Origin: Candidatus Steffania adelgidicola
GTDB taxonomy: Bacteria > Pseudomonadota > Gammaproteobacteria > Enterobacterales > Enterobacteriaceae
Direction of reading: 5' to 3'
NCBI RefSeq assembly: GCF_020541225.1
Contig: NZ_CP045889.1
Coordinates: 868,001-932,000, forward strand
Length of the DNA stretch: 64,000 bases
The position numbers and the translations under genes were made by a program. The notes beneath the pieces are model-generated. The model was not told the origin of the DNA. It searched no databases and was given only the letters and a program-made list of their open reading frames with translations. Positions 1-64,000 of this stretch are shown here, in pieces. Every line of letters starts with the position of its first letter. Within the stretch, counting starts at the first letter, position 1.

Positions 1-102
1 CAGGTTTTTAAGTTAACGTCCACCAAGCATCCATGCTTGATGGGGTTGTTATACACCCCCCGCTATCTTTCCTCACTGCGGGGTAATTTAATGATCATAT
101 TG
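1..102 (-). promoter_or_regulatory. probable rpsA leader (gene outside the window)
   Basis: In enteric bacteria rpsA (ribosomal protein S1) follows cmk on the same strand. Here the minus strand runs out of cmk into about 100 bases ending at the window edge in ...CTTAAAAACCTG, similar to what I recall just before the E. coli rpsA start. Two stem-loops are visible: arms at 20-30 and 33-43 (AAGCAT/ATGCTT core, one mismatch), and CCCCGC/GCGGGG around 57-84. The S1 leader of E. coli is known to be structured and S1-autoregulated, so the hairpins fit that role. The rpsA start codon is not in the window, so this is an inference. Confidence 0.5.
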
Positions 103-783
103 CTATGATGATGCAAGAGTCTGTCTAGTATATATCAGTGCTTTGAGGACTACTTCTTCTATAGTAAGACAGGTGGAATCGAGCATTAACGCATCGGTCG
201 CCGGTACTAAAGGTGCCACTATACGATCACGATCGCGCTTGTCCCGTTCTTTTATTTGCGATAAAAGACGCTCAAATCTAACACTAAAGCCTTTTTCCTG
301 CAACTGCTGCATACGGCGATACGCTCTAGCTTCGGAAGATGCGTTTAAAAAAATTTTTACTGGGGCATTCGGAAAGACTACGGTTCCCATATCACGACCA
401 TCGGCAATAAGGCCTGGAAAGGTACAGAATGCACGTTGACGCCATAAAAGTGCTTCACGCACGCGTGGAAATGTAGCAATTTTTGATGCGATATTACCGA
501 TAGTCTCATTGCGGATAGTGTGTCTAACATTCTCTCCTTCTAGCACTACACTTACGTTCTCTTTCTCGAGTTCGAATCGAATGTCAAGATGAGTAGCGAG
601 CGTCACTAACGCTTCCTCGCTATAGATGCCTACTTGATGATCTAGGGCTGCTAGCGCTAAAACCCGGTAAACTGCGCCAGAATCTAATAAATTCCACCTT
701 AATACTTCTGCTAAAGCTTTACAGAGCACCCCTTTCCCTGAAGCGCTCGGTCCGTCGATGGTTATTATTGGAGTTGTCACCAT
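103..783 (-). CDS. cmk: cytidylate kinase
   Basis: Phosphorylates CMP and dCMP with ATP in the cytoplasm, feeding CTP and dCTP synthesis together with pyrG in this window. The P-loop is at the N-terminus ([12 protein letters not shown]), followed by the [20 protein letters not shown] and RDKRDRDR stretches typical of bacterial CMP kinases. I chose the ATG at 783 because AAGGAG lies 6 bases before it and the product (226 residues) then matches the E. coli length (227). An in-frame extension to 810 exists but lacks family similarity. It lies 54 bases downstream of aroA on the same strand, the enteric aroA-cmk-rpsA order, with ycaL deleted between them. Confidence 0.97.
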
Positions 784-837
784 CATAATCTCCTTACTAC
801 CATCATGCATAACATATCAATGTCATCTGACTTTTCA

Positions 838-2145
838 TCATCGCGTATCATGCAATGATGCCGGTATACTTAACGCTGCCAAGCGAGCGAAAAAGTCTGG
901 AAAAGTTTTTTGGGTGCATTTGGGGTCGAGAATAGTGATTGGTATATCAGATAGCGATACTAGCGCGAAGCACATCGCCATACGGTGATCGTTATAAGTA
1001 CTAATACTGGCGGGGGTGAGTCTTTTAGGCGGTGTAACCGCTAGATAATCCTCTCCCTCTGCTACAACCGCACCCACTTTTCGAAGTTCGGTAGACATCG
1101 CCCTTAAACGATCGGTTTCTTTAACCCGCCAATTAGCAATATTGCGAAGTACAGTGGTACCACCATGCGTGAACAGCGCAGTAACAGCGATAGCCATAGC
1201 TGCATCAGGGATGTGATTCATATCCATATCAATAGCATGAAGTTCAGCACGACTACATTCAATGTAATTATTACCCCAGTGAATCTTTGCACCCATTTTT
1301 TCGAGCACATCGGCAAAATGGATATCACCTTGCATGCTACGGCGGCCTATACCCGTCACCCTTACGCTGCCACCACGGATTGCCGCCGCCGCTAGAAAAT
1401 ACGAAGCACTAGACGCATCACCTTCTATTAGATAGTTTCCTGGTGAACGGTATAACTTCCTTCCCTCGAGGTGGAATACCTGGTAATTTTCATGATGAAC
1501 TTCAATACCAAAGCTGGCCATTAATGCCAGAGTGATATCAATATAAGGACGAGAGACCAACTTACCTATAATGCGGATATGGGTATTATATGGGGCCATC
1601 GGTGCCATCATCAAGAGCGCAGTCAGAAATTGACTGGAGATGCTGCCGTCGATGCTGATATCGCCGCCTTTATAGGCGCCTCGTAAACGTATCGGCGGAT
1701 AATGTTCATATTCAAGATATTCAATTTTTGCTCCACCCTGACGCAAGGCATCAACCAAATGACCGATCGGTCGCTCTTTCATTCGCTGCTCACCGGTTAG
1801 GGTCACATCCTGTTCCTGTAGACACAACGCGGCAGTTAACGGACGCATAGCGGTGCCCGCATTCCCGAGAAACAACGTCAGCACAGTATCTGAACGTAAC
1901 GGGCCACTAAGACCATCAACTTCACAATTTCGACGATCTGCCGAAAGTCGGTAGTTCACTCCGAGCTGATCCAAAGCCCTAAGCATATGACGGACATCGT
2001 CGCTATCAAGCAAATTGGTTAGATATGTCGTACCAATAGCTTGCGCTGCTAGTAAGAGCGCCCGATTAGATACGCTTTTTGAACCTGGTAGATTAACTAT
2101 GCCATTAACGCATGCGATAGGGTTTAGGGTTAAAGAATCCTGCAT
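838..2145 (-). CDS. aroA: 5-enolpyruvylshikimate-3-phosphate synthase
   Basis: Joins phosphoenolpyruvate to shikimate 3-phosphate, the sixth step of the shikimate pathway to chorismate and the aromatic amino acids. The protein starts [15 protein letters not shown], as in E. coli AroA. It contains the PEP-site glycine loop [12 protein letters not shown], the N-terminal [15 protein letters not shown] loop and the [13 protein letters not shown] motif with catalytic residues. I took the internal ATG at 2145 (435 residues; E. coli 427) and not the upstream in-frame start at 2193, because family similarity begins there. It lies between serC and cmk, an ancient enteric operon. No frameshift or missing motif seen. 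Confidence 0.97.
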
Positions 2146-2333
2146 CTGTAACACGCTCTCCAGAAAAAGAATCACGCTTAGAATCAGCAACATCGCCGGT
2201 AGATAGATATTTAGTAATATTCAGCTCCAAGGCCAGGTTGCCGATCATAATAAAAACAACGTGCATAAACGCCGACGACATATTGCTTAACAGCCATAAA
2301 AAATCGACGCAACATATTACTACTAAAAGTGTT

Positions 2334-3419
2334 TTATCCAAAACGACGGACAAAACCAAGCATAAAGTCCACCAGTGCCTTCACACCTTCCAACGGCATA
2401 GCATTATACAAGGATGCGCGCATGCCGCCCCGCACCCGATGCCCCTTCAAGGCATGCAAACCAGCAGCCTGTGATTCCTCTAAAAATAACGAGTTTAGTT
2501 TACTATCTGCCAATTGAAACGGTATATTCATCCGTGAACGGTTAATCGGTGCAACACTATTACGATAAAAATCGCTTTCGTCGATAGTACGATAGAGCAG
2601 GGAAGACTTGGCCTGATTGCGTTTATCCATTCCAGCAAGTCCACCATTCGCTTTCAACCACTTAAACACCAAACCTGAAAGGTACCAGGCAAACGTCGGC
2701 GGCGTATTAAACATTGAATTGCTTTCAGCTAATACACTATAATCGAGAATGGAAGGAATTGATTTATACGCACGACCCAATAAATCCTCACGCACAATGA
2801 CTAACGTTAACCCCGCCGGTCCAATATTTTTCTGCGCCCCTGCATAAATCACCCCAAATCGAGTTACGTCTATAGAGCGTGATAGAATCGTAGAGGAAAA
2901 ATCCGCCACCACTACTCGACTACCAAAATCTGGTAGTTCATCAATAGCAAGACCATCAATAGTTTCGTTTGGGCAATAATGTAAATAGGGGCTATTCTTA
3001 GATAAAACCCAGTCTCGCATCGGTTTAATACCATGCAGGTTATTTATTTCAGTGGCAGCATTAATAATCCGAGGATTGCAATATTTTTTTGCTTCTATTA
3101 TTGCACTATGCGCCCAATAACCACTATCCACATAATCAGCGCCACCTGCATCCCCTAGCAGGTTCATCGGCACCGCGGCGAATTGCGCACGCGCTCCGCC
3201 TTGGCAAAACAAAACTTTATACCCATCTGGAATTGAGAGTAATTCTCGAAAATCTTGTTCCGAGGATTCTGCCACCTCAAGAAATTCCTTACTACGATGG
3301 CTAATCTCCATGACTGATGCACCTAGATCATGCCAATTACACAATTCTTGCCTCACTTGTTGCAAGACTGTAGCCGGTAGCATTGCGGGACCAGAGCTAA
3401 AATTAAACACTTGAGTCAT
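2334..3419 (-). CDS. serC: phosphoserine aminotransferase
   Basis: PLP enzyme that makes 3-phosphoserine from 3-phosphohydroxypyruvate and glutamate; it also serves pyridoxine synthesis. The 361 residues match E. coli (362) end to end, starting [15 protein letters not shown]. The PLP lysine lies in [12 protein letters not shown] near residue 198, and the phosphate-binding GGAR (CQGGARAQF) is present. First gene of serC-aroA-cmk, 188 bases upstream of aroA. Its start region faces ycaO, which runs the other way, so a divergent promoter region probably lies in 3420-3577. Confidence 0.97.
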
Positions 3420-3577
3420 TTTTCTTAACCACTATTTATCCAGTAAAATTGTAAAAACCATCATGCTTGTAACACCACCCACAGGCGACCGCAATGTCTA
3501 GTTCTTAACCGAAAACATGGATACGAGGGAGAAAATACCGTATCATAACACTTTACTGCTTAAAACAAGTGAGTCTC

Positions 3578-5350
3578 ATGACACAAACTTTTATTTCAGG
3601 CAAAGATGCAAGTATCGAAGATTCCATTGCTCACTTTCAGATGCAGCTCAAAGTGCTTGGGTGCAATATTGAAGAAGTCTCATGGTTAAATCCTGTACCT
3701 AATATCTGGTCAGTACATATTCGCGATCGAGACTGTCCGATATGCTTTAGCAACGGCAAAGGCTTAACTCGTAATGCAGCCTTAGCTTCAGCGCTTGGCG
3801 AGTATTTTGAGCGCTTGTCTACAAACTATTTTTTTTCTGACTTTTATCTCGGTGCCACAATCGCCACCAGCGAATTCGTGCATTATCCCCATGAACGCTG
3901 GTTTATGCTTACCGACAAGAACACTCTACCTGCGGGTATTCTGGATAATCGTCTGCATGACTTCTACGATCCAAATCGAGAATTGAGTGGATACAATCTT
4001 GTAGATTTACAATCCAGTCAGATCGAGAGAGGAATTTGCGCTCTACCTTTTAATCAACAGTCTAATGGAAAAAACGTTTACATTCCGATTAATATCATTA
4101 ATACCCTCTACGCCTCCAATGGCATGGCAGCTGGCAATACTATCAGCGAAGCCCGGGTACAAGCGCTATCTGAAATATTGGAGCGTCATGTCAAAAATCG
4201 TATCATCTCAGAAGCTATCAGTCTACCGGCTATTCCAAATGCGGTCCTGTCAGGCTATCCAGCCGTTGCAGAAGCCATTAAGAGCCTAGAGGCTTCAGGA
4301 TTCCCTCTTTTTAGCTTTGATGCTTCGCTAGGCGGGAAGTTCCCAGTTATCTGCATCGCGTTATTTAATCCCGACAACGGCACTTGCTTCGCTTCGTTTG
4401 GTGCCCATCCGAATTTCGGGGTAGCGCTAGCGCGAACTCTAACCGAACTGCTGCAAGGGCGCAGCCTGAAAGACTTAGACGTGTTCACACCGCCGACTTT
4501 CGATAATCAAGCGCTTGCTGAACAAGCAAATCTGGAAACTCATTTTATTGATTCCAGTGGTCTGATATCCTGGGATATGTTTAAACAGGAATCTCAGTAT
4601 CCTTTTTCTAACTGGAATTTTAGTGGCACAACTGAAACAGAGTTTTGCATGCTTATGCGGATTTTTCAGCAACATGGAAGTGAGGTTTATATCGCCGATT
4701 ATCAGCATCTAGGCGTCTACTCTTGCCGGATCCTTGCGCCAGGAATGTCAGATGTCTATCCTACTGAAGATTTGTTGCTCAGCAATAATCCTATCGCGAT
4801 CGATCTTCGCTCAACAATCTGTAAACTTCCTGCAACTCGATGGGAAGCAAAAGACTACCTAGCCCTTCTAGAAAAAATTTACGAGACAAGGTTAGACGAC
4901 TTTATTCGCGTACGTGAATTCTTGGGCCTTGCTACCGATAGTAATAGTCCCTGGTTTACCTTAAGAGTCGGTGAGTTGAAAGCAATGTTAGCGTTAGCCG
5001 GCGGTGATCATGAGCAGGCTCTGATCTGGACTGAATGGACTCGAGATTTTAACGATTCAGGATTCAATTTACCATGGGATAATTATTACCGCTGTCTACA
5101 TACCCTACTGCAGTTGAAAAAAGACAAAATGCGTACAGCCGAACAATATCAAAATGCATTTACTCGTATGTATGGTGAACAAACTCTATCCGCCGCTAAA
5201 AAAGCGCTCTCTGGAGACACCCCTTTTTATAATCTAACACCGCTGGATAAAGATCTCTATGCCCTACCCGCACACCGTAGTCTATTGGTTATATATGAAA
5301 AAACACAGCAGGCTAAACGCTGTTTTTGGTCAAAACATAATCGCGCTTAA
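3578..5350 (+). CDS. ycaO: YcaO-domain protein (ribosomal S12 methylthiolation accessory factor)
   Basis: Full-length homologue (590 residues; E. coli 586) similar along the whole length. The N-terminal YcaO domain carries the ATP-binding YcaO signature regions (SALGEYFERLSTNYF near 75; SEARVQALSEILERHVKN near 210). The C-terminal part has the tetratricopeptide-like region (ELKAMLALAGGDHEQALIWTEW). Family knowledge: YcaO enzymes activate amide backbones with ATP, and E. coli YcaO assists RimO in beta-methylthiolation of ribosomal protein S12. Start: the ATG at 3578 (MTQTFISGKDA) matches E. coli; a GTG nine bases upstream is in frame. No precursor peptide or dehydrogenase gene lies beside it, so azoline-type natural product synthesis is not indicated. 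Confidence 0.93.
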   Translation: MTQTFISGKDASIEDSIAHFQMQLKVLGCNIEEVSWLNPVPNIWSVHIRDRDCPICFSNGKGLTRNAALASALGEYFERLSTNYFFSDFYLGATIATSEFVHYPHERWFMLTDKNTLPAGILDNRLHDFYDPNRELSGYNLVDLQSSQIERGICALPFNQQSNGKNVYIPINIINTLYASNGMAAGNTISEARVQALSEILERHVKNRIISEAISLPAIPNAVLSGYPAVAEAIKSLEASGFPLFSFDASLGGKFPVICIALFNPDNGTCFASFGAHPNFGVALARTLTELLQGRSLKDLDVFTPPTFDNQALAEQANLETHFIDSSGLISWDMFKQESQYPFSNWNFSGTTETEFCMLMRIFQQHGSEVYIADYQHLGVYSCRILAPGMSDVYPTEDLLLSNNPIAIDLRSTICKLPATRWEAKDYLALLEKIYETRLDDFIRVREFLGLATDSNSPWFTLRVGELKAMLALAGGDHEQALIWTEWTRDFNDSGFNLPWDNYYRCLHTLLQLKKDKMRTAEQYQNAFTRMYGEQTLSAAKKALSGDTPFYNLTPLDKDLYALPAHRSLLVIYEKTQQAKRCFWSKHNRA

Positions 5351-6571
5351 ATCTCAACTCAGGATACCTATTTCATATATATGGATAATCAACTGCCTAA
5401 CCACATTGTTCTACTGAACTCTGGAGGAAGAACTGATTTCACTAGATAGTCATATGACATTATCATCTTTTTCTGTATCGTTCCTAATTTTGAAAATTAG
5501 ATAACTTACAAGTAAGAAGTTTGATATTAACATCTCTCCTATACATAGAGATAGCTATAGGATAGGAGTATTATCGATATTTACTTCTACAAAAAGTTAT
5601 CAAACATGCCTACTCATAGGCGCGCATTGATTATAGTTTTTATCTTTTAAAAATAGAAGATAGCCTATCAATTTATATGGTTTGAATAATGTATATTCAA
5701 GGGAAAGTGGCCTCCTTTATTTTTTTAAGGCATACATGTAAATAACGTAGATTTTTTAAAGAAGATGATATTTCAACTTTATTATCTTGACATCGTCTTA
5801 CACACATTTCGCAGACCTAACCTAATACATCACTAACTTACTCACTTTATAAAACAATCGATTGGATTAGAGATCCAAGTACGAATATCAAAAAATTATT
5901 ATGGGGGAAATAAAGCGTTTTCCAAGAAAACGTGATGGTTATCCAGACATACCGATAGAATAATCCATATAAAAACGAGGAGGTTGATTTTCCCTTAATA
6001 TTCATAAGTTTTAACATATTGATAAATAGCTAGTTTTAAACTTCTGAACACTCTTCGATTACCCGTATATAAACTCGTCACCAACTTAATACCATTAAGT
6101 GCATCAGTCATGCTTCTGTAATAAAGACAACAATAAGCAACGCGTTTTCATAAAGATTTAAAGTTCGACGCGAGAAAAACCCTAGATCAAGGGCTATTTT
6201 AAGTAGCACTAGACTAAGTTTTCCGTGAATAGCAATTCATAGAAAACTTAGTCTAGCGTTTCTAGATCAATACCTAGTTATCTGTTTTGTTCTTTCTTAC
6301 TTCAGAACAGTGATATGGTGTTGCCATTATCTCAGCAAAACCACCTTTTCAACAGATTATCGCTATCAGTCAAAACCCGATTTCTTTCACCCAAGGAGAT
6401 GACGAGCACCACCAATCACACTCAAGCGCACTAGTTAAAGGAGATAACCTCAGAGGAGAAACGCATCTTCTTACACAAGAGAACTAAAGCTGAGACTCAA
6501 AAAAACTTAGCATACCTTAAAAAGGTAAGGAGAAATATCAAAGTATTTTAGGATATACAGATCTCATACAC
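5351..6571. other. gene-poor spacer between convergent ycaO and sdhE
   Basis: About 1.2 kb of AT-rich sequence with stop codons in all frames. In enteric genomes focA-pflB would follow ycaO here, but I could not recognise remnants of them. The one clear structure is the long inverted repeat at 6209-6256, listed separately. Confidence 0.6.
6209..6256. repeat. perfect 15-base inverted repeat
   Basis: Left arm CTAGACTAAGTTTTC (6209-6223) and right arm GAAAACTTAGTCTAG (6242-6256) are exact reverse complements. The 18-base loop itself contains TGAAT/ATTCA (6226-6230 / 6235-6239), so the transcript could form one extended rod. No T-run follows on either strand, so it is not a standard intrinsic terminator, although it sits between two convergent genes where a bidirectional terminator would be useful. 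Confidence 0.85.
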
Positions 6572-6829
6572 TCAAAGAGTGCGAGTTTTATTTTTCTCCT
6601 GAATGATGGAGATAATATGGCATAAATCGTCATCTTCTGGATGGGATTGATTAATGAGCCAGTCAAAAAGATCAGGATCATCAAACTCAAGCAACCGTAC
6701 AAAACGTTGTTTATTTTGGTTATCTAAACTATCAAAATCCTTTTCAAAGAAAGGCATTATAGTAATATCTAGCTCACGCATACCACGTCGGCACGCCCAA
6801 TAAATCCGCGATTTATTCGCGATATCCAT
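6572..6829 (-). CDS. sdhE: FAD assembly factor SdhE
   Basis: Small cytoplasmic factor (85 residues; E. coli SdhE/YgfY 88) needed for covalent FAD attachment to SdhA. It starts [20 protein letters not shown] and carries the conserved RGxxE motif (Arg15, Gly16, Glu19) that contacts the flavoprotein, then [11 protein letters not shown] and [13 protein letters not shown] as in E. coli. The usual neighbours ygfZ and cptA are not recognisable. Its survival as an isolated gene in about 1.7 kb of decayed DNA makes sense because sdhCDAB is intact at 38.7-41.9 kb. Confidence 0.95.
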
Positions 6830-7326
6830 AGATTATTTGCTCTTCATAACCTCATTGCAATAAACATCGAATATTTAGTATCGTTTATACACAGAGTAAG
6901 TATGTGTCCAAAATGAATTCAAGAGATATATCCCGTACCTCATAAAAATTAAGACGCTTCGCGATAGAAATCGATTAGAGACAAGACGTCTAAATGAGCT
7001 AAACCAATGTTATCATCTTCTGACCGTACTGAGAAGGGCACTTAATGAAAATTCTGCTCTAGATATTTGTTAGTTTTTTTTAGGGAAGATAAGAAGAATA
7101 TAAACGCACAGTGAAAAAAAGATGTATAATATGATAGCAAAACAGTGTTTTTAATCTAGATGATTTATATCGATAAAAATCGATTAACTATACTGATAAT
7201 GGCATTTCCTTAACACTCACTATCAGGTATCGGTCTAAACTCGAAGAAGAATCAGCCAAAGAAAAAAAACCAGTGTGCTCCATGCACAATGGAGATACTT
7301 GTCTATTAGCGGCAACGTGAAAATCT
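6830..7326. other. spacer, nothing recognised
   Basis: About 500 bases of AT-rich DNA between sdhE and pgl. No coding remnant, tRNA or clear hairpin was seen. ygfZ, which is divergent from sdhE in E. coli, would be expected here but I cannot find it. Confidence 0.6.
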
Positions 7327-8322
7327 CTAAAGTGATAAGATTGACACCCAGATCGGTCCCTGCCCTACAGCATAACGTTCCAACGGTATTAATACACCCG
7401 AATGCTCATGAATAGCGTAAACTGCAATATGATGTGATTTTTGCCCAGCTGTCACAAGAAACTTGCCTTGAACATCGATATTGAAACCCCGAGGCTGAGC
7501 TTCTGTTATCTGAATATTTAACAAATTCAGAACAGAGCCATCCCCTGATACCGAAAAACAACTAATAACGCTAGCAATACGCTCGCAGCAGTAGAGCCAG
7601 CGCCCGTCAGGAGTAATATGAATATCCGCTGCCCAGCGGGATTTACTAAAGCCTTCCGGCATAATATCTAGTGTCTGTACGATGCGTGGACTTATGCCAG
7701 AAACATTAATAGCTATTACGTCGATCGTACCGCTAAACTCATTAACAACATATGCATAACAACCGTTATGGTGAAACGCCATATGGCGTGGCCCGCTACC
7801 AATTACACTTTCCAGTGCCACCAGTGTGTGCGGTGTTAGATGGCCAAACTTGCTAATTGCGTAAAGCCGGATGCGATCTTCTGTTAAGCACGGTACCCAG
7901 AGTAATGCATTAGTACGGTCAACATTAACAGAATGGCAGTGATTTAAATCACGCACTGTTTGGTTGGGTGTACAAACAATTCCCTGGGCGTTAATGGGAA
8001 TTACGTTTAGACAACAGCCACTATAAGAAGCGCTATAAAGCGTTTTACCTAACAAATCAGTAGTCAAATATGATGAACTTTCTGACAAAGAAACCATGCC
8101 AACTTTGGTAAGTAATCCTTTATAATCAATACGATAGGTAATTACAGCGCAAACTGGTTTCACCCCAACATAGAGATGCGTATTCGCCGGATGGATTGCC
8201 ATTGGTTGCCCTTTTCCAGGAGTATCTACCACTTGCAGTAAGGTTAGCCTGCCCTCTTCATCCATGTTCCAGCTATGTATCTGCTGGCTTTCCGGGCTAG
8301 AAACGTAGATAATTTGATTCAT
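7327..8322 (-). CDS. pgl: 6-phosphogluconolactonase
   Basis: Hydrolyses 6-phosphogluconolactone in the oxidative pentose phosphate pathway. This is the seven-bladed beta-propeller type (YbhE), not the NagB-like type. The 331 residues equal the E. coli length, with YVSSPESQQIHSWN at the start and the conserved RWAADIHITPDGRWLY, EAQPRGFNIDVQGKFL and AVGQGPIWV stretches. I placed the start at the ATG at 8322 (MNQIIYVSSPES) with AGGA upstream, rather than the longer in-frame start at 8385, which adds 21 residues without family similarity. It stands alone, with spacers on both sides. Confidence 0.95.
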   Translation of the reverse strand: MNQIIYVSSPESQQIHSWNMDEEGRLTLLQVVDTPGKGQPMAIHPANTHLYVGVKPVCAVITYRIDYKGLLTKVGMVSLSESSSYLTTDLLGKTLYSASYSGCCLNVIPINAQGIVCTPNQTVRDLNHCHSVNVDRTNALLWVPCLTEDRIRLYAISKFGHLTPHTLVALESVIGSGPRHMAFHHNGCYAYVVNEFSGTIDVIAINVSGISPRIVQTLDIMPEGFSKSRWAADIHITPDGRWLYCCERIASVISCFSVSGDGSVLNLLNIQITEAQPRGFNIDVQGKFLVTAGQKSHHIAVYAIHEHSGVLIPLERYAVGQGPIWVSILSL

Positions 8323-10196
8323 GTATTTTCCTAATTTCGTTTTTATAGCACGCACAGCATGCTTCTCTTTTGCAAGAGAGAGCATTTTACGCCAGGTTTT
8401 TATTCAGTTACAGAATGTTGCTGTTAGTGAAACGTACATTACCCACATCGTTCTAGTATTCACTATCGCATCCAAAATGCAACATCGCATGATAATGATT
8501 GAATAATATAAACACTATTTATAAAATCTTAATCATCATCTAAAGTGGGCATCTATTATCCCTTGTCATGAACAATAACCGATACAAGAGAATAAGAGAA
8601 ACTCTAATATTACGCCTCCTAACCTACGACAAGACCTGTATCCAGATCTAAGTGACACTTTAGGCAAGTAATAACCCAACATCTACTGTAATTAAAGTTA
8701 TACTATCTCTTTACTAAAAGTATCTCCATAACATCTACTTAATGGTGTTTTTACGAAAACCTTTTTATCCCCCTTGATAGTGCCACCTGACTCATACGTG
8801 AATCCATCAACCTTACTGTATCTCGAGCAGGCTTAGATAGCTCTTTGTAGATATATTGTAGAAAAACATTTCTACCATCCAAATAGGATCCTATCGAACG
8901 TTTTAAATTAATAAGCCAGTTATTTAGATATAAATATATACTGTTTTCTCAACATACTCTACGACACCTCGCGCACCCATATTTCGCCTATATAACCATA
9001 TATATACAATACGGTTTGTATCTCTTACTATAACAGGCATACCAAAACCAATACATGACACTTCTTTTGTTATCTTAGCCACGAAGGTCTCTCTATGCCT
9101 AGAGTACTGATAGTAAATTATAGGATATTCAAAACATATTTATAAATTAGGAAAGCGCAATCACACAAGGCAATACTAAATATATGCAATTATTTTATAA
9201 AACTGTTTATTTTCGGATTCTGTGAAAAAAATATTAATATCGAAGATTATTCGAGTCTAGAACAGAATTCAAAAACCAAGAGTTTTACCAAATAATTGCA
9301 TACATTTATCGAGGGTATTGTGAAAACCGGAAGTTATTTTATTCAAAAATTTGAGACTCAACTATCACCGACAGTTCTTGCCTTAACAATCCAACAATTA
9401 ATCCTTCACCCACTAAGGGTGCAATGTTAAATCACAATTTTCACCAGAACATATTAATAGTATAATCAAATCTATATTTTCAAAAAGAAACCAGATTTAT
9501 TTTTAGATCAAGTAGCTATAGGTTCTTCTCGTATTTATCCTAATAAAAATACCAAACTGATACTCTTATAAAATATTTTTTACTAAAATCACTTACCAAT
9601 CTAGGCGAGGTTTGCATATCAGACTCAACCTAAAATAGTAACCAAGCAATATGACATATTCATTTTCCCCGTTCTCAGAAAAATAGATAGAATCATATAG
9701 CTTTATCAGATACTATTCATACCCAAAAGGGGGTATTTACTAATAATCTATTGAGGGAGTGTAAAGATTCATCATCTACTAAGTCCCCCGTACATTATTA
9801 TGCTCAATATATCAGCCTACTGTATCCGTGATTACATTATACTGTAATCACCTAAGCATTTATACCTTGAAGCCCTCCACTCTGATTAGAGTAACTACAC
9901 AAATAGCTGTAGACTATACTTCTTTAGCAGATAGACAAGAGTGATACCAAGAAAAGAAGAAAAAGCAGTTAAAACATGAAATACCATCAAAATTAAAACA
10001 GTATAATTTCCCATTATAATGATCGCATTATAGTAGAGATATCAATCGCATAGCAAGATAAAAATGTGATGATGATTTTCTTTGACCTATTTCATTTAGC
10101 AATACTTGTAGTACTTCTGATTTTCTATAAGAAAAAAGTTTCTTGCATATCTTATATCGGATCTAATAAATCAATGTATTTTACTGCTAGATTTCG
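8323..10196. other. 1.9 kb spacer, no gene recognised
   Basis: AT-rich DNA without coding-like frames. The only structure I would point to is a perfect 9-base inverted repeat, GTGATTACA (9828-9836) and TGTAATCAC (9843-9851), with a 6-base loop, and a smaller TATAATG/CATTATA pair at 10015-10032. I could not assign any ghost gene. Confidence 0.6.
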
Positions 10197-11285
10197 CTAA
10201 GTTTTTTTACCTGCAAGCGCTAAGGTAATTAAACGCTCTACTAGAGCGGGGTAATCCAGACCACTGGCTTCCCATAGCTTAGGATACATACTCATTGAGG
10301 TAAATCCCGGAAGAGTATTGACCTCATTGAGCAAGATCTGCCCTTGCTGAGTTAAAAAGAAATCCATCCGTGCCATCACTCTACACCCTAGCGCAAGATA
10401 GGCGTGTCGGGCTATCTCCCTGATGGCCGTACTAACAGACGCCTCAATTTTTGCCGGGATCTCTAGTCTTGAATGAGCGGCCTTAAGATATTTTGTATGA
10501 TAGGTATAAAACTCGTCATGCGTCAGAATTTCACCACAAACGCTTAACTTAGGAGCATTGTTACCTAGTACAGCAACTTCGATTTCTCGCCCAATTATCG
10601 CTTTTTCAACTAAGATTTTTGTGTCATATTGAAAAGCTAACTCTACAGCAGCATCAAAGCCAGCCTGGCTAGTGATTTTACTTACTCCTACCGAAGAACC
10701 TTGGCTAGCAGGTTTAATAAATAGCGGCAAACCCAATTTGCCGCTGATGGCATCAAAACTTCGTGTCACCACCGTATCTGAATGATATAACGTCATTGAC
10801 GGTGTCATTGGTATTCTCGCAGTGTGCAGCACACGCTTGGTCATATCTTTATCCATACATACGGCTGAACTCATAACATCCGATCCGGCATAAGGAATAT
10901 TTAATACTCGTAGTACTCCCTGCACCGATCCATCTTCACCGCTAGCGCCGTGCAATACTGAAAACGCAACATCAATCAATGGTAATGGCATGCCACTAAC
11001 AAGATCAATTAACGGTGATAACTGCTGACCGGGAACAACTGCTAGGTAGCGTCTTGATGGCGCTAGGCTGATAATAGCGGGGTCATCAGAATTACGCAGA
11101 TAGTCCTGCTCATCGCATAATATCCAACGTCCTTCTTTACTGATACCAATCAGTGTCAAATCATATTTTTGACGATCAATGGCACGAATAATATTAATCG
11201 ATGAGCACAATGATACTGCATGCTCAGTGGACTGACCACCGAATAACACTGCGACTTGTAGTTTTTCATTTCCTCTTGACTCCAT
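10197..11285 (-). CDS. ddlA: D-alanine--D-alanine ligase
   Basis: ATP-grasp enzyme that joins two D-alanines for the peptidoglycan stem peptide. Its sequence follows the DdlA branch (LRVLNIPYAGSDVMSSAVCMDKDMTKR, then MYPKLWEASGLDYPALVERLI at the C-terminus), not the ddlB found in the mur cluster. The ATP-grasp motifs FIKPASQGSSVGVSK, KAIIGREIEVAVLG and LNEVNTLPGF are intact. I chose the ATG at 11285 (MESRGNEKLQVAVLFGG), giving 362 residues (E. coli DdlA 364). An intact ligase implies that cell-wall synthesis is still possible. It is flanked by more than 1 kb of spacer on each side. Confidence 0.95.
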   Translation of the reverse strand: MESRGNEKLQVAVLFGGQSTEHAVSLCSSINIIRAIDRQKYDLTLIGISKEGRWILCDEQDYLRNSDDPAIISLAPSRRYLAVVPGQQLSPLIDLVSGMPLPLIDVAFSVLHGASGEDGSVQGVLRVLNIPYAGSDVMSSAVCMDKDMTKRVLHTARIPMTPSMTLYHSDTVVTRSFDAISGKLGLPLFIKPASQGSSVGVSKITSQAGFDAAVELAFQYDTKILVEKAIIGREIEVAVLGNNAPKLSVCGEILTHDEFYTYHTKYLKAAHSRLEIPAKIEASVSTAIREIARHAYLALGCRVMARMDFFLTQQGQILLNEVNTLPGFTSMSMYPKLWEASGLDYPALVERLITLALAGKKT

Positions 11286-12638
11286 GATATTCTCATTGAT
11301 TACTAAAGAATTAATTAAATGCATACGGAAGATGCATTGATATCGAATATATTTATCGTCTCTGACGATAGAGTTTCTATTTTTTAACAGGTTGCGTGTT
11401 ACGCTCTTGCAATCTTCATGAACTTCAACTCAGTTTTAATATTAAATATTAATTAAGACGATGTCTAATTGCAGAAATAAATATATTAATGCCATGTATT
11501 GCAATCTCAAGTTTCTTCAGGAGAAGAGATTTACTCACTGCACAACAAACTTTTGTAGATACATAAAATCATTGCGTAACTTTTTTAGACAAAAAACGGT
11601 ATGGTTTCCTCTATAGGAAACTTCATATTTAAACAGTGATACTTATGTTCAAATCAAAAAAAAACGACCTGTCCGTACTTATATAAAACACTCTGATACT
11701 CAAAATAATAAAATATTTTTAATAAAAAAATAAAAAAATAATTTTTATACTTTTATCTTAGTTGTCTAAAAAAATAAAAACACGGTACATATAGAAAATA
11801 TGTGCTAACAAGTAAGTATAGATCACGAGGTTTTTTTGAAGATTTATAGCGAATATTTCACCGCTATATCCAGATAAAAACGCTGATATTCTAAACCTGT
11901 TAAGTGTATCTTTAATCATATTTCTCACTCTTTACTTAATTAACGATACAGCGATGTTTGCTAGCATAATTAAAGACCGAAGACATACCAACCATGATGT
12001 GTATCATGCTATAGATATATAACTAGCTACGATTTTAAACATAATTTACAAGTTTAGTATCGAGTCTCTTATCATAAATGGTTAATAAATGAAATTTGAT
12101 GGATTTTTATAAGATAAATCAAATGTTAATCTTTTCTATCAGGATATGATCCTTTATAAAAATATGTTGTTTATAACGTTCAAGACGATATAGAAAATGA
12201 TTATTTATCTGCACTGTCTGCTTCAGATACTTAATAAACTCACAAATAACTTTAACTAAGTGTGTAGCGATTTCTAATATACATCCTAATACCGGGATGA
12301 TATTGCTATGACTAGCCGATTACTAATCGTTTGTAGACGGGGTGATTCCTATTAACAATATTCATCTCCACGTGAATAACGTGATACATCTTACCAAGAT
12401 GTAGTGTATCGTTTGCTATATGAATATCTCACAATAACTATATTATTAAGATAAATCGCCAAACTGTATGATCTTTTATCAGTCAAAATAAAACTAAGAT
12501 TTTAATTATTTAATGCTCTTAACTTGAGAAAGTTTTAAATGTAAAATTGATGGTTTTAGGAGAAAAAATATTTTTTGATATATAAACTTTAGTTAAGTCG
12601 TCTTATCTTCTTCTTTTAAAAATGTTAATAAATCCGAA
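11286..12638. other. 1.35 kb spacer downstream of pyrG
   Basis: Very AT-rich. eno normally follows pyrG in enteric bacteria on this strand, but I found no enolase motifs here. The perfect 8-base inverted repeat TACATCTT (12385-12392) / AAGATGTA (12396-12403) is the only notable structure. Confidence 0.55.
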
Positions 12639-14288
<1,650 letters not shown>

Positions 14289-14551
14289 TTAGGTATAAAA
14301 CGGAATGATAAAAACAGGTAGCAGACTTTAACCTAGATTTTTTATCTGGTGTATATAACATCATTTTATAATACAGTCACGGAAAAATAATATGGACTAT
14401 TCTAGTTATAAAAAACAGATCACACGTATACATAATACTTACTCGAAATGAGACACTAAACAGTACATTTCTAATCGCTGATGAAAAACATTTTTGCTTT
14501 ATTCCTTTTATATCATGAATAATCTGAACTAATCACATGAGAGACTGTGAT

Positions 14552-14576
14552 TTTAATAGTATTTAATACTATTAAA
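14552..14576. repeat. 25-base perfect palindrome
   Basis: Arms TTTAATAGTATT (14552-14563) and AATACTATTAAA (14565-14576) are exact reverse complements around one central T. It lies about 280 bases upstream of the pyrG start. AT-rich, no T-run after it. Confidence 0.85.
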
Positions 14577-14952
14577 TAAACAAAGATTAAATACATTTAA
14601 TATTATAGCTTCTTGCATACTACATGGATTTGTTTTTTAAAAATCAGATTAAAGATGTACAGATAGAGAAAGAGAAACACAACATATAAAAAGACAGCCG
14701 CCTTATTTAATCTCATTACACAAAAATAGCATGTTTATGTGATTTTATTTAACACAGCTACTAATGTTATGACTTAAATTTATACTATGATATTACATAT
14801 ATTCTTATAACACTATTTTTAAATTAGTGATTCCGTAATATAGAATGATCAAATTTCATGCCATTATTTGCTTTATAAATAGCACTAATTTTTTACATAA
14901 AACAGTTTCACCGAAGCCATATAGCTTCACATACCTTCGTTCTTCCTCTCTC

Positions 14953-14975
14953 TCTATCAAGCAGTGCTTGATAGA
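14953..14975. repeat. 23-base perfect palindrome
   Basis: Arms TCTATCAAGCA (14953-14963) and TGCTTGATAGA (14965-14975) are exact reverse complements with a single central G. The shape (near-continuous dyad) suits a dimeric repressor site better than an RNA terminator, but no regulated gene is adjacent. Confidence 0.85.
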
Positions 14976-15694
14976 CCAGATCATATCAATATCTGGGAAA
15001 CTAACACTATCTTCTTCTCGGTAACATCCACTCACCTCAGAAGCTCTTATCTTAGAGAAGAATGGGTAATCAATAAATCCATTGGTAATTAATTTAATAT
15101 CATTATTTTATTTTTTAATAGAAAACGATATTAAAAAATAGAATAAGATCTGGAGTATCTAAGAAATAGCAGAGATATTCCCCACGCACTCTAGCCTTGT
15201 ATTAGCTGAATAATAATTAAGATGGTTCAATCTATCAACCACAAATTAAAAAAGATTTGATGAATTCGCGTGAGACACAATATATTAAATAGTATTCAAG
15301 CACTCCATATTCACCCTATACAGGGTTGCATCATTCATTTTAAAATAGTGTAAAGTTTAACCCAATACTAATCTCATATTAAGATCTCATGGTGTTGTAT
15401 TAGCTAAGACTGTAATGAAGGCAATCCCTCATTCTCTCGTTTAAAATATCAGTAAGAATAGACTGTTAAAATTTTGAGTAAAATTGGAAAGCTAGTGTCG
15501 TAGTGAATCTTCTGCCTACCTATTTTATCACTCAACTATAGAATAGTTTAGTCAATAACTAGGATATAGTGTCTTACGCACTTCAAATATCTTTGAAATT
15601 TTTAATACAACTATGTTAGTGTATTTTTACAAATCAGAAGACAATCTAAATGCTTTTTTATGATTTAAATCCTTTTTCTTCCCTCGACTTTACG

Positions 15695-15720
15695 TATTGC
15701 TCAATCGCTATTGAGCAATA
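15695..15720. repeat. 11-base inverted repeat with 4-base loop
   Basis: Arms TATTGCTCAAT (15695-15705) and ATTGAGCAATA (15710-15720) flank CGCT. It would form a tight hairpin in either transcript. No T-tract follows directly. Confidence 0.85.
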
Positions 15721-16372
15721 TTACCTCATGTTAATATTATAATAATATTGATTTATTATAAATACGCTAATTAATTCACTTTTTGTTCAGATAAAAAAAC
15801 TCCCCATAATCCACTCTAGCTAAAAATAAGAAAATCGTTATACTTACTTCTTATAAATAAAAATATAATAATATTAGTGAGATCATTTATCACTTACAGA
15901 AAATACGATTGTCTTTGTAGAAAACTGACACTAAATGACTGTATAATCTTCCTTGCGCTATCTCTAACTATCTATTCGGTCCAAACAATAAATTTAAAAA
16001 CTATATTCTCATACTTCAAAACGGAATCCCAAAAAACGGAAATGCGACTGGTCCTCTTTACCAAATAACAGAAATTATTATCCAAGCCTTTTTCTGTATT
16101 TAAAAGACATATTAAACCGTTTTATCAACGTATAAAAATCTAATTATAAAGCCACCCTTCCATTGATACTAAAGAGTGTGATATCCAGCACCAGTAGCCT
16201 TTGAAACCTTCAAATCAAGTCTTACCTTGATCAACATTAATGTAGTAAAACAGTGTTTTTATCTATCAGATGACGATAAATCATTCAACTGAAATACCTT
16301 TAAAAAAACATACGGCTTTCTAGACTGACATAGTTTCTACTGTGTTTGAGCTAAGTTTAACTTATGTAATCA

Positions 16373-16900
16373 TCAAGATTAATTGATATAGATATGAGCG
16401 GATTAGACTGAAAATTCTATCACTGAAGTCTTTATCGGTATTACCCCATGCATACTCAGAATCTATTATCTTAGATATCTCTAATATTTGATATCAAATC
16501 TCGAAATATATCCTTATCATTAAAGACGTTTCTATATCTTATATAGATACTTCATCCTACGGAACAATCTTAAGATGCATCTCAAGTCTATTTATTCATC
16601 GATCGAGTAAAATCCATGCAATACGTACATCATTACAGCACCCTATCGTCATATACTTTCGCTGTCTTAACCGAAATAGTGCGGGATCTTACCCGAATTC
16701 ATTTTCCTATCGACTGATCAACGCTACTAAAAATCAGAGAACAGAGAAAATCTAAGCAGGTAGTCAACACACCTTCTGTAATCATTATCAATACTAATAA
16801 CGCTCCAAAACAGAGTATGATTAAACCTGTTATGCTGGCATTAAAGTTCTCTACAAAACGTATGGAAACATTTTTACCACACTTGAATTTAATTGACTAG
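16373..16900 (+). pseudogene. seqA: seqA remnant (negative regulator of replication initiation)
   Basis: SeqA binds hemimethylated GATC sites and sequesters oriC; in enteric genomes seqA is directly upstream of pgm on the same strand, as here. From 16637 to the TAG at 16898 a single frame reads as the C-terminal half of SeqA with one internal TGA at 16715. Pieces align without gaps: STLSS / STLYS, TEIVRDLTRIHF / TESLHGRTRVYF, STLLK / QTLLK, NTPSVIIINTNNAPKQSMI / GTPYWVITNTNTGRKCSMI. Upstream, LRCISSLFIHRS matches VRAMRELLLSDE in another frame, and IDIDMS near 16383 matches the N-terminal IEVDDE. The total of 528 bases is close to the 546 of E. coli seqA. The start codon, reading frame and one sense codon are lost, so it cannot make SeqA. 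Confidence 0.78.
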
Positions 16901-16916
16901 TAACGGAGTAACGCCA

Positions 16917-18560
16917 ATGGCCCATCATCCCCGCGCCGGGCAGCCGGCTCGTCAGAGCGATTTAATTAATGTTGCGCAATTAATATCACAGTATTATGTA
17001 CTTCATCCAGAGCCTAGCGATAATGCTCAGAGAGTCAAATTTGGTACTTCAGGACATCGCGGTAGCGCTAGACGCCATAGCTTTAACGAAGCCCATATTT
17101 TAGCTATTAGTCAGGCTATCGTCACAGAGCGTATCCGGCAGGGTATTCAAGGGCCGTGCTATGTAGGTAAAGATACGCATGCACTCTCTGAAGCAGCATT
17201 TATCTCAGTATTAGAAGTATTAAATGCAAATAATGTAGAAGTAATTGTACAAACAGATAACGGATATACGCCGACACCGGTAATTTCTAACGCTATCCTG
17301 ACTTATAACCAAAAAGGGGGAGCGCTAGCTGATGGTATCATTATTACACCTTCCCATAACCCGCCAGAAGATGGCGGAATTAAATACAATCTGCCAAATG
17401 GGGGGCCAGCTGACACTACAGTAACCCAAACTATCGAAAAGTATGCTAATGCACTATTGGCCGATAATTTACGTAACGTAAAGCGCCTAACACTGAAGAA
17501 AGCCTGGAAAAATGGTCATATCCATACCCGAGATCTAGTCCAACCTTATGTTGAAGGGCTAGCTAGAGTGGTCAATATGCAAGCAATACAACGTTCTGGA
17601 TTAAAATTAAATATTGATCCACTGGGTGGATCCGGTATCCTCTATTGGCAACGTATCGCTGAGTATTACCAGTTAGATCTAACTGTAGTCAATGAAGAAG
17701 TGGATCAGACATTCCGTTTTATGCATCTCGATCATGACGGCATCATTCGCATGGACTGTTCATCAGACGCAGCAATGACCGGGCTGTTGGCGAAGCGTGA
17801 TAAATTTGATTTAGCATTCGCTAATGATCCCGACCATGACAGGCACGGCATAGTCACCCCGGCTGGTTTGATGAAACCTAATGATTACCTGGTAACAGCT
17901 ATTAACTATTTATTCCAGCACCGGCCTTTATGGGGGTATGAGATAAACGTAGGTAAAACGTTAGTATCGAGCAGCATGATTGACTGGGTGGTAAAAAGTC
18001 TCGGCCGCCGACTGGTAGAAATGCCGGTAGGTTTTAAGTGGTTTGTAGAGGGGTTGTTTAACGGTAGTTTAGGTTTCGGCGGAGAAGAAAGCGCGGGTGC
18101 GTCTTTCCTCTGCTTTGACCGTCAACCCTGGTCTACTGATAAAGACGGTATAATCATGTGTCTATTGGCAGCTGAAATTACCGCAGTTACCGGTAAAAAT
18201 CCACAGCATAATTATAATACTCTAGCTTATCACTTTGGTTCTCCCAGTTATAACAGAATCCAAGCGCCCGCTAGTCACGAGCAAAAAACAATTCTATCAA
18301 AACTTTCGTCAGACGAAATCGGCCCTAGTCGACTAGCAGGCGATCCGATCACAGCACGACTAACCACGGCTCCGGGAAATGGAGCATCTATTGGCGGAAT
18401 CAAGATAATAACAAAAAATGGCTGGTTTGCAGTTCGCTCTTCCGGGACAGAAGAGTCATATAAGCTTTACTGCGAAAGCTTTCTTGGCGAAGAGCACCGT
18501 TTGCAGATTGAGAGAGAGGCATTCGATATCGTAAATAATTTACTCATAGTATCGAAATAA
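16917..18560 (+). CDS. pgm: phosphoglucomutase
   Basis: Interconverts glucose 1-phosphate and glucose 6-phosphate, supplying sugar nucleotides such as dTDP-glucose for the rhamnose pathway. The 547 residues match E. coli Pgm (546). The phospho-acceptor Ser146 lies in [12 protein letters not shown], the metal loop in [13 protein letters not shown], the sugar loop in GEESAGASF and the phosphate loop in [11 protein letters not shown]. The ATG at 16917 has GGAG 8 bases upstream and matches the E. coli N-terminus; a TTG at 16893 is in frame but overlaps the seqA remnant. The seqA-pgm arrangement is the enteric one, so promoter elements formerly in or upstream of seqA may still drive it. Confidence 0.97.
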
Positions 18561-18983
18561 AAAATTACCTTATATACATATCTCCCCTGAGATAACACAT
18601 ACTACACTTCAATTCACATGGACATATTTTATCTTCAAGATATAGTATATAAAACAATACCATGATAATTTATGTCCATTCTAAGCAAGGACTGACTTCT
18701 CTTTACAAGAGATACGACCTAAAGCTTCAGTTACCTTATTATTATTCATATAACGCTGGTATTTGTTTAGAAATCTATAAGCACTTCTCTAATAAAACAT
18801 TTTTTGATATTTTTTAAGAGTATTAAGTCAACACCTCCAATCAATTATCTCTCCAGTAGGAATATTTTATTTTTGAGTAAACAACACCGTGGAAAATATT
18901 CATCAAAACAAAACAAATGTAAGAAGACTATTGTAAAAAAATAATAAAACTATAATTTCAGTGGTCTTAAATTTTTTACCGAA
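18561..18983. other. spacer between convergent pgm and the glycosyltransferase
   Basis: About 420 AT-rich bases. No coding remnant and no convincing intrinsic terminator for either convergent gene was seen. Confidence 0.6.
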
Positions 18984-19799
18984 TTAATTATCCTGATGTA
19001 ACATCGGAATATCTCTTAAAAACTGTTTGTTATATTGGCGTCTTTCACGGTCAAAAAACCATCCCCACTTGTTAAAGTAAGCTATCGCAGAACATATATG
19101 ATAACGTAACATCGTTATGTTTTTATATGATCCTTTCCCAAATAAATGTGTAATAGTTACACCAGGGAAATAAACGATATTTGTTAGTCGTAAAGCGCGA
19201 CGGCAAAGATCAACATCTTCAAGATACATAAAATAACGTTCATCAAAGCCATGCAGTTTTTTTAAAAGCTCACACTTTAACAACATAAAACACCCTGAAA
19301 CAGAAGGCACAAAAAAAGTTTGATTATAATCAGCTTGTTGCAGCTCATAGTTAACATCCATTTTCCTCCCTAAAGTAGGTAAAAAATACCTTAAGAGTAA
19401 ATTGAGAGGGGTTGGTAGCAACCTACAGCTATACTGAAATCGCCCGTCACTATAACACATACGAGGTGAAACGAATTGATGTGCACCTAAACAGGCAAAA
19501 CGGTAGAGGCATTCTACTGAACCAGAAGTGAAGCTAATATCTGGATTGCAAATTAAAAAATATTTAAAATCCATCAAGTAAAGCATTATGGCTAAATTAT
19601 GAGCTTGTGCAAATCCAACATTATATCCACTTAAAATATAATATAGACGATCATTATTAAGAGATGAAGCCCATCCCGAACCACCATTGTCAATTAAAAC
19701 AATACGTTCTACACATTGTTCGCGTAGTAACGATCGCAATGTATTTTCAACTTGCTCATAGCTATGGTGATATAAAACAATAGATGCTATCACCTGCAT
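18984..19799 (-). CDS. family 2 glycosyltransferase, probable rhamnosyltransferase (WbbL-like)
   Basis: 271 residues with a GT-A fold. The N-terminus (MQVIASIVLYHHSYEQVENTL) is the nucleotide-binding strand, then VLIDNGGSG, the NVGFAQAHN stretch, a CNPDIS metal motif (the NPD variant typical of dTDP-rhamnosyl transferases) near residue 90, and the catalytic-base region YFMYLEDVDLCRRA near 195. The C-terminal HLFGKGSYKN...YHICSAIAYFNKWGW matches the WbbL class. I chose the ATG at 19799 with GGAAGAG upstream; an in-frame start at 19817 is less likely. It is 73 bases downstream of rfbD on the same strand, so the sugar is probably rhamnose. The acceptor is unknown. The gene looks more AT-rich than its neighbours, as is common for O-antigen genes. 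Confidence 0.8.
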   Translation of the reverse strand: MQVIASIVLYHHSYEQVENTLRSLLREQCVERIVLIDNGGSGWASSLNNDRLYYILSGYNVGFAQAHNLAIMLYLMDFKYFLICNPDISFTSGSVECLYRFACLGAHQFVSPRMCYSDGRFQYSCRLLPTPLNLLLRYFLPTLGRKMDVNYELQQADYNQTFFVPSVSGCFMLLKCELLKKLHGFDERYFMYLEDVDLCRRALRLTNIVYFPGVTITHLFGKGSYKNITMLRYHICSAIAYFNKWGWFFDRERRQYNKQFLRDIPMLHQDN

Positions 19800-19872
19800 T
19801 TTTTTCTCTTCCAGCATTTTTATTAAGCTAATCCAAGTTTTGGTATACCACTTTCTTTATCATTGCTTCTTA

Positions 19873-20736
19873 CTAAGATAAAACTATCTTTACAACAGCT
19901 TTTAATTGCCGCTTAAAAATACTAGGTGTCAAGTTTAAGGCAAGAATTTTATTGGTATTAAGCACGGAGTAAATTGGTCTAGAGGCTAATGTTGGATAAT
20001 CAGCCGTTAAAATCGGCTTTAATGTAACTCTATAGTCATATAAACCTAAAACCTGTGCAGAAAAAAATATAGCTTTTGCAAAATCATACCATGAAACCAC
20101 AGTATCACCACAATAATGGAAAATTCCCCTCGGTATCGTCTGTGCCTTTAACATACGAATAATCACTTCAGCAATATCCCCAGCGTAGGTCGGACAACTC
20201 CGTTGATCATAGACAACCTCGAGTTCTTGACGTTCATAACCAAGCCTCAGCATTGTTTTAACAAAATTATTTCCATACTCACTAAATACCCAAGAGGTTC
20301 TAATAATAACAGTGTTGGGATTTATCTTTAAAGCTGCTATCTCTCCAGCCAGTTTTGTACACCCATATACGTTTTTAGGAAAACAAGGCATATCCTCACT
20401 ATATGGTTTTGTAGCTAAGCCATCAAATACATAATCCGTAGAGATATGAAAAAATGGAACATTTAATTTTACTGAAACAGCAGCAAGATTTTGAGTGCCG
20501 TTTTTGTTAACAGCCTGAGCTATTTCAGCCTCTGATTCTGCTTTATCAACAGCCGTATAAGCTGCAGCATTTACAATTACATCAGGTAGATACGTTGATG
20601 CTATAAGATTGACTTGAGCTAGATCAGTGATATCTAATTCATAACGATCTGTTGCCCGTATTCCCCACCCTGCCGGAAGACGATCTTGAAAACAACGCCC
20701 TAACTGCCCATGTGAACCACTCAAGAGCACTTTCAT
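19873..20736 (-). CDS. rfbD: dTDP-4-dehydrorhamnose reductase
   Basis: Last step of dTDP-L-rhamnose synthesis, NAD(P)H-dependent. Extended short-chain dehydrogenase of 287 residues. The Rossmann glycine motif is MKVLLSGSHGQLG, then VNAAAYTAVDKAES, the catalytic Thr in ISTDYVFDG (about 100) and the YxxxK pair Tyr124/Lys128 in NVYGCTKLAGE. The ATG at 20736 is chosen because the Rossmann strand begins there; the longer in-frame start at 20784 adds 16 unrelated residues. It appears to head a two-gene operon with the rhamnosyltransferase. rfbA, rfbB and rfbC are not in this window and must be elsewhere for the pathway to work. Confidence 0.92.
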   Translation of the reverse strand: MKVLLSGSHGQLGRCFQDRLPAGWGIRATDRYELDITDLAQVNLIASTYLPDVIVNAAAYTAVDKAESEAEIAQAVNKNGTQNLAAVSVKLNVPFFHISTDYVFDGLATKPYSEDMPCFPKNVYGCTKLAGEIAALKINPNTVIIRTSWVFSEYGNNFVKTMLRLGYERQELEVVYDQRSCPTYAGDIAEVIIRMLKAQTIPRGIFHYCGDTVVSWYDFAKAIFFSAQVLGLYDYRVTLKPILTADYPTLASRPIYSVLNTNKILALNLTPSIFKRQLKAVVKIVLS

Positions 20737-23145
20737 AGATTCATCTCTTTTTACAGTTTTCGCATGTTTTTTCCCTGAAAGCAAGGCGTTTTTTTATCAT
20801 ATCAGTCGACTATTTTATTTCACCTTGTCGCCTCTAGATGAGGAGTTTTTGAAAAGATCATATAGAATCCAGTATGCATTTATACTTTATAAAATCGGAG
20901 TAAGATTTCGATAATTCTTATATGTCAAATTATTGTATAAAGTTTCATCACTCAGTGTTATATATTTCAATATAGTTATTAACTGATAATATATTCTTAG
21001 ATAATATATAAAGATTGTTTTTATGAACAGGTAATCCCCCCATCAAAAAAAATAGAACTTAACTGCAAGAAAGTGACGAACCACATTCCTTTCATTTAAA
21101 CAAGAAAATTTCTTCACTATATTTAAAAAGTGTAACCATATTGGTTACTTTTAAAAAACGAGGATTTCACCTGTTAGTAACAGTTTACTTACTCCTCTCC
21201 TAAAAGAGAGACGCTACTCTTACTGATTTAAGAGTATTAACCGGTAGTCGTATATAAATAGTTGACTTCTACTGTCTCTTTCTCAGTTTTAAATCGTTAT
21301 TCAAACCAGCCAGTACTAATCAGTTTATACAACAAAACAGACAAAACACTAGAGTTATCTATACTTGGATACAAGGTCTCTTATAAAACCCACTAATAAA
21401 AAACAATATACATCAATCTAATGCATATAGATGAGGTTACACTGATGCGCCTAATACTGTAACTAGGAATGCCTGAATGAATTTTAAGGAATAAAATGCT
21501 ATTGCATTTAATAAAAATCTTGCTCAATCGATGTTTTTCCTAAACCCCTATTACCTATCCTAGGGGTTTGTCTTCAAAAAACTTTATAACCTTTTAAAAT
21601 ACCATTCTTGAACTTTTTCTTACTCGTAGCCGTATAATAGTTGAAAGCATTAGTGTTAGTTAAGAGATTGGAACTCTTATCCCTGAAAACCAGGATTACT
21701 CTAGGTTCTAAAGAAACAACCTAGACTCTTTAAAATACTATGGCAGAGGTGAAAACTATGTTTTTTATATTTTGGTTATTTTAGTATCCGAAGCTAAGTG
21801 GAAAAATTTACTAAGGGAAAACTAAACGCCATTCGCATGAAATATAATATTGATAATTTTGTTATTATAGTCGACTCTCAATAATCTGGCATTATATCAT
21901 CAATATCTGCTATGTGACTAAAATTTTATTCCTCAAAAAATTTTATCGATACATAGCTAGTATACACATCTAAAATATAGCATCATATATTGTAATACTA
22001 CATATCACCTACTCCTAAGAAACACGCTAATATTATTCATAATATGAATATTGAAAAACAACCGTACAATCTAGCAAACTTAGTAAGTACACTCTTCTCT
22101 AATTTTAAATATAGATAAAAACATCAATCCAAACAAAAAATTAGCATTTAGAGATGAACGGCGAAAAATAACAGGATAGATGTGCTGTTTAAAAAACATC
22201 AAGCATCTATTGCAGAATATCTATTCTTAATACCACGGTTTATTCAGTATATATATTTAAATATAGGATGATGACTTGCATTACTTTAGAATCATAGGTG
22301 ATCAGATGAAAATCTGATGATTTGTGTTATGAATCTCTTGTAATGTAAACAAGATGTTTACTAGAAAAGTAGTCCCACAGAGAATGGTAACCTATTTAGA
22401 TACCATAAAAATATTATTTTTATTAAACACCGTTTTAAAATCAAACAACTATCTTTGTTAGGCTGAATAACGCTTTGTTTTTCTTTAATACCAAGCAAGA
22501 TTGGTATCTATTTTAATACTTAACAAACCATGAAATAATAAAATGCCAAATATTTTAGTAAGAAAATAATTTGGAGTATTCCTGCTTTTGACTTTTTCGA
22601 ACTATAATAATAAAAATATAACACAATAAAAATGCTATAAAGGTTCAAGCTTTAGGATATGTTTATATACAAACACTATTAAAACGCCGTTCAAGAAATT
22701 AAACACTTTTAATTGTTTTATACTTCGGCTTTCATTTCCTCTGTTTTAGATCGAAAAAGGAAATGTTAAGGGATAGAAACATTATATGTGTAAACATAAT
22801 CCGGCCTGTACGAAAGAAAATGACAGCTGTGTTTGTAAATAATATAGATACATACTTGTTACCTAATATCTTCCCTAAGATTATATGCTAAAATTACCAT
22901 TTTCTTGAAAAGAATAAGGCGTAGCAAGCTAGATTTATACAATAAGAGTTAGAACATATAGCGTCTGATCGTATTGTATCAACCTAAGAAACAAATAGAT
23001 TCTACGGGAATCATGAACAGTATTAAATGACCTGAAAAATAATTGCAATATTAAAAACACCTTATAAAGGTATCTGCTTTTAAAAGCATACAGGATGCAT
23101 AATGGAAGTTTCAGATGGAATAATAGATATGTATTTATCATGATA
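20737..23145. other. 2.4 kb spacer, no gene recognised
   Basis: AT-rich region between rfbD and mdlB. I looked for rfbB, which often lies upstream of rfbD, and did not recognise it. A hairpin with arms AAACCCCTA (21542-21550) and TAGGGGTTT (21561-21569) stands out, but no T-run follows on either strand. Confidence 0.6.
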
Positions 23146-23171
23146 AATTGCATTAAAATTATAATGCAATT
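23146..23171 (-). terminator. probable mdlAB terminator
   Basis: Starting 19 bases past the mdlB stop, the minus strand forms a perfect 10-bp stem, AATTGCATTA / TAATGCAATT, with a 6-base loop, followed by TATCATGAT. The stem position suits the end of the mdlA-mdlB transcript; the U-tract is weak, so efficiency is doubtful. Confidence 0.5.
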
Positions 23172-23189
23172 CAGAGACTAAGCCGGCGG

Positions 23190-24995
23190 TTAGAGTGGGA
23201 GCTCCCCTGAAAGCACGATACGAGAGACGGGAATCTGAGATTCTTCGTCGCGTAGAGCCTGATCTGCCTGCTGCAGCTGATACATCTGATAATAACGTCC
23301 TTGTCCCTCCAACAACTTAGTATGCGTTCCACGTTCTACTACTTTACCATGATGTAATACTAAGATTTGATCTGCATCTAGCACCGTTGACAACCTGTGC
23401 GCAATCACCAACAGTGTGGTATGCCGACGGACTTCCTGTAGTGCACGTGCGATCGCTTGTTCAGTACCAGAATCAATATTGGCGGTAGCCTCGTCAAGAA
23501 TTAATATAGCTGGCATAGATACCAGCACTCGCGCCAAGGCTAATAGTTGCTTTTGCCCTACCGACAGTCTATTACCTTGCTCACCGAGTTCAGAGAATAT
23601 CCCGCCAGGTAGAGAACGAACTAACGCCGCTAATTCCACCTTTTCGAGTGCATGCCAGATCTGTTGTTCACTTATATTGCGCCCCAGAGCAATGTTTGTA
23701 TAGACCGTTTCAGCCATTACAACCGGATCTTGCTGAACCATTGCAATACTCTTGCGTAACGCATAATGACTAAGAGTTTCAATAGGCCTTCCATCTAGCA
23801 TTAGTGTACCCTGATTTACTGGGTAGTACCCCATTATAAGACTAGCTAACGTACTCTTTCCACTACCCGTATGTCCCACTAAAGCAATGAAGCTTTTCGC
23901 TGGTGCTAGCAGAGAAATATCCTGTAACACAAATGATTCATAATGATAACCAAACTGGAGGTTCCGTAATTCAATAGTACCATCCCTAAGAGGACAGTCA
24001 TCTTGTCCATAATGCTGTGCAGGACTATCTATTAGTTCAAAGATACGTTCACCTGCAGCAACCGCCTGTTGCATAATAGATTGTTGGGATGTTAACTCGA
24101 TTAGCGGTTCATTGAGACGACCAAGATAGTTTATAAATACGTACAGGATCCCCACGCCGATCACCCCGTTTGGACTCAATCCAAACATTAACAGTATACC
24201 GCATAATATTAGAGTAAACAATAAGCTAAGCAATGGACGTAGAAGATAGCCTTCTAGACGAAGCGTCTCCATACGCGTCTGGAAATGGACGTAACTCGAA
24301 TTCTGAAGTTTTTCTCTGAAACGCTGCTGCTGTCGGAATTGTTGAATTACCTCCATACCGTTAATGATTTCATTTAAAATATTATTTATATCAGCTACAT
24401 AATAACGAATCCGCCGAACAATCGGGGTACTATAACGCTGATAAAACCACATAACCACAACCACTACCGGAAATAGAAGCAACGAGATACATGCTAATCG
24501 CCAGTCTAGCAAAAACATGGCCACCAATGTAGCCGTGATTAATGCTGCGCTTCGCAAGATAGTAGCCACCACCGTGACGTATAAATCTTTTACCACTTCT
24601 GTATCATTAGTTACCCTAGAAATAAACTGTCCTACTGCCTGAGTATCAAAGATACTTAAAGGTTGACATAGCGCAGCATCCATAACTTCCGTGCGCAGCT
24701 TCTGCACCACTGTTAATGCGATCCGGTTGAATAATAATACCTGAAAATATCGCAGCGTAGCTGAAAGCACCTGTAGACCCAAAAAAAACAGCACTAAACA
24801 CTCCACCCGCCAGAATGGCAATATTCTATCCGGAAACATATCATCGATAAAATGGCTAATTACTATCGGACCTGAAACTTCCGCAGTCGCTGCCAACCCC
24901 AGCATAAAGAGCCCTATCGTCAATCGTCTTCGATAGGGACGCCCATAGAGAAGAAGTCTCCTAAGAGTAGGCCACAGACTAATCCAATTACGCAC
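23190..24995 (-). CDS. mdlB: multidrug-type ABC exporter, MdlB half-transporter
   Basis: Inner-membrane half-transporter (601 residues; E. coli 593) with six membrane helices in about the first 310 residues and a nucleotide-binding domain after that: Walker [16 protein letters not shown] signature [13 protein letters not shown], Walker [15 protein letters not shown] and the switch histidine in VIAHRLSTV. It starts with GTG at 24995, preceded by a perfect AAGGAGG six bases away, and overlaps the end of mdlA by 8 bases, indicating translational coupling and a heterodimer with MdlA. The substrate is not established. Retention of an exporter pair in so reduced a segment suggests an envelope or lipid-related role, which is inference. 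Confidence 0.93.
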
Positions 24996-26766
24996 CTCTC
25001 ACCTCCTTGGGATGGGAGGAGTAGGGCTCCTGCTCAAAGGCCGCTTCCTGCTGCTGGTAACCATACATATCCCGATACCAACCCCGTTCTTGCAATAGCG
25101 ACATATGATTTCCACGCTGGCTAATCTTCCCCTCCTTTAATACAAGGATTTCATTTACTCCCCGTAAAGCTGACAATCGATGCGCGGTAATAATTACCGT
25201 CCGATCTCCTCCCCAACGATACAAGTTATCTAATATTCTATGTTCGGTTTGGCTATCAACCGCTGATAACGCGTCATCCAATACAAGAATCTCTGCATCC
25301 ATCAGTAAGGCACGAGCAATCGACAACCTCTGTTTCTGTCCTCCCGACAACATAACCCCGCGATCACCGACCTGCGTCTGATATCCCTTCGAAAGGGATA
25401 TAATATCCTCATGCACACAAGCTAACCGCGCTGACTCCTCAATTTGTTTCGCTGTGGCCTCTGGACGACCAAGAGCGATATTGTTACTTATGCTATCGGA
25501 AAATAAAAAAGACGTCTGACTCACCACAGCTAACCGTTGACGCCATTGATCAAGTACTAAAGAAGTCAATGGCAGATCGTGGAAACATATCTCTCCATTG
25601 CTGACGTCAAACTGACGTAGAATAAGCGCAAGCAGTGTACTTTTTCCAGCCCCAGTTGGACCACATACACCTAACATCTTACCAGGCACCAATGTTAGAT
25701 GAATATCTCGCAGCGCATACTTTTTGGTATGCGGATAAGCAAATGCCACTATCCCCACACTCAGCGCACCACGTCCCTCAGGTAAAGACAATTGACCGTC
25801 CTTAATCTCCGAATGTGTCTCTAAGGTCTGTCGGATACGACTATAGGCTGCGCTGCCACGCTCTACAATATTAAACATCCAGGCCAGAGCAAGCATAGGC
25901 CAGATCATCAATCCGAGATACATAAGAAAACTTGTTAGTTGCCCGAGTGTCATCAGACCTCGGATCACAAGCCAACTTCCACCGCTAACTGCTAGCAAAT
26001 TAGATAACCCCACTGCTATATAAATCGTAGGATCAAAACGAGCATCGACACGAGCCACCTGCATATTTTTCTCTCCGGCTTCTAAGGCAATAGCAGAAAA
26101 TCTCGCCGACTGATACTCTTCCAAACCGAAACCTTTAATCATCCGGATGCTAGTGAGATTTTCCTGTGCTTGATTATTTAGAGAGGAAAAAGCCGCCTGT
26201 GCCAGGCGAAAATGCTGGTGCAGACACTGACCATCTCGTTTTACCAAAAAAGCCATAATTGGCATCGGTAACAACGTTAAAAGGGTTAATTCCCAGCTAA
26301 TTTTTAAACTCATTACCATTAGTACTGAGAAACCTATCACGAATGAATCTACTAGTGTCAGCACTCCCTCACCGGCGGCAAAAACCACACGATCCACATC
26401 ATTAGTAGCGCGAGCCATGAGATCGCCGGTTCGATGGCGTAAATAAAAACCAGGCGATTGCTGACTCAGAAAATGATATAAACTATCGCGTAGTTCTACC
26501 GCTAATCGGTATGCTGTGCCAAATAGTAAAATACGCCAGACATAACGCAATCCATAAAGCAGTACCGCGGTGAAGACGATAAACCCTATCCATATTGCCA
26601 AATGACGCCTACTAAGATGGCCAGCCATCATACTATCGATAATAACCCCTACTAGCCTCGGTGAGACTAATTGTAATAAGGCGATTATTATCAGTAGTAT
26701 CACAGCACCCAGATATTGCCGCCACTCACGGCGAAAGAACCATCCTAATTGCGCAAATAATCTCAC
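24988..26766 (-). CDS. mdlA: multidrug-type ABC exporter, MdlA half-transporter
   Basis: Partner of MdlB; 592 residues (E. coli 590). Six-helix membrane domain ([19 protein letters not shown] start, [17 protein letters not shown] coupling region) and a nucleotide-binding domain with Walker [13 protein letters not shown], signature [13 protein letters not shown], Walker [14 protein letters not shown] and ITAHRLSAL. The start codon is GTG at 26766, matching the E. coli N-terminus. Walker B reads DD where MdlB has DE, so the two ATP sites differ slightly, as in E. coli MdlA and in many heterodimeric exporters. Confidence 0.93.
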
Positions 26767-26799
26767 AGATATTATTCCAAGAATAAATAAGCCAGCTCG

Positions 26800-27010
26800 T
26801 CACACACCATCGTTAAATGCATAACGCAGATTTTTGATAAAAGTATTATAGCCAGATACCATCTGAACTATCTTGTCTCACATCACTTCCGATTTTTACA
26901 ATCAGATAACCTAACGAGAAAATATTAAGTTTTATCACCTTATTCACTAAATATATTCATCACTTACTAAAAATGATAAGCTTAGCGTTCTATCATGACA
27001 GCCAAACCTA
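26800..27010 (-). pseudogene. decR: probable decR (ybaO) remnant, Lrp/AsnC-type regulator
   Basis: In E. coli the order is cof-decR-mdlA-mdlB on one strand. Directly upstream of mdlA, minus-strand pieces resemble DecR in the right order: FLGLAVMIER (about 26995) for LGLTAFVLIKT, GYLIVKIGSDV (about 26920) for DYLMRVQVADM, and TFIKNLRYAFNDGV (about 26840) for EFYKRLVNSVPGLSDV. They lie in different frames with stops between. The match is short and by eye, supported mainly by position and orientation. Confidence 0.42.
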
Positions 27011-27589
27011 AAAAGCCTTAACAACTAGCGGTATATTATGCAAGTAGAAATTAACAATATATCATTAAACTCGTTTACCTAAAACTCCATCAGAACTACA
27101 GTGATAGTGTAATATTCATGATTTTACTCCGATAAAATTTTTAAATAAACAAGCACGATATTCAAAGTAATCTCCAGAATCCGAACAATACTGACCCACC
27201 AAAATCTATATTTGGATATATAAAATATAGACTACAAATCATTACTGACGCTAATAAATAACAGACATATCTTATTTTAGTATTTTCATATAAAAAGCAG
27301 TATGGTGTCCTTTAAAACAATTCAGATTTCACTTTGTACTAATCTCAAATGGCCTGCAATACTATTTTAGTACCTGAGTCTCTTCAAGACCTCTCTTGAT
27401 TCTAGAACTACACATATCCCTACAGCAGCTTCTTAATATAATTCGCCAACAATAGATAGTGTAATGTTATATCGCATAATCTACAGGAAAATTATGTTTT
27501 AAATTTTAAGATAAACTAAAATAGTTTATCTATAGTAAGTTATTTAGGTAAAAAATTAAATATATGTTACCTTATTTTGTTAGCATCAG

Positions 27590-27935
27590 ATATATACCCA
27601 TAAAGGTGATGCTCTGTCCAAATCCCATAAGACGCATCATATGTTAAGAAGGTGGTGGGTGTAATAGAGACAAACAAATAGCCATCAAGATCGCACGATC
27701 TATATCGATGCAAAGACAGAGTCTTTAGGTTGTATTGAACGTGTTTAAAAAAGATTAAATATTCACCTAAAGAATTTATTTCATTACTTTATATTTTCCG
27801 AATGTAAAACATTCTCTGCTTATAACCATAACGTTGTAAACATAACTTCAGATACGACGAGGTCTGGAAATCCACATGAATCCGTTCGAAAATTGTTAGG
27901 AAAGACCAGCGCGTTTTGTGTATCAAAAACACTCA
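27590..27935 (-). pseudogene. cof: possible cof remnant (HAD-family phosphatase)
   Basis: Next gene outward in the enteric cof-decR-mdlAB order. A minus-strand frame beginning near 27932 reads MSVFDTQNALVFPNNF, which lines up with the Cof N-terminus AAFDMDGTLLMPDHHL, and further on LDGYLFVS resembles LDAYLITG. The nucleophile Asp remains but the second catalytic Asp and the rest are unrecognisable. Weak on sequence alone; synteny is the main support. A perfect 12-base inverted repeat overlaps its 5' flank (27953-27981). Confidence 0.3.
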
Positions 27936-27952
27936 TCCCCCTAAAACAGAGA

Positions 27953-27981
27953 CATATTATCTATAAATAATAGATAATATG
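27953..27981. repeat. 12-base perfect inverted repeat
   Basis: Arms CATATTATCTAT (27953-27964) and ATAGATAATATG (27970-27981) with loop AAATA. AT-rich, no associated gene. Confidence 0.85.
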
Positions 27982-30212
27982 ATCATTATTCCTGAGAATC
28001 ATTACTTATTTCATATATAAAAATGGTTTCATAAAACTTATCACATTTATCTAAATCTACTCTATTCTTAATTGGCAGAGTATTGAATACTAAAAGTAGG
28101 GTATATACTAAGAATTAGTCCAATATGCTGCGATTAAATATCAATAGTTTAAATATATCCACTTCTACTCAATCAAAACCACAAAAAAAATAGATATAAC
28201 TAAGCATATGATTCTAATCATATGTTTATAACTAACAATAGGTTTTCTATGTTTAAATCCATCTCCCTTGTTATTTGAATTATTTCAGATTAAACATGCT
28301 ACACTAGCAAGTGATATATCTAAAATAGGATTTTTCTTTATCTCAATAAAGAATCATACTGGGACAACTAAGGAATACCTGGCATTATAAAGAAGTTATA
28401 CAACAGTCTTAAGCTACCCCTCTACATTAACATCAATGCACTATCCATATTTTTCTTCCAATTTAAATATGATCACAGCATCAGCAATGCTGAATTGCTC
28501 TTGTGCAATTCGCATGTTAACGTTTCCAATTGCTTTTGATCGGACTGAAGTTACACCCAGCTTAATTCGTACACCTTAAAAACATTCAACTCTGATAAAG
28601 AATCCTAATTCTTACCAGATATCTAATCTTTAAAACGTTATCATCAATATTCCCTAGTATATAAAAGCAACAATAAATCTAGCAACAACTTCGCTATTCA
28701 AAACGCATTTCAATATTGTTTCTTTTAAAAGAAACAAGAAAATCATTAAATAGCCTTCAAATGCTTATTCATCATCCTCTATAACCAAAAATTATCATAT
28801 CAGAAATAATAATGAAACTTCTTGAAGTATTCCTAACAGCTTCTCTCCCTAATTAAAATGCCTATTTTTCGTTAAGATTAGTTTATTTCTCTACCAGAAT
28901 TCGAATAGAAAAATCATGCTAATCTATCTCTAATAACAGATGAAAACTCTCTCACTCTTTAAGAAAAGAGTGCCACTACAAGAAACTTAAAAACCCTCAC
29001 CACTTTGTGTCTGAGTAATGAAAACACCGTATCACTTCCATTATGCACAGAAGCAGTAATAATTCAAAGGGAGCAGGCAATATTACTGATCAGTTGTAAA
29101 TAACGCAGGCACCTGATGAGGAGTACTTACTAATTGCTCTGAGATAATATTTTTCTGTTTTAACCTTTTATAATTAGCTGCATGTAGGATATCAATTAAA
29201 TTTTAAATATTGTTAAAATCAAAAAAAGAACAATATTCTCTATAAAATAGAATAAAAATCAACAATATCATAACATGATTTCTTCCAAAAAAATACGATC
29301 AGTTATCTACACATAGATATAAAGATCTTTTTATAAGAAACCAACAAAATCTTTTAATATTACTTCCTTTTTTGTATAGATCCCCTTCTTATCAGGATTA
29401 TTGGAGAATATGAAAAATTATACAGCAACTAATACGTAACATCACTTACGCACTTTGAGTCCATTATGTAATGTAGCTCTTAAAATAAATCCAGAGTGAT
29501 TTTGAACCTAAAAATACAAAAAAAAGAGACATATAGTGAATCACTTATTATCAAAGCTTAATATCACTGACCATCTTACTCTACTATTATATTCATAAAT
29601 AAAATCATGGTTGCGCAATGTCATTCACGTAGAATAGATAACCACGGTTTTAATTTATACTGAGTTAATAAATAACTTGGATGAACCTACTTAAAATAAA
29701 CAACAATACGTTCCTATACATAATGTCGGATTCGTGCGAATCGATTAGGAAAGGCATCCACACAGTTACGGGTAATCGTATTATTTAGAGTATTTTTACC
29801 AAAAGAGCTCTCCATTGCTGATGGACTACTTTAAGTCAAGTGATACTCAAAAAAAATATGGAAACTATCATATCTATGGACAGCAACCCGTAAAGCATCA
29901 ATTATAGCATAGCCATCAGCTCTTGATCAGAGCTATAAAATTAGGTCAATAATAGAGTGAAAGATTTGCTAAACGAATTACCGTATCTTAAGAAAAGATA
30001 AAATTAAAACAAGTGATTGCGATCCATACTCCCCTCACTGGTATCGGAAGTATCACGTAAGTATATGGAAATTAATCTAGAGCTAGGGGAATCTCTGTAA
30101 TAATGCAGCCCGCAATCAACACAGCATTTACAATGGAGAGGGTGCTAGTTTATCAGTGGTGGGTAGCACAACCATACAATCAAAGTCATCTCTACCTGGA
30201 GATGTTCTAACA
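27982..30212. other. 2.2 kb spacer between mdlAB and yqgF
   Basis: AT-rich. Small dyads include GAATTGC/GCAATTC (28492-28511) and CACTCTTT/AAAGAGTG (28953-28972). Patches at about 29030-29150 and 29720-29790 are less AT-rich and may be gene ghosts, but I could not identify them. Confidence 0.55.
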
Positions 30213-30638
30213 TTATTGCTGAAGTTGGTTAAACCAACTTTCTAATATAATAACAGCTGAATACGCATCAATTTTACTTTTCATAAGAGCGCGGTAACCG
30301 CCACGCTCAAATAGTCTAACACGGGCTTCGACAGTGCTGAGTCGCTCATCATGCAACACCACTTGAATGCCAAAATGCCCATGAAGCCGATTGGAAAATG
30401 TACGTACCCGAGCAGTTATAGGCTGCTCACTACCATTCATAGTCAGGGGTAATCCCACTACCACTATATCTGGGTGCCACTCGTCGAACAATCTTTGAAT
30501 CTGTTGCCAGTTAGGTACACCATTTTTAGCTTTGAGCGTCATCAGGGGGCGAGCAGTGAAAGTTACACGCTGACCAATACTTATACCAATGTTTTTGGTG
30601 CCAAAATCAAATGCCATAATACTACCGGAAGCAATCAT
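30213..30638 (-). CDS. ruvX: Holliday junction resolvase-like protein / 16S rRNA processing nuclease YqgF
   Basis: RNase H-fold protein of 141 residues (E. coli YqgF 138). The N-terminal metal-binding strand is [17 protein letters not shown], then [36 protein letters not shown] and the C-terminal [15 protein letters not shown] with the conserved Asp. Family knowledge: YqgF helps mature the 5' end of pre-16S rRNA and is close to essential, which explains its retention. The ATG at 30638 is chosen; its A is shared with a TGA stop of the frame resembling the yqgE tail, the coupling seen in E. coli (TAATG). Confidence 0.93.
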
Positions 30639-30746
30639 CAAGCATCATCTACCGGTGCGAGAATCTTATGTACATTGCTTCCCGGATTTGTAACGGATTT
30701 ATAAAGTTTTAGCAGGATATAAATATCCAATCGAGTTATTATAAAA
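30638..30746 (-). pseudogene. yqgE: yqgE C-terminal remnant
   Basis: yqgE precedes yqgF in enteric bacteria. The frame ending in the TGA at 30640-30638 reads LDIYILLKLYKS followed by [11 protein letters not shown] and stop, comparable to E. coli YqgE ADLNILFKTPIA ... GVDILTMPGVAGHA and stop. The stop-start overlap with yqgF is the same as in E. coli. Upstream of about 30746 no further similarity was recognised, so most of the gene is gone. Confidence 0.45.
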
Positions 30747-31360
30747 ACATAAAGAATTAAAACCCAGATGTTATAAAAGTAAGAGGTGGTACCGGTCATT
30801 GTCATCTGCTCTTAAATACTAGTGATTGTATGTGCGAGAATATCTTGCTGTTGGAATCAAAACTTAAGCGTGAAGATTTCAGGATAAAAGCATCATTGCC
30901 TGCCAACAAAACATCAGAGGACACTGACACCCCGCCTCGCTATTTTAGCTGAAAATAGGGAGGCGGTATAACCTTTGAGATTCTATTAGTAAACTTCTAC
31001 AATCGATAGCTAAACGTTTTAAATACCTATCGTAGAGTGCGACCACTCAATTTTTAAAAAAATGCTGTACAGTCATGTACGAATTCGGTACATCTTACTT
31101 AGATAAGTAATTGAATAACATTAGTTATAAAAAATAGGATCACTGACTCGTCCCATTTTTAAATGAGACCGAAAGTAAGAATCGAAATACTAATTCAATC
31201 TACCTATTTAAATTACTAATATAATACACTGTATTTCTAGTCTAGAAAATAATAGGGAGTGATAACAATACCTTACAGAATTATTTCTATCTAAGTACCA
31301 GGAAATGACCAGTAATCTCAAAAGAACTTTTTGCTCTTTATATGAAAAAATAACATATAA
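30747..31360. other. spacer downstream of acpP holding a strong hairpin
   Basis: fabF normally follows acpP on this strand; I found no FabF motifs. The main structure is the GC-rich hairpin at 30932-30966, listed separately. Confidence 0.6.
30932..30966. repeat. GC-rich 14-bp hairpin
   Basis: CCGCCTC-G-CTATTTT (30932-30946) pairs with AAAATAG-G-GAGGCGG (30952-30966): 14 base pairs with one G-G mismatch and a 5-base loop. It is far more GC-rich than its surroundings. No T-run follows on either strand, so it is not a classic terminator; it could be a leader hairpin, a transcript end protected from nucleases, or the stem of a small RNA. Confidence 0.85.
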
Positions 31361-31376
31361 GCGGCCAAACGACCGC
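31345..31376 (-). terminator. possible acpP terminator
   Basis: Fifteen bases past the acpP stop, the minus strand reads GCGGTC-GTTT-GGCCGC (31376-31361), a 6-bp stem with one G-U pair and a tetraloop, then TTATATGTTATTTTTT. The T-run begins about 10 bases after the stem, so termination would be imperfect. Confidence 0.4.
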
Positions 31377-31390
31377 ATCTGAATATTCTT

Positions 31391-31627
31391 TTATTGTTGG
31401 CTGGCCTGAATAAAATCAATCGCTGCTTGAACAGTAGTGATTTTCTCCGCTTCTTCGTCCGGAATTTCAGTATCAAACTCTTCTTCCAGTGCCATTACCA
31501 GTTCAACGGTGTCAAGAGAGTCGGCCCCAAGATCTTCAACAAAAGAAGCATTATTTATCACTTCTTCTTTCTTAACGCCAAGTTGCTCGGCAATGATTGC
31601 CTTAACACTTTCTTCGATAGTGCTCAT
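31391..31627 (-). CDS. acpP: acyl carrier protein
   Basis: Carries growing acyl chains on 4'-phosphopantetheine. All 78 residues (E. coli 78) are present: acidic, with the attachment site Ser37 in [20 protein letters not shown]. Last surviving gene of rpmF-fabH-fabD-fabG-acpP, 155 bases after fabG. fabF is missing downstream, so elongation needs FabB or a distant fabF. Confidence 0.97.
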
Positions 31628-31782
31628 TCTCTTAAATTTCCTATCAAAATTCGCTTACGCGATCGGTTTTCCCTAATATATAAAATACCAAAAAAATATA
31701 ACTCAATCCTGGCTAGGATAACCGGTATTTTATGTTATTTTGCGGTTTTTACCACAAATAACGCAAATGATTTTTATATGTT

Positions 31783-32517
31783 TTATAGCATATACATCCC
31801 ACCATTAATATGTATCGTTTCCCCAGTAATATATGATGCCTCATCAGATGCAAAAAAAGCGACAGCACTGGCAATTTCTTTTGGATAGCCAAGACGCTTA
31901 GCGGGGATCTGAGATAAAATATTTTCACGATGCTCATTTGTTAACGCTTTTGTCATATCGGTAGCGATAAATCCTGGTGCCACTACATTAACTGTAATGC
32001 CTCTTGAAGCCACTTCACGAGCGAGCGATTTACTAAAGCCAATCAAGCCTGCCTTAGCCGCAGCATAATTTGCCTGCCCAGCATTACCTGTAGCACCAAC
32101 AACAGAACCTATTGTAATAATTCTACCATAGCGTTTTTTCATCATAGCCCGTATTACCGCTTTCGACATGCGAAATACAGAGGTTAAGTTAGCATCTAGA
32201 ACAGATTGCCAGTCATCCTCTTGCATACGCATGAGGAGATGATCACGCGTAATAGCTGCATTATTTACTAAAATATCCGCATCACCAAATTCCGCCCGAA
32301 TTTTCTGCAAAAATATATCGATAGAAGCGTTATTAGAAATATCCAATTGCATTCCTTTTCCATGGTGATCTAGATATGCAGTAATAGCGGCAGCGCTTGT
32401 TTCAGTGGTAGCTGTACCAATTAATGTTGCACCACGCGCCGCAAGCATTTCTGCTATTGCTCGCCCGATGCCTCTGCTAGCTCCGGTTACCAGTGCAATT
32501 TTACCTTTCAAACTCAT
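31783..32517 (-). CDS. fabG: 3-oxoacyl-ACP reductase
   Basis: NADPH-dependent reduction of 3-oxoacyl-ACP in fatty acid elongation. A 244-residue short-chain dehydrogenase with cofactor loop VTGASRGIGRAIAE, NNAAITRDHLLMRM, the catalytic Ser in TIGSVVGATGNAGQ and Tyr/Lys in ANYAAAKAGLIGFSK, and C-terminal GETIHINGGMYML. Start ATG at 32517 with GAGG upstream. Eight bases separate it from fabD, implying cotranscription. Confidence 0.97.
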   Translation of the reverse strand: MSLKGKIALVTGASRGIGRAIAEMLAARGATLIGTATTETSAAAITAYLDHHGKGMQLDISNNASIDIFLQKIRAEFGDADILVNNAAITRDHLLMRMQEDDWQSVLDANLTSVFRMSKAVIRAMMKKRYGRIITIGSVVGATGNAGQANYAAAKAGLIGFSKSLAREVASRGITVNVVAPGFIATDMTKALTNEHRENILSQIPAKRLGYPKEIASAVAFFASDEASYITGETIHINGGMYML

Positions 32518-32525
32518 CTAAAACC

Positions 32526-33461
32526 TCAATTATAATATTTAAGCGCTGTGGATAACGAGGCAGGATCATTCACCACTGCAGCCGACAGGCTACCTACAAT
32601 ACGTTTTGTCAATCCGGTGAGCACGTTACTAGGACCCATTTCTAATAATGCTTCTACACCTTGATCCGCAAGGTACTCCACAGTTTCAGTCCAGCGTACT
32701 GGGCTATAAAGCTGGCGTACTAGCGCCTGTCGAATTTCCTCTGGATCTTGCTCAGGACGCACATGAACATTGTTAATCACTGGAATCTTGGGAGGGGTAA
32801 ACTTTACCGCTTCCATGGCCTGAAATAACTTTTCTGCAGCAAACCTCATTAAACCTGAATGAGACGGCACGCTAATCGGTAGCAAAATCACACGCTTAGC
32901 CCCCAAAGCCTTACAGGTAAGGCTCGCCCTCTGCACTGCTTCTTTGTGTCCAGTAATAACCACTTGCCCCGGTGCATTAAAATTTGCCGGGGACACCACT
33001 TGTCCTTGGGCCGCCTGCTCACAGGCAGCGGCAACAGCGTCACTCTCAAGCCCAATGATGGCTGACATCGCCCCGATCCCAGTCGGCACTGCTTCCTCCA
33101 TCAACTTTCCGCGTAACGTCACCAGCTCAATTGCTGCAGTAAAATCCAGAGTCCCAGCACAGACTAGCGCCGAATATTCGCCAAGGCTATGACCCGCAAG
33201 TAGCATCGGCATTTTCCCTCCATGCTCCTGCCATACACGCCATATCGCGACAGACGCCGCCAGTAATGCTGGCTGAGTTTGCGAAGTTTTATTCAGTTCT
33301 TTACTTGGACCTTTCTGCACTCGCTGCCATAAATTATAACCTAAGACAGAGGAGGCCTCGGCAAACGTCTCTTCGACTATCGTATGGTCTTGTGCTAACT
33401 CCGCTAGCATACCTACTTCTTGAGAGCCCTGCCCTGGAAATACCATACCCAAAAGCGTCAT
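32526..33461 (-). CDS. fabD: malonyl-CoA--ACP transacylase
   Basis: Transfers malonyl from CoA to ACP. 311 residues (E. coli 309). FPGQGSQEVGML near the N-terminus, nucleophile Ser92 in LLAGHSLGEYSALVCAG, and the partner His in PISVPSHSGLM. ATG at 33461 with AGGA 8 bases before it. Lies 17 bases after fabH and 8 before fabG in one operon. Confidence 0.97.
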   Translation of the reverse strand: MTLLGMVFPGQGSQEVGMLAELAQDHTIVEETFAEASSVLGYNLWQRVQKGPSKELNKTSQTQPALLAASVAIWRVWQEHGGKMPMLLAGHSLGEYSALVCAGTLDFTAAIELVTLRGKLMEEAVPTGIGAMSAIIGLESDAVAAACEQAAQGQVVSPANFNAPGQVVITGHKEAVQRASLTCKALGAKRVILLPISVPSHSGLMRFAAEKLFQAMEAVKFTPPKIPVINNVHVRPEQDPEEIRQALVRQLYSPVRWTETVEYLADQGVEALLEMGPSNVLTGLTKRIVGSLSAAVVNDPASLSTALKYYN

Positions 33462-33478
33462 CTACTTATTCCTATCAT

Positions 33479-34432
33479 TTAAAACCGTAACAATGCTGAA
33501 CCCCAGGTGACCCCCCCCCCAAAAGCTTCGAGTAGTACTAAGTGTCCCGGCTGAATACGGGCATCTCGTACCGCTTCGTCTAGGGCTAACGGCACTGAAG
33601 CAGCAGATGTATTTCCATGCCGGTCAAGAGTAATCAGCACTTTCTCTATGCTAATATCTAAACGTTTAGCAGTGGCGGTAATAATTCGTAAATTAGCCTG
33701 ATGAGGTACTAACCAATCCAGATCTGTGCTGGTGAATGCGTTAGCGTTAAGCGTTTCGTCAACAATATTCGCTAATTCAGTAACTGCGACCTTAAAAACT
33801 TCGTTACCCGACATCTTCAAGTAAGCTGAAGAGGTAGGATTTAGGCGATTATGATACGGTAACGTTAGCAGATCGCCATAGCGACCATCGGCATGCAAAT
33901 GTGTCGAGATAATTCCTGGTGTAGTCGAGCGTCCAAGTAACACAGCACCGGCTCCGTCCCCGAATAAAACTAGCGTACCGCGATTCTCAGGGTCTAGGGT
34001 ATGACTAAGAGCATCGGAGCCGACCACAAGCGCATACTCAATTGTGCCATTCTTGATATAAGCATCTGCCACACTTAGCGCATACACAAAACCGGCACAG
34101 GCTGCAGCTAAATCAAAAGCAATGCAATTGTTAATTCTCAGTGCGCGCTGAATCTGACAGGCTGAACTAGGAAAAGCATGACTTGAGGAGGTGGTCGCAA
34201 CGATAATTATACCGACATTTTCTGCCTTAATAGAGGCCATATTCAGAGCATGCTTTGCAGCATGATGCCCCATGCTTGCAACGGTTTCATCGACACTAGC
34301 GATACGCCGTTCTCGAATGCCAGTGCGAGTAACAATCCACTCATCCGAAGTATCTACCATTTTTTCTAGGTCAGCATTAGACCGGATATGCTTCGGGAGA
34401 TAGCTTCCCGTACCAAAAATCTTAGTAAACAT
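33479..34432 (-). CDS. fabH: 3-oxoacyl-ACP synthase III
   Basis: Condenses acetyl-CoA with malonyl-ACP to start fatty acid synthesis. 317 residues, same as E. coli. Active-site Cys112 in [13 protein letters not shown], the His in [11 protein letters not shown] and the Asn in [14 protein letters not shown] are intact. The C-terminal [14 protein letters not shown] is encoded by a run of ten G (33511-33520 as C on the plus strand), a slippage-prone tract inside an essential gene. The ATG at 34432 lies 6 bases beyond the end of the plsX remnant. Confidence 0.96.
33511..33520. repeat. ten-base C/G homopolymer within fabH
   Basis: C10 on the plus strand, G10 in the fabH message, coding Gly-Gly-Gly plus the first base of Val seven codons after the last catalytic region. 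A gain or loss of one base would replace the last nine residues. Confidence 0.95.
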
Positions 34433-34438
34433 TTACAC

Positions 34439-35454
34439 TTAATCACTCTTGGGTAGTACCGCATCCAGGAAAGCGGCTATTTTCTTCGGAATCTGCCGCT
34501 CCACCGCTTGCATTGCCTGTTCGATAGCAGCACGGATACTTAAAGTACCATAGACCGTGGCTTTTGCTTACAGTGCCTCGCAAACCTATCAGGCAAGGCC
34601 ATGATATTGATCGGGATTAGTTATCCGAATTGACAGATTAAGCGATATCTCAGGCGCTGCTTGACCCATGGCATAAACCAACCCTGATCCTTATTTTCTC
34701 CAGAGGAACTTAGCAATGAGAAAAACTCTGATCACTCCTTCCATAGTTTTTGATGTAACATTAGTGATAAAACCATAACAGACCAGAACATCTATTGTTC
34801 CTGTTAATAAGTCATTAGCTTCAAGACAGGCAATATAATTTATCGATGGTATTTATCTTAATAATAATACCGTCTCGTGAATGGGATTGAGGCCTTTTAT
34901 TCTTCCTTGGCAATGTTAACAGTGCTACTTGCAAGTTCTTTACCTCTTTGATACACTCTTCAACCACCCGTGACCATCAAAGAAAACTGGAGTACTATCA
35001 CACATTACAGACAAGGTTTTCGTTTATATTCAACACGATCGTTTTACCCTGCTTTGGATAGGGGTACAAACACTATGACACGGTCTTAGCACCAATTTCG
35101 CCAACCCACATTATTCCCCCCAATATTATAGCTGCAATTACACAGGCCTAAGCACGATTATCCTTGATGCGTGCACGTAAGGGCAATAGACATTAAGGTA
35201 TCATGCTGTCGCGTACGACCTGTGAAGGTTTGCCTTATTAGTAATAACCGATTCAGAAGGAGGAAGGATTAATATTTCGAGAAGAGCAGTGTTAATTTTT
35301 GATAGTAACAAATTAATTTCTTTTGGGTTACCGAAAAGAAATAGTTAAAGTTGTAGATATGAAAACAACGCCAGAAATTCCGCAGGCACCGTTTTACAGA
35401 TGGACCGAAGTCACCTATCCTTATAGCATTTAACACAAGAGTTAGACGTCTCAA
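34439..35454 (-). pseudogene. plsX: plsX remnant (phosphate acyltransferase)
   Basis: PlsX makes acyl-phosphate from acyl-ACP for phospholipid synthesis and sits between rpmF and fabH in enteric bacteria, as here. Minus-strand pieces follow E. coli PlsX in order: RRLTLVLNAIRIGDFGPSV (TRLTLALDVMGGDFGPSV), a PSQVVR and a RA-QACVIAA piece, PKQGKTIVLNI (HQQKGKTVVLDL), [19 protein letters not shown] (VLVCDGFTGNVTLKTMEGV), [13 protein letters not shown] (LLGLRGTVIKSHG) and [18 protein letters not shown] (IEQAVQAVQRQVPQRIAA), ending at a TAA at 34441. They are spread over several frames with stops, so the gene is dead but almost full length (1016 bases; E. coli about 1070). This implies reliance on PlsB or host lipids. 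Confidence 0.92.
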
Positions 35455-35471
35455 TATATCGCCTTTAAACA

Positions 35472-35642
35472 TTACTTAGAGATAACTTTGCAACCGCGAT
35501 AGAAACCGCTGGCAGTAATATGGTGACGCAGGTGGGTTTCACCAGAAACTTTATCCACTGATAGAACGGAAGTAGCCAGAGCGTCGTGAGAACGACGCAT
35601 TCCCCGCTTAGAACGGGTAGGTTTATTTTGTTGTACGGCCAT
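35472..35642 (-). CDS. rpmF: ribosomal protein L32
   Basis: Small basic 50S protein of 56 residues (E. coli 57), [20 protein letters not shown] through [14 protein letters not shown]. The ATG at 35642 has AAGGAG 8 bases upstream. An in-frame extension upstream is not part of the protein; it runs into the yceD remnant. The rpmF-plsX-fabHDG-acpP cluster is the standard enteric layout linking ribosome and lipid synthesis. Confidence 0.97.
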
Positions 35643-35649
35643 AAACATT

Positions 35650-36065
35650 ACTCCTTGAGTATTTACGCTTTTACTTGATGAATATAAAAATGCATTAGAC
35701 TCATCCATCTTAGATGAGTCTTTAAGTAAATTAGTGTTCCTGTACAGAACACTTGGCAGCCCCGATAACAGACATATATCAGCGATATCCGTAATAAAGA
35801 ACAAATTTGAAATTTAATTATTTTCAATAAATCTAACCAGTTACATTGAGCTACGTAGGTGCATTTTTATATTTACAATCATATTTTTCCCCCGTTTACC
35901 CATAACAGCCAGCTGAAAGCTAAATATTGCAAATATCCGAAACAGATGCGGATCATTAGCCGCCGTTAGCAAAGATTTTTCTACACTTGCAAGATCGATC
36001 GACACGGCTAATCACTACTTATTGATTAAAAACGACAATATACGCTTGATATTTTTCATAAATTT
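35650..36065 (-). pseudogene. yceD: yceD remnant (conserved protein upstream of rpmF)
   Basis: yceD is cotranscribed with rpmF in enteric bacteria. The minus strand at 36005-35841 holds an open frame containing FAIFSFQLAVMGKRGKN, lining up with YceD FAIDNQRLAVLNGDAKV, preceded by LASVEKSLLTAA for QVERVAESVVSV. Close to rpm[11 protein letters not shown] and the DNA TAAAAGCGTAA resemble the YceD end NPFAVLASLKRK. Frames change and stops occur in between. A hairpin GACTCATC/GATGAGTC lies at 35698-35720 inside it. Confidence 0.55.
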
Positions 36066-36828
36066 TACCTATAAATGCAATTGTACAAATTGCCCAATCA
36101 GAGAATCGCTATGCATCAATAGTTTGATGATCTTCTTTTTTAAAAGATCTAGACTATTAGAATTATAAACATTAGGAGTTAAAAAAATGGTGTTTCCCAT
36201 CATGGTTTACCTATATTCACATTATTAATTCCAAATAGTTTAAAATAAAGCGATAGGTTATTATACGACATATAAAATACTGTTATTAACAATTATATCA
36301 CAGGAATCTGTATACTGTGTTAGGGCGCCTTAAGCCTAACAACCACAGCGTTTGTCTTTATAAGAGTAGAGCATCATGTATACTACAATACTTCTTACAT
36401 CTCATGATTACTACCGTAAAACAATTACTTTTTATGAGGCAGCATGTTTTTTTTGAATGAGTGCATTTAATGTTTATTAAAATCTCCTAGGGTATGCTCG
36501 CAGTTTTACTGCCTAAAACTAATTGGATAATAGACAATTATTAAACAGTTTAAAGATAATATTCATTATCATGAATGTTCTTAGACTACAAAGAGAATCT
36601 GTAAATTAGTTTACATTATATCTCTCTCCAGATAGATAGCTATACTATGGGATGGAATTAAACGGAAAATCAGCAGGCTGGCTCTCGAGCCCAGGTTTAT
36701 AAAATGATAAGAATTTATTAAAGCGTACGATTTGTATCAATAAAAATTATTGCACAAAATCTAGTGAATGAAAATTCATATAACATTTCCGAAATTCAAC
36801 GACTAATCGCTTACATAAATCCGTAAGA
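36066..36828. other. spacer between yceD remnant and gltA
   Basis: AT-rich. A structured element at 36315-36348 pairs CTGTG-TTAGG with CCTAA-CAAC-CACAG. Near 36680, GGCTC/GAGCC forms a short GC-rich dyad. No coding remnant recognised, and no clear gltA terminator. Confidence 0.5.
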
Positions 36829-38109
36829 TTACTTACTCTGGCTATGGAAATCTCGTCGTGCATAGCCGGTGTACAATTGGCGAGGACGAGCGATCTTCAA
36901 ACCATCATCGTGCATCTCTTTCCAGTGGGCAATCCAACCGACAGTACGCGCCATAGCAAAAATCACTGTAAACATGGTTGAAGGGATCCCCATGGCTTTT
37001 AATATGATGCCAGAATAGAAGTCAACATTTGGATACAGTTTTCGCTCTTTAAAATACGGGTCGTGTAGTGCGATATACTCAAGTTCCATCGCCACAGCCA
37101 AGAGATCATCTGAGAGTTTAAGTGTTTTTAATACTTCATGACAGGTTTCTCGCATCACGGTGGCACGGGGATCGTAGTTTTTATACACTCGATGTCCGAA
37201 GCCCATGAGGCGAAAGGCATCATTTTTATCCTTAGCGCGCTTAATAAACTCGGGGATATGCTCCACTTTATTGATCTCCTCAAGCATGCGCAAACAAGCT
37301 TCGTTTGCGCCACCATGGGCAGGTCCCCATAGGGAGGCTATACCCGCCGCTATACAGGCAAACGGATTAGCGCCTGAAGAGCCAGCGGTGCGAACCGTTG
37401 AGGTGGAAGCATTCTGTTCATGGTCAGCATGTAAAATAAGAATGCGATCCATAGCCCGCTCTAGTACCGGATCGACCTCGTAACTCTCACAGGGCGTAGC
37501 AAACATCATATGCAGAAAATTGCCGGCGTATGATAAATCATTGCGTGGATAGATAAAAATCTGACCTAGCGAATACTTGTAGCACATGGCTGCCACAGTA
37601 GGCATTTTCGACAACAAGCGGAACGCAGCAATTTCCCGGTGACGTTCGACATTCACATCCAGCGAGTCATGATAGAATGCTGCCAACGCGCCGGTAACCC
37701 CGCACATAACCGCCATCGGATGGGAGTCTCGGCGAAAACCATGAAACAGTCGCGTAATCTGTTCATGAATCATAGTATGCCGAGTTACGATAGTACGAAA
37801 CTCATCAAACTGCTCTTGTGTCGGGGCTTCACCGTTTAACAGAATATAGCAGACCTCTAGATAGTTCGACGAAAGCGCCAACTGATCAATAGGAAAGCCG
37901 CGGTGTAACAATATGCCTTGATCACCATCAATATAAGTGATCCTCGATTCACAGGAAGCAGTTGATGTGAAGCCGGGATCGAAAGTGAAATATCCCTGAG
38001 TTCCCAAGTTGCGGATATCAATCTCTTTTTCGCCCATGGTACCTATTAGCATACCCATGCAAATAGGGTCACCCCCCGCAGGAATCAAAGTTGCTTTACT
38101 TTCAGCCAT
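36829..38109 (-). CDS. gltA: citrate synthase
   Basis: Type II (NADH-regulated family) citrate synthase, first step of the TCA cycle; 426 residues (E. coli 427). Catalytic residues lie in [12 protein letters not shown] (His), [15 protein letters not shown] (His) and [15 protein letters not shown] (Asp). [20 protein letters not shown] and [23 protein letters not shown] are conserved. ATG at 38109 with AAGGAAGG upstream. Divergent from sdhCDAB as in E. coli. Confidence 0.98.
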
Positions 38110-38691
38110 TATACCTTCCTTTAGTTCCGGTCACAGCGCTTGGCGCTTTTCCCGGCCGCTTCTCCTTAGCAGGCTAAGCCAGGCGAAACCTGACGCTTCT
38201 CGCGTAAAAGTTGAATGAACGAACAGTATTCTTGAATGAACCTTTACTTAAGACATTGTCTTGTAGACAATGTCTTAACCCCCCCCTAATTAAAGTAATC
38301 ACATTATACTTTTGCATATTCCCGAATGGGAATAATGATTACATATATATATCATTAGATATATGGACTATAGCATAAAAAAGGGTGACTTATCGTTAAG
38401 GTCAAGCCATTCCCTTGTAAAATATTTAATAATTGTGATATTGATCGCTAAATTGTTTAAATCTTAATAAACTGGTTATATGGTAATTGTAATTATCATG
38501 TAAAATCTTTATGCTTTAATGAAGTCTCCGGAAAGCCCTTTGACAGAAATAAGCAGCGTTATTTAATACATCTACAATTTGCGTGTTAAGGAATTCTGGA
38601 TTTACCAGATGAGATTCAATACACTTTATCCCGTTAACGCTGTATTCTCTAAAGAAAACCAGAGGGGAAAAAGGAATATCGTAATAGTTTT
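38110..38691. promoter_or_regulatory. divergent gltA-sdhC control region
   Basis: 582 bases between two divergent TCA transcription units. Near gltA it is GC-rich with short hairpins: AGCGC/GCGCT, CTTAG/CTAAG (38165-38178) and CAGG/CCTG. Then come a perfect 31-base palindrome and an eight-base C run (38279-38286). In E. coli this region carries CRP and ArcA control; I cannot confirm those sites here. Confidence 0.6.
38248..38278. repeat. 31-base perfect palindrome upstream of gltA
   Basis: Arms TTAAGACATTGTCT (38248-38261) and AGACAATGTCTTAA (38265-38278) flank TGT. It ends at an eight-base C run. It lies about 140 bases from the gltA start and 410 from sdhC. Either an operator-like dyad, a cruciform or an RNA hairpin in the gltA leader. 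Confidence 0.9.
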
Positions 38692-39081
38692 ATGGGTAAA
38701 CCCGTGAAAAAACAAAGACCTATTAACTTAAATCTTCGAACAATCCGGTTCCCTATCACTGCAGTCGCATCCATTCTTCATCGCATATCCGGCGTTGTCA
38801 TGTTTATAGCCATCGGTATACTCCTCTGGATACTTGGAGTATCCCTTGCCTCTCCTTCAGGTTTTATCCAAGCATCATGCATGATGGATCATCTACTCAT
38901 GAAATTTTTGTTTTGGGCTATTCTCACAGCGTGTGCCTATCACACTCTTGCTGGCATCCGTCATATTCTGATGGATTTCGGCTATCTAGAAGAAACATTG
39001 AAGCTAGGTAACGCTACCGCAATTATCACATTTTCACTAACCGTCGTCCTGTCCATGTTAGCTGGAGTTTTTTTATGGTAA
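38692..39081 (+). CDS. sdhC: succinate dehydrogenase cytochrome b556 subunit
   Basis: Membrane anchor of complex II; 129 residues, same as E. coli. Three membrane helices. Quinone-site Ser27/Arg31 (ASILHR) and heme ligand His84 ([11 protein letters not shown]) are present, with DFGYLEETL after. Overlaps sdhD by 7 bases, the start of an eight-gene block reaching sucD. Confidence 0.97.
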
Positions 39082-39422
39082 GCAATACCTCGGCGTTAGG
39101 GCGTAACGGAGTTCATGAGTGGTTATTAGTTCGTTCATCCGCAATTTTAATTTTCCTTTACATAATGTATCTTGCTGGTTTTATTTTGTTTTCAGAATCT
39201 CTTACTTATGAGCTTTGGCGTAGTTTTTTTAGCAATTCCATTATGAAAGTATTTACTATGCTAACCCTGCTTTCTATTTTAGTGCATACTTGGATCGGGA
39301 TGTGGCAGATATTAACTGATTACATCAAAACTCTGTCCCTACGGCTTCTGCTGCAGTTAGCTATCGCCACTGTGCTTATAGCATACTTACTTTATGGAAC
39401 TGTTATTGTCTGGGGGGTATAG
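39075..39422 (+). CDS. sdhD: succinate dehydrogenase membrane anchor subunit
   Basis: 115 residues, same length as E. coli. Three membrane helices. Heme ligand His71 ([13 protein letters not shown]) and quinone-site Tyr83 (LTDYIKTL) retained. Ends in the E. coli-like VIVWGV. Three bases separate it from sdhA. Confidence 0.97.
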
Positions 39423-39425
39423 TCA

Positions 39426-41192
39426 ATGAGACTGCCAGTAAGAGAGTTTGAGGCTATTGTAATTGGCGCAGGAGGCGCGGGCATGCGTGCTGCACTACAA
39501 ATTTCCCAGATGGGGCTCTCCTGCGCCTTAATTTCCAAAGTTTTTCCGACGCGCTCCCATACAGTATCAGCACAGGGTGGCATTACCGTTGCACTCGGCA
39601 ATAGCCATGAAGACGACTGGCAATGGCACATGTATGATACAGTAAAAGGGTCGGACTATATTGGAGATCAAGACGCCATTGAATATATGTGTAAAACTGG
39701 CCCAGAAGCCGTACTAGAGCTAGAGCATATGGGATTACCATTTTCCCGTTTCGATGACGGGCGCATCTATCAGCGCCCGTTTGGTGGCCAATCGATTCAG
39801 TATGGGGGCGCACAGGCGGCGCGCACCGCAGCTTCTGCTGACCGTACTGGGCATGCACTGCTACATACGCTTTACCAGCAAAACCTAAAAAACCACACCA
39901 CTATTTTTTCTGAATGGTATGCTCTAGATCTCGTCAAAAATCAGGATGCAGTGGTAGTAGGTTGCACCGGACTCTGTATTGAAACCGGAGAAGTGATCTA
40001 TTTTAAAGCCGCCGCAACCATTCTAGCTACCGGTGGTGCCGGACGTATATACCCATCCACAACCAACGCGCACATAAATACTGGCGATGGCATCGGCATG
40101 GCACTACGCGCGGGCGCGCCTGTCCAAGATATGGAAATGTGGCAATTTCATCCTACCGGTATCGCGGGCGCAGGAGTCCTAGTCACTGAGGGGTGTCGTG
40201 GTGAAGGCGGTTATTTACTGAATAAAAACGGTGAACGCTTCATGGAGCGTTACGCACCGAATACCAAGGATCTAGCAGGCCGAGATGTGGTAGCTCGTTC
40301 GATCATGATCGAGATTCGCGAAGGCCGGGGCTGCAATGGACCGTGGGGGCCGCACGTAAAACTGAAACTCGACCATTTAGGAAAAGAGGTACTGGAATCT
40401 CGTTTACCGGGGATACTAGAACTATCACGCACCTTTGCTCACGTGGACCCGATTAAAGAAACAATTCCCGTCACTCCTACTTGTCATTATATGATGGGGG
40501 GCGTTCCAACAAAAGTAACTGGTCAGGTCATTAATCTTAACGACACAGGTAAAGAGGTAGTAATCCCTGGCCTATTCGCTGTAGGTGAAGTTGCCTGCGT
40601 ATCGGTACACGGTGCGAATCGATTAGGCGGTAATTCGCTTCTAGATCTAATAGTTTTCGGTCGTGCAGCTGGGATACATCTGCAAGCATTACTACAAGAG
40701 CAGGGGCCGTCGCGTGATGCTAGCAACAATGACATCGATGCAGCAATGGGTCGCTATCATCGCTGGAATAACAATCGTTGTGGCGAAAATCCGGTTCAAA
40801 TCCGTCAAGCGCTACAGCTCTGTATGCAAAACAACTTCTCCGTATTTCGAGAAGGGGACACAATGGCTCAGGGACTGGAAGAGCTTAAAGAAATCCGAGA
40901 ACGTTTGCATCATGCTCGTCTTGATGATACTTCACAAGCATTCAACACCCAGAGGGTGGAATGCCTGGAGCTAGATAATCTAATGGCAACCGCTTACTCT
41001 ACTGCAGTCGCAGCAAATTTCCGAACTGAAAGCCGCGGTGCCCACAGCCGCTTTGACTTCCCAAATCGCGATGATGAAAACTGGCTGTGTCACTCACTGT
41101 ACTTACCAGAACGTGATATTATGACTCGACGTAAAGTCAATATGAAACCAACATTACGCGCGGCGTTTCCGCCGAGAGTGCGCACTTACTAA
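39426..41192 (+). CDS. sdhA: succinate dehydrogenase flavoprotein subunit
   Basis: Oxidises succinate to fumarate; covalently bound FAD. 588 residues, same as E. coli and closely similar throughout. N-terminal FAD loop [16 protein letters not shown]-linking His45 in [13 protein letters not shown], substrate region [10 protein letters not shown], and active-site residues in GRDVVARSI. SdhE, which flavinylates this His, is encoded at 6.6-6.8 kb. Confidence 0.98.
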
Positions 41193-41207
41193 GGCGGAGA
41201 ATAAATT

Positions 41208-41924
41208 ATGAAAGTTGATTTTTCCATCTATCGTTATAATCCTGACGTTGACGAAAAATCGCACATGCAGCTATACACTCTTACTATAGAAGAGGGCTGC
41301 GATATGATGTTACTAGATGCGTTAATCCAACTAAAAGAACAGGATCCAAGCTTATCGTTCCGTCGTTCTTGCCGTGAAGGAGTATGCGGCTCTGACGGCG
41401 TTAACATAAATGGAAAAAATGGGCTAGCGTGTATTACACCGTTATCTACGCTACATAAGAGCGACCATCAAATCGTCATCCGCCCACTTCCCGGCCTCCC
41501 CATTATCCGAGATTTAATAGTGGACATGAGGCAATTCTATGCCCAGTACGAGAAGATCAAACCATTTTTAATTAACGACGGGGGTAATCCTCCTGAACGC
41601 GAACATCTTCAATCCCCAGAACAACGCATCAAGCTGGATGGACTGTATGAGTGTATTCTCTGTGCCTGCTGCTCCACTTCCTGTCCGTCCTTCTGGTGGA
41701 ATCCTGATAAATTTATCGGACCGGCGGGGCTTTTGGCCTCATATCGCTTCCTTATGGATAATCGCGATACCCATCAGAAGGAACGGCTGAATGCGCTAAA
41801 TGATGCTTTTAGTGTTTTTCGCTGTCACAGCATTATGAATTGTGTCAGCGTATGCCCTAAAGGACTTAACCCCACTAAAGCTATCGGTCATATAAAAAGG
41901 ATGATAGCACATCATGGCGCCTGA
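41208..41924 (+). CDS. sdhB: succinate dehydrogenase iron-sulfur subunit
   Basis: 238 residues as in E. coli. [2Fe-2S] ligands in SCREGVCGSDG (Cys55, Cys60, Asp63) and Cys75; [4Fe-4S] and [3Fe-4S] ligands in ECILCACCSTSC and FRCHSIMNCVSVCPKGLNP. ATG preceded by GGCGGAG. Its clusters need the Isc machinery, of which iscS is in this window. Confidence 0.98.
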   Translation: MKVDFSIYRYNPDVDEKSHMQLYTLTIEEGCDMMLLDALIQLKEQDPSLSFRRSCREGVCGSDGVNINGKNGLACITPLSTLHKSDHQIVIRPLPGLPIIRDLIVDMRQFYAQYEKIKPFLINDGGNPPEREHLQSPEQRIKLDGLYECILCACCSTSCPSFWWNPDKFIGPAGLLASYRFLMDNRDTHQKERLNALNDAFSVFRCHSIMNCVSVCPKGLNPTKAIGHIKRMIAHHGA

Positions 41925-42143
41925 TGAGTACTCACGGCCACAACGCACAGCGCCAGAGAAGGCGAAGAACAACGCCTTTGAAGGCTGGTTAGTGGCTCCA
42001 ATTTTAGCTAGTGCTCAAAGGTTTTCGGATTATAGGGCTGCCATGTGGGTCATCCGCCGACTAAACTGCTTATATGTTATCCGATTTCGGGTTAACCACG
42101 GTAAAATTGAAGATTAGCAAGCTTACAAGCTTAAGAGATCATA

Positions 42144-44951
42144 ATGCAGAACGGCGCAATGAAGGCCTGGCTAGATTCCTCCTATCTGGCGGGCGACAAC
42201 CAGTCTTACATAGAGCACCTCTATGAAGAGTTCTTGAGAAACCCTCAATCTGTCGAGGCTAGTTGGCAGACGATTTTTCAACCTCTGACCCCTACAAGTG
42301 TCAACCCAGAACAATGTCACTCAAAAACCCGGGAGCAATTCCGACACCTCGCTAAGGGTGCAAGAATCTATACCACCTCAATCAATAATCCTGATATCGA
42401 CTCAAAGCAAATCAAAGTTTTACAGCTCATTAACGCTTTCCGTGTCCGCGGACATCAACATGCCGATCTAGATCCTCTACAGTTATGGAAACAGGAAACG
42501 ATTCCTGACCTCAACCCCGCTTTCCATAACCTCAGTGAAACCGATTTTCAGAAAACATTTAATGTAGGTTCATTTGCCATTGGTTGTGATACCATGCAAT
42601 TAGCTGATTTATATCAAGCACTAAAAAAAACCTATTGCGGCACAATTGGTGTAGAATATATGCACATCACCAATACCGAAGAAAAACAATGGATCCAGCA
42701 ACATATTGAGTCGATCCAGGGTCAGGCAAACTTTAGCTGCGAAGAGAAAAAACGTTTTCTCACTGAGCTAACAGCAGCGGAAGGGATTGAGCGCTATCTT
42801 GGAGTCAAATTTCCTGGAGCCAAACGTTTTTCATTAGAGGGTGGGGATGCGCTGATTCCGATGCTAAAAGAGATAGTTCGCTATGCCGGAATCAATGGCA
42901 CTCAGGAAGTAGTTCTGGGAATGGCGCATCGCGGCCGTTTGAACGTACTGGTTAATGTGCTGGGTAAAAAACCACAAGACCTCTTCGACGAGTTTACCGG
43001 AAAGCATAAAGAGTATTTAGGTACCGGCGACGTAAAGTACCATCAAGGTTTCTCCTCCGATATTAAAACAGAAGGCGGGTTAGTGCATGTAGCACTAGCG
43101 TTCAACCCATCTCATCTCGAAATCGTCAGCGCAGTAGTAATGGGATCCGTGCGCGCGCGGATCGATCGACTAAATGTACACAGCACTGGAATGGTACTAC
43201 CAATTACCCTCCACGGCGATGCCGCTATCAGTGGGCAAGGAGTCGTACAGGAAACTCTGAATATGTCTAAGGCACGCGCCTATGACGTTGGAGGGACAGT
43301 CCGGATTATTATCAATAACCAGATCGGCTTCACAACCTCTAAACCTTATGACGCACGCTCTACCCAGTACTGCACTGATATTGCTAAGATGGTACAAGCA
43401 CCAATCTTCCACGTCAATGCGGATGATCCTGAATCCGTAGCATTCATCACTCGCCTTGCAATTGACTTCCGCAACACCTTTAAACGAGATGTGGTGATCG
43501 ATGTGGTCTGCTATCGCCGCCACGGCCATAACGAAGCTGATGAACCAAGCGCCACTCAACCCATGATGTATCAAAAGATTAAAGAGCATCTCACTCCACG
43601 TCAAATCTACGCTAACCGTCTTGAGAACGCCGGCATAATTACTCTCGATGAGGCCACCGACATGATTAATATCTTTCGGCAGGCACTAGATCAAGGAGAA
43701 TGTGTAGTAAAGGAGTGGCGAGAGATGAATAGACACTCTTTTTACTGGCAGCCGTACCTCAATCGCGACTGGGATGAAGACTACCCAAACCAGATAGAGA
43801 GCAACCATTTGAAAATGTTAGCTCTGCGTATTAGCGAAGTACCACCAGAGGTGGAGATGCAGCCACGAGTGGCTAAGCTTTATCACGACCGTAATGCAAT
43901 GGCTCTCGGTAAAAAACCTTTAGACTGGGGTGGTGCAGAAACACTAGCCTACGCTACCCTGCTAGATCAAGGAATCCCAATCCGCCTGTCAGGAGAAGAT
44001 ACGGCGCGTGGTACCTTCTTCCACCGACACTCAGTCATACACAACCAGAAAAATGGCTCGCAGTATACTCCACTCGCTCACCTCCATAAGGTTCAAGGCC
44101 GCTTTCGCGTCTGGGATTCAGTTCTCTCGGAAGAAGCAGTACTAGCATTTGAATATGGTTATGCTACCACCGAGCCACGCACATTAGTAATTTGGGAAGC
44201 ACAATTCGGAGACTTCGCAAACGGCGCCCAGGTAGTCATCGATCAATTTATCAGTTCTGGTGAGCAGAAATGGGGACGCATGTGCGGTTTAGTAATGCTG
44301 TTGCCGCACGGTTATGAAGGCCAAGGTCCCGAGCATTCTTCTGCCCGATTAGAGCGCTATCTCCAGCTATGTGCGGAACAAAACATGCAAATATGCATCC
44401 CTTCGACACCTTCACAGGTCTATCATATGTTACGGCGGCAAGCGCTGCGCAATATGCGTCGACCTCTAATTGTTATGTCCCCTAAGTCGCTTCTGCGTCA
44501 TCCTCTTGCTACTTCATCCCTTGATGAGCTTGCTAACGGCACATTTCAACCAGCCATCGGCGAAGTGGAGAACCTAGATCCACAGAGGGTAAAACGCATA
44601 GTGATGTGTTCCGGCAAAGTATATTATGATTTGCTAGATCAGCGGCGAAAAAACACGCAGCAAGATGTCGCCATTATGCGCATTGAACAACTTTATCCAT
44701 TCCCGCTCCGAGCAGTGCGAGAACTGCTATCTCAATATGCGCACGTCCGAGATTTCGTCTGGTGCCAGGAAGAACCGCAGAACCAAGGTGCCTGGTATTG
44801 CAGCCAGCACCACTTCCGCGAAGTAATATTCGAAAATGCCACACTGCGCTATGCAGGCCGTCCAGCTTCCGCCTCACCGGCAGTTGGATATTTCTCCGTT
44901 CACCAAAGCCAGCAGAAAAATCTGGTCAATGACGCGCTGAACGTTAATTAA
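42144..44951 (+). CDS. sucA: 2-oxoglutarate dehydrogenase E1 component
   Basis: Thiamine diphosphate-dependent decarboxylase of the 2-oxoglutarate dehydrogenase complex; 935 residues (E. coli 933). VLGMAHRGRLNVLVNVLGK (substrate His), HGDAAISGQGVVQETLNM (metal-ThDP motif start), INNQIGFTTS, CYRRHGHNEADEPSATQP and LLPHGYEGQGPEHSSAR are intact. A 219-base spacer separates it from sdhB, with a small AAGGCG/CGCCTT hairpin at 41959-41978 and no convincing gene. Confidence 0.98.
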   Translation: MQNGAMKAWLDSSYLAGDNQSYIEHLYEEFLRNPQSVEASWQTIFQPLTPTSVNPEQCHSKTREQFRHLAKGARIYTTSINNPDIDSKQIKVLQLINAFRVRGHQHADLDPLQLWKQETIPDLNPAFHNLSETDFQKTFNVGSFAIGCDTMQLADLYQALKKTYCGTIGVEYMHITNTEEKQWIQQHIESIQGQANFSCEEKKRFLTELTAAEGIERYLGVKFPGAKRFSLEGGDALIPMLKEIVRYAGINGTQEVVLGMAHRGRLNVLVNVLGKKPQDLFDEFTGKHKEYLGTGDVKYHQGFSSDIKTEGGLVHVALAFNPSHLEIVSAVVMGSVRARIDRLNVHSTGMVLPITLHGDAAISGQGVVQETLNMSKARAYDVGGTVRIIINNQIGFTTSKPYDARSTQYCTDIAKMVQAPIFHVNADDPESVAFITRLAIDFRNTFKRDVVIDVVCYRRHGHNEADEPSATQPMMYQKIKEHLTPRQIYANRLENAGIITLDEATDMINIFRQALDQGECVVKEWREMNRHSFYWQPYLNRDWDEDYPNQIESNHLKMLALRISEVPPEVEMQPRVAKLYHDRNAMALGKKPLDWGGAETLAYATLLDQGIPIRLSGEDTARGTFFHRHSVIHNQKNGSQYTPLAHLHKVQGRFRVWDSVLSEEAVLAFEYGYATTEPRTLVIWEAQFGDFANGAQVVIDQFISSGEQKWGRMCGLVMLLPHGYEGQGPEHSSARLERYLQLCAEQNMQICIPSTPSQVYHMLRRQALRNMRRPLIVMSPKSLLRHPLATSSLDELANGTFQPAIGEVENLDPQRVKRIVMCSGKVYYDLLDQRRKNTQQDVAIMRIEQLYPFPLRAVRELLSQYAHVRDFVWCQEEPQNQGAWYCSQHHFREVIFENATLRYAGRPASASPAVGYFSVHQSQQKNLVNDALNVN

Positions 44952-44966
44952 CAATAAGGATAGAGA

Positions 44967-46181
44967 ATGAGTAGTGTAGATATTCTAGTTCCTGACCTAC
45001 CTGAATCAGTCTCGGATGCCACGGTTGCTACCTGGCATAAAAAACCCGGTGATAGTGTTCAGCGCGATGAAATCCTGGTCGAGATTGAAACCGACAAAGT
45101 AGTACTGGAAGTACCAGCGCCCGAGTTTGGTATTTTGGAAATATTATTGACAGAGGAAGGGACTACCGTTACCGCCCGTCAAGTACTTGGACGACTACGT
45201 TTACTTGACAATACCGAAAAAACAATCCCAGAAAAATCCCAGACCCAGGAAATCACATTAACTCAGAATAACATAGAACACCTGGAAAAAGTTAGAAAAG
45301 ATACCTTAAGCCCTGCCATTCGACGCCTCATTGCTGAACACGATCTTAATCCTAAACCCATTAAGGGCAGCGGCGTTGGCGGACGTCTTACCCGTATGGA
45401 TATTGAAAAAAATATCCCTAATCAACACAGTATCCCTTCCAGCCACGAACAAATACACTCTGTATCTCCGGCACTCGGAGATCGTAGTGAAAAACGCGTG
45501 CCAATGACGCGTCTACGAAAGCGCCTAGCCGAGCGTCTTTTGGAAGCAAAAAACAGTACAGCTATGTTAACAACGTTTAACGAAGTTAACATGCAGCCAG
45601 TAATAAATCTTCGCAAGCAGTACGGAGAAGCTTTTGAAAAACGTCACGCTATCCGACTTGGCTTCATGTCTTTTTATGTCAAAGCAGTACTAGAGTCACT
45701 GCAACGCTTTCCCGAAGTGAATGCTTCTATCGATGGCGAAGAAGTAGTCTACCATAACTACTTTGATATCAGCATCGCTGTATCTACGCCTCGCGGCTTG
45801 GTAACTCCCGTTATAAAAAATATTGATGCACTCAGCATGGCTGATATTGAAAAAAAAATCAAAGAATTAGCTATTAAAGGACGGGACGGTAAACTCAAAG
45901 TCGAGGAGATAACTGGTGGAAACTTTACCATCACCAATGGCGGCGTGTTCGGCTCACTAATGTCAACACCCATCATCAACCCGCCACAGAGCGCGATTCT
46001 TGGCATGCATTCTATCAATGATCGGCCGATGGCCGTGGATGGGAAAATAATTATTCTTCCAATGATGTATCTGGCTCTTTCTTACGATCACCGCCTGATT
46101 GACGGAAAAGAATCCGTGAGCTTCCTGTGCACAGTGAAAGAAATGCTAGAAGACCCTAATCGACTCCTACTGGACGTTTAA
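44967..46181 (+). CDS. sucB: dihydrolipoamide succinyltransferase (E2)
   Basis: E2 core of the 2-oxoglutarate dehydrogenase complex; 404 residues (E. coli 405). Lipoyl domain 1-77 with Lys44 in [12 protein letters not shown]; peripheral subunit-binding domain about 110-150 ([15 protein letters not shown]); catalytic domain with [13 protein letters not shown] carrying the HxxxDG motif. AAGGAT upstream of ATG, 15 bases after sucA. The E3 subunit (lpdA) is not in this window. Confidence 0.97.
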
Positions 46182-46250
46182 CGCATGACGGCGATGCCAC
46201 AACAGACGCAACGCCGCTGACACTCTCTAGATAAAGATGGAACTCACATC

Positions 46251-47417
46251 ATGAATTTACATGAATATCAGGCAAAAAAGCTTTTTGTGCGATATGGTCT
46301 GCCTGTGCCAACAGGTTACGCTTGTAATACTCCTCAAGAAGCGGTAGAGTTTGCCTCGAAAATTGGCAGTGGTCCATGGGTACTAAAATGCCAGGTTCAC
46401 GCTGGCGGGCGAGGTAAATCCGGGGGGGTTAAAATAGTAAAACTGAAAGAAGAAATCCTGGCCTTCACAAAACAATGGTTAGGTAAGCGTTTAATAACCT
46501 ATCAGACAGACATTTTTGGGCAACCGGTTAATCAGATTTTAGTAGAAGCAGTTACCGATATCCATAAAGAACTATATCTAGGAGCAGTTATTGATCGCAA
46601 CATAGGTCGAATAGTATTTATGGCCTCTACTTCCGGAGGCATAGAAATTGAACAGGTGGCGGAAGAGACACCTCATCTGATTTATAAAACAATCTTAGAT
46701 CCACTAACCGGTCCCCAACCTTATCAAGGCCGAGCGCTTGCTTTTAAACTTGGCCTACATGGCAAACAAATCAATCAGTTTAGTACGATCTTCCTTGGTC
46801 TGGCAACATTATTTCTAGAACGCGATCTGGCACTACTAGAAATCAATCCACTAGTGATCACACACTCCGGCGATCTAATTTGCCTTGATGGTAAACTAAG
46901 CGTCGACGGAAACGCACTTTTCCGACAGTCAGAAATGCGCGAAATGCAGGATCATAGCCAAGAAGACGAACGTGAAGCGCACGCCATGCATTTAGAGTTA
47001 AATTATGTAGCACTAGACGGAAACATTGGTTGCATGGTCAATGGGGCCGGTCTAGCAATGGGAACAATGGATATTGTTAAACTTCACGGTGGTGCACCAG
47101 CTAACTTCCTTGATGTAGGTGGTAGTGCAGACAAGGAGCGCGTCACTGAAGCGTTTAAGCTTATTCTGTCAGATGAGAAAGTAAAAGCGGTACTAGTAAA
47201 TATTTTCGGAGGTATCGTTCGCTGTGATTTGATCGCCGATGGCATCATCCTCGCGGTATCTGAAGTAGGCGTCAAGGTCCCCGTAGTAGTCCGACTGGAA
47301 GGAAATAATGCCGAACTTGGCAGAAAACGCTTGCTAGATAGCGGACTGAAGATCAGTCCTTCCAGGAATCTCACCGATGCAGTAAAACAAGTTGTCAGTG
47401 CAGTGGAGAGTACATAA
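46251..47417 (+). CDS. sucC: succinyl-CoA synthetase beta subunit
   Basis: Substrate-level phosphorylation step of the TCA cycle. 388 residues, same as E. coli. N-terminal ATP-grasp domain ([33 protein letters not shown]), C-terminal CoA-ligase-like domain ([29 protein letters not shown]). Its stop shares an A with the sucD start (TAATG), so the two subunits are translationally coupled. Confidence 0.98.
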
Positions 47418-48289
47418 TGTCAATTTTAATTAATAAACACACTAAAGTCCTTTGCCAAGGTTTTACTGGTAGTCAAGGCACTTTCCACTCTAAACAGGCG
47501 ATAGCTTATGGAACTCAAATGGTTGGCGGCGTTACACCTGGTAAAGGTAATACAAAACATCTTGGTATACCAGTGTATAATACAGTACGCGAAGCAGTTG
47601 AAAAAACTGGAGCTACAGCATCTGTTATCTATGTACCCGCACCCTTTTGCAAAGACTCGATATTAGAATCCATTGATGCTGGAATTGAGCTGATTATCTG
47701 TATTACTGAAGGTATCCCAATCTTGGATATGCTGACAGTGAAAAGCAAACTTGATCAAAGCAAAACCCGTATGATTGGACCTAACTGCCCGGGCGTTATC
47801 ACTCCGGGAGAATGTAAAATAGGTATTATGCCAGGACATATCCATCAAGCTGGTCGAGTAGGAATCATTTCCCGCTCCGGGACACTGACATATGAGGCTG
47901 TAAAGCAAACTACTGACACTGGCCTTGGCCAATCCAGCTGTATCGGTATTGGCGGAGATCCAATCTCCGGATCGAACTTTGTCGATATCTTGAAATTGTT
48001 TGAAGAGGATCCACAGACGGAAGGTATCGTAATTATCGGTGAAATCGGGGGTACTGCAGAAGAAGTTGCAGCTATTTATATCAAGAATCACATCACTAAA
48101 CCGGTTATCGGCTATATCGCTGGCGTAACGGCACCAAAAGGAAAACGCATGGGACATGCAGGCGCGATCATCGCAAGCGGAAAGGGAACGGCAGATGAAA
48201 AATTTGCCGCCCTGCAAGCCGCAGGGGTTAAGACTGTAAGCAACCTCACTAAAATCGGCGAAACGATGAAGCAAATTTTATCAAAATAA
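47417..48289 (+). CDS. sucD: succinyl-CoA synthetase alpha subunit
   Basis: Carries the phosphohistidine and binds CoA; 290 residues (E. coli 289). CoA loop [35 protein letters not shown], and the phospho-His in [20 protein letters not shown]. Last gene of the sdhCDAB-sucABCD block; hairpins follow its stop. Confidence 0.98.
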
Positions 48290-48295
48290 AACCGA

Positions 48296-48360
48296 GCCGT
48301 CGGAAGACGGCAATAATAAATAAAAAAGATTATTTAACAGAGATGATCGTAATCATCTCT
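48296..48360 (+). terminator. tandem hairpins at the end of the suc operon
   Basis: Seven bases after the sucD stop a stem GCCGTC-GGAA-GACGGC (48296-48311) is followed by a second perfect 9-bp hairpin AGAGATGAT-CGTA-ATCATCTCT (48339-48360). Neither has a T-run, so these may protect the 3' end or act with Rho rather than terminate on their own. Confidence 0.5.
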
Positions 48361-48919
48361 ACATACATATTACATCATCACACTAGGCTTTTTTCATACA
48401 TGTTTCTTATATTTTATATTAGATTCAAAAGATAACCCGATACTTTCTATTTATTGTGCCATACCAAATAAATATAGAAAATACTCCGTTTCACCTATCT
48501 AAGGTAGGTAATCTATTAGCTACCGTCTAATTTTAGTAAAAAAAGAATAAAATAACCTGTTGAATCGAGTAATTTACACCTATATAAATAAATTGTTACA
48601 TAGGTAGTTAAAACTCATCATATTTTAATCCTACACAATTTTAAAGAAAGATGGCTGACTTTAATCAGAATCAGAGATAAAAATTGTATATCGTTCAAAA
48701 TCGAACATATTTTAAATATGTACTTAAAATCTACTGTTTTTATTCCCGACAACCGTATAAAAACGGCACTTTTATCTATAAAAAAATAGATAAACAGTGA
48801 AACCAAAAGTGATTTAAAAATCATAGACAATAATTCATACCTATATTATAAGATAATGACGGCATCAATTATACTAATACATCAATCTTAAAGTTCCGAC
48901 TCAATAGTTAAGTGAAAAC
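48361..48919. other. AT-rich spacer after suc operon
   Basis: About 560 bases. No coding remnant recognised. Confidence 0.5.
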
Positions 48920-49560
48920 TTAGCGAATATATTTTCCTTTTAAAAACTGCTTTATTAAAAATAATATAATAAGTTCCATTGCCAAACCCATTGTACCTCC
49001 CAGCACCACAAGTATATTGATGTTAGATATCAACGATCCCTGTAAGATTGCTAGTAAATAAAGAAAATTGATATTGTTAAGACTGCGGCAGTGTATAACC
49101 AGAAAATTTTCATCTCGTGATGGAATCGTCTTAGCTGAAAACGGATTAGGGATATCTACTTTCGATACCCACTGAAAGGCAATATTTGTTCGGAATGATT
49201 TCGGTGTTATAAAATTGATATCATCTTCCATAGCTCTTACTATTGACTATCAGCACTATCCCCACTAGTAAATCTACATATTTCGAAACATCATTAAACG
49301 CGGTCACAGCGCCGCCATACAGCCCTTCATAAAATAATAGATCTATTGACTCAAACAACTTCTGCCAAGGCGTAAAAGTACCGGGGACCTGATTATATGA
49401 AACAGCTTCGTCGTAAGTATGCAAATATTTGCGTGCCTTCCCTCAGCTACTTTTCGAATATTGATAAAAAGTCTTCTCCAGAAGATCAAAGTTATTAGCC
49501 ATCGACCCGAAATGACTCATTATACTTACCTAAATCACGCGATTTAGGAATGGCTCGGTC
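48920..49560 (-). pseudogene. unidentified decayed gene with C-terminal membrane segment
   Basis: The minus strand from about 49560 down to the stop at 48920 reads as one protein broken by a frameshift near 49545, a TGA near 49450 and a second frameshift near 49225. Recognisable stretches include NFDLLEKTFYQYSK, then TPWQKLFESIDLLFYEGL, DVSKYVDLLVGIVLIV and a final hydrophobic segment VVLGGTMGLAMELIILFLI ending in basic KQFLKGKYIR. The base composition is less AT-rich than the flanks. The layout (long soluble part, last membrane helix near the end) resembles chain-length determinant proteins in shape only; I could not match the sequence to any family. Confidence 0.35.
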
Positions 49561-51532
49561 CATTACAAATGAATAAAATACTGAAAGCTATCACCTTCAA
49601 TTTATGCGATGAGGATATCTCATTATTGAAAGATTTTTTTTCGAAAATCTAAACTGGTGATTGTGGTTCTTGCACTACTAGTACCGGTAATAACAATTAT
49701 TGGATGCTGTGGTGACATAATACAACCTCAATAATATTGATATAGGCAATCGATTTAATTTTAATTACATTATATAAAGTTACTATATCGCAGTAGCTAT
49801 CTTTTGTTACCTTTAAAATATTTTATTTGTCTTTAATATTGTACTGAGTACTAAATGTAGATCCTGGCTTTTTGAAAATTCATTGTCCCATGAAAACAAT
49901 ACACATAAAATAAATAAAGAATATATTTATTAATATTGTATTATATAAAATATAATGAAAATTCTCGCATTATTAACTTATTGGTATAGAAGCAATGTTC
50001 TATTAATGACTGTGAATACACGAAATTAATCCAATAACAATATAGATATAGTGCTAATACATAATCATTAATACTTATTCTCATATCCTTTACTATATAT
50101 TTCTCTCAATCAATACTGGTTTTTTTTCTAAAATTAATCACAATGAGATATCAGTGATTAACCACTAATTAATCTCCTTCGCTATATAAAATCTATATTC
50201 AAACTATTTTCTTTATAAACAGTATTATCTAAACTAACTCATCAAACCATACCCAATATTTCTTAATAATTTAAGAAATAACATCTGTTTTCCTGATTGC
50301 ATCATATATTGATACTTATAAATTAAATACTTTTTCAATAAAAAACTATTTAATATATTTAGCTATCAACTGGATTTGCTTATTAATTATTTATTAATAT
50401 TCTAAACCATTACTTTAAAATAAAAACAAGTATTAACGATTTTCGTTCTATCTTCATATTTTAATCGATAATTTGATTAGTTAATAACAGTTACTATTTC
50501 TAATAGTATATAAAATATATCTCTGAATTTTATTCACTCCATTGAAGATTATGGATATCTCATTATTCTTCTCAAATAAAAGATACTCGCACCAGACAAG
50601 ACCTACCACTGGCACTTTACAAGTATATTATTTTAAAGAATTTTCTCATAATCCAGTATAAAATTACAAATTTTATCGTATTTTAATTCGAATTGGATTA
50701 TTATTCAAGTGAGAATATAAAGTAGGAAGTTTATGTAAAATTCAGTTTAAATAATCTAAGTTTCACCATGGTGAAGATGAAAATAATAAACTTAATTGCT
50801 TTTATATTTAGATGTAAACATCCCTAAAAACATGAAATAAACTGCATAAATATTAATTTCATAAACAAGATAAAATCTTGTACTAAATCTATATCTGTCT
50901 TTCAAAAAGACAAAAAGAATAATATTAGGATGTTCTATAATCTTAATAAAAAGACATTTTTACTGATCATCTATTAGATAGCCATAGAAGATATGAGGAA
51001 ATTTATAGACGCTCGTTTTCTTTTTGAAAATACCTTGGGATAAATAAAGAAATATATAAATATTTCCTATAAAGCTCTACTTTGGTATTCTAAATAAAAA
51101 AATTAGATTACATTCATCTATATATCAAGCAATACAAATAGGAATACTCTAATAGAGTATTAAAAACAAAACTCTATCATGATCTATGAAGAATTTATAT
51201 TCCATGAATCAGATATATTTCAAGAAATAATCTTGCTATCTTCTATTGCATATTTTAAAGGCATTATAGTTTATTTGTACACTGTCTGCTTGATGTTAGA
51301 ACTAAGCCCACTTCACAACCTAAACAGCAACCAAGCAACTACTATTTTATCAGCAGTTGCTTGAGAGGAAGTATAATGCATCCTCTACGCAAAAAAAAAA
51401 GACTAAAAAATAGTCTGAGATAACAGACTACACTATTGACCTTGTTTATTTCTAAAGGTATTTATAATATTTTAGATGACATGGTGATAGAACACATACT
51501 ATATACCAGAATAAACAGTTCTAAACTAAAAC
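49561..51532. other. 2 kb very AT-rich spacer
   Basis: No coding remnant recognised. Dyads: AATACTCT/AGAGTATT (51143-51161) and CAAGCAACT/AGTTGCTTG (51332-51363). A 61-codon open frame at 51179-51364 has no family similarity. Confidence 0.55.
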
Positions 51533-51549
51533 CGTATTGTTTAAATACG
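51533..51549 (-). terminator. lysA intrinsic terminator
   Basis: Six bases past the lysA stop the minus strand forms CGTATT-TAAAC-AATACG followed by GTTTTAGTTT. Short stem and interrupted T-tract; position right at the end of lysA is the main support. Confidence 0.5.
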
Positions 51550-51554
51550 TTCTC

Positions 51555-52826
51555 TCATACCTCCAAATCAAACAACTCTTGCAAGCGCTGACGCCGGCGA
51601 ATTTGCCTGGGCTGCCCTTGTTCAAATAAAACTTCGGGCAATAGCGGGCGACTATTATAGTTGGAAGACATAGAGGCACCATAAGCCCCAGTATCGTGAA
51701 AAATTAGATAATCCCCTACCTGAGACTGCTTAGGTAAACGACAGGGTACAATTCCGCTATCGCTAGCTTGGGTAAAGACATCGCCAGATTCACACAGTGG
51801 ACCTCCCACTACAGTATCACGCAGCGATTGTGCTCCGTTATCACCATCGCTACTACCATCCGCCGGCAATAGTGATATCGCATGGTGGCTGCCATACATT
51901 GCTGGGCGCATTAGATCATTAAAGCCCACATCCACTAACACAAAATGCGATTTACCCATATCTTTTACCGCCCTGATTTTCGTCACCAGGACACCTGATT
52001 CCGCTACTAGAAACCGACCAGGTTCAATCTCAAGCGTTACTGCATGCTCCAGATGTTCGCTAATTTTTCGCCGGGCGGCATCCCACAACCCAAAGTAATG
52101 TTCAAGATCAATCACTTCATCTCCAGCACGATAAGGTACTGATAATCCCCCTCCAGCAGAAATAACCGAAAGATCTAATCCGCTAGCAATCACTTGTTTC
52201 ACCATAGCATCGCAGACCTGGGATAGGTGATTGTAATCCACACCCGAACCAATATGCATGTGCATGCCGATAAGTCGCAGGTTATATCGCTGAATAAGGG
52301 CGATAGCCATTGATAAATCTTCATGCCAAATGCCATGCTTGCTATTTTCGCCACCGGTATTCGTTTTTTTACTGTGGCCGTGACCAAAGCCCGGGTTGAT
52401 TCTTAGCCAGACAGCATGCCCTGGCGAGCGGACACCGAGCTGCGTCAGCATATCTGCAGAGCCAACGTTAACCGGAATACTAAGTTCAACCACTCGCGCA
52501 AGGGTTGGTTCATCCAACAAATCAGCGGTAAAGACAATTTCATCGTTCTCTGTACCCGGCTGAAAACCAGCAAGCAAAGCGCGCTCAATCTCTCCGAGAG
52601 AAACTGAGTCTACCTTTACTCCATACCGACGCATGAGGGATAATAAGTGAATGTTTGAACACGCTTTCTGGGCAAAACGAATCACATCGAAACGGCGTAA
52701 TTGTCTAATCCTCGCTTGGATGATTTCCGCCTCATACACCCATACAGGGCCACCATACTGGTGATATAATGGTAATAAATTAGCAGCGTTCAGATCTCGC
52801 TCTGTCGCATAAAGATTGTGCGGCAT
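51555..52826 (-). CDS. lysA: diaminopimelate decarboxylase
   Basis: Last step of lysine synthesis, PLP enzyme of the alanine racemase fold. 423 residues (E. coli 420), similar throughout. PLP lysine Lys54 in VIRFAQKACSN, glycine loop ISAGGGLSVPY, EIEPGRFLV, and the active-site Cys in GGPLCESGDVFTQ. Start MPHNLYATERDL as in E. coli. Diaminopimelate is also a cell-wall precursor, so LysA rather than upstream genes indicates lysine production, consistent with a nutritional symbiont. Its divergent regulator lysR was not recognised. Confidence 0.97.
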   Translation of the reverse strand: MPHNLYATERDLNAANLLPLYHQYGGPVWVYEAEIIQARIRQLRRFDVIRFAQKACSNIHLLSLMRRYGVKVDSVSLGEIERALLAGFQPGTENDEIVFTADLLDEPTLARVVELSIPVNVGSADMLTQLGVRSPGHAVWLRINPGFGHGHSKKTNTGGENSKHGIWHEDLSMAIALIQRYNLRLIGMHMHIGSGVDYNHLSQVCDAMVKQVIASGLDLSVISAGGGLSVPYRAGDEVIDLEHYFGLWDAARRKISEHLEHAVTLEIEPGRFLVAESGVLVTKIRAVKDMGKSHFVLVDVGFNDLMRPAMYGSHHAISLLPADGSSDGDNGAQSLRDTVVGGPLCESGDVFTQASDSGIVPCRLPKQSQVGDYLIFHDTGAYGASMSSNYNSRPLLPEVLFEQGQPRQIRRRQRLQELFDLEV

Positions 52827-54735
52827 GATAGTCCTTGAATAAAATAGATCGCTTCCAGCAACGACAGCTTAGGTTTGTGGATTCTCTGTGTCATCCATTG
52901 ACACCTGTTAATCTTCACATCCAAGAATAAAGATGATTGGTTTTAAAATAATTCAGAATTAATTACATGTGAATCTCTGATAGACTAAAATACTACCCTG
53001 TTCTGCAACAGAAATATCTATATATACTGGCTAAAAAGTAAAATATGTCAAAATTGGTTTATTTTCATGACATTGCCAGTATAAAAAGAGTGGTTTTTCA
53101 GCTTATATTCGATAGCAACATTTTATATTCGCCTTTCATGCAATCTGCTTTGCTCTACTTGATACATGAAGCATACCAAATAGGTCAGACGCGTTTAGTG
53201 TTATAAACACCAATTAAAACCCATTACATAGCTAGATCTATAGTGAAAAAATCTCTTATCATGAGAACATATTTAATATATTCGGACATTACTGTATGTT
53301 TATATAAACTCAAATGTAACCCATTATTTTTGAATATGTTATTATATGGTTTTTATGTTGTCTGCTTTTTGATATGAGTACATACGTACTCCCTGCTATT
53401 CTCAAGAAAAAAACAAGATGTAAGCCTCATCACATCATTACTAAACATAGTAAAAAAGAGAAAAGTATTTTTTAGAAAAATTCTAAAACTCTTTTGAAAG
53501 AGTCAACTGTATTATCTGAAAATCAGGATTTCATCCCATTCTTAACAGAAGCGATTTATGCGATAGATACAGCATTAGCAGAGCTAATATAATACTTAGA
53601 GCTACAGTCAATACAGATTTATGACTATACCTAAGCCATCGTTCTAGTTTTTAGAGCTGATATTTCCTGGGTATATAGAAATATATCTTCATAATGTTTT
53701 TACTCGACTATATTGCCCACTAGTTGTGTCACTTTTCAAAAAAATAAGTGTTGAGATCTTCTCTTATAACCCATGCAAAACTATGGTTTATATAGAAAAA
53801 ACAGAATCAATCAAACCAATGCGGTTTTTTAAAAGAACGCTAAAGTAATAATTTATATGTTTCTATGATTGCAAGGTATTCATGTTTAATAACAAAAAAT
53901 TCGAAGTTACTCCGCACTGTTAATATCTTTATCTTCACCATTAATCTTCTGACTACTAAAGATAATCACGATACTGTGAGTCTAAATAACATCATTCATT
54001 TCTAATACATATTAAAGCAAATAATATCCATTTAATGAAACAGGTTATTATTTAATTTTATTCGCTGATTCTTAAAAAACACCCTTTTGTTTTCGAGAGA
54101 GACCAGATGAGGTAGGGCCGTGATGGATTATATTTTCTATTTTTTTAAAATAGTCAATCTCTTTTTTATACATAAAACAGTTCTCGATCCGTTTTTAGTA
54201 AGTATCTAAGTATTTTGTGTTTTTTTAAGTTAGATGCATCTATCCTTCGCTTGAGTCTAGTTAATGATCTTAACTGTATTTGATGTATTCAACGAAATAC
54301 AGATATAAATACAAATATAGATTCTATAAAAACACTTTACTTTTTTTTAGAGGTCTTCAATTCTTTGTATTCTGTTTACACATCGATTTATCTTTAAAAT
54401 CAACCAAATTGATTACTTGAATTACATAATTAGAATTAAATACCTTAGCCATAAGAAAAACGCTAACTACCTTGACACTTAACACCATCGGTGGCCTGGA
54501 TAATACCAGTACATTTATCTACGGACCAGTATAGTAAAAAATGATAGATCTGACTCCGTCAACTAATAAAAGTTAACGATAACATAATAAATTTCTCTTA
54601 CCTAAGGAACTAACGGGGAAGAAAACTAGTAAACGGAGAATATTATCAAATTTTAAAAAAAGCATTTTTCAACCTTTTCTTATAACGAAGAATTCTGGAA
54701 ACTCTTTGAAATAAATAAATGGTAACCGATCACTT
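52827..54735. other. 1.9 kb spacer upstream of lysA
   Basis: AT-rich. lysR would be expected divergent from lysA; VNLHIQE near 52905 faintly resembles the LysR start (VNLRHIEIF), too little to annotate. No other remnant recognised. Confidence 0.5.
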
Positions 54736-54880
54736 TTTTCGTGATTATAAGGGTAGTCTAATTGAGTCCCGGCACTAATCTTCCAAATAAGATTTCCTGC
54801 CTCTCCTTGATTTATTTCGGACTCCGACGGACAACACCCCGGAACATATGTTGCAATCCTCTCCTATTTTTAACTTATGC
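54736..54880 (+). pseudogene. ldcA: ldcA C-terminal remnant (LD-carboxypeptidase)
   Basis: In E. coli ldcA lies just upstream of cvrA on the same strand. Here one frame starting at 54740 reads RDYKGSLIES, then two stops, then FLPLLDLF, matching the spacing of LdcA NDYDAGYNLES ... SIPLITGLDF. The stretch is clearly less AT-rich than its flanks. LdcA trims murein tetrapeptides to tripeptides for recycling; that activity is lost from this locus. Support is short sequence plus synteny. Confidence 0.45.
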
Positions 54881-54988
54881 TTCCAATACTCCTATTCCAA
54901 GAGTTATTGTGGAAATTTTTGGGTTATAACGCTTCTCTAAGATAAAAAGAGATAAAGTATGAAATAAAAATTCAAAAGGAGACCTTAT

Positions 54989-56719
54989 TTGGACAGTAGC
55001 ACCATTATGAATGTATTTATTATCGGTTCAATATTGGTGGGGAGTAGTATCCTCCTTAGTTCTTTTTCCTCACGTCTTGGTATTCCTATTCTAGTGATTT
55101 TTCTAACTATTGGCATGTTAGCCGGAATTGATGGCCTAGGTGGAATTGCGTTTGATAACTATCCTGTTGCATATTTGATTAGTAATCTAGCACAGGCGGT
55201 GATTTTACTAGATGGCGGTATGCGTACACGCACCACTGCTTTTCGTGTTGCTCTTTGGCCCTCATTATCCCTGGCAACGGTGGGAGTGATAATCACTACT
55301 GGCTTAACTGGCATGGCCGCAACGTGGCTCTTTGGATTAAATATAATTGAAGGCATGCTGATCGGCGCCATTGTTGCTTCTACCGACGCTGCAGCTGTAT
55401 TCTCACTGCTAGGTAATAAGGGGTTAAACGAACGTGTGACATCTACGCTCGAGCTCGAATCAGGCAGCAACGATCCGATGGCAGTATTTCTGACTATAAC
55501 GCTAATAACCATGATTCAAAAGGATCAAACCCACCTTAACTGGCTATTTTTAATAAATTTTATTCGCGCATTTGGCTTGGCTATTCTCATTGGTCTCGCG
55601 GGAGGGTGGCTGTTACAACAAATCATCAACCGTATTTCACTAGCTAACGGTCTTTACCCACTCCTAGCGGTAAGCGGGGGCATTATGATTTTTTCTCTCA
55701 CTACTGCGCTAGAAGGCAGCGGTATTCTAGCAGTCTATCTTTGCGGTTTTGTGCTAGGAAACCGACCGATCAGAAACCGATACGGTATTTTGCAAACTTT
55801 TGACGGCATGGCCTGGCTTAGCCAGATCTGCATGTTTTTGGTATTAGGCTTATTAGTTACACCAAGCGATTTATGGATGATTTGCATTCCCGCACTTGTT
55901 CTCTCACTGTGGTTGATGCTCGTTGCACGTCCGCTCTCAATTTTGGTTGGTCTTCTACCATTTCGCCACTACACCACGCGAGAACGGGTTTTTCTCTCCT
56001 GGGTTGGCCTACGAGGCGCGGTGCCAATCATCTTGGCAGTCTTCCCGATGATGGCAGGCTTAGACAATGCACGTTTATATTTCAATGTAGCGTTTTTTAT
56101 TGTGCTCATTTCCCTGCTATTACAGGGAACCTCTCTTGGATTTGCCGCCTATCTAGCAAAAGTAATCGTGCCCCCTACTGCCTCTCCGATTTCCCGCATT
56201 GGAATGGATATTCATCCAGACAACCCATGGGAGCAATTTATTTACCAATTAGGAAACACCAACTGGTGTATCGGTGCGGCTCTGCGTGATCTAAAAATGC
56301 CCCGTCATACAGGTATTGCCGCTCTTTTTCGTGATAATGTATTATTTCATCCAACTGCTCATACTCGTCTACGAGAAAGAGATATTCTTTGCATTATTGG
56401 TCGAGAGAAAGATTTACCCGCGCTGGGCAGACTATTTAGTCAATCGCCGCCTATTGCACTCGATCAGAGATTTTTTGGGGATTTTATCCTAGAAGCCAGT
56501 GCCAATTTACGTGATATCTCATCTATTTACGGTCTAGAATTTCCTGGAGAAATCGGTTCTGAACTAACACTCGGACAGTTCGTCATGACCTTACTGGGTG
56601 GAGGTGAACCAGTAGTCGGCGATAATGTCCTAGCAGAAGGCGTTATCTGGACCATCGCCGAAAAAGATAAACATCAAGTTAGAAAAATTGGCATAAAGCT
56701 TGCTGAGGAACTAACCTAA
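54989..56719 (+). CDS. cvrA: K+/H+ antiporter CvrA (NhaP2)
   Basis: Inner-membrane cation/proton antiporter with a cytoplasmic C-terminal regulatory region; 576 residues (E. coli 578). About twelve membrane helices to residue 390 including [12 protein letters not shown], the [13 protein letters not shown] ion-site motif and [20 protein letters not shown], then a TrkA_C-like domain ([22 protein letters not shown]). The start is TTG at 54989: AAAAGGAG lies 7 bases before it and [14 protein letters not shown] matches the E. coli MDATTIISLFILGS, so the rare start is well supported. Confidence 0.95.
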
Positions 56720-57035
56720 ATCTAGACGAGATCTCCAAGAATCAGGAGATAATAATACCTTTATCTACACGGAAAAACAGTTGAATGCTCAATATCTCTT
56801 GTCATATCCCTGAAGATACCTCAATGAAGTGTTTAAATCCTTCAGATTGAACTATGTAAGAGTCTTTCATACTGACGTAAAGATTCCACCCTTTCTAATA
56901 CTGGTTAAGCGATAGCGCTATTAATAAATCGACATAATCTTACACGCTTTACCAGCATGAATGCCATAGTTTTACAACACCGCTGACATATGTTTATTAT
57001 GTTAGTGCAACATACTCTTTATCTTCAGATAGACT

Positions 57036-57054
57036 AGAGGGCTGAGAGCCCTCT
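57036..57054. repeat. GC-rich perfect hairpin
   Basis: AGAGGGCT (57036-57043) and AGCCCTCT (57047-57054) around GAG; 8 bp, unusually GC-rich for this spacer, about 320 bases after the cvrA stop. No T-run on either side. Confidence 0.8.
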
Positions 57055-58055
57055 CATACCAAGCTCTGCTTATAATCGTTAAAACTCATATTTTCCTATA
57101 ACAATATATTTTCTCATCCTGAAAGATAATTTGTATATTCCTTGCTATTGTTTGTCGATAAAAACCAATAGTTAACTATAGAATATTATCAATAAGTAAT
57201 ATACAAAAGCATCACGCTTAAACTTTAATCTGAATCTTCTATAAAAGGAGAGAAAAAATTGAACCCCATGATATATACTAAAACAAAACCTTATACAATC
57301 TTATTCACTATTTATTAAATAATACTTTTACTACTAAATATAGGGAAACCCACGAATCACTATAAATATCATATACCATACACTTTTACTGCTGTTCAAT
57401 TGATATTACGAGCATTCTTCACTTTCTGCTTACAGAAGAATATATTGAGCCTAATCAGGTATAAAAGAATCAAGAATTTTCCCAATGATGAATTCAAAAT
57501 TCAAAAAATAGAGGGTAAGCGATTTTTTTTCTAGAAAACAATGCGACTTCTTGAATAGAAACAACGTTATCTTTTCATGCTAGTAAGATTTATTTATAAT
57601 CCTTAATACCATCCAGTGTTTATCATTGATACAGTGTCAATTCATATACTTTATAAAGCTCGTCTACAGTTTATAAAAACTCAGCACTTACCCAAAGTAA
57701 TTCTCCGAGAATAAAGTGCATTTTTCTTTTTAATAAAAAAGACTCGTTGATATTTTATTCTAGATAATATATCTCAAGTCCCAATGTTCTATACAGAAGC
57801 CCAAGTACGAAAATAGATAAAAATGACAAAAGATAAGACGGGTGGATAAGCGACTTAATTTCAATCGCAAGATACAGATATTAATAGCTCTATATCCATA
57901 TATATATTTACAAACCACTTTAATAAGAAATTTAATCAATAAAATATGGATATCTTACAAACTCATTATAAACCGATATGATATATCCTTTTAAAACTAA
58001 ATATTCGGTACATCAACATTGATAAATTCATCATAATTTCAAGTTATGTAAAGTT

Positions 58056-58079
58056 AAAACCCAAGTGTACTTGGATTTT
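58056..58079. repeat. near-perfect 11-base dyad
   Basis: AAAACCCAAGT (58056-58066) pairs with ACTTGGATTTT (58069-58079) except for one C-A mismatch. The A-rich/T-rich outer arms mean either strand ends in a T-run, so it could act as a weak bidirectional terminator. Confidence 0.7.
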
Positions 58080-58655
58080 ATGTAAATCGTACATATATTA
58101 CATAAAGCAATATATGATAATTTTATATTGGATTTTTTTTTGAACGTGAAAACCCACCCATGCAGTAATGCGTTATGTTATGAAATAAGTTTCTATTAAT
58201 TTTCTATATCAAACTTTTATAACCCACACATATATTTCTCTTAAACGCAGACAACCTCCTCGGTTACCTATATATCTAATCAGAGGATAGAGAGATATAG
58301 TGTTAATTTACATATCCATATCAAATACCTTGCTTATACAAGCATCTACTTTCACATCGAGAAAAATCAATAGAGAACAATGCTCTAGCATAGAACACAC
58401 TGACAACATCTTATTACTCAAAGCACACTTATCAAACAAAAATAATTTACACACTACGAAACTAAATAATTACGCAGGTAATTTATATATTATATTCATA
58501 TAAATCATATAAAAACATTTCAAATTTCTTGAACAATCAGAATAATTACTGTAGCATTTTTCGTTTCTCGATATCATCATCTAGGAACAGGATGTATAGT
58601 AGATCAATAAAGTTAACTCAAGACTACTATATTCTTTAAGAAATTAAGAGATATC

Positions 58656-60119
58656 ATGATTACTCGTCTTGTTTGGCTACGTAACGATCTCCGAATCCAT
58701 GATAATACAGCATTACATGCTGCCTGCAACGAGCAGGAAGTAAAGGTCCTTGCTGTCTTTATCGCTACGCCTGTACAATGGCGCCGGCATGGAATGTCTC
58801 CTCGCCAAGCAACATTTATCTACGATAATCTAATATATTTAGAACAAGCATTGACAGAATGTCAGATTCCTTTTCTGTATCATCAATGCGATGATTTTAA
58901 TGCTGCAGTAAGATGGTTGCGCAATTATTGTTATAAAGAAGAGGTCAAGGAAATTTTCTATAATCGTCAGTATGAAGTAAACGAACGTAAACGTGATCTC
59001 CAATTAGAAATGGAGATAGGTAAGGAAACAATTTGTAAAGGTTTTGATGATGGGGTAATCCTGCCACCAGGCAGTATCTTAAATCAGAAGCTTCAGATGT
59101 ACAAGATATATACACCATTTCGCACGGCATTTGTTCGTAAACTAATAGCATCGGAAATCTCTCCATTACCCTCCCCTAAAGTTCGTCAAGGGGGGGGGGG
59201 CCAACAAAAAATTCCTTTTTTTGATTATCCCCATCAAAAAGTAGATAAAAAATTTCCTTCTGGTGAAAAAGCAGCGTTAAATCGCTTACGCACATTTTGT
59301 CAAGTTGGAATGCCAACCTATATTCAACGACGTGATCTACCAGGTATTAACGGTACCAGTTGTTTATCTCCCTACTTAACGATTGGTGTCATTTCACCTC
59401 GACAATGTCTTCATGAATTATATGTAGCATACCCAGATTTTTTAGAGAAAACGGATAGTTCTCCTTTCTGTTGGTTCAGTGAGCTGATCTGGCGTGAATT
59501 TTATCGTCATTTAATCGTAGCATATCCATTTTTATGTATGAATAAACCGTTTATTAATTGGACCGATAATATATTCTGGAATAAAAATCCAGCAGCTTTA
59601 CATGCCTGGCAACAAGGAATCACTGGATACCCTCTCGTTGACGCAGCGATGCGTCAACTCAATACAATAGGGTGGATGCATAATCGCCTACGAATGATCA
59701 CCGCTAGCTTCTTAGTCAAAAACCTTCTAATTGATTGGAGAATAGGTGAGCAGTATTTTATGTCACAGTTATTAGATGGAGATTTGGCAGCTAACAATGG
59801 GGGTTGGCAATGGGCAGCCTCTACAGGTACTGATGCAGCACCTTATTTTAGGATTTTCAATCCCACTACTCAAGGGAAGCGTTACGATCCAAAAGGTAAT
59901 TTTATACGAAAATGGGTGCCTGAACTCAACCATGTTCCAGATGAATATATCTATGCTCCACATGCTTGGTTAGAAAGAAATGGAGCAGTCCTAAATTATC
60001 CAGAAAAAATTATTGATTATCAGCATACTCAAAAAAAAACCCTCGCTGCATTTCATGCCGCTAAGGATTATTCCTTTAAAATTTCAAGAAAAAATTCCTT
60101 TATGAATAAAAATTCATAA
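58656..60119 (+). CDS. phrB: deoxyribodipyrimidine photolyase
   Basis: Light-driven repair of cyclobutane pyrimidine dimers. 487 residues (E. coli 472). N-terminal antenna domain (MITRLVWLRNDLRIHDNTAL; MSPRQATFIYDNL) and C-terminal FAD domain (SELIWREFYRHLI; GYPLVDAAMRQLNTIGWMHN; ANNGGWQWAASTGTDAAPYF; FNPTTQGKRYDP). A run of eleven G (59190-59200) encodes Gly-Gly-Gly-Gly in the poorly conserved linker near residue 180. The reading frame is intact as given. The gene is more AT-rich than the TCA genes. It stands alone; a photolyase is notable for an organism living inside an insect but is known from several such symbionts. Confidence 0.95.
   Translation: MITRLVWLRNDLRIHDNTALHAACNEQEVKVLAVFIATPVQWRRHGMSPRQATFIYDNLIYLEQALTECQIPFLYHQCDDFNAAVRWLRNYCYKEEVKEIFYNRQYEVNERKRDLQLEMEIGKETICKGFDDGVILPPGSILNQKLQMYKIYTPFRTAFVRKLIASEISPLPSPKVRQGGGGQQKIPFFDYPHQKVDKKFPSGEKAALNRLRTFCQVGMPTYIQRRDLPGINGTSCLSPYLTIGVISPRQCLHELYVAYPDFLEKTDSSPFCWFSELIWREFYRHLIVAYPFLCMNKPFINWTDNIFWNKNPAALHAWQQGITGYPLVDAAMRQLNTIGWMHNRLRMITASFLVKNLLIDWRIGEQYFMSQLLDGDLAANNGGWQWAASTGTDAAPYFRIFNPTTQGKRYDPKGNFIRKWVPELNHVPDEYIYAPHAWLERNGAVLNYPEKIIDYQHTQKKTLAAFHAAKDYSFKISRKNSFMNKNS
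59190..59200 (+). repeat. eleven-base G homopolymer within phrB
   Basis: G11 in the sense strand between Gln and Gln codons of the interdomain linker. Length change by one base would shift the frame and remove the FAD domain, so it is a potential on/off or slippage site. Confidence 0.95.
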
Positions 60120-60341
60120 TATTATTATGGCTTATCAATCAGATTTTTTTGTTCTAGAAACATCGAGACTTTACCTAAAGTCCAGAGTTCAGGTGACATA
60201 TATGCTATAGAAGATAAAAATTCTTTTCAAAGAAAAGAGTTTTTATTAAAATCAAGTCAATCTATTATAAACACTTGGGTTAAGCACCTTAATAAAAAAC
60301 ATCAATATTTTTCTCCTTCACTATTAAAGATAGCTTAAACA
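60120..60341. other. spacer after phrB
   Basis: About 220 bases of AT-rich DNA; nothing recognised. Confidence 0.5.
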
Positions 60342-60720
60342 TAAGACTCCCTTCTAAAGGAAGGGATACGAGCATGGCTATGCTTGGTTTCACTACACTC
60401 GGATAATACTTCATGAACTCTTAGAGAAATTTTCGCACAATAGAAAATTGCCTATCTTCTTTAGATAGCACTCTTCTTACAGTCTGGAAAACAACAGACG
60501 GAGAGTAACATAATAGTTCTTTATTAAGTATCCACACTAATCAGATTATTGTTGCGCGATGATTATCACTGTAAATGATGAATTAATTCACATCACTCAG
60601 TGAGAGGATAAAGAGGGATTTCAAGGTAATAAGCGCTGCCTCACTGAGAGGAATATAGAATAAACTCATCTTTTAAACTAGAAATTTTCTAAAGAAAATA
60701 GCTTTGAACGCACTACGTAG
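60342..60720 (+). pseudogene. iscR: iscR remnant (Fe-S cluster regulator)
   Basis: iscR precedes iscS on the same strand in enteric bacteria. From 60342 a frame reads IRLPSKGRDTSMAML against IscR MRLTSKGRYAVTAML, with the ATG changed to ATA. Further on, LLEKFSHNRK resembles LEQLFSRLRKNG. At 60556-60648 a frame without gaps reads AMIITVNDELIHIT, Q, stop, EDKEGFQGNKRCLTE against GEVISAVDESVDAT, R, Cys92, QGKGGCQGGDKCLTH. The TGA (60601) falls exactly on ligand Cys92, Cys98 has become Phe and His107 Glu; only Cys104 remains. The regulator cannot bind a cluster or be made. Confidence 0.75.
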
Positions 60721-60833
60721 TAATGAAGAGCTCCTGCATCGTTATTGATTAGCAATATAACGATTCACATTAACCCATACCGTTTAGTATAATAAAAAGA
60801 TACCTTCTTATCGATGCCTAGAGTGAATCATTC

Positions 60834-62006
60834 ATGAAATTACCGATTTATCTTGATTATTCCGCCACCACTCCAGTTGATCCACGGGTAGCGGAGAAAA
60901 TGATGAAATATCTTACACTTGACGGGATTTTTGGAAATCCGGCTTCGCGCTCTCACCGTTATGGTTGGCAAGCAGAAGAAGCGGTTGATATTGCCCGTAA
61001 TTACGTTGCTGATTTAGTGGGAGCAGACTCTTGCGAAATCATTTTTACTTCCGGCGCAACTGAATCCAATAATCTAGCCCTGAAAGGGGCTGCGTATGCC
61101 AGCTGCAATAAAGGCCATCACATCATTACGGCCATGACTGAGCATAAAGCCGTATTAGATACCTGCCAGCAATTAGAGAGAGAAGGATTTACCATTACTT
61201 GGCTAGTACCACCGACGAATGGTATTATCACTCCAGACCAGCTGCAAAATGCTATACGTGATGATACAATTTTGGTTTCATTAATGCATGTTAATAATGA
61301 AACTGGTGTAATCCAGGATATCTCGGCTTTCGGTGAAATATGTCGCGTCCATGGAGTCCTATTTCATGTAGATGCCAGCCAAAGTATTGGAAAATTACCG
61401 ATATATCTACCAGCGTTATCAGTGGATCTAATGTCTTTTAGTGGACATAAACTGTACGGGCCGAAGGGTATTGGAGCTTTGTTTATTCGTCATAATCCAC
61501 GGGTGTGGATTAATCCCCAAATCCACGGCGGTAATCATGAACGCGGAATGCGCGCTGGAACGCTTCCGGTACATCAAATTGTTGGGATGGGTCAAGCCTA
61601 TTTTCTTGCGCAGCAAGAATTGGAATATGAAATTCCACGTTTACGGAAACTACGAGATCAATTATGGCATGGATTGCAACAGATCGACGGGGTATCTCTC
61701 AATGGAGACATACAGCAAAGCGTAGCAACACTGCTTAATGTTAGCTTTCATGATATTAACGGGGCATTGCTTATTACGGAGCTTAAAAATTTGGCGGTCT
61801 CAACAGGATCTGCCTGCACCTCAGCTAATGTTGAACCATCTTACGTCTTACGCGTCATGGGGGTTGCTGATGAACTAGCATACAGCTCTATCCGTTTTTC
61901 TTTAGGTCGCTTTAGCTCCCATGAAGAAATAGAGTATGCCATCACTCAAACACAGATAGCCATTTCACGACTGCGTAAAATTTCACCTCAACGTGTCATC
62001 CTTTAG
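60834..62006 (+). CDS. iscS: cysteine desulfurase
   Basis: PLP enzyme that takes sulfur from cysteine for Fe-S clusters, tRNA thiolation and cofactors. 390 residues. [36 protein letters not shown] lysine in [13 protein letters not shown] and the catalytic Cys in [15 protein letters not shown] are intact. E. coli IscS has 404 residues: the protein here ends SPQRVIL where E. coli continues [21 protein letters not shown], so the C-terminal tail that helps contact IscU is missing. After the TAG the DNA reads Leu-Asn-Ser in frame, a possible relic of DLNS. The iscR in front is dead, and iscU behind is at best a remnant. Confidence 0.95.
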
Positions 62007-62089
62007 CTTAATTCTGGGGTAAGAAAACAAAATTATATTTTTACTTCAGTATGTTGTCTATTCTGAGTGAATTCTTTTTCCATTTTCGG
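62007..62089. other. short spacer after iscS
   Basis: Nothing beyond the possible relic codons of the IscS tail. Confidence 0.4.
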
Positions 62090-62205
62090 CGTACAGTATT
62101 TATTTCTTCAATTTCTAATCATTGTTTTAACCTACCACACTCTCAGGGAAAAAAGATAGGCAAAATCAAATAGAAAACACCAGATAATAGTCAAAAAAAA
62201 CATTA
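62090..62205 (+). pseudogene. iscU: possible iscU remnant (Fe-S scaffold)
   Basis: iscU follows iscS in the isc operon. One frame from 62094 reads FRRTVFISSISN, later SQGKKIGKIK, stop, KTPDN, in the order and roughly the spacing of IscU RFKTYGCGSAIASSS, VKGKSLDEAQAIK, NTDI. The cluster-ligand cysteine region GCGS is not preserved. Weak on its own; position and strand fit. Confidence 0.3.
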
Positions 62206-62871
62206 GGCATAAAATTTCAAGAAAAGAGTATTCGACAGAATATATCCAATTATCTAGATATAGATATGCAGTCTTTTTTATAAATAAAAAATGAAATTCA
62301 ATAAAGTATTTGTTACATCAGGATAAAGGAATCAACTTAATAAATTTCTACACATTTATATAAAACTTAGAGCCTCGATAATACACGAAATGGAGTCTCA
62401 ATATAAATCAAGGATATTTGACCAAAATCCATAAAATACTGATAGCTCTCGGAAAGGAATAAAAAGATAATTCTTTCAGAATTGTAACCACACACTGATC
62501 AAGTGTAATATAGAGCTCACTATTTGTGTATTGAGTTTATTATAAAGTACGCTTTTACCTACCGCTAGATATCAGATGCTCAGGATATGGTTGAGTAACC
62601 TTGTTATAAGAAAATTCTAAAAACCAGAATGTCTCTTTTGCTAAAAGAGAAATTACATGACGCTGATATTTTTAACTCTGTCTTCATATATTATTTTAAT
62701 ATGCATCAGGAAACATAATTCCACTATGCTTTATAAAATATAAATTTATATTCAACAAGGAATTATTTAACAAAAATATTAGTTTTTTACAAAATTCAGG
62801 CTGCATCTTCAAATTTAAATCATAATTTGAAATCACATCTATTTATCAATGTTAATGACAGGAGTCATATA
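62206..62871. other. spacer upstream of gmhA
   Basis: AT-rich, no other remnant recognised. An AGGAG ribosome binding site at 62859-62863 ends it. Confidence 0.5.
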
Positions 62872-63471
62872 ATTTATAACAACTTGATTCGTAATGAATT
62901 TCATGAGGCTCTACGAATACTGCAAAACATCCTTAGCGATGATCGCCATATTCAGGCGATCGGAGATGCAGCTAAACGCATTGCTAATACATTTAAATCT
63001 GGAGGAAAAGTACTCTCCTGCGGTAACGGCGGTTCACATTGCGACGCAATGCATTTTGCCGAAGAATTAACCGGCCGCTATCGTGAGAATCGTCCGGGCT
63101 ATCCTGCAATCGCCATTTCTGACCCCTCTCATTTATCCTGCGTGAGCAATGATTTTGGGTACGAGCAAGTATTCTCGCGCTATATAGAAGCCATAGCCCA
63201 TAAAGGGGATGTTCTACTTGCTATATCCACCTCCGGCACTTCAGAAAATATTATCCGCGCTATTAACACCGCACGCGCTAAAGAGATGTGGGTGGTTGTC
63301 CTTACCGGAAATACTGGAGGTGGGATACTTAAAAGCGCAGACGTGGCTATCCATGTTCCCCATTGTGGTTATCCTGACCGCATTCAGGAAATACATATCA
63401 AGGTAATTCACATTTTAATTCTCCTCATCGAGAAAGAAATGGGAATACCAGGAATAACCACAGTCGGGTAA
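62872..63471 (+). CDS. gmhA: sedoheptulose 7-phosphate isomerase
   Basis: First step of ADP-heptose synthesis for the lipopolysaccharide inner core. 199 residues from the chosen start (E. coli 192). SIS fold with [37 protein letters not shown] and the C-terminal [15 protein letters not shown] with catalytic His. The E. coli N-terminus MYQDLIRNE aligns with IYNNLIRNE, so the ancestral ATG is now ATT at 62872, with AGGAG 8 bases upstream. Alternatives are TTG at 62827 (214 residues) or TTG at 62884. A seven-residue C-terminal extension follows the usual IEKEM end. If functional, the cell still makes heptose-containing LPS. Confidence 0.92.
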
Positions 63472-64000
63472 CAAATTGTTTCTACAATAAACTAGAGTGA
63501 TGTATGTAGATTTCTACATACATTAAAACTAGTACATTCGGGAGGGAGGTATCGTGTATCTGATATCAGTCAAGTTTGTGACTTTTACTGCTCTGTCCTA
63601 AAAAACATGAGTGGCTTTTTACTACCCAACACATTTCTTAATAACTTTCTAGCTAGCATGTAATTCTCTATATCCCAAGATCTCTTATAAGAATCGCATT
63701 TTTAATATAAATATAAAACAAGCCATCTTATAAAATAAACTAGATAGAACTAAATTTTCAGCACTTGATGCTGGAACATACACGCCTAATAATCAATAGT
63801 ATTTTTATAAAATCTTTGCTATAAGAATCAAATTCTTAACTTCATATGGGGTTTTTTCTTAAAAAGAAAACAGAAGCATCAATGAATTTTTATCTATTTT
63901 ATAAAACGTAGATTTAAGTTATATAAATAACTCAATATAGCATGCATATTCAGCTATCATAATCTCAATACGTTTAAAAAATGTCGAGTTCCATTTCATA
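63472..64000. other. terminal spacer
   Basis: About 530 AT-rich bases to the window end. A small dyad TGTAGA/TCTACA lies at 63505-63516; no gene or remnant recognised. Confidence 0.5.

Follow-up and report, generated by a model that had tools for sequence, protein, structure and literature searches.

A perfect 31-bp palindrome in the spacer between gltA and sdhC probably arose as a lineage-specific replication accident, by template switching in weakly constrained DNA, at the place of what appears to be an eroded gltA promoter. This origin is the most likely one because the palindrome is single-copy, is absent from the relatives examined, and is one of dozens of unrelated palindromes in the non-coding DNA of the same genome. 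The window, by which we mean the whole 64,000-nt stretch that was analysed, is part of a single-contig genome of 1,369,541 bases. A search of 40 relatives found the closest GltA, 95% identical, in a 5.2-Mb genome (G004), and the closest named SdhC records, in a search that may leave out records of the genome itself, are those of Candidatus Sodalis endolongispinus and Candidatus Sodalis sp. SoCistrobi (71%). These nearest matches therefore point to a Sodalis-allied reduced genome, presumably that of a symbiont.

The two genes diverge from a spacer of 582 bp, and the initial annotation was right to place the palindrome between them. It spans -139 to -169 of gltA, and its edge nearer to sdhC stands at -414 from that gene. 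The sequence reads TTAAGACATTGTCT / TGT / AGACAATGTCTTAA, and the C8 tract CCCCCCCC follows directly on the plus strand. A 31-base perfect palindrome plus C8 at 38248-38286 had been described initially, exactly in both sequence and coordinates, and the inverted-repeat scan confirmed its 14-base arms without mismatch. Each arm contains the near-palindromic 11-mer AGACAWTGTCT, so an alternative reading of the palindrome is a tandem pair of that 11-mer. Folded as RNA, the hairpin has an energy of -18.1 kcal/mol (z -5.2). A search of window positions 36000-40000 for Rfam families gave 0 matches at E values up to 1.

Features of the gltA-sdhC region (window coordinates)
Feature	Position	Strand	Description and basis
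gltA	36829..38109	-	citrate synthase, 426 aa; ORF and citrate synthase domain
Palindrome, 14-nt arms and 3-nt loop	38248..38278		direct reading and inverted-repeat scan
TCTACA	38262..38267	-	probable, approximate place of the relatives' -10-like ATTAAT, inside the palindrome; alignment-dependent register
C8 tract (G8 on the gltA strand)	38279..38286	+	occupies the spacer place of the relatives' promoter-like element
TTAATT	38288..38293	-	counterpart of the relatives' -35-like TTGACC, three transitions; alignment by eye
TATAAT	38303..38308	-	candidate new gltA -10, with TTCCCA 18 nt upstream; promoter scan, not above chance
sdhC	38692..39081	+	succinate dehydrogenase cytochrome subunit, 129 aa; ORF and Sdh_cyt domain

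Ten dinucleotide shuffles of the window yielded no inverted-repeat arm above 11, and the palindrome therefore exceeds what base composition gives. The window itself holds five perfect inverted repeats with arms of at least 12 and loops up to 20, the gltA palindrome included. We extended the count to a 464-kb sample, made up of 20 stretches and the window and amounting to about a third of the genome, and recorded perfect non-simple palindromes with arms of at least 12 after one simple-repeat case had been dropped. The sample contains 44 of them (26 with arms of at least 14), compared with 2 in three shuffles. Scanned without the simple-repeat filter, it has arms of up to 28, and the three shuffles gave 3 palindromes, one with 17-nt arms. 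Long ORFs, defined as those of 120 aa or more, cover 52% of the sample, and 43 of the 44 palindromes lie outside them (44 of 45 if the simple repeat is included). By manual count, 33 of these 44 non-ORF palindromes, simple repeat included, lie 200 nt or more from any long ORF seen, and 8 of these 33 are close to where a stretch ends and have no ORF in view on one side; the gltA palindrome, 139 nt from gltA, is among the 11 that are closer. The density of 19.1 per 100 kb of non-ORF DNA means that a 582-bp spacer is expected to hold 0.11 on average. The palindrome is thus improbable by base composition yet ordinary for this genome. About a third of the genome yielded dozens of unrelated ones, almost all of them outside long ORFs; where symbiont DNA drifts fast, the length and perfection of a palindrome therefore say little about selection. 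The longest in the sample, at L182:6901-6957, has 28-nt arms and a 1-nt loop and lies 2 nt before a 393-aa ORF; at L171:7036-7083, a tandem repeat of the hexamer TATCTA gives nested inverted repeats.

We compared the homologous place in eight Sodalis-group loci (L133-L138, L052 and L053), scanning for inverted repeats with arms of at least 7 and loops up to 12. In none of the eight does any such repeat stand at the place of the palindrome. L133 and L138 have one 7-nt-arm inverted repeat each, inside the start of gltA, and the homologous 45-mers of the eight loci fold at -2.2 to -3.4 kcal/mol, as against the value of -18.1 here. Among three other loci scanned for arms of at least 7, L139 has one inverted repeat at about -513, L140 has none, and L141, from a 0.6-Mb genome of the same family, has six; in L141 an unrelated 7-nt-arm repeat stands at the same distance from gltA as the window palindrome. 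Another of the six is an unrelated loop-less palindrome with 14-nt arms, approximately 675 nt upstream of gltA. These comparisons support an origin of the palindrome within this lineage. The initial annotation had read the mismatch-free arms as a sign of selection or very recent origin and had suggested comparing the region in relatives; the absence from the Sodalis-group loci supports an origin within the lineage, of whatever age, and selection is not supported. Its further proposal, that the element coordinates the two TCA units, has nothing in its favour. Both selection and coordination lack support because conservation is missing, a search for second copies stayed at control level, and the palindrome is one of many unrelated ones that lie mostly outside ORFs.

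What the relatives do share at this place is a promoter-like element. In seven of the eight Sodalis-group loci it reads TTGACC-N17-ATTAAT, starting 214-219 nt upstream of gltA, and in the eighth, L133, TTGACC-N17-ATTTAT. It resembles TTGACC-N17-TATTAG, which 52 of 80 enterobacterial gltA-sdhC loci carry; these 80 were the top-ranking ones among 98 sdhC loci found, two Sodalis included. With a spacer of 15-19 and a distance of up to 450 nt upstream of gltA allowed, 53 loci have a match, and in 47 of them it lies 242-252 nt upstream; the remaining 27 of the 80, Photorhabdus and others included, have no promoter-like match, and the TTGACC-N17 element is therefore common, not universal. Its sequence and conservation suggest that it is a gltA promoter. 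In the window this element is gone or unrecognisable, with G8 in its spacer and the palindrome over its -10 position; compared with the gltA promoters of other Enterobacteriaceae, the site of a widely shared promoter-like element is taken up here by palindrome and G8. For E. coli gltA, two mapped starts are mentioned and a figure legend labels gltAp1 and gltAp2 after Wilde and Guest 1986 (PMC4718724). The literature yielded no usable coordinates for mapped gltA starts.

An accident of replication would account for this arrangement as follows. The polymerase would briefly have copied the nascent or the opposite strand (template switching or quasipalindrome correction), converting a weak inverted repeat upstream of gltA into a perfect 14-bp stem, and the product would persist because the DNA is under weak constraint. 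Palindrome and G8 would have come to lie on the promoter-like element seen in relatives; if the gltA start is now further upstream, the hairpin would be a passenger of the leader whose effect is mild at most. Published work describes template switching as able to produce a perfect hairpin in a single event (PMC8794818) and, in E. coli, as rendering quasipalindromes more perfect (PMC7202029). In a survey of all bacteria, endosymbionts are reported to be over-represented among genomes with many inverted repeats, making up 28 of the top 200 genomes by inverted-repeat frequency (14%) and 1% of the bottom 200 (PMC10434271). A second genome of 1.4 Mb, G164, has a comparable set of palindromes, 39 in 400 kb. 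Like template-switch hairpins, the gltA palindrome is a perfect inverted repeat with a short spacer and unique sequence, absent from the homologous site in the eight loci, in DNA that looks weakly constrained; it differs in that the ancestral sequence is too diverged for switch points to be traced. The switch event itself we infer, and likewise that the promoter no longer works, where gltA transcription now starts, and that the hairpin has no function.

In an ungapped comparison by eye with L135, the left arm matches at approximately 7 of 14 positions and the right arm at approximately 9 of 14. By eye too, TTAAGA at the left arm is shared with most relatives, and on the right the partly complementary TTTTCAA occurs in some; this pattern is compatible with template switching, at a divergence that prevents proof. 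The switch cannot be reconstructed because the ancestral sequence is known solely from relatives that are approximately 82% identical in gltA. We also compared two genome regions holding five other palindromes with six Sodalis-group genomes. The matches reported in the first region are a multi-copy IS-like element, which reaches query position 1339, and a second block, 2123-2843; a 23-nt-arm palindrome (query 1576-1626) lies between them, and a 13-nt-arm palindrome (1331-1368) touches the end of the first match. The three palindromes of the second region (query 507-535, 2015-2047 and 3684-3713) are all outside reported matches (0/3 inside). Four of the five thus fall outside all reported matches and one merely touches a match end, and because the DNA there is not covered by matches, no ancestral state was recovered for them. 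The stretch L178:15000-16340 is 90-94% identical to a multi-copy IS-like element of Sodalis-group genomes, above the figure for gltA.

Several observations count against an accident. Whereas 33 of 44 palindromes are far from ORFs, the gene that begins 139 nt from this hairpin is intact and belongs to central metabolism. A T-rich flank accompanies 12 of the 44 sampled palindromes, which may be terminators. The density of palindromes in non-ORF DNA exceeds the value for the large relative G004 only by a factor of about 1.7 (19.1 compared with 11.3), and in G164 10 of 39 palindromes are inside ORFs.

Other origins and roles were weighed against these data. A functional hairpin near the 5′ end of gltA mRNA, newly evolved and serving in decay protection or translation tuning, seems unlikely to us. 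The palindrome lies downstream, in the gltA sense, of the sole promoter-like match, and a leader hairpin is for that reason physically possible. If TATAAT at 38303-38308 were used, the hairpin would sit at about +19 to +49, and it may thus belong to the gltA leader. The presumed 188-nt leader folds at -63.6 kcal/mol, more stably than shuffles (z -3.9), and partly because of this hairpin. However, promoter-like sites in the region number 1 against 2.5 expected by chance, many comparable palindromes lie far from long ORFs, and neither presence nor folding pointed to a conserved gltA leader stem in the eight Sodalis-group loci. The gltA leader hairpin suggested by the initial annotation accordingly has a possible position but no comparative support. 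An operator is very unlikely. It would consist of the tandem AGACAWTGTCT 11-mers, whose centres are 14 bp apart, and a dimeric factor bound to them would act on gltA and perhaps also on sdhC. Direct reading shows each arm to be itself near-palindromic, and in E. coli the sdhC/gltA region is described as having divergent promoters and two regions bound by ArcA (PMC3798270), but nothing corresponds to such a site at the homologous place in the Sodalis-group loci, and the genome holds no second copy above control level.

The searches of the whole genome on which this last point rests gave, for the arm with up to two mismatches, 9+10 matches, its own two arms included, and 11+8 for a reversed control pattern; the 23-nt palindrome core with up to three mismatches matched this site alone, and its control pattern 1+1. 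The initial annotation had proposed looking for further copies of the arm, and none above control level came to light. With arm and core both at control level, we rejected a REP or other repeated palindromic element. REP and palindromic repeat families resemble the present element in being short palindromes, of 20-40 bp as families (PMC3733652); REP families, in contrast, are high-copy. We give almost no credence to a REP- or MITE-like relic left here by some mobile or repeated palindromic sequence: a short, perfect, intergenic palindrome missing from this place in the Sodalis-group loci would suit it, but this genome holds no extra copies beyond control level and, by eye, no target-site duplication flanks the palindrome. 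A transcription terminator or attenuator between the divergent units is just as improbable. The palindrome shares with intrinsic terminators a stable, short stem-loop outside genes, but its stem is A+T-rich and it has a T run on neither side (C8 follows on the plus strand, GTAAAGG on the minus strand), and a terminator scan found none; an intrinsic terminator, with a G+C-rich stem and a T run, was rejected. Because the genes diverge, neither gltA nor sdhC needs a terminator in the spacer.

Palindrome density was determined by the same method in five genomes. The window's own genome (G000) has the 44 palindromes in 464 kb given above, at 19.1 per 100 kb of non-ORF DNA and 0.4 inside ORFs. The corresponding values are 16.1 and 4.5 for G164 (39 palindromes in 400 kb), 10.2 and 2.3 for G052 (1.4 Mb; 23 in 360 kb), 11.3 and 0.6 for G004 (11 in 400 kb), and 5.1 and 0 for G120 (4.3 Mb; 7 in 400 kb). 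With its palindromes inside ORFs, G164 indicates that confinement to non-ORF DNA is not general. In E. coli, mutations or structures of this sort are counteracted by ExoI, ExoVII and SbcCD. With eight genomes searched per family, the SbcC family TIGR00618 has matches in four, above the cut-off in G004 alone and as fragments only in G120, and no match in G000, G067, G105 or G164. The ExoI C-terminal domain was found in six of eight, G000 included, and not in G105 or G164; MutS was found in seven, G000 included, and not in G067; the ExoVII large subunit is found in seven and not in G052. The ExoVII large subunit of G000, at G000:C1:484680-485024, is a partial domain with 6 TAA stops. The two densest genomes, G000 and G164, are thus both without detectable SbcC and each lacks one of ExoI and ExoVII, G164 keeping ExoVII. 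G120, with SbcC fragments only, keeps both exonucleases and is the least dense. In G052, where ExoVII was the one nuclease of the three searched for and was not detected, palindromes are no denser than in G004. It is suggestive, in five sampled genomes that are too few for cause, that lost nucleases contribute to palindrome density. A bolder version of the template-switch origin, which we consider rather unlikely, is that nuclease loss let such palindromes accumulate and that one of them overwrote the ancestral gltA promoter, rewiring the gene to a new upstream start. If so, a structure made by mutation would have taken over from a conserved element that controlled a gene of central metabolism.

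Tracts of at least 8 C or G number 8 in the 464-kb sample, the C8 beside the palindrome included, compared with 4 in three shuffles. The window, with a G+C content of 38.5%, also has a C10 tract at 33511-33520, in the C-terminal part of a FabH-type 3-oxoacyl-ACP synthase III ORF (33479-34432, minus strand), and a G11 tract at 59190-59200 within a DNA photolyase ORF (58656-60119).
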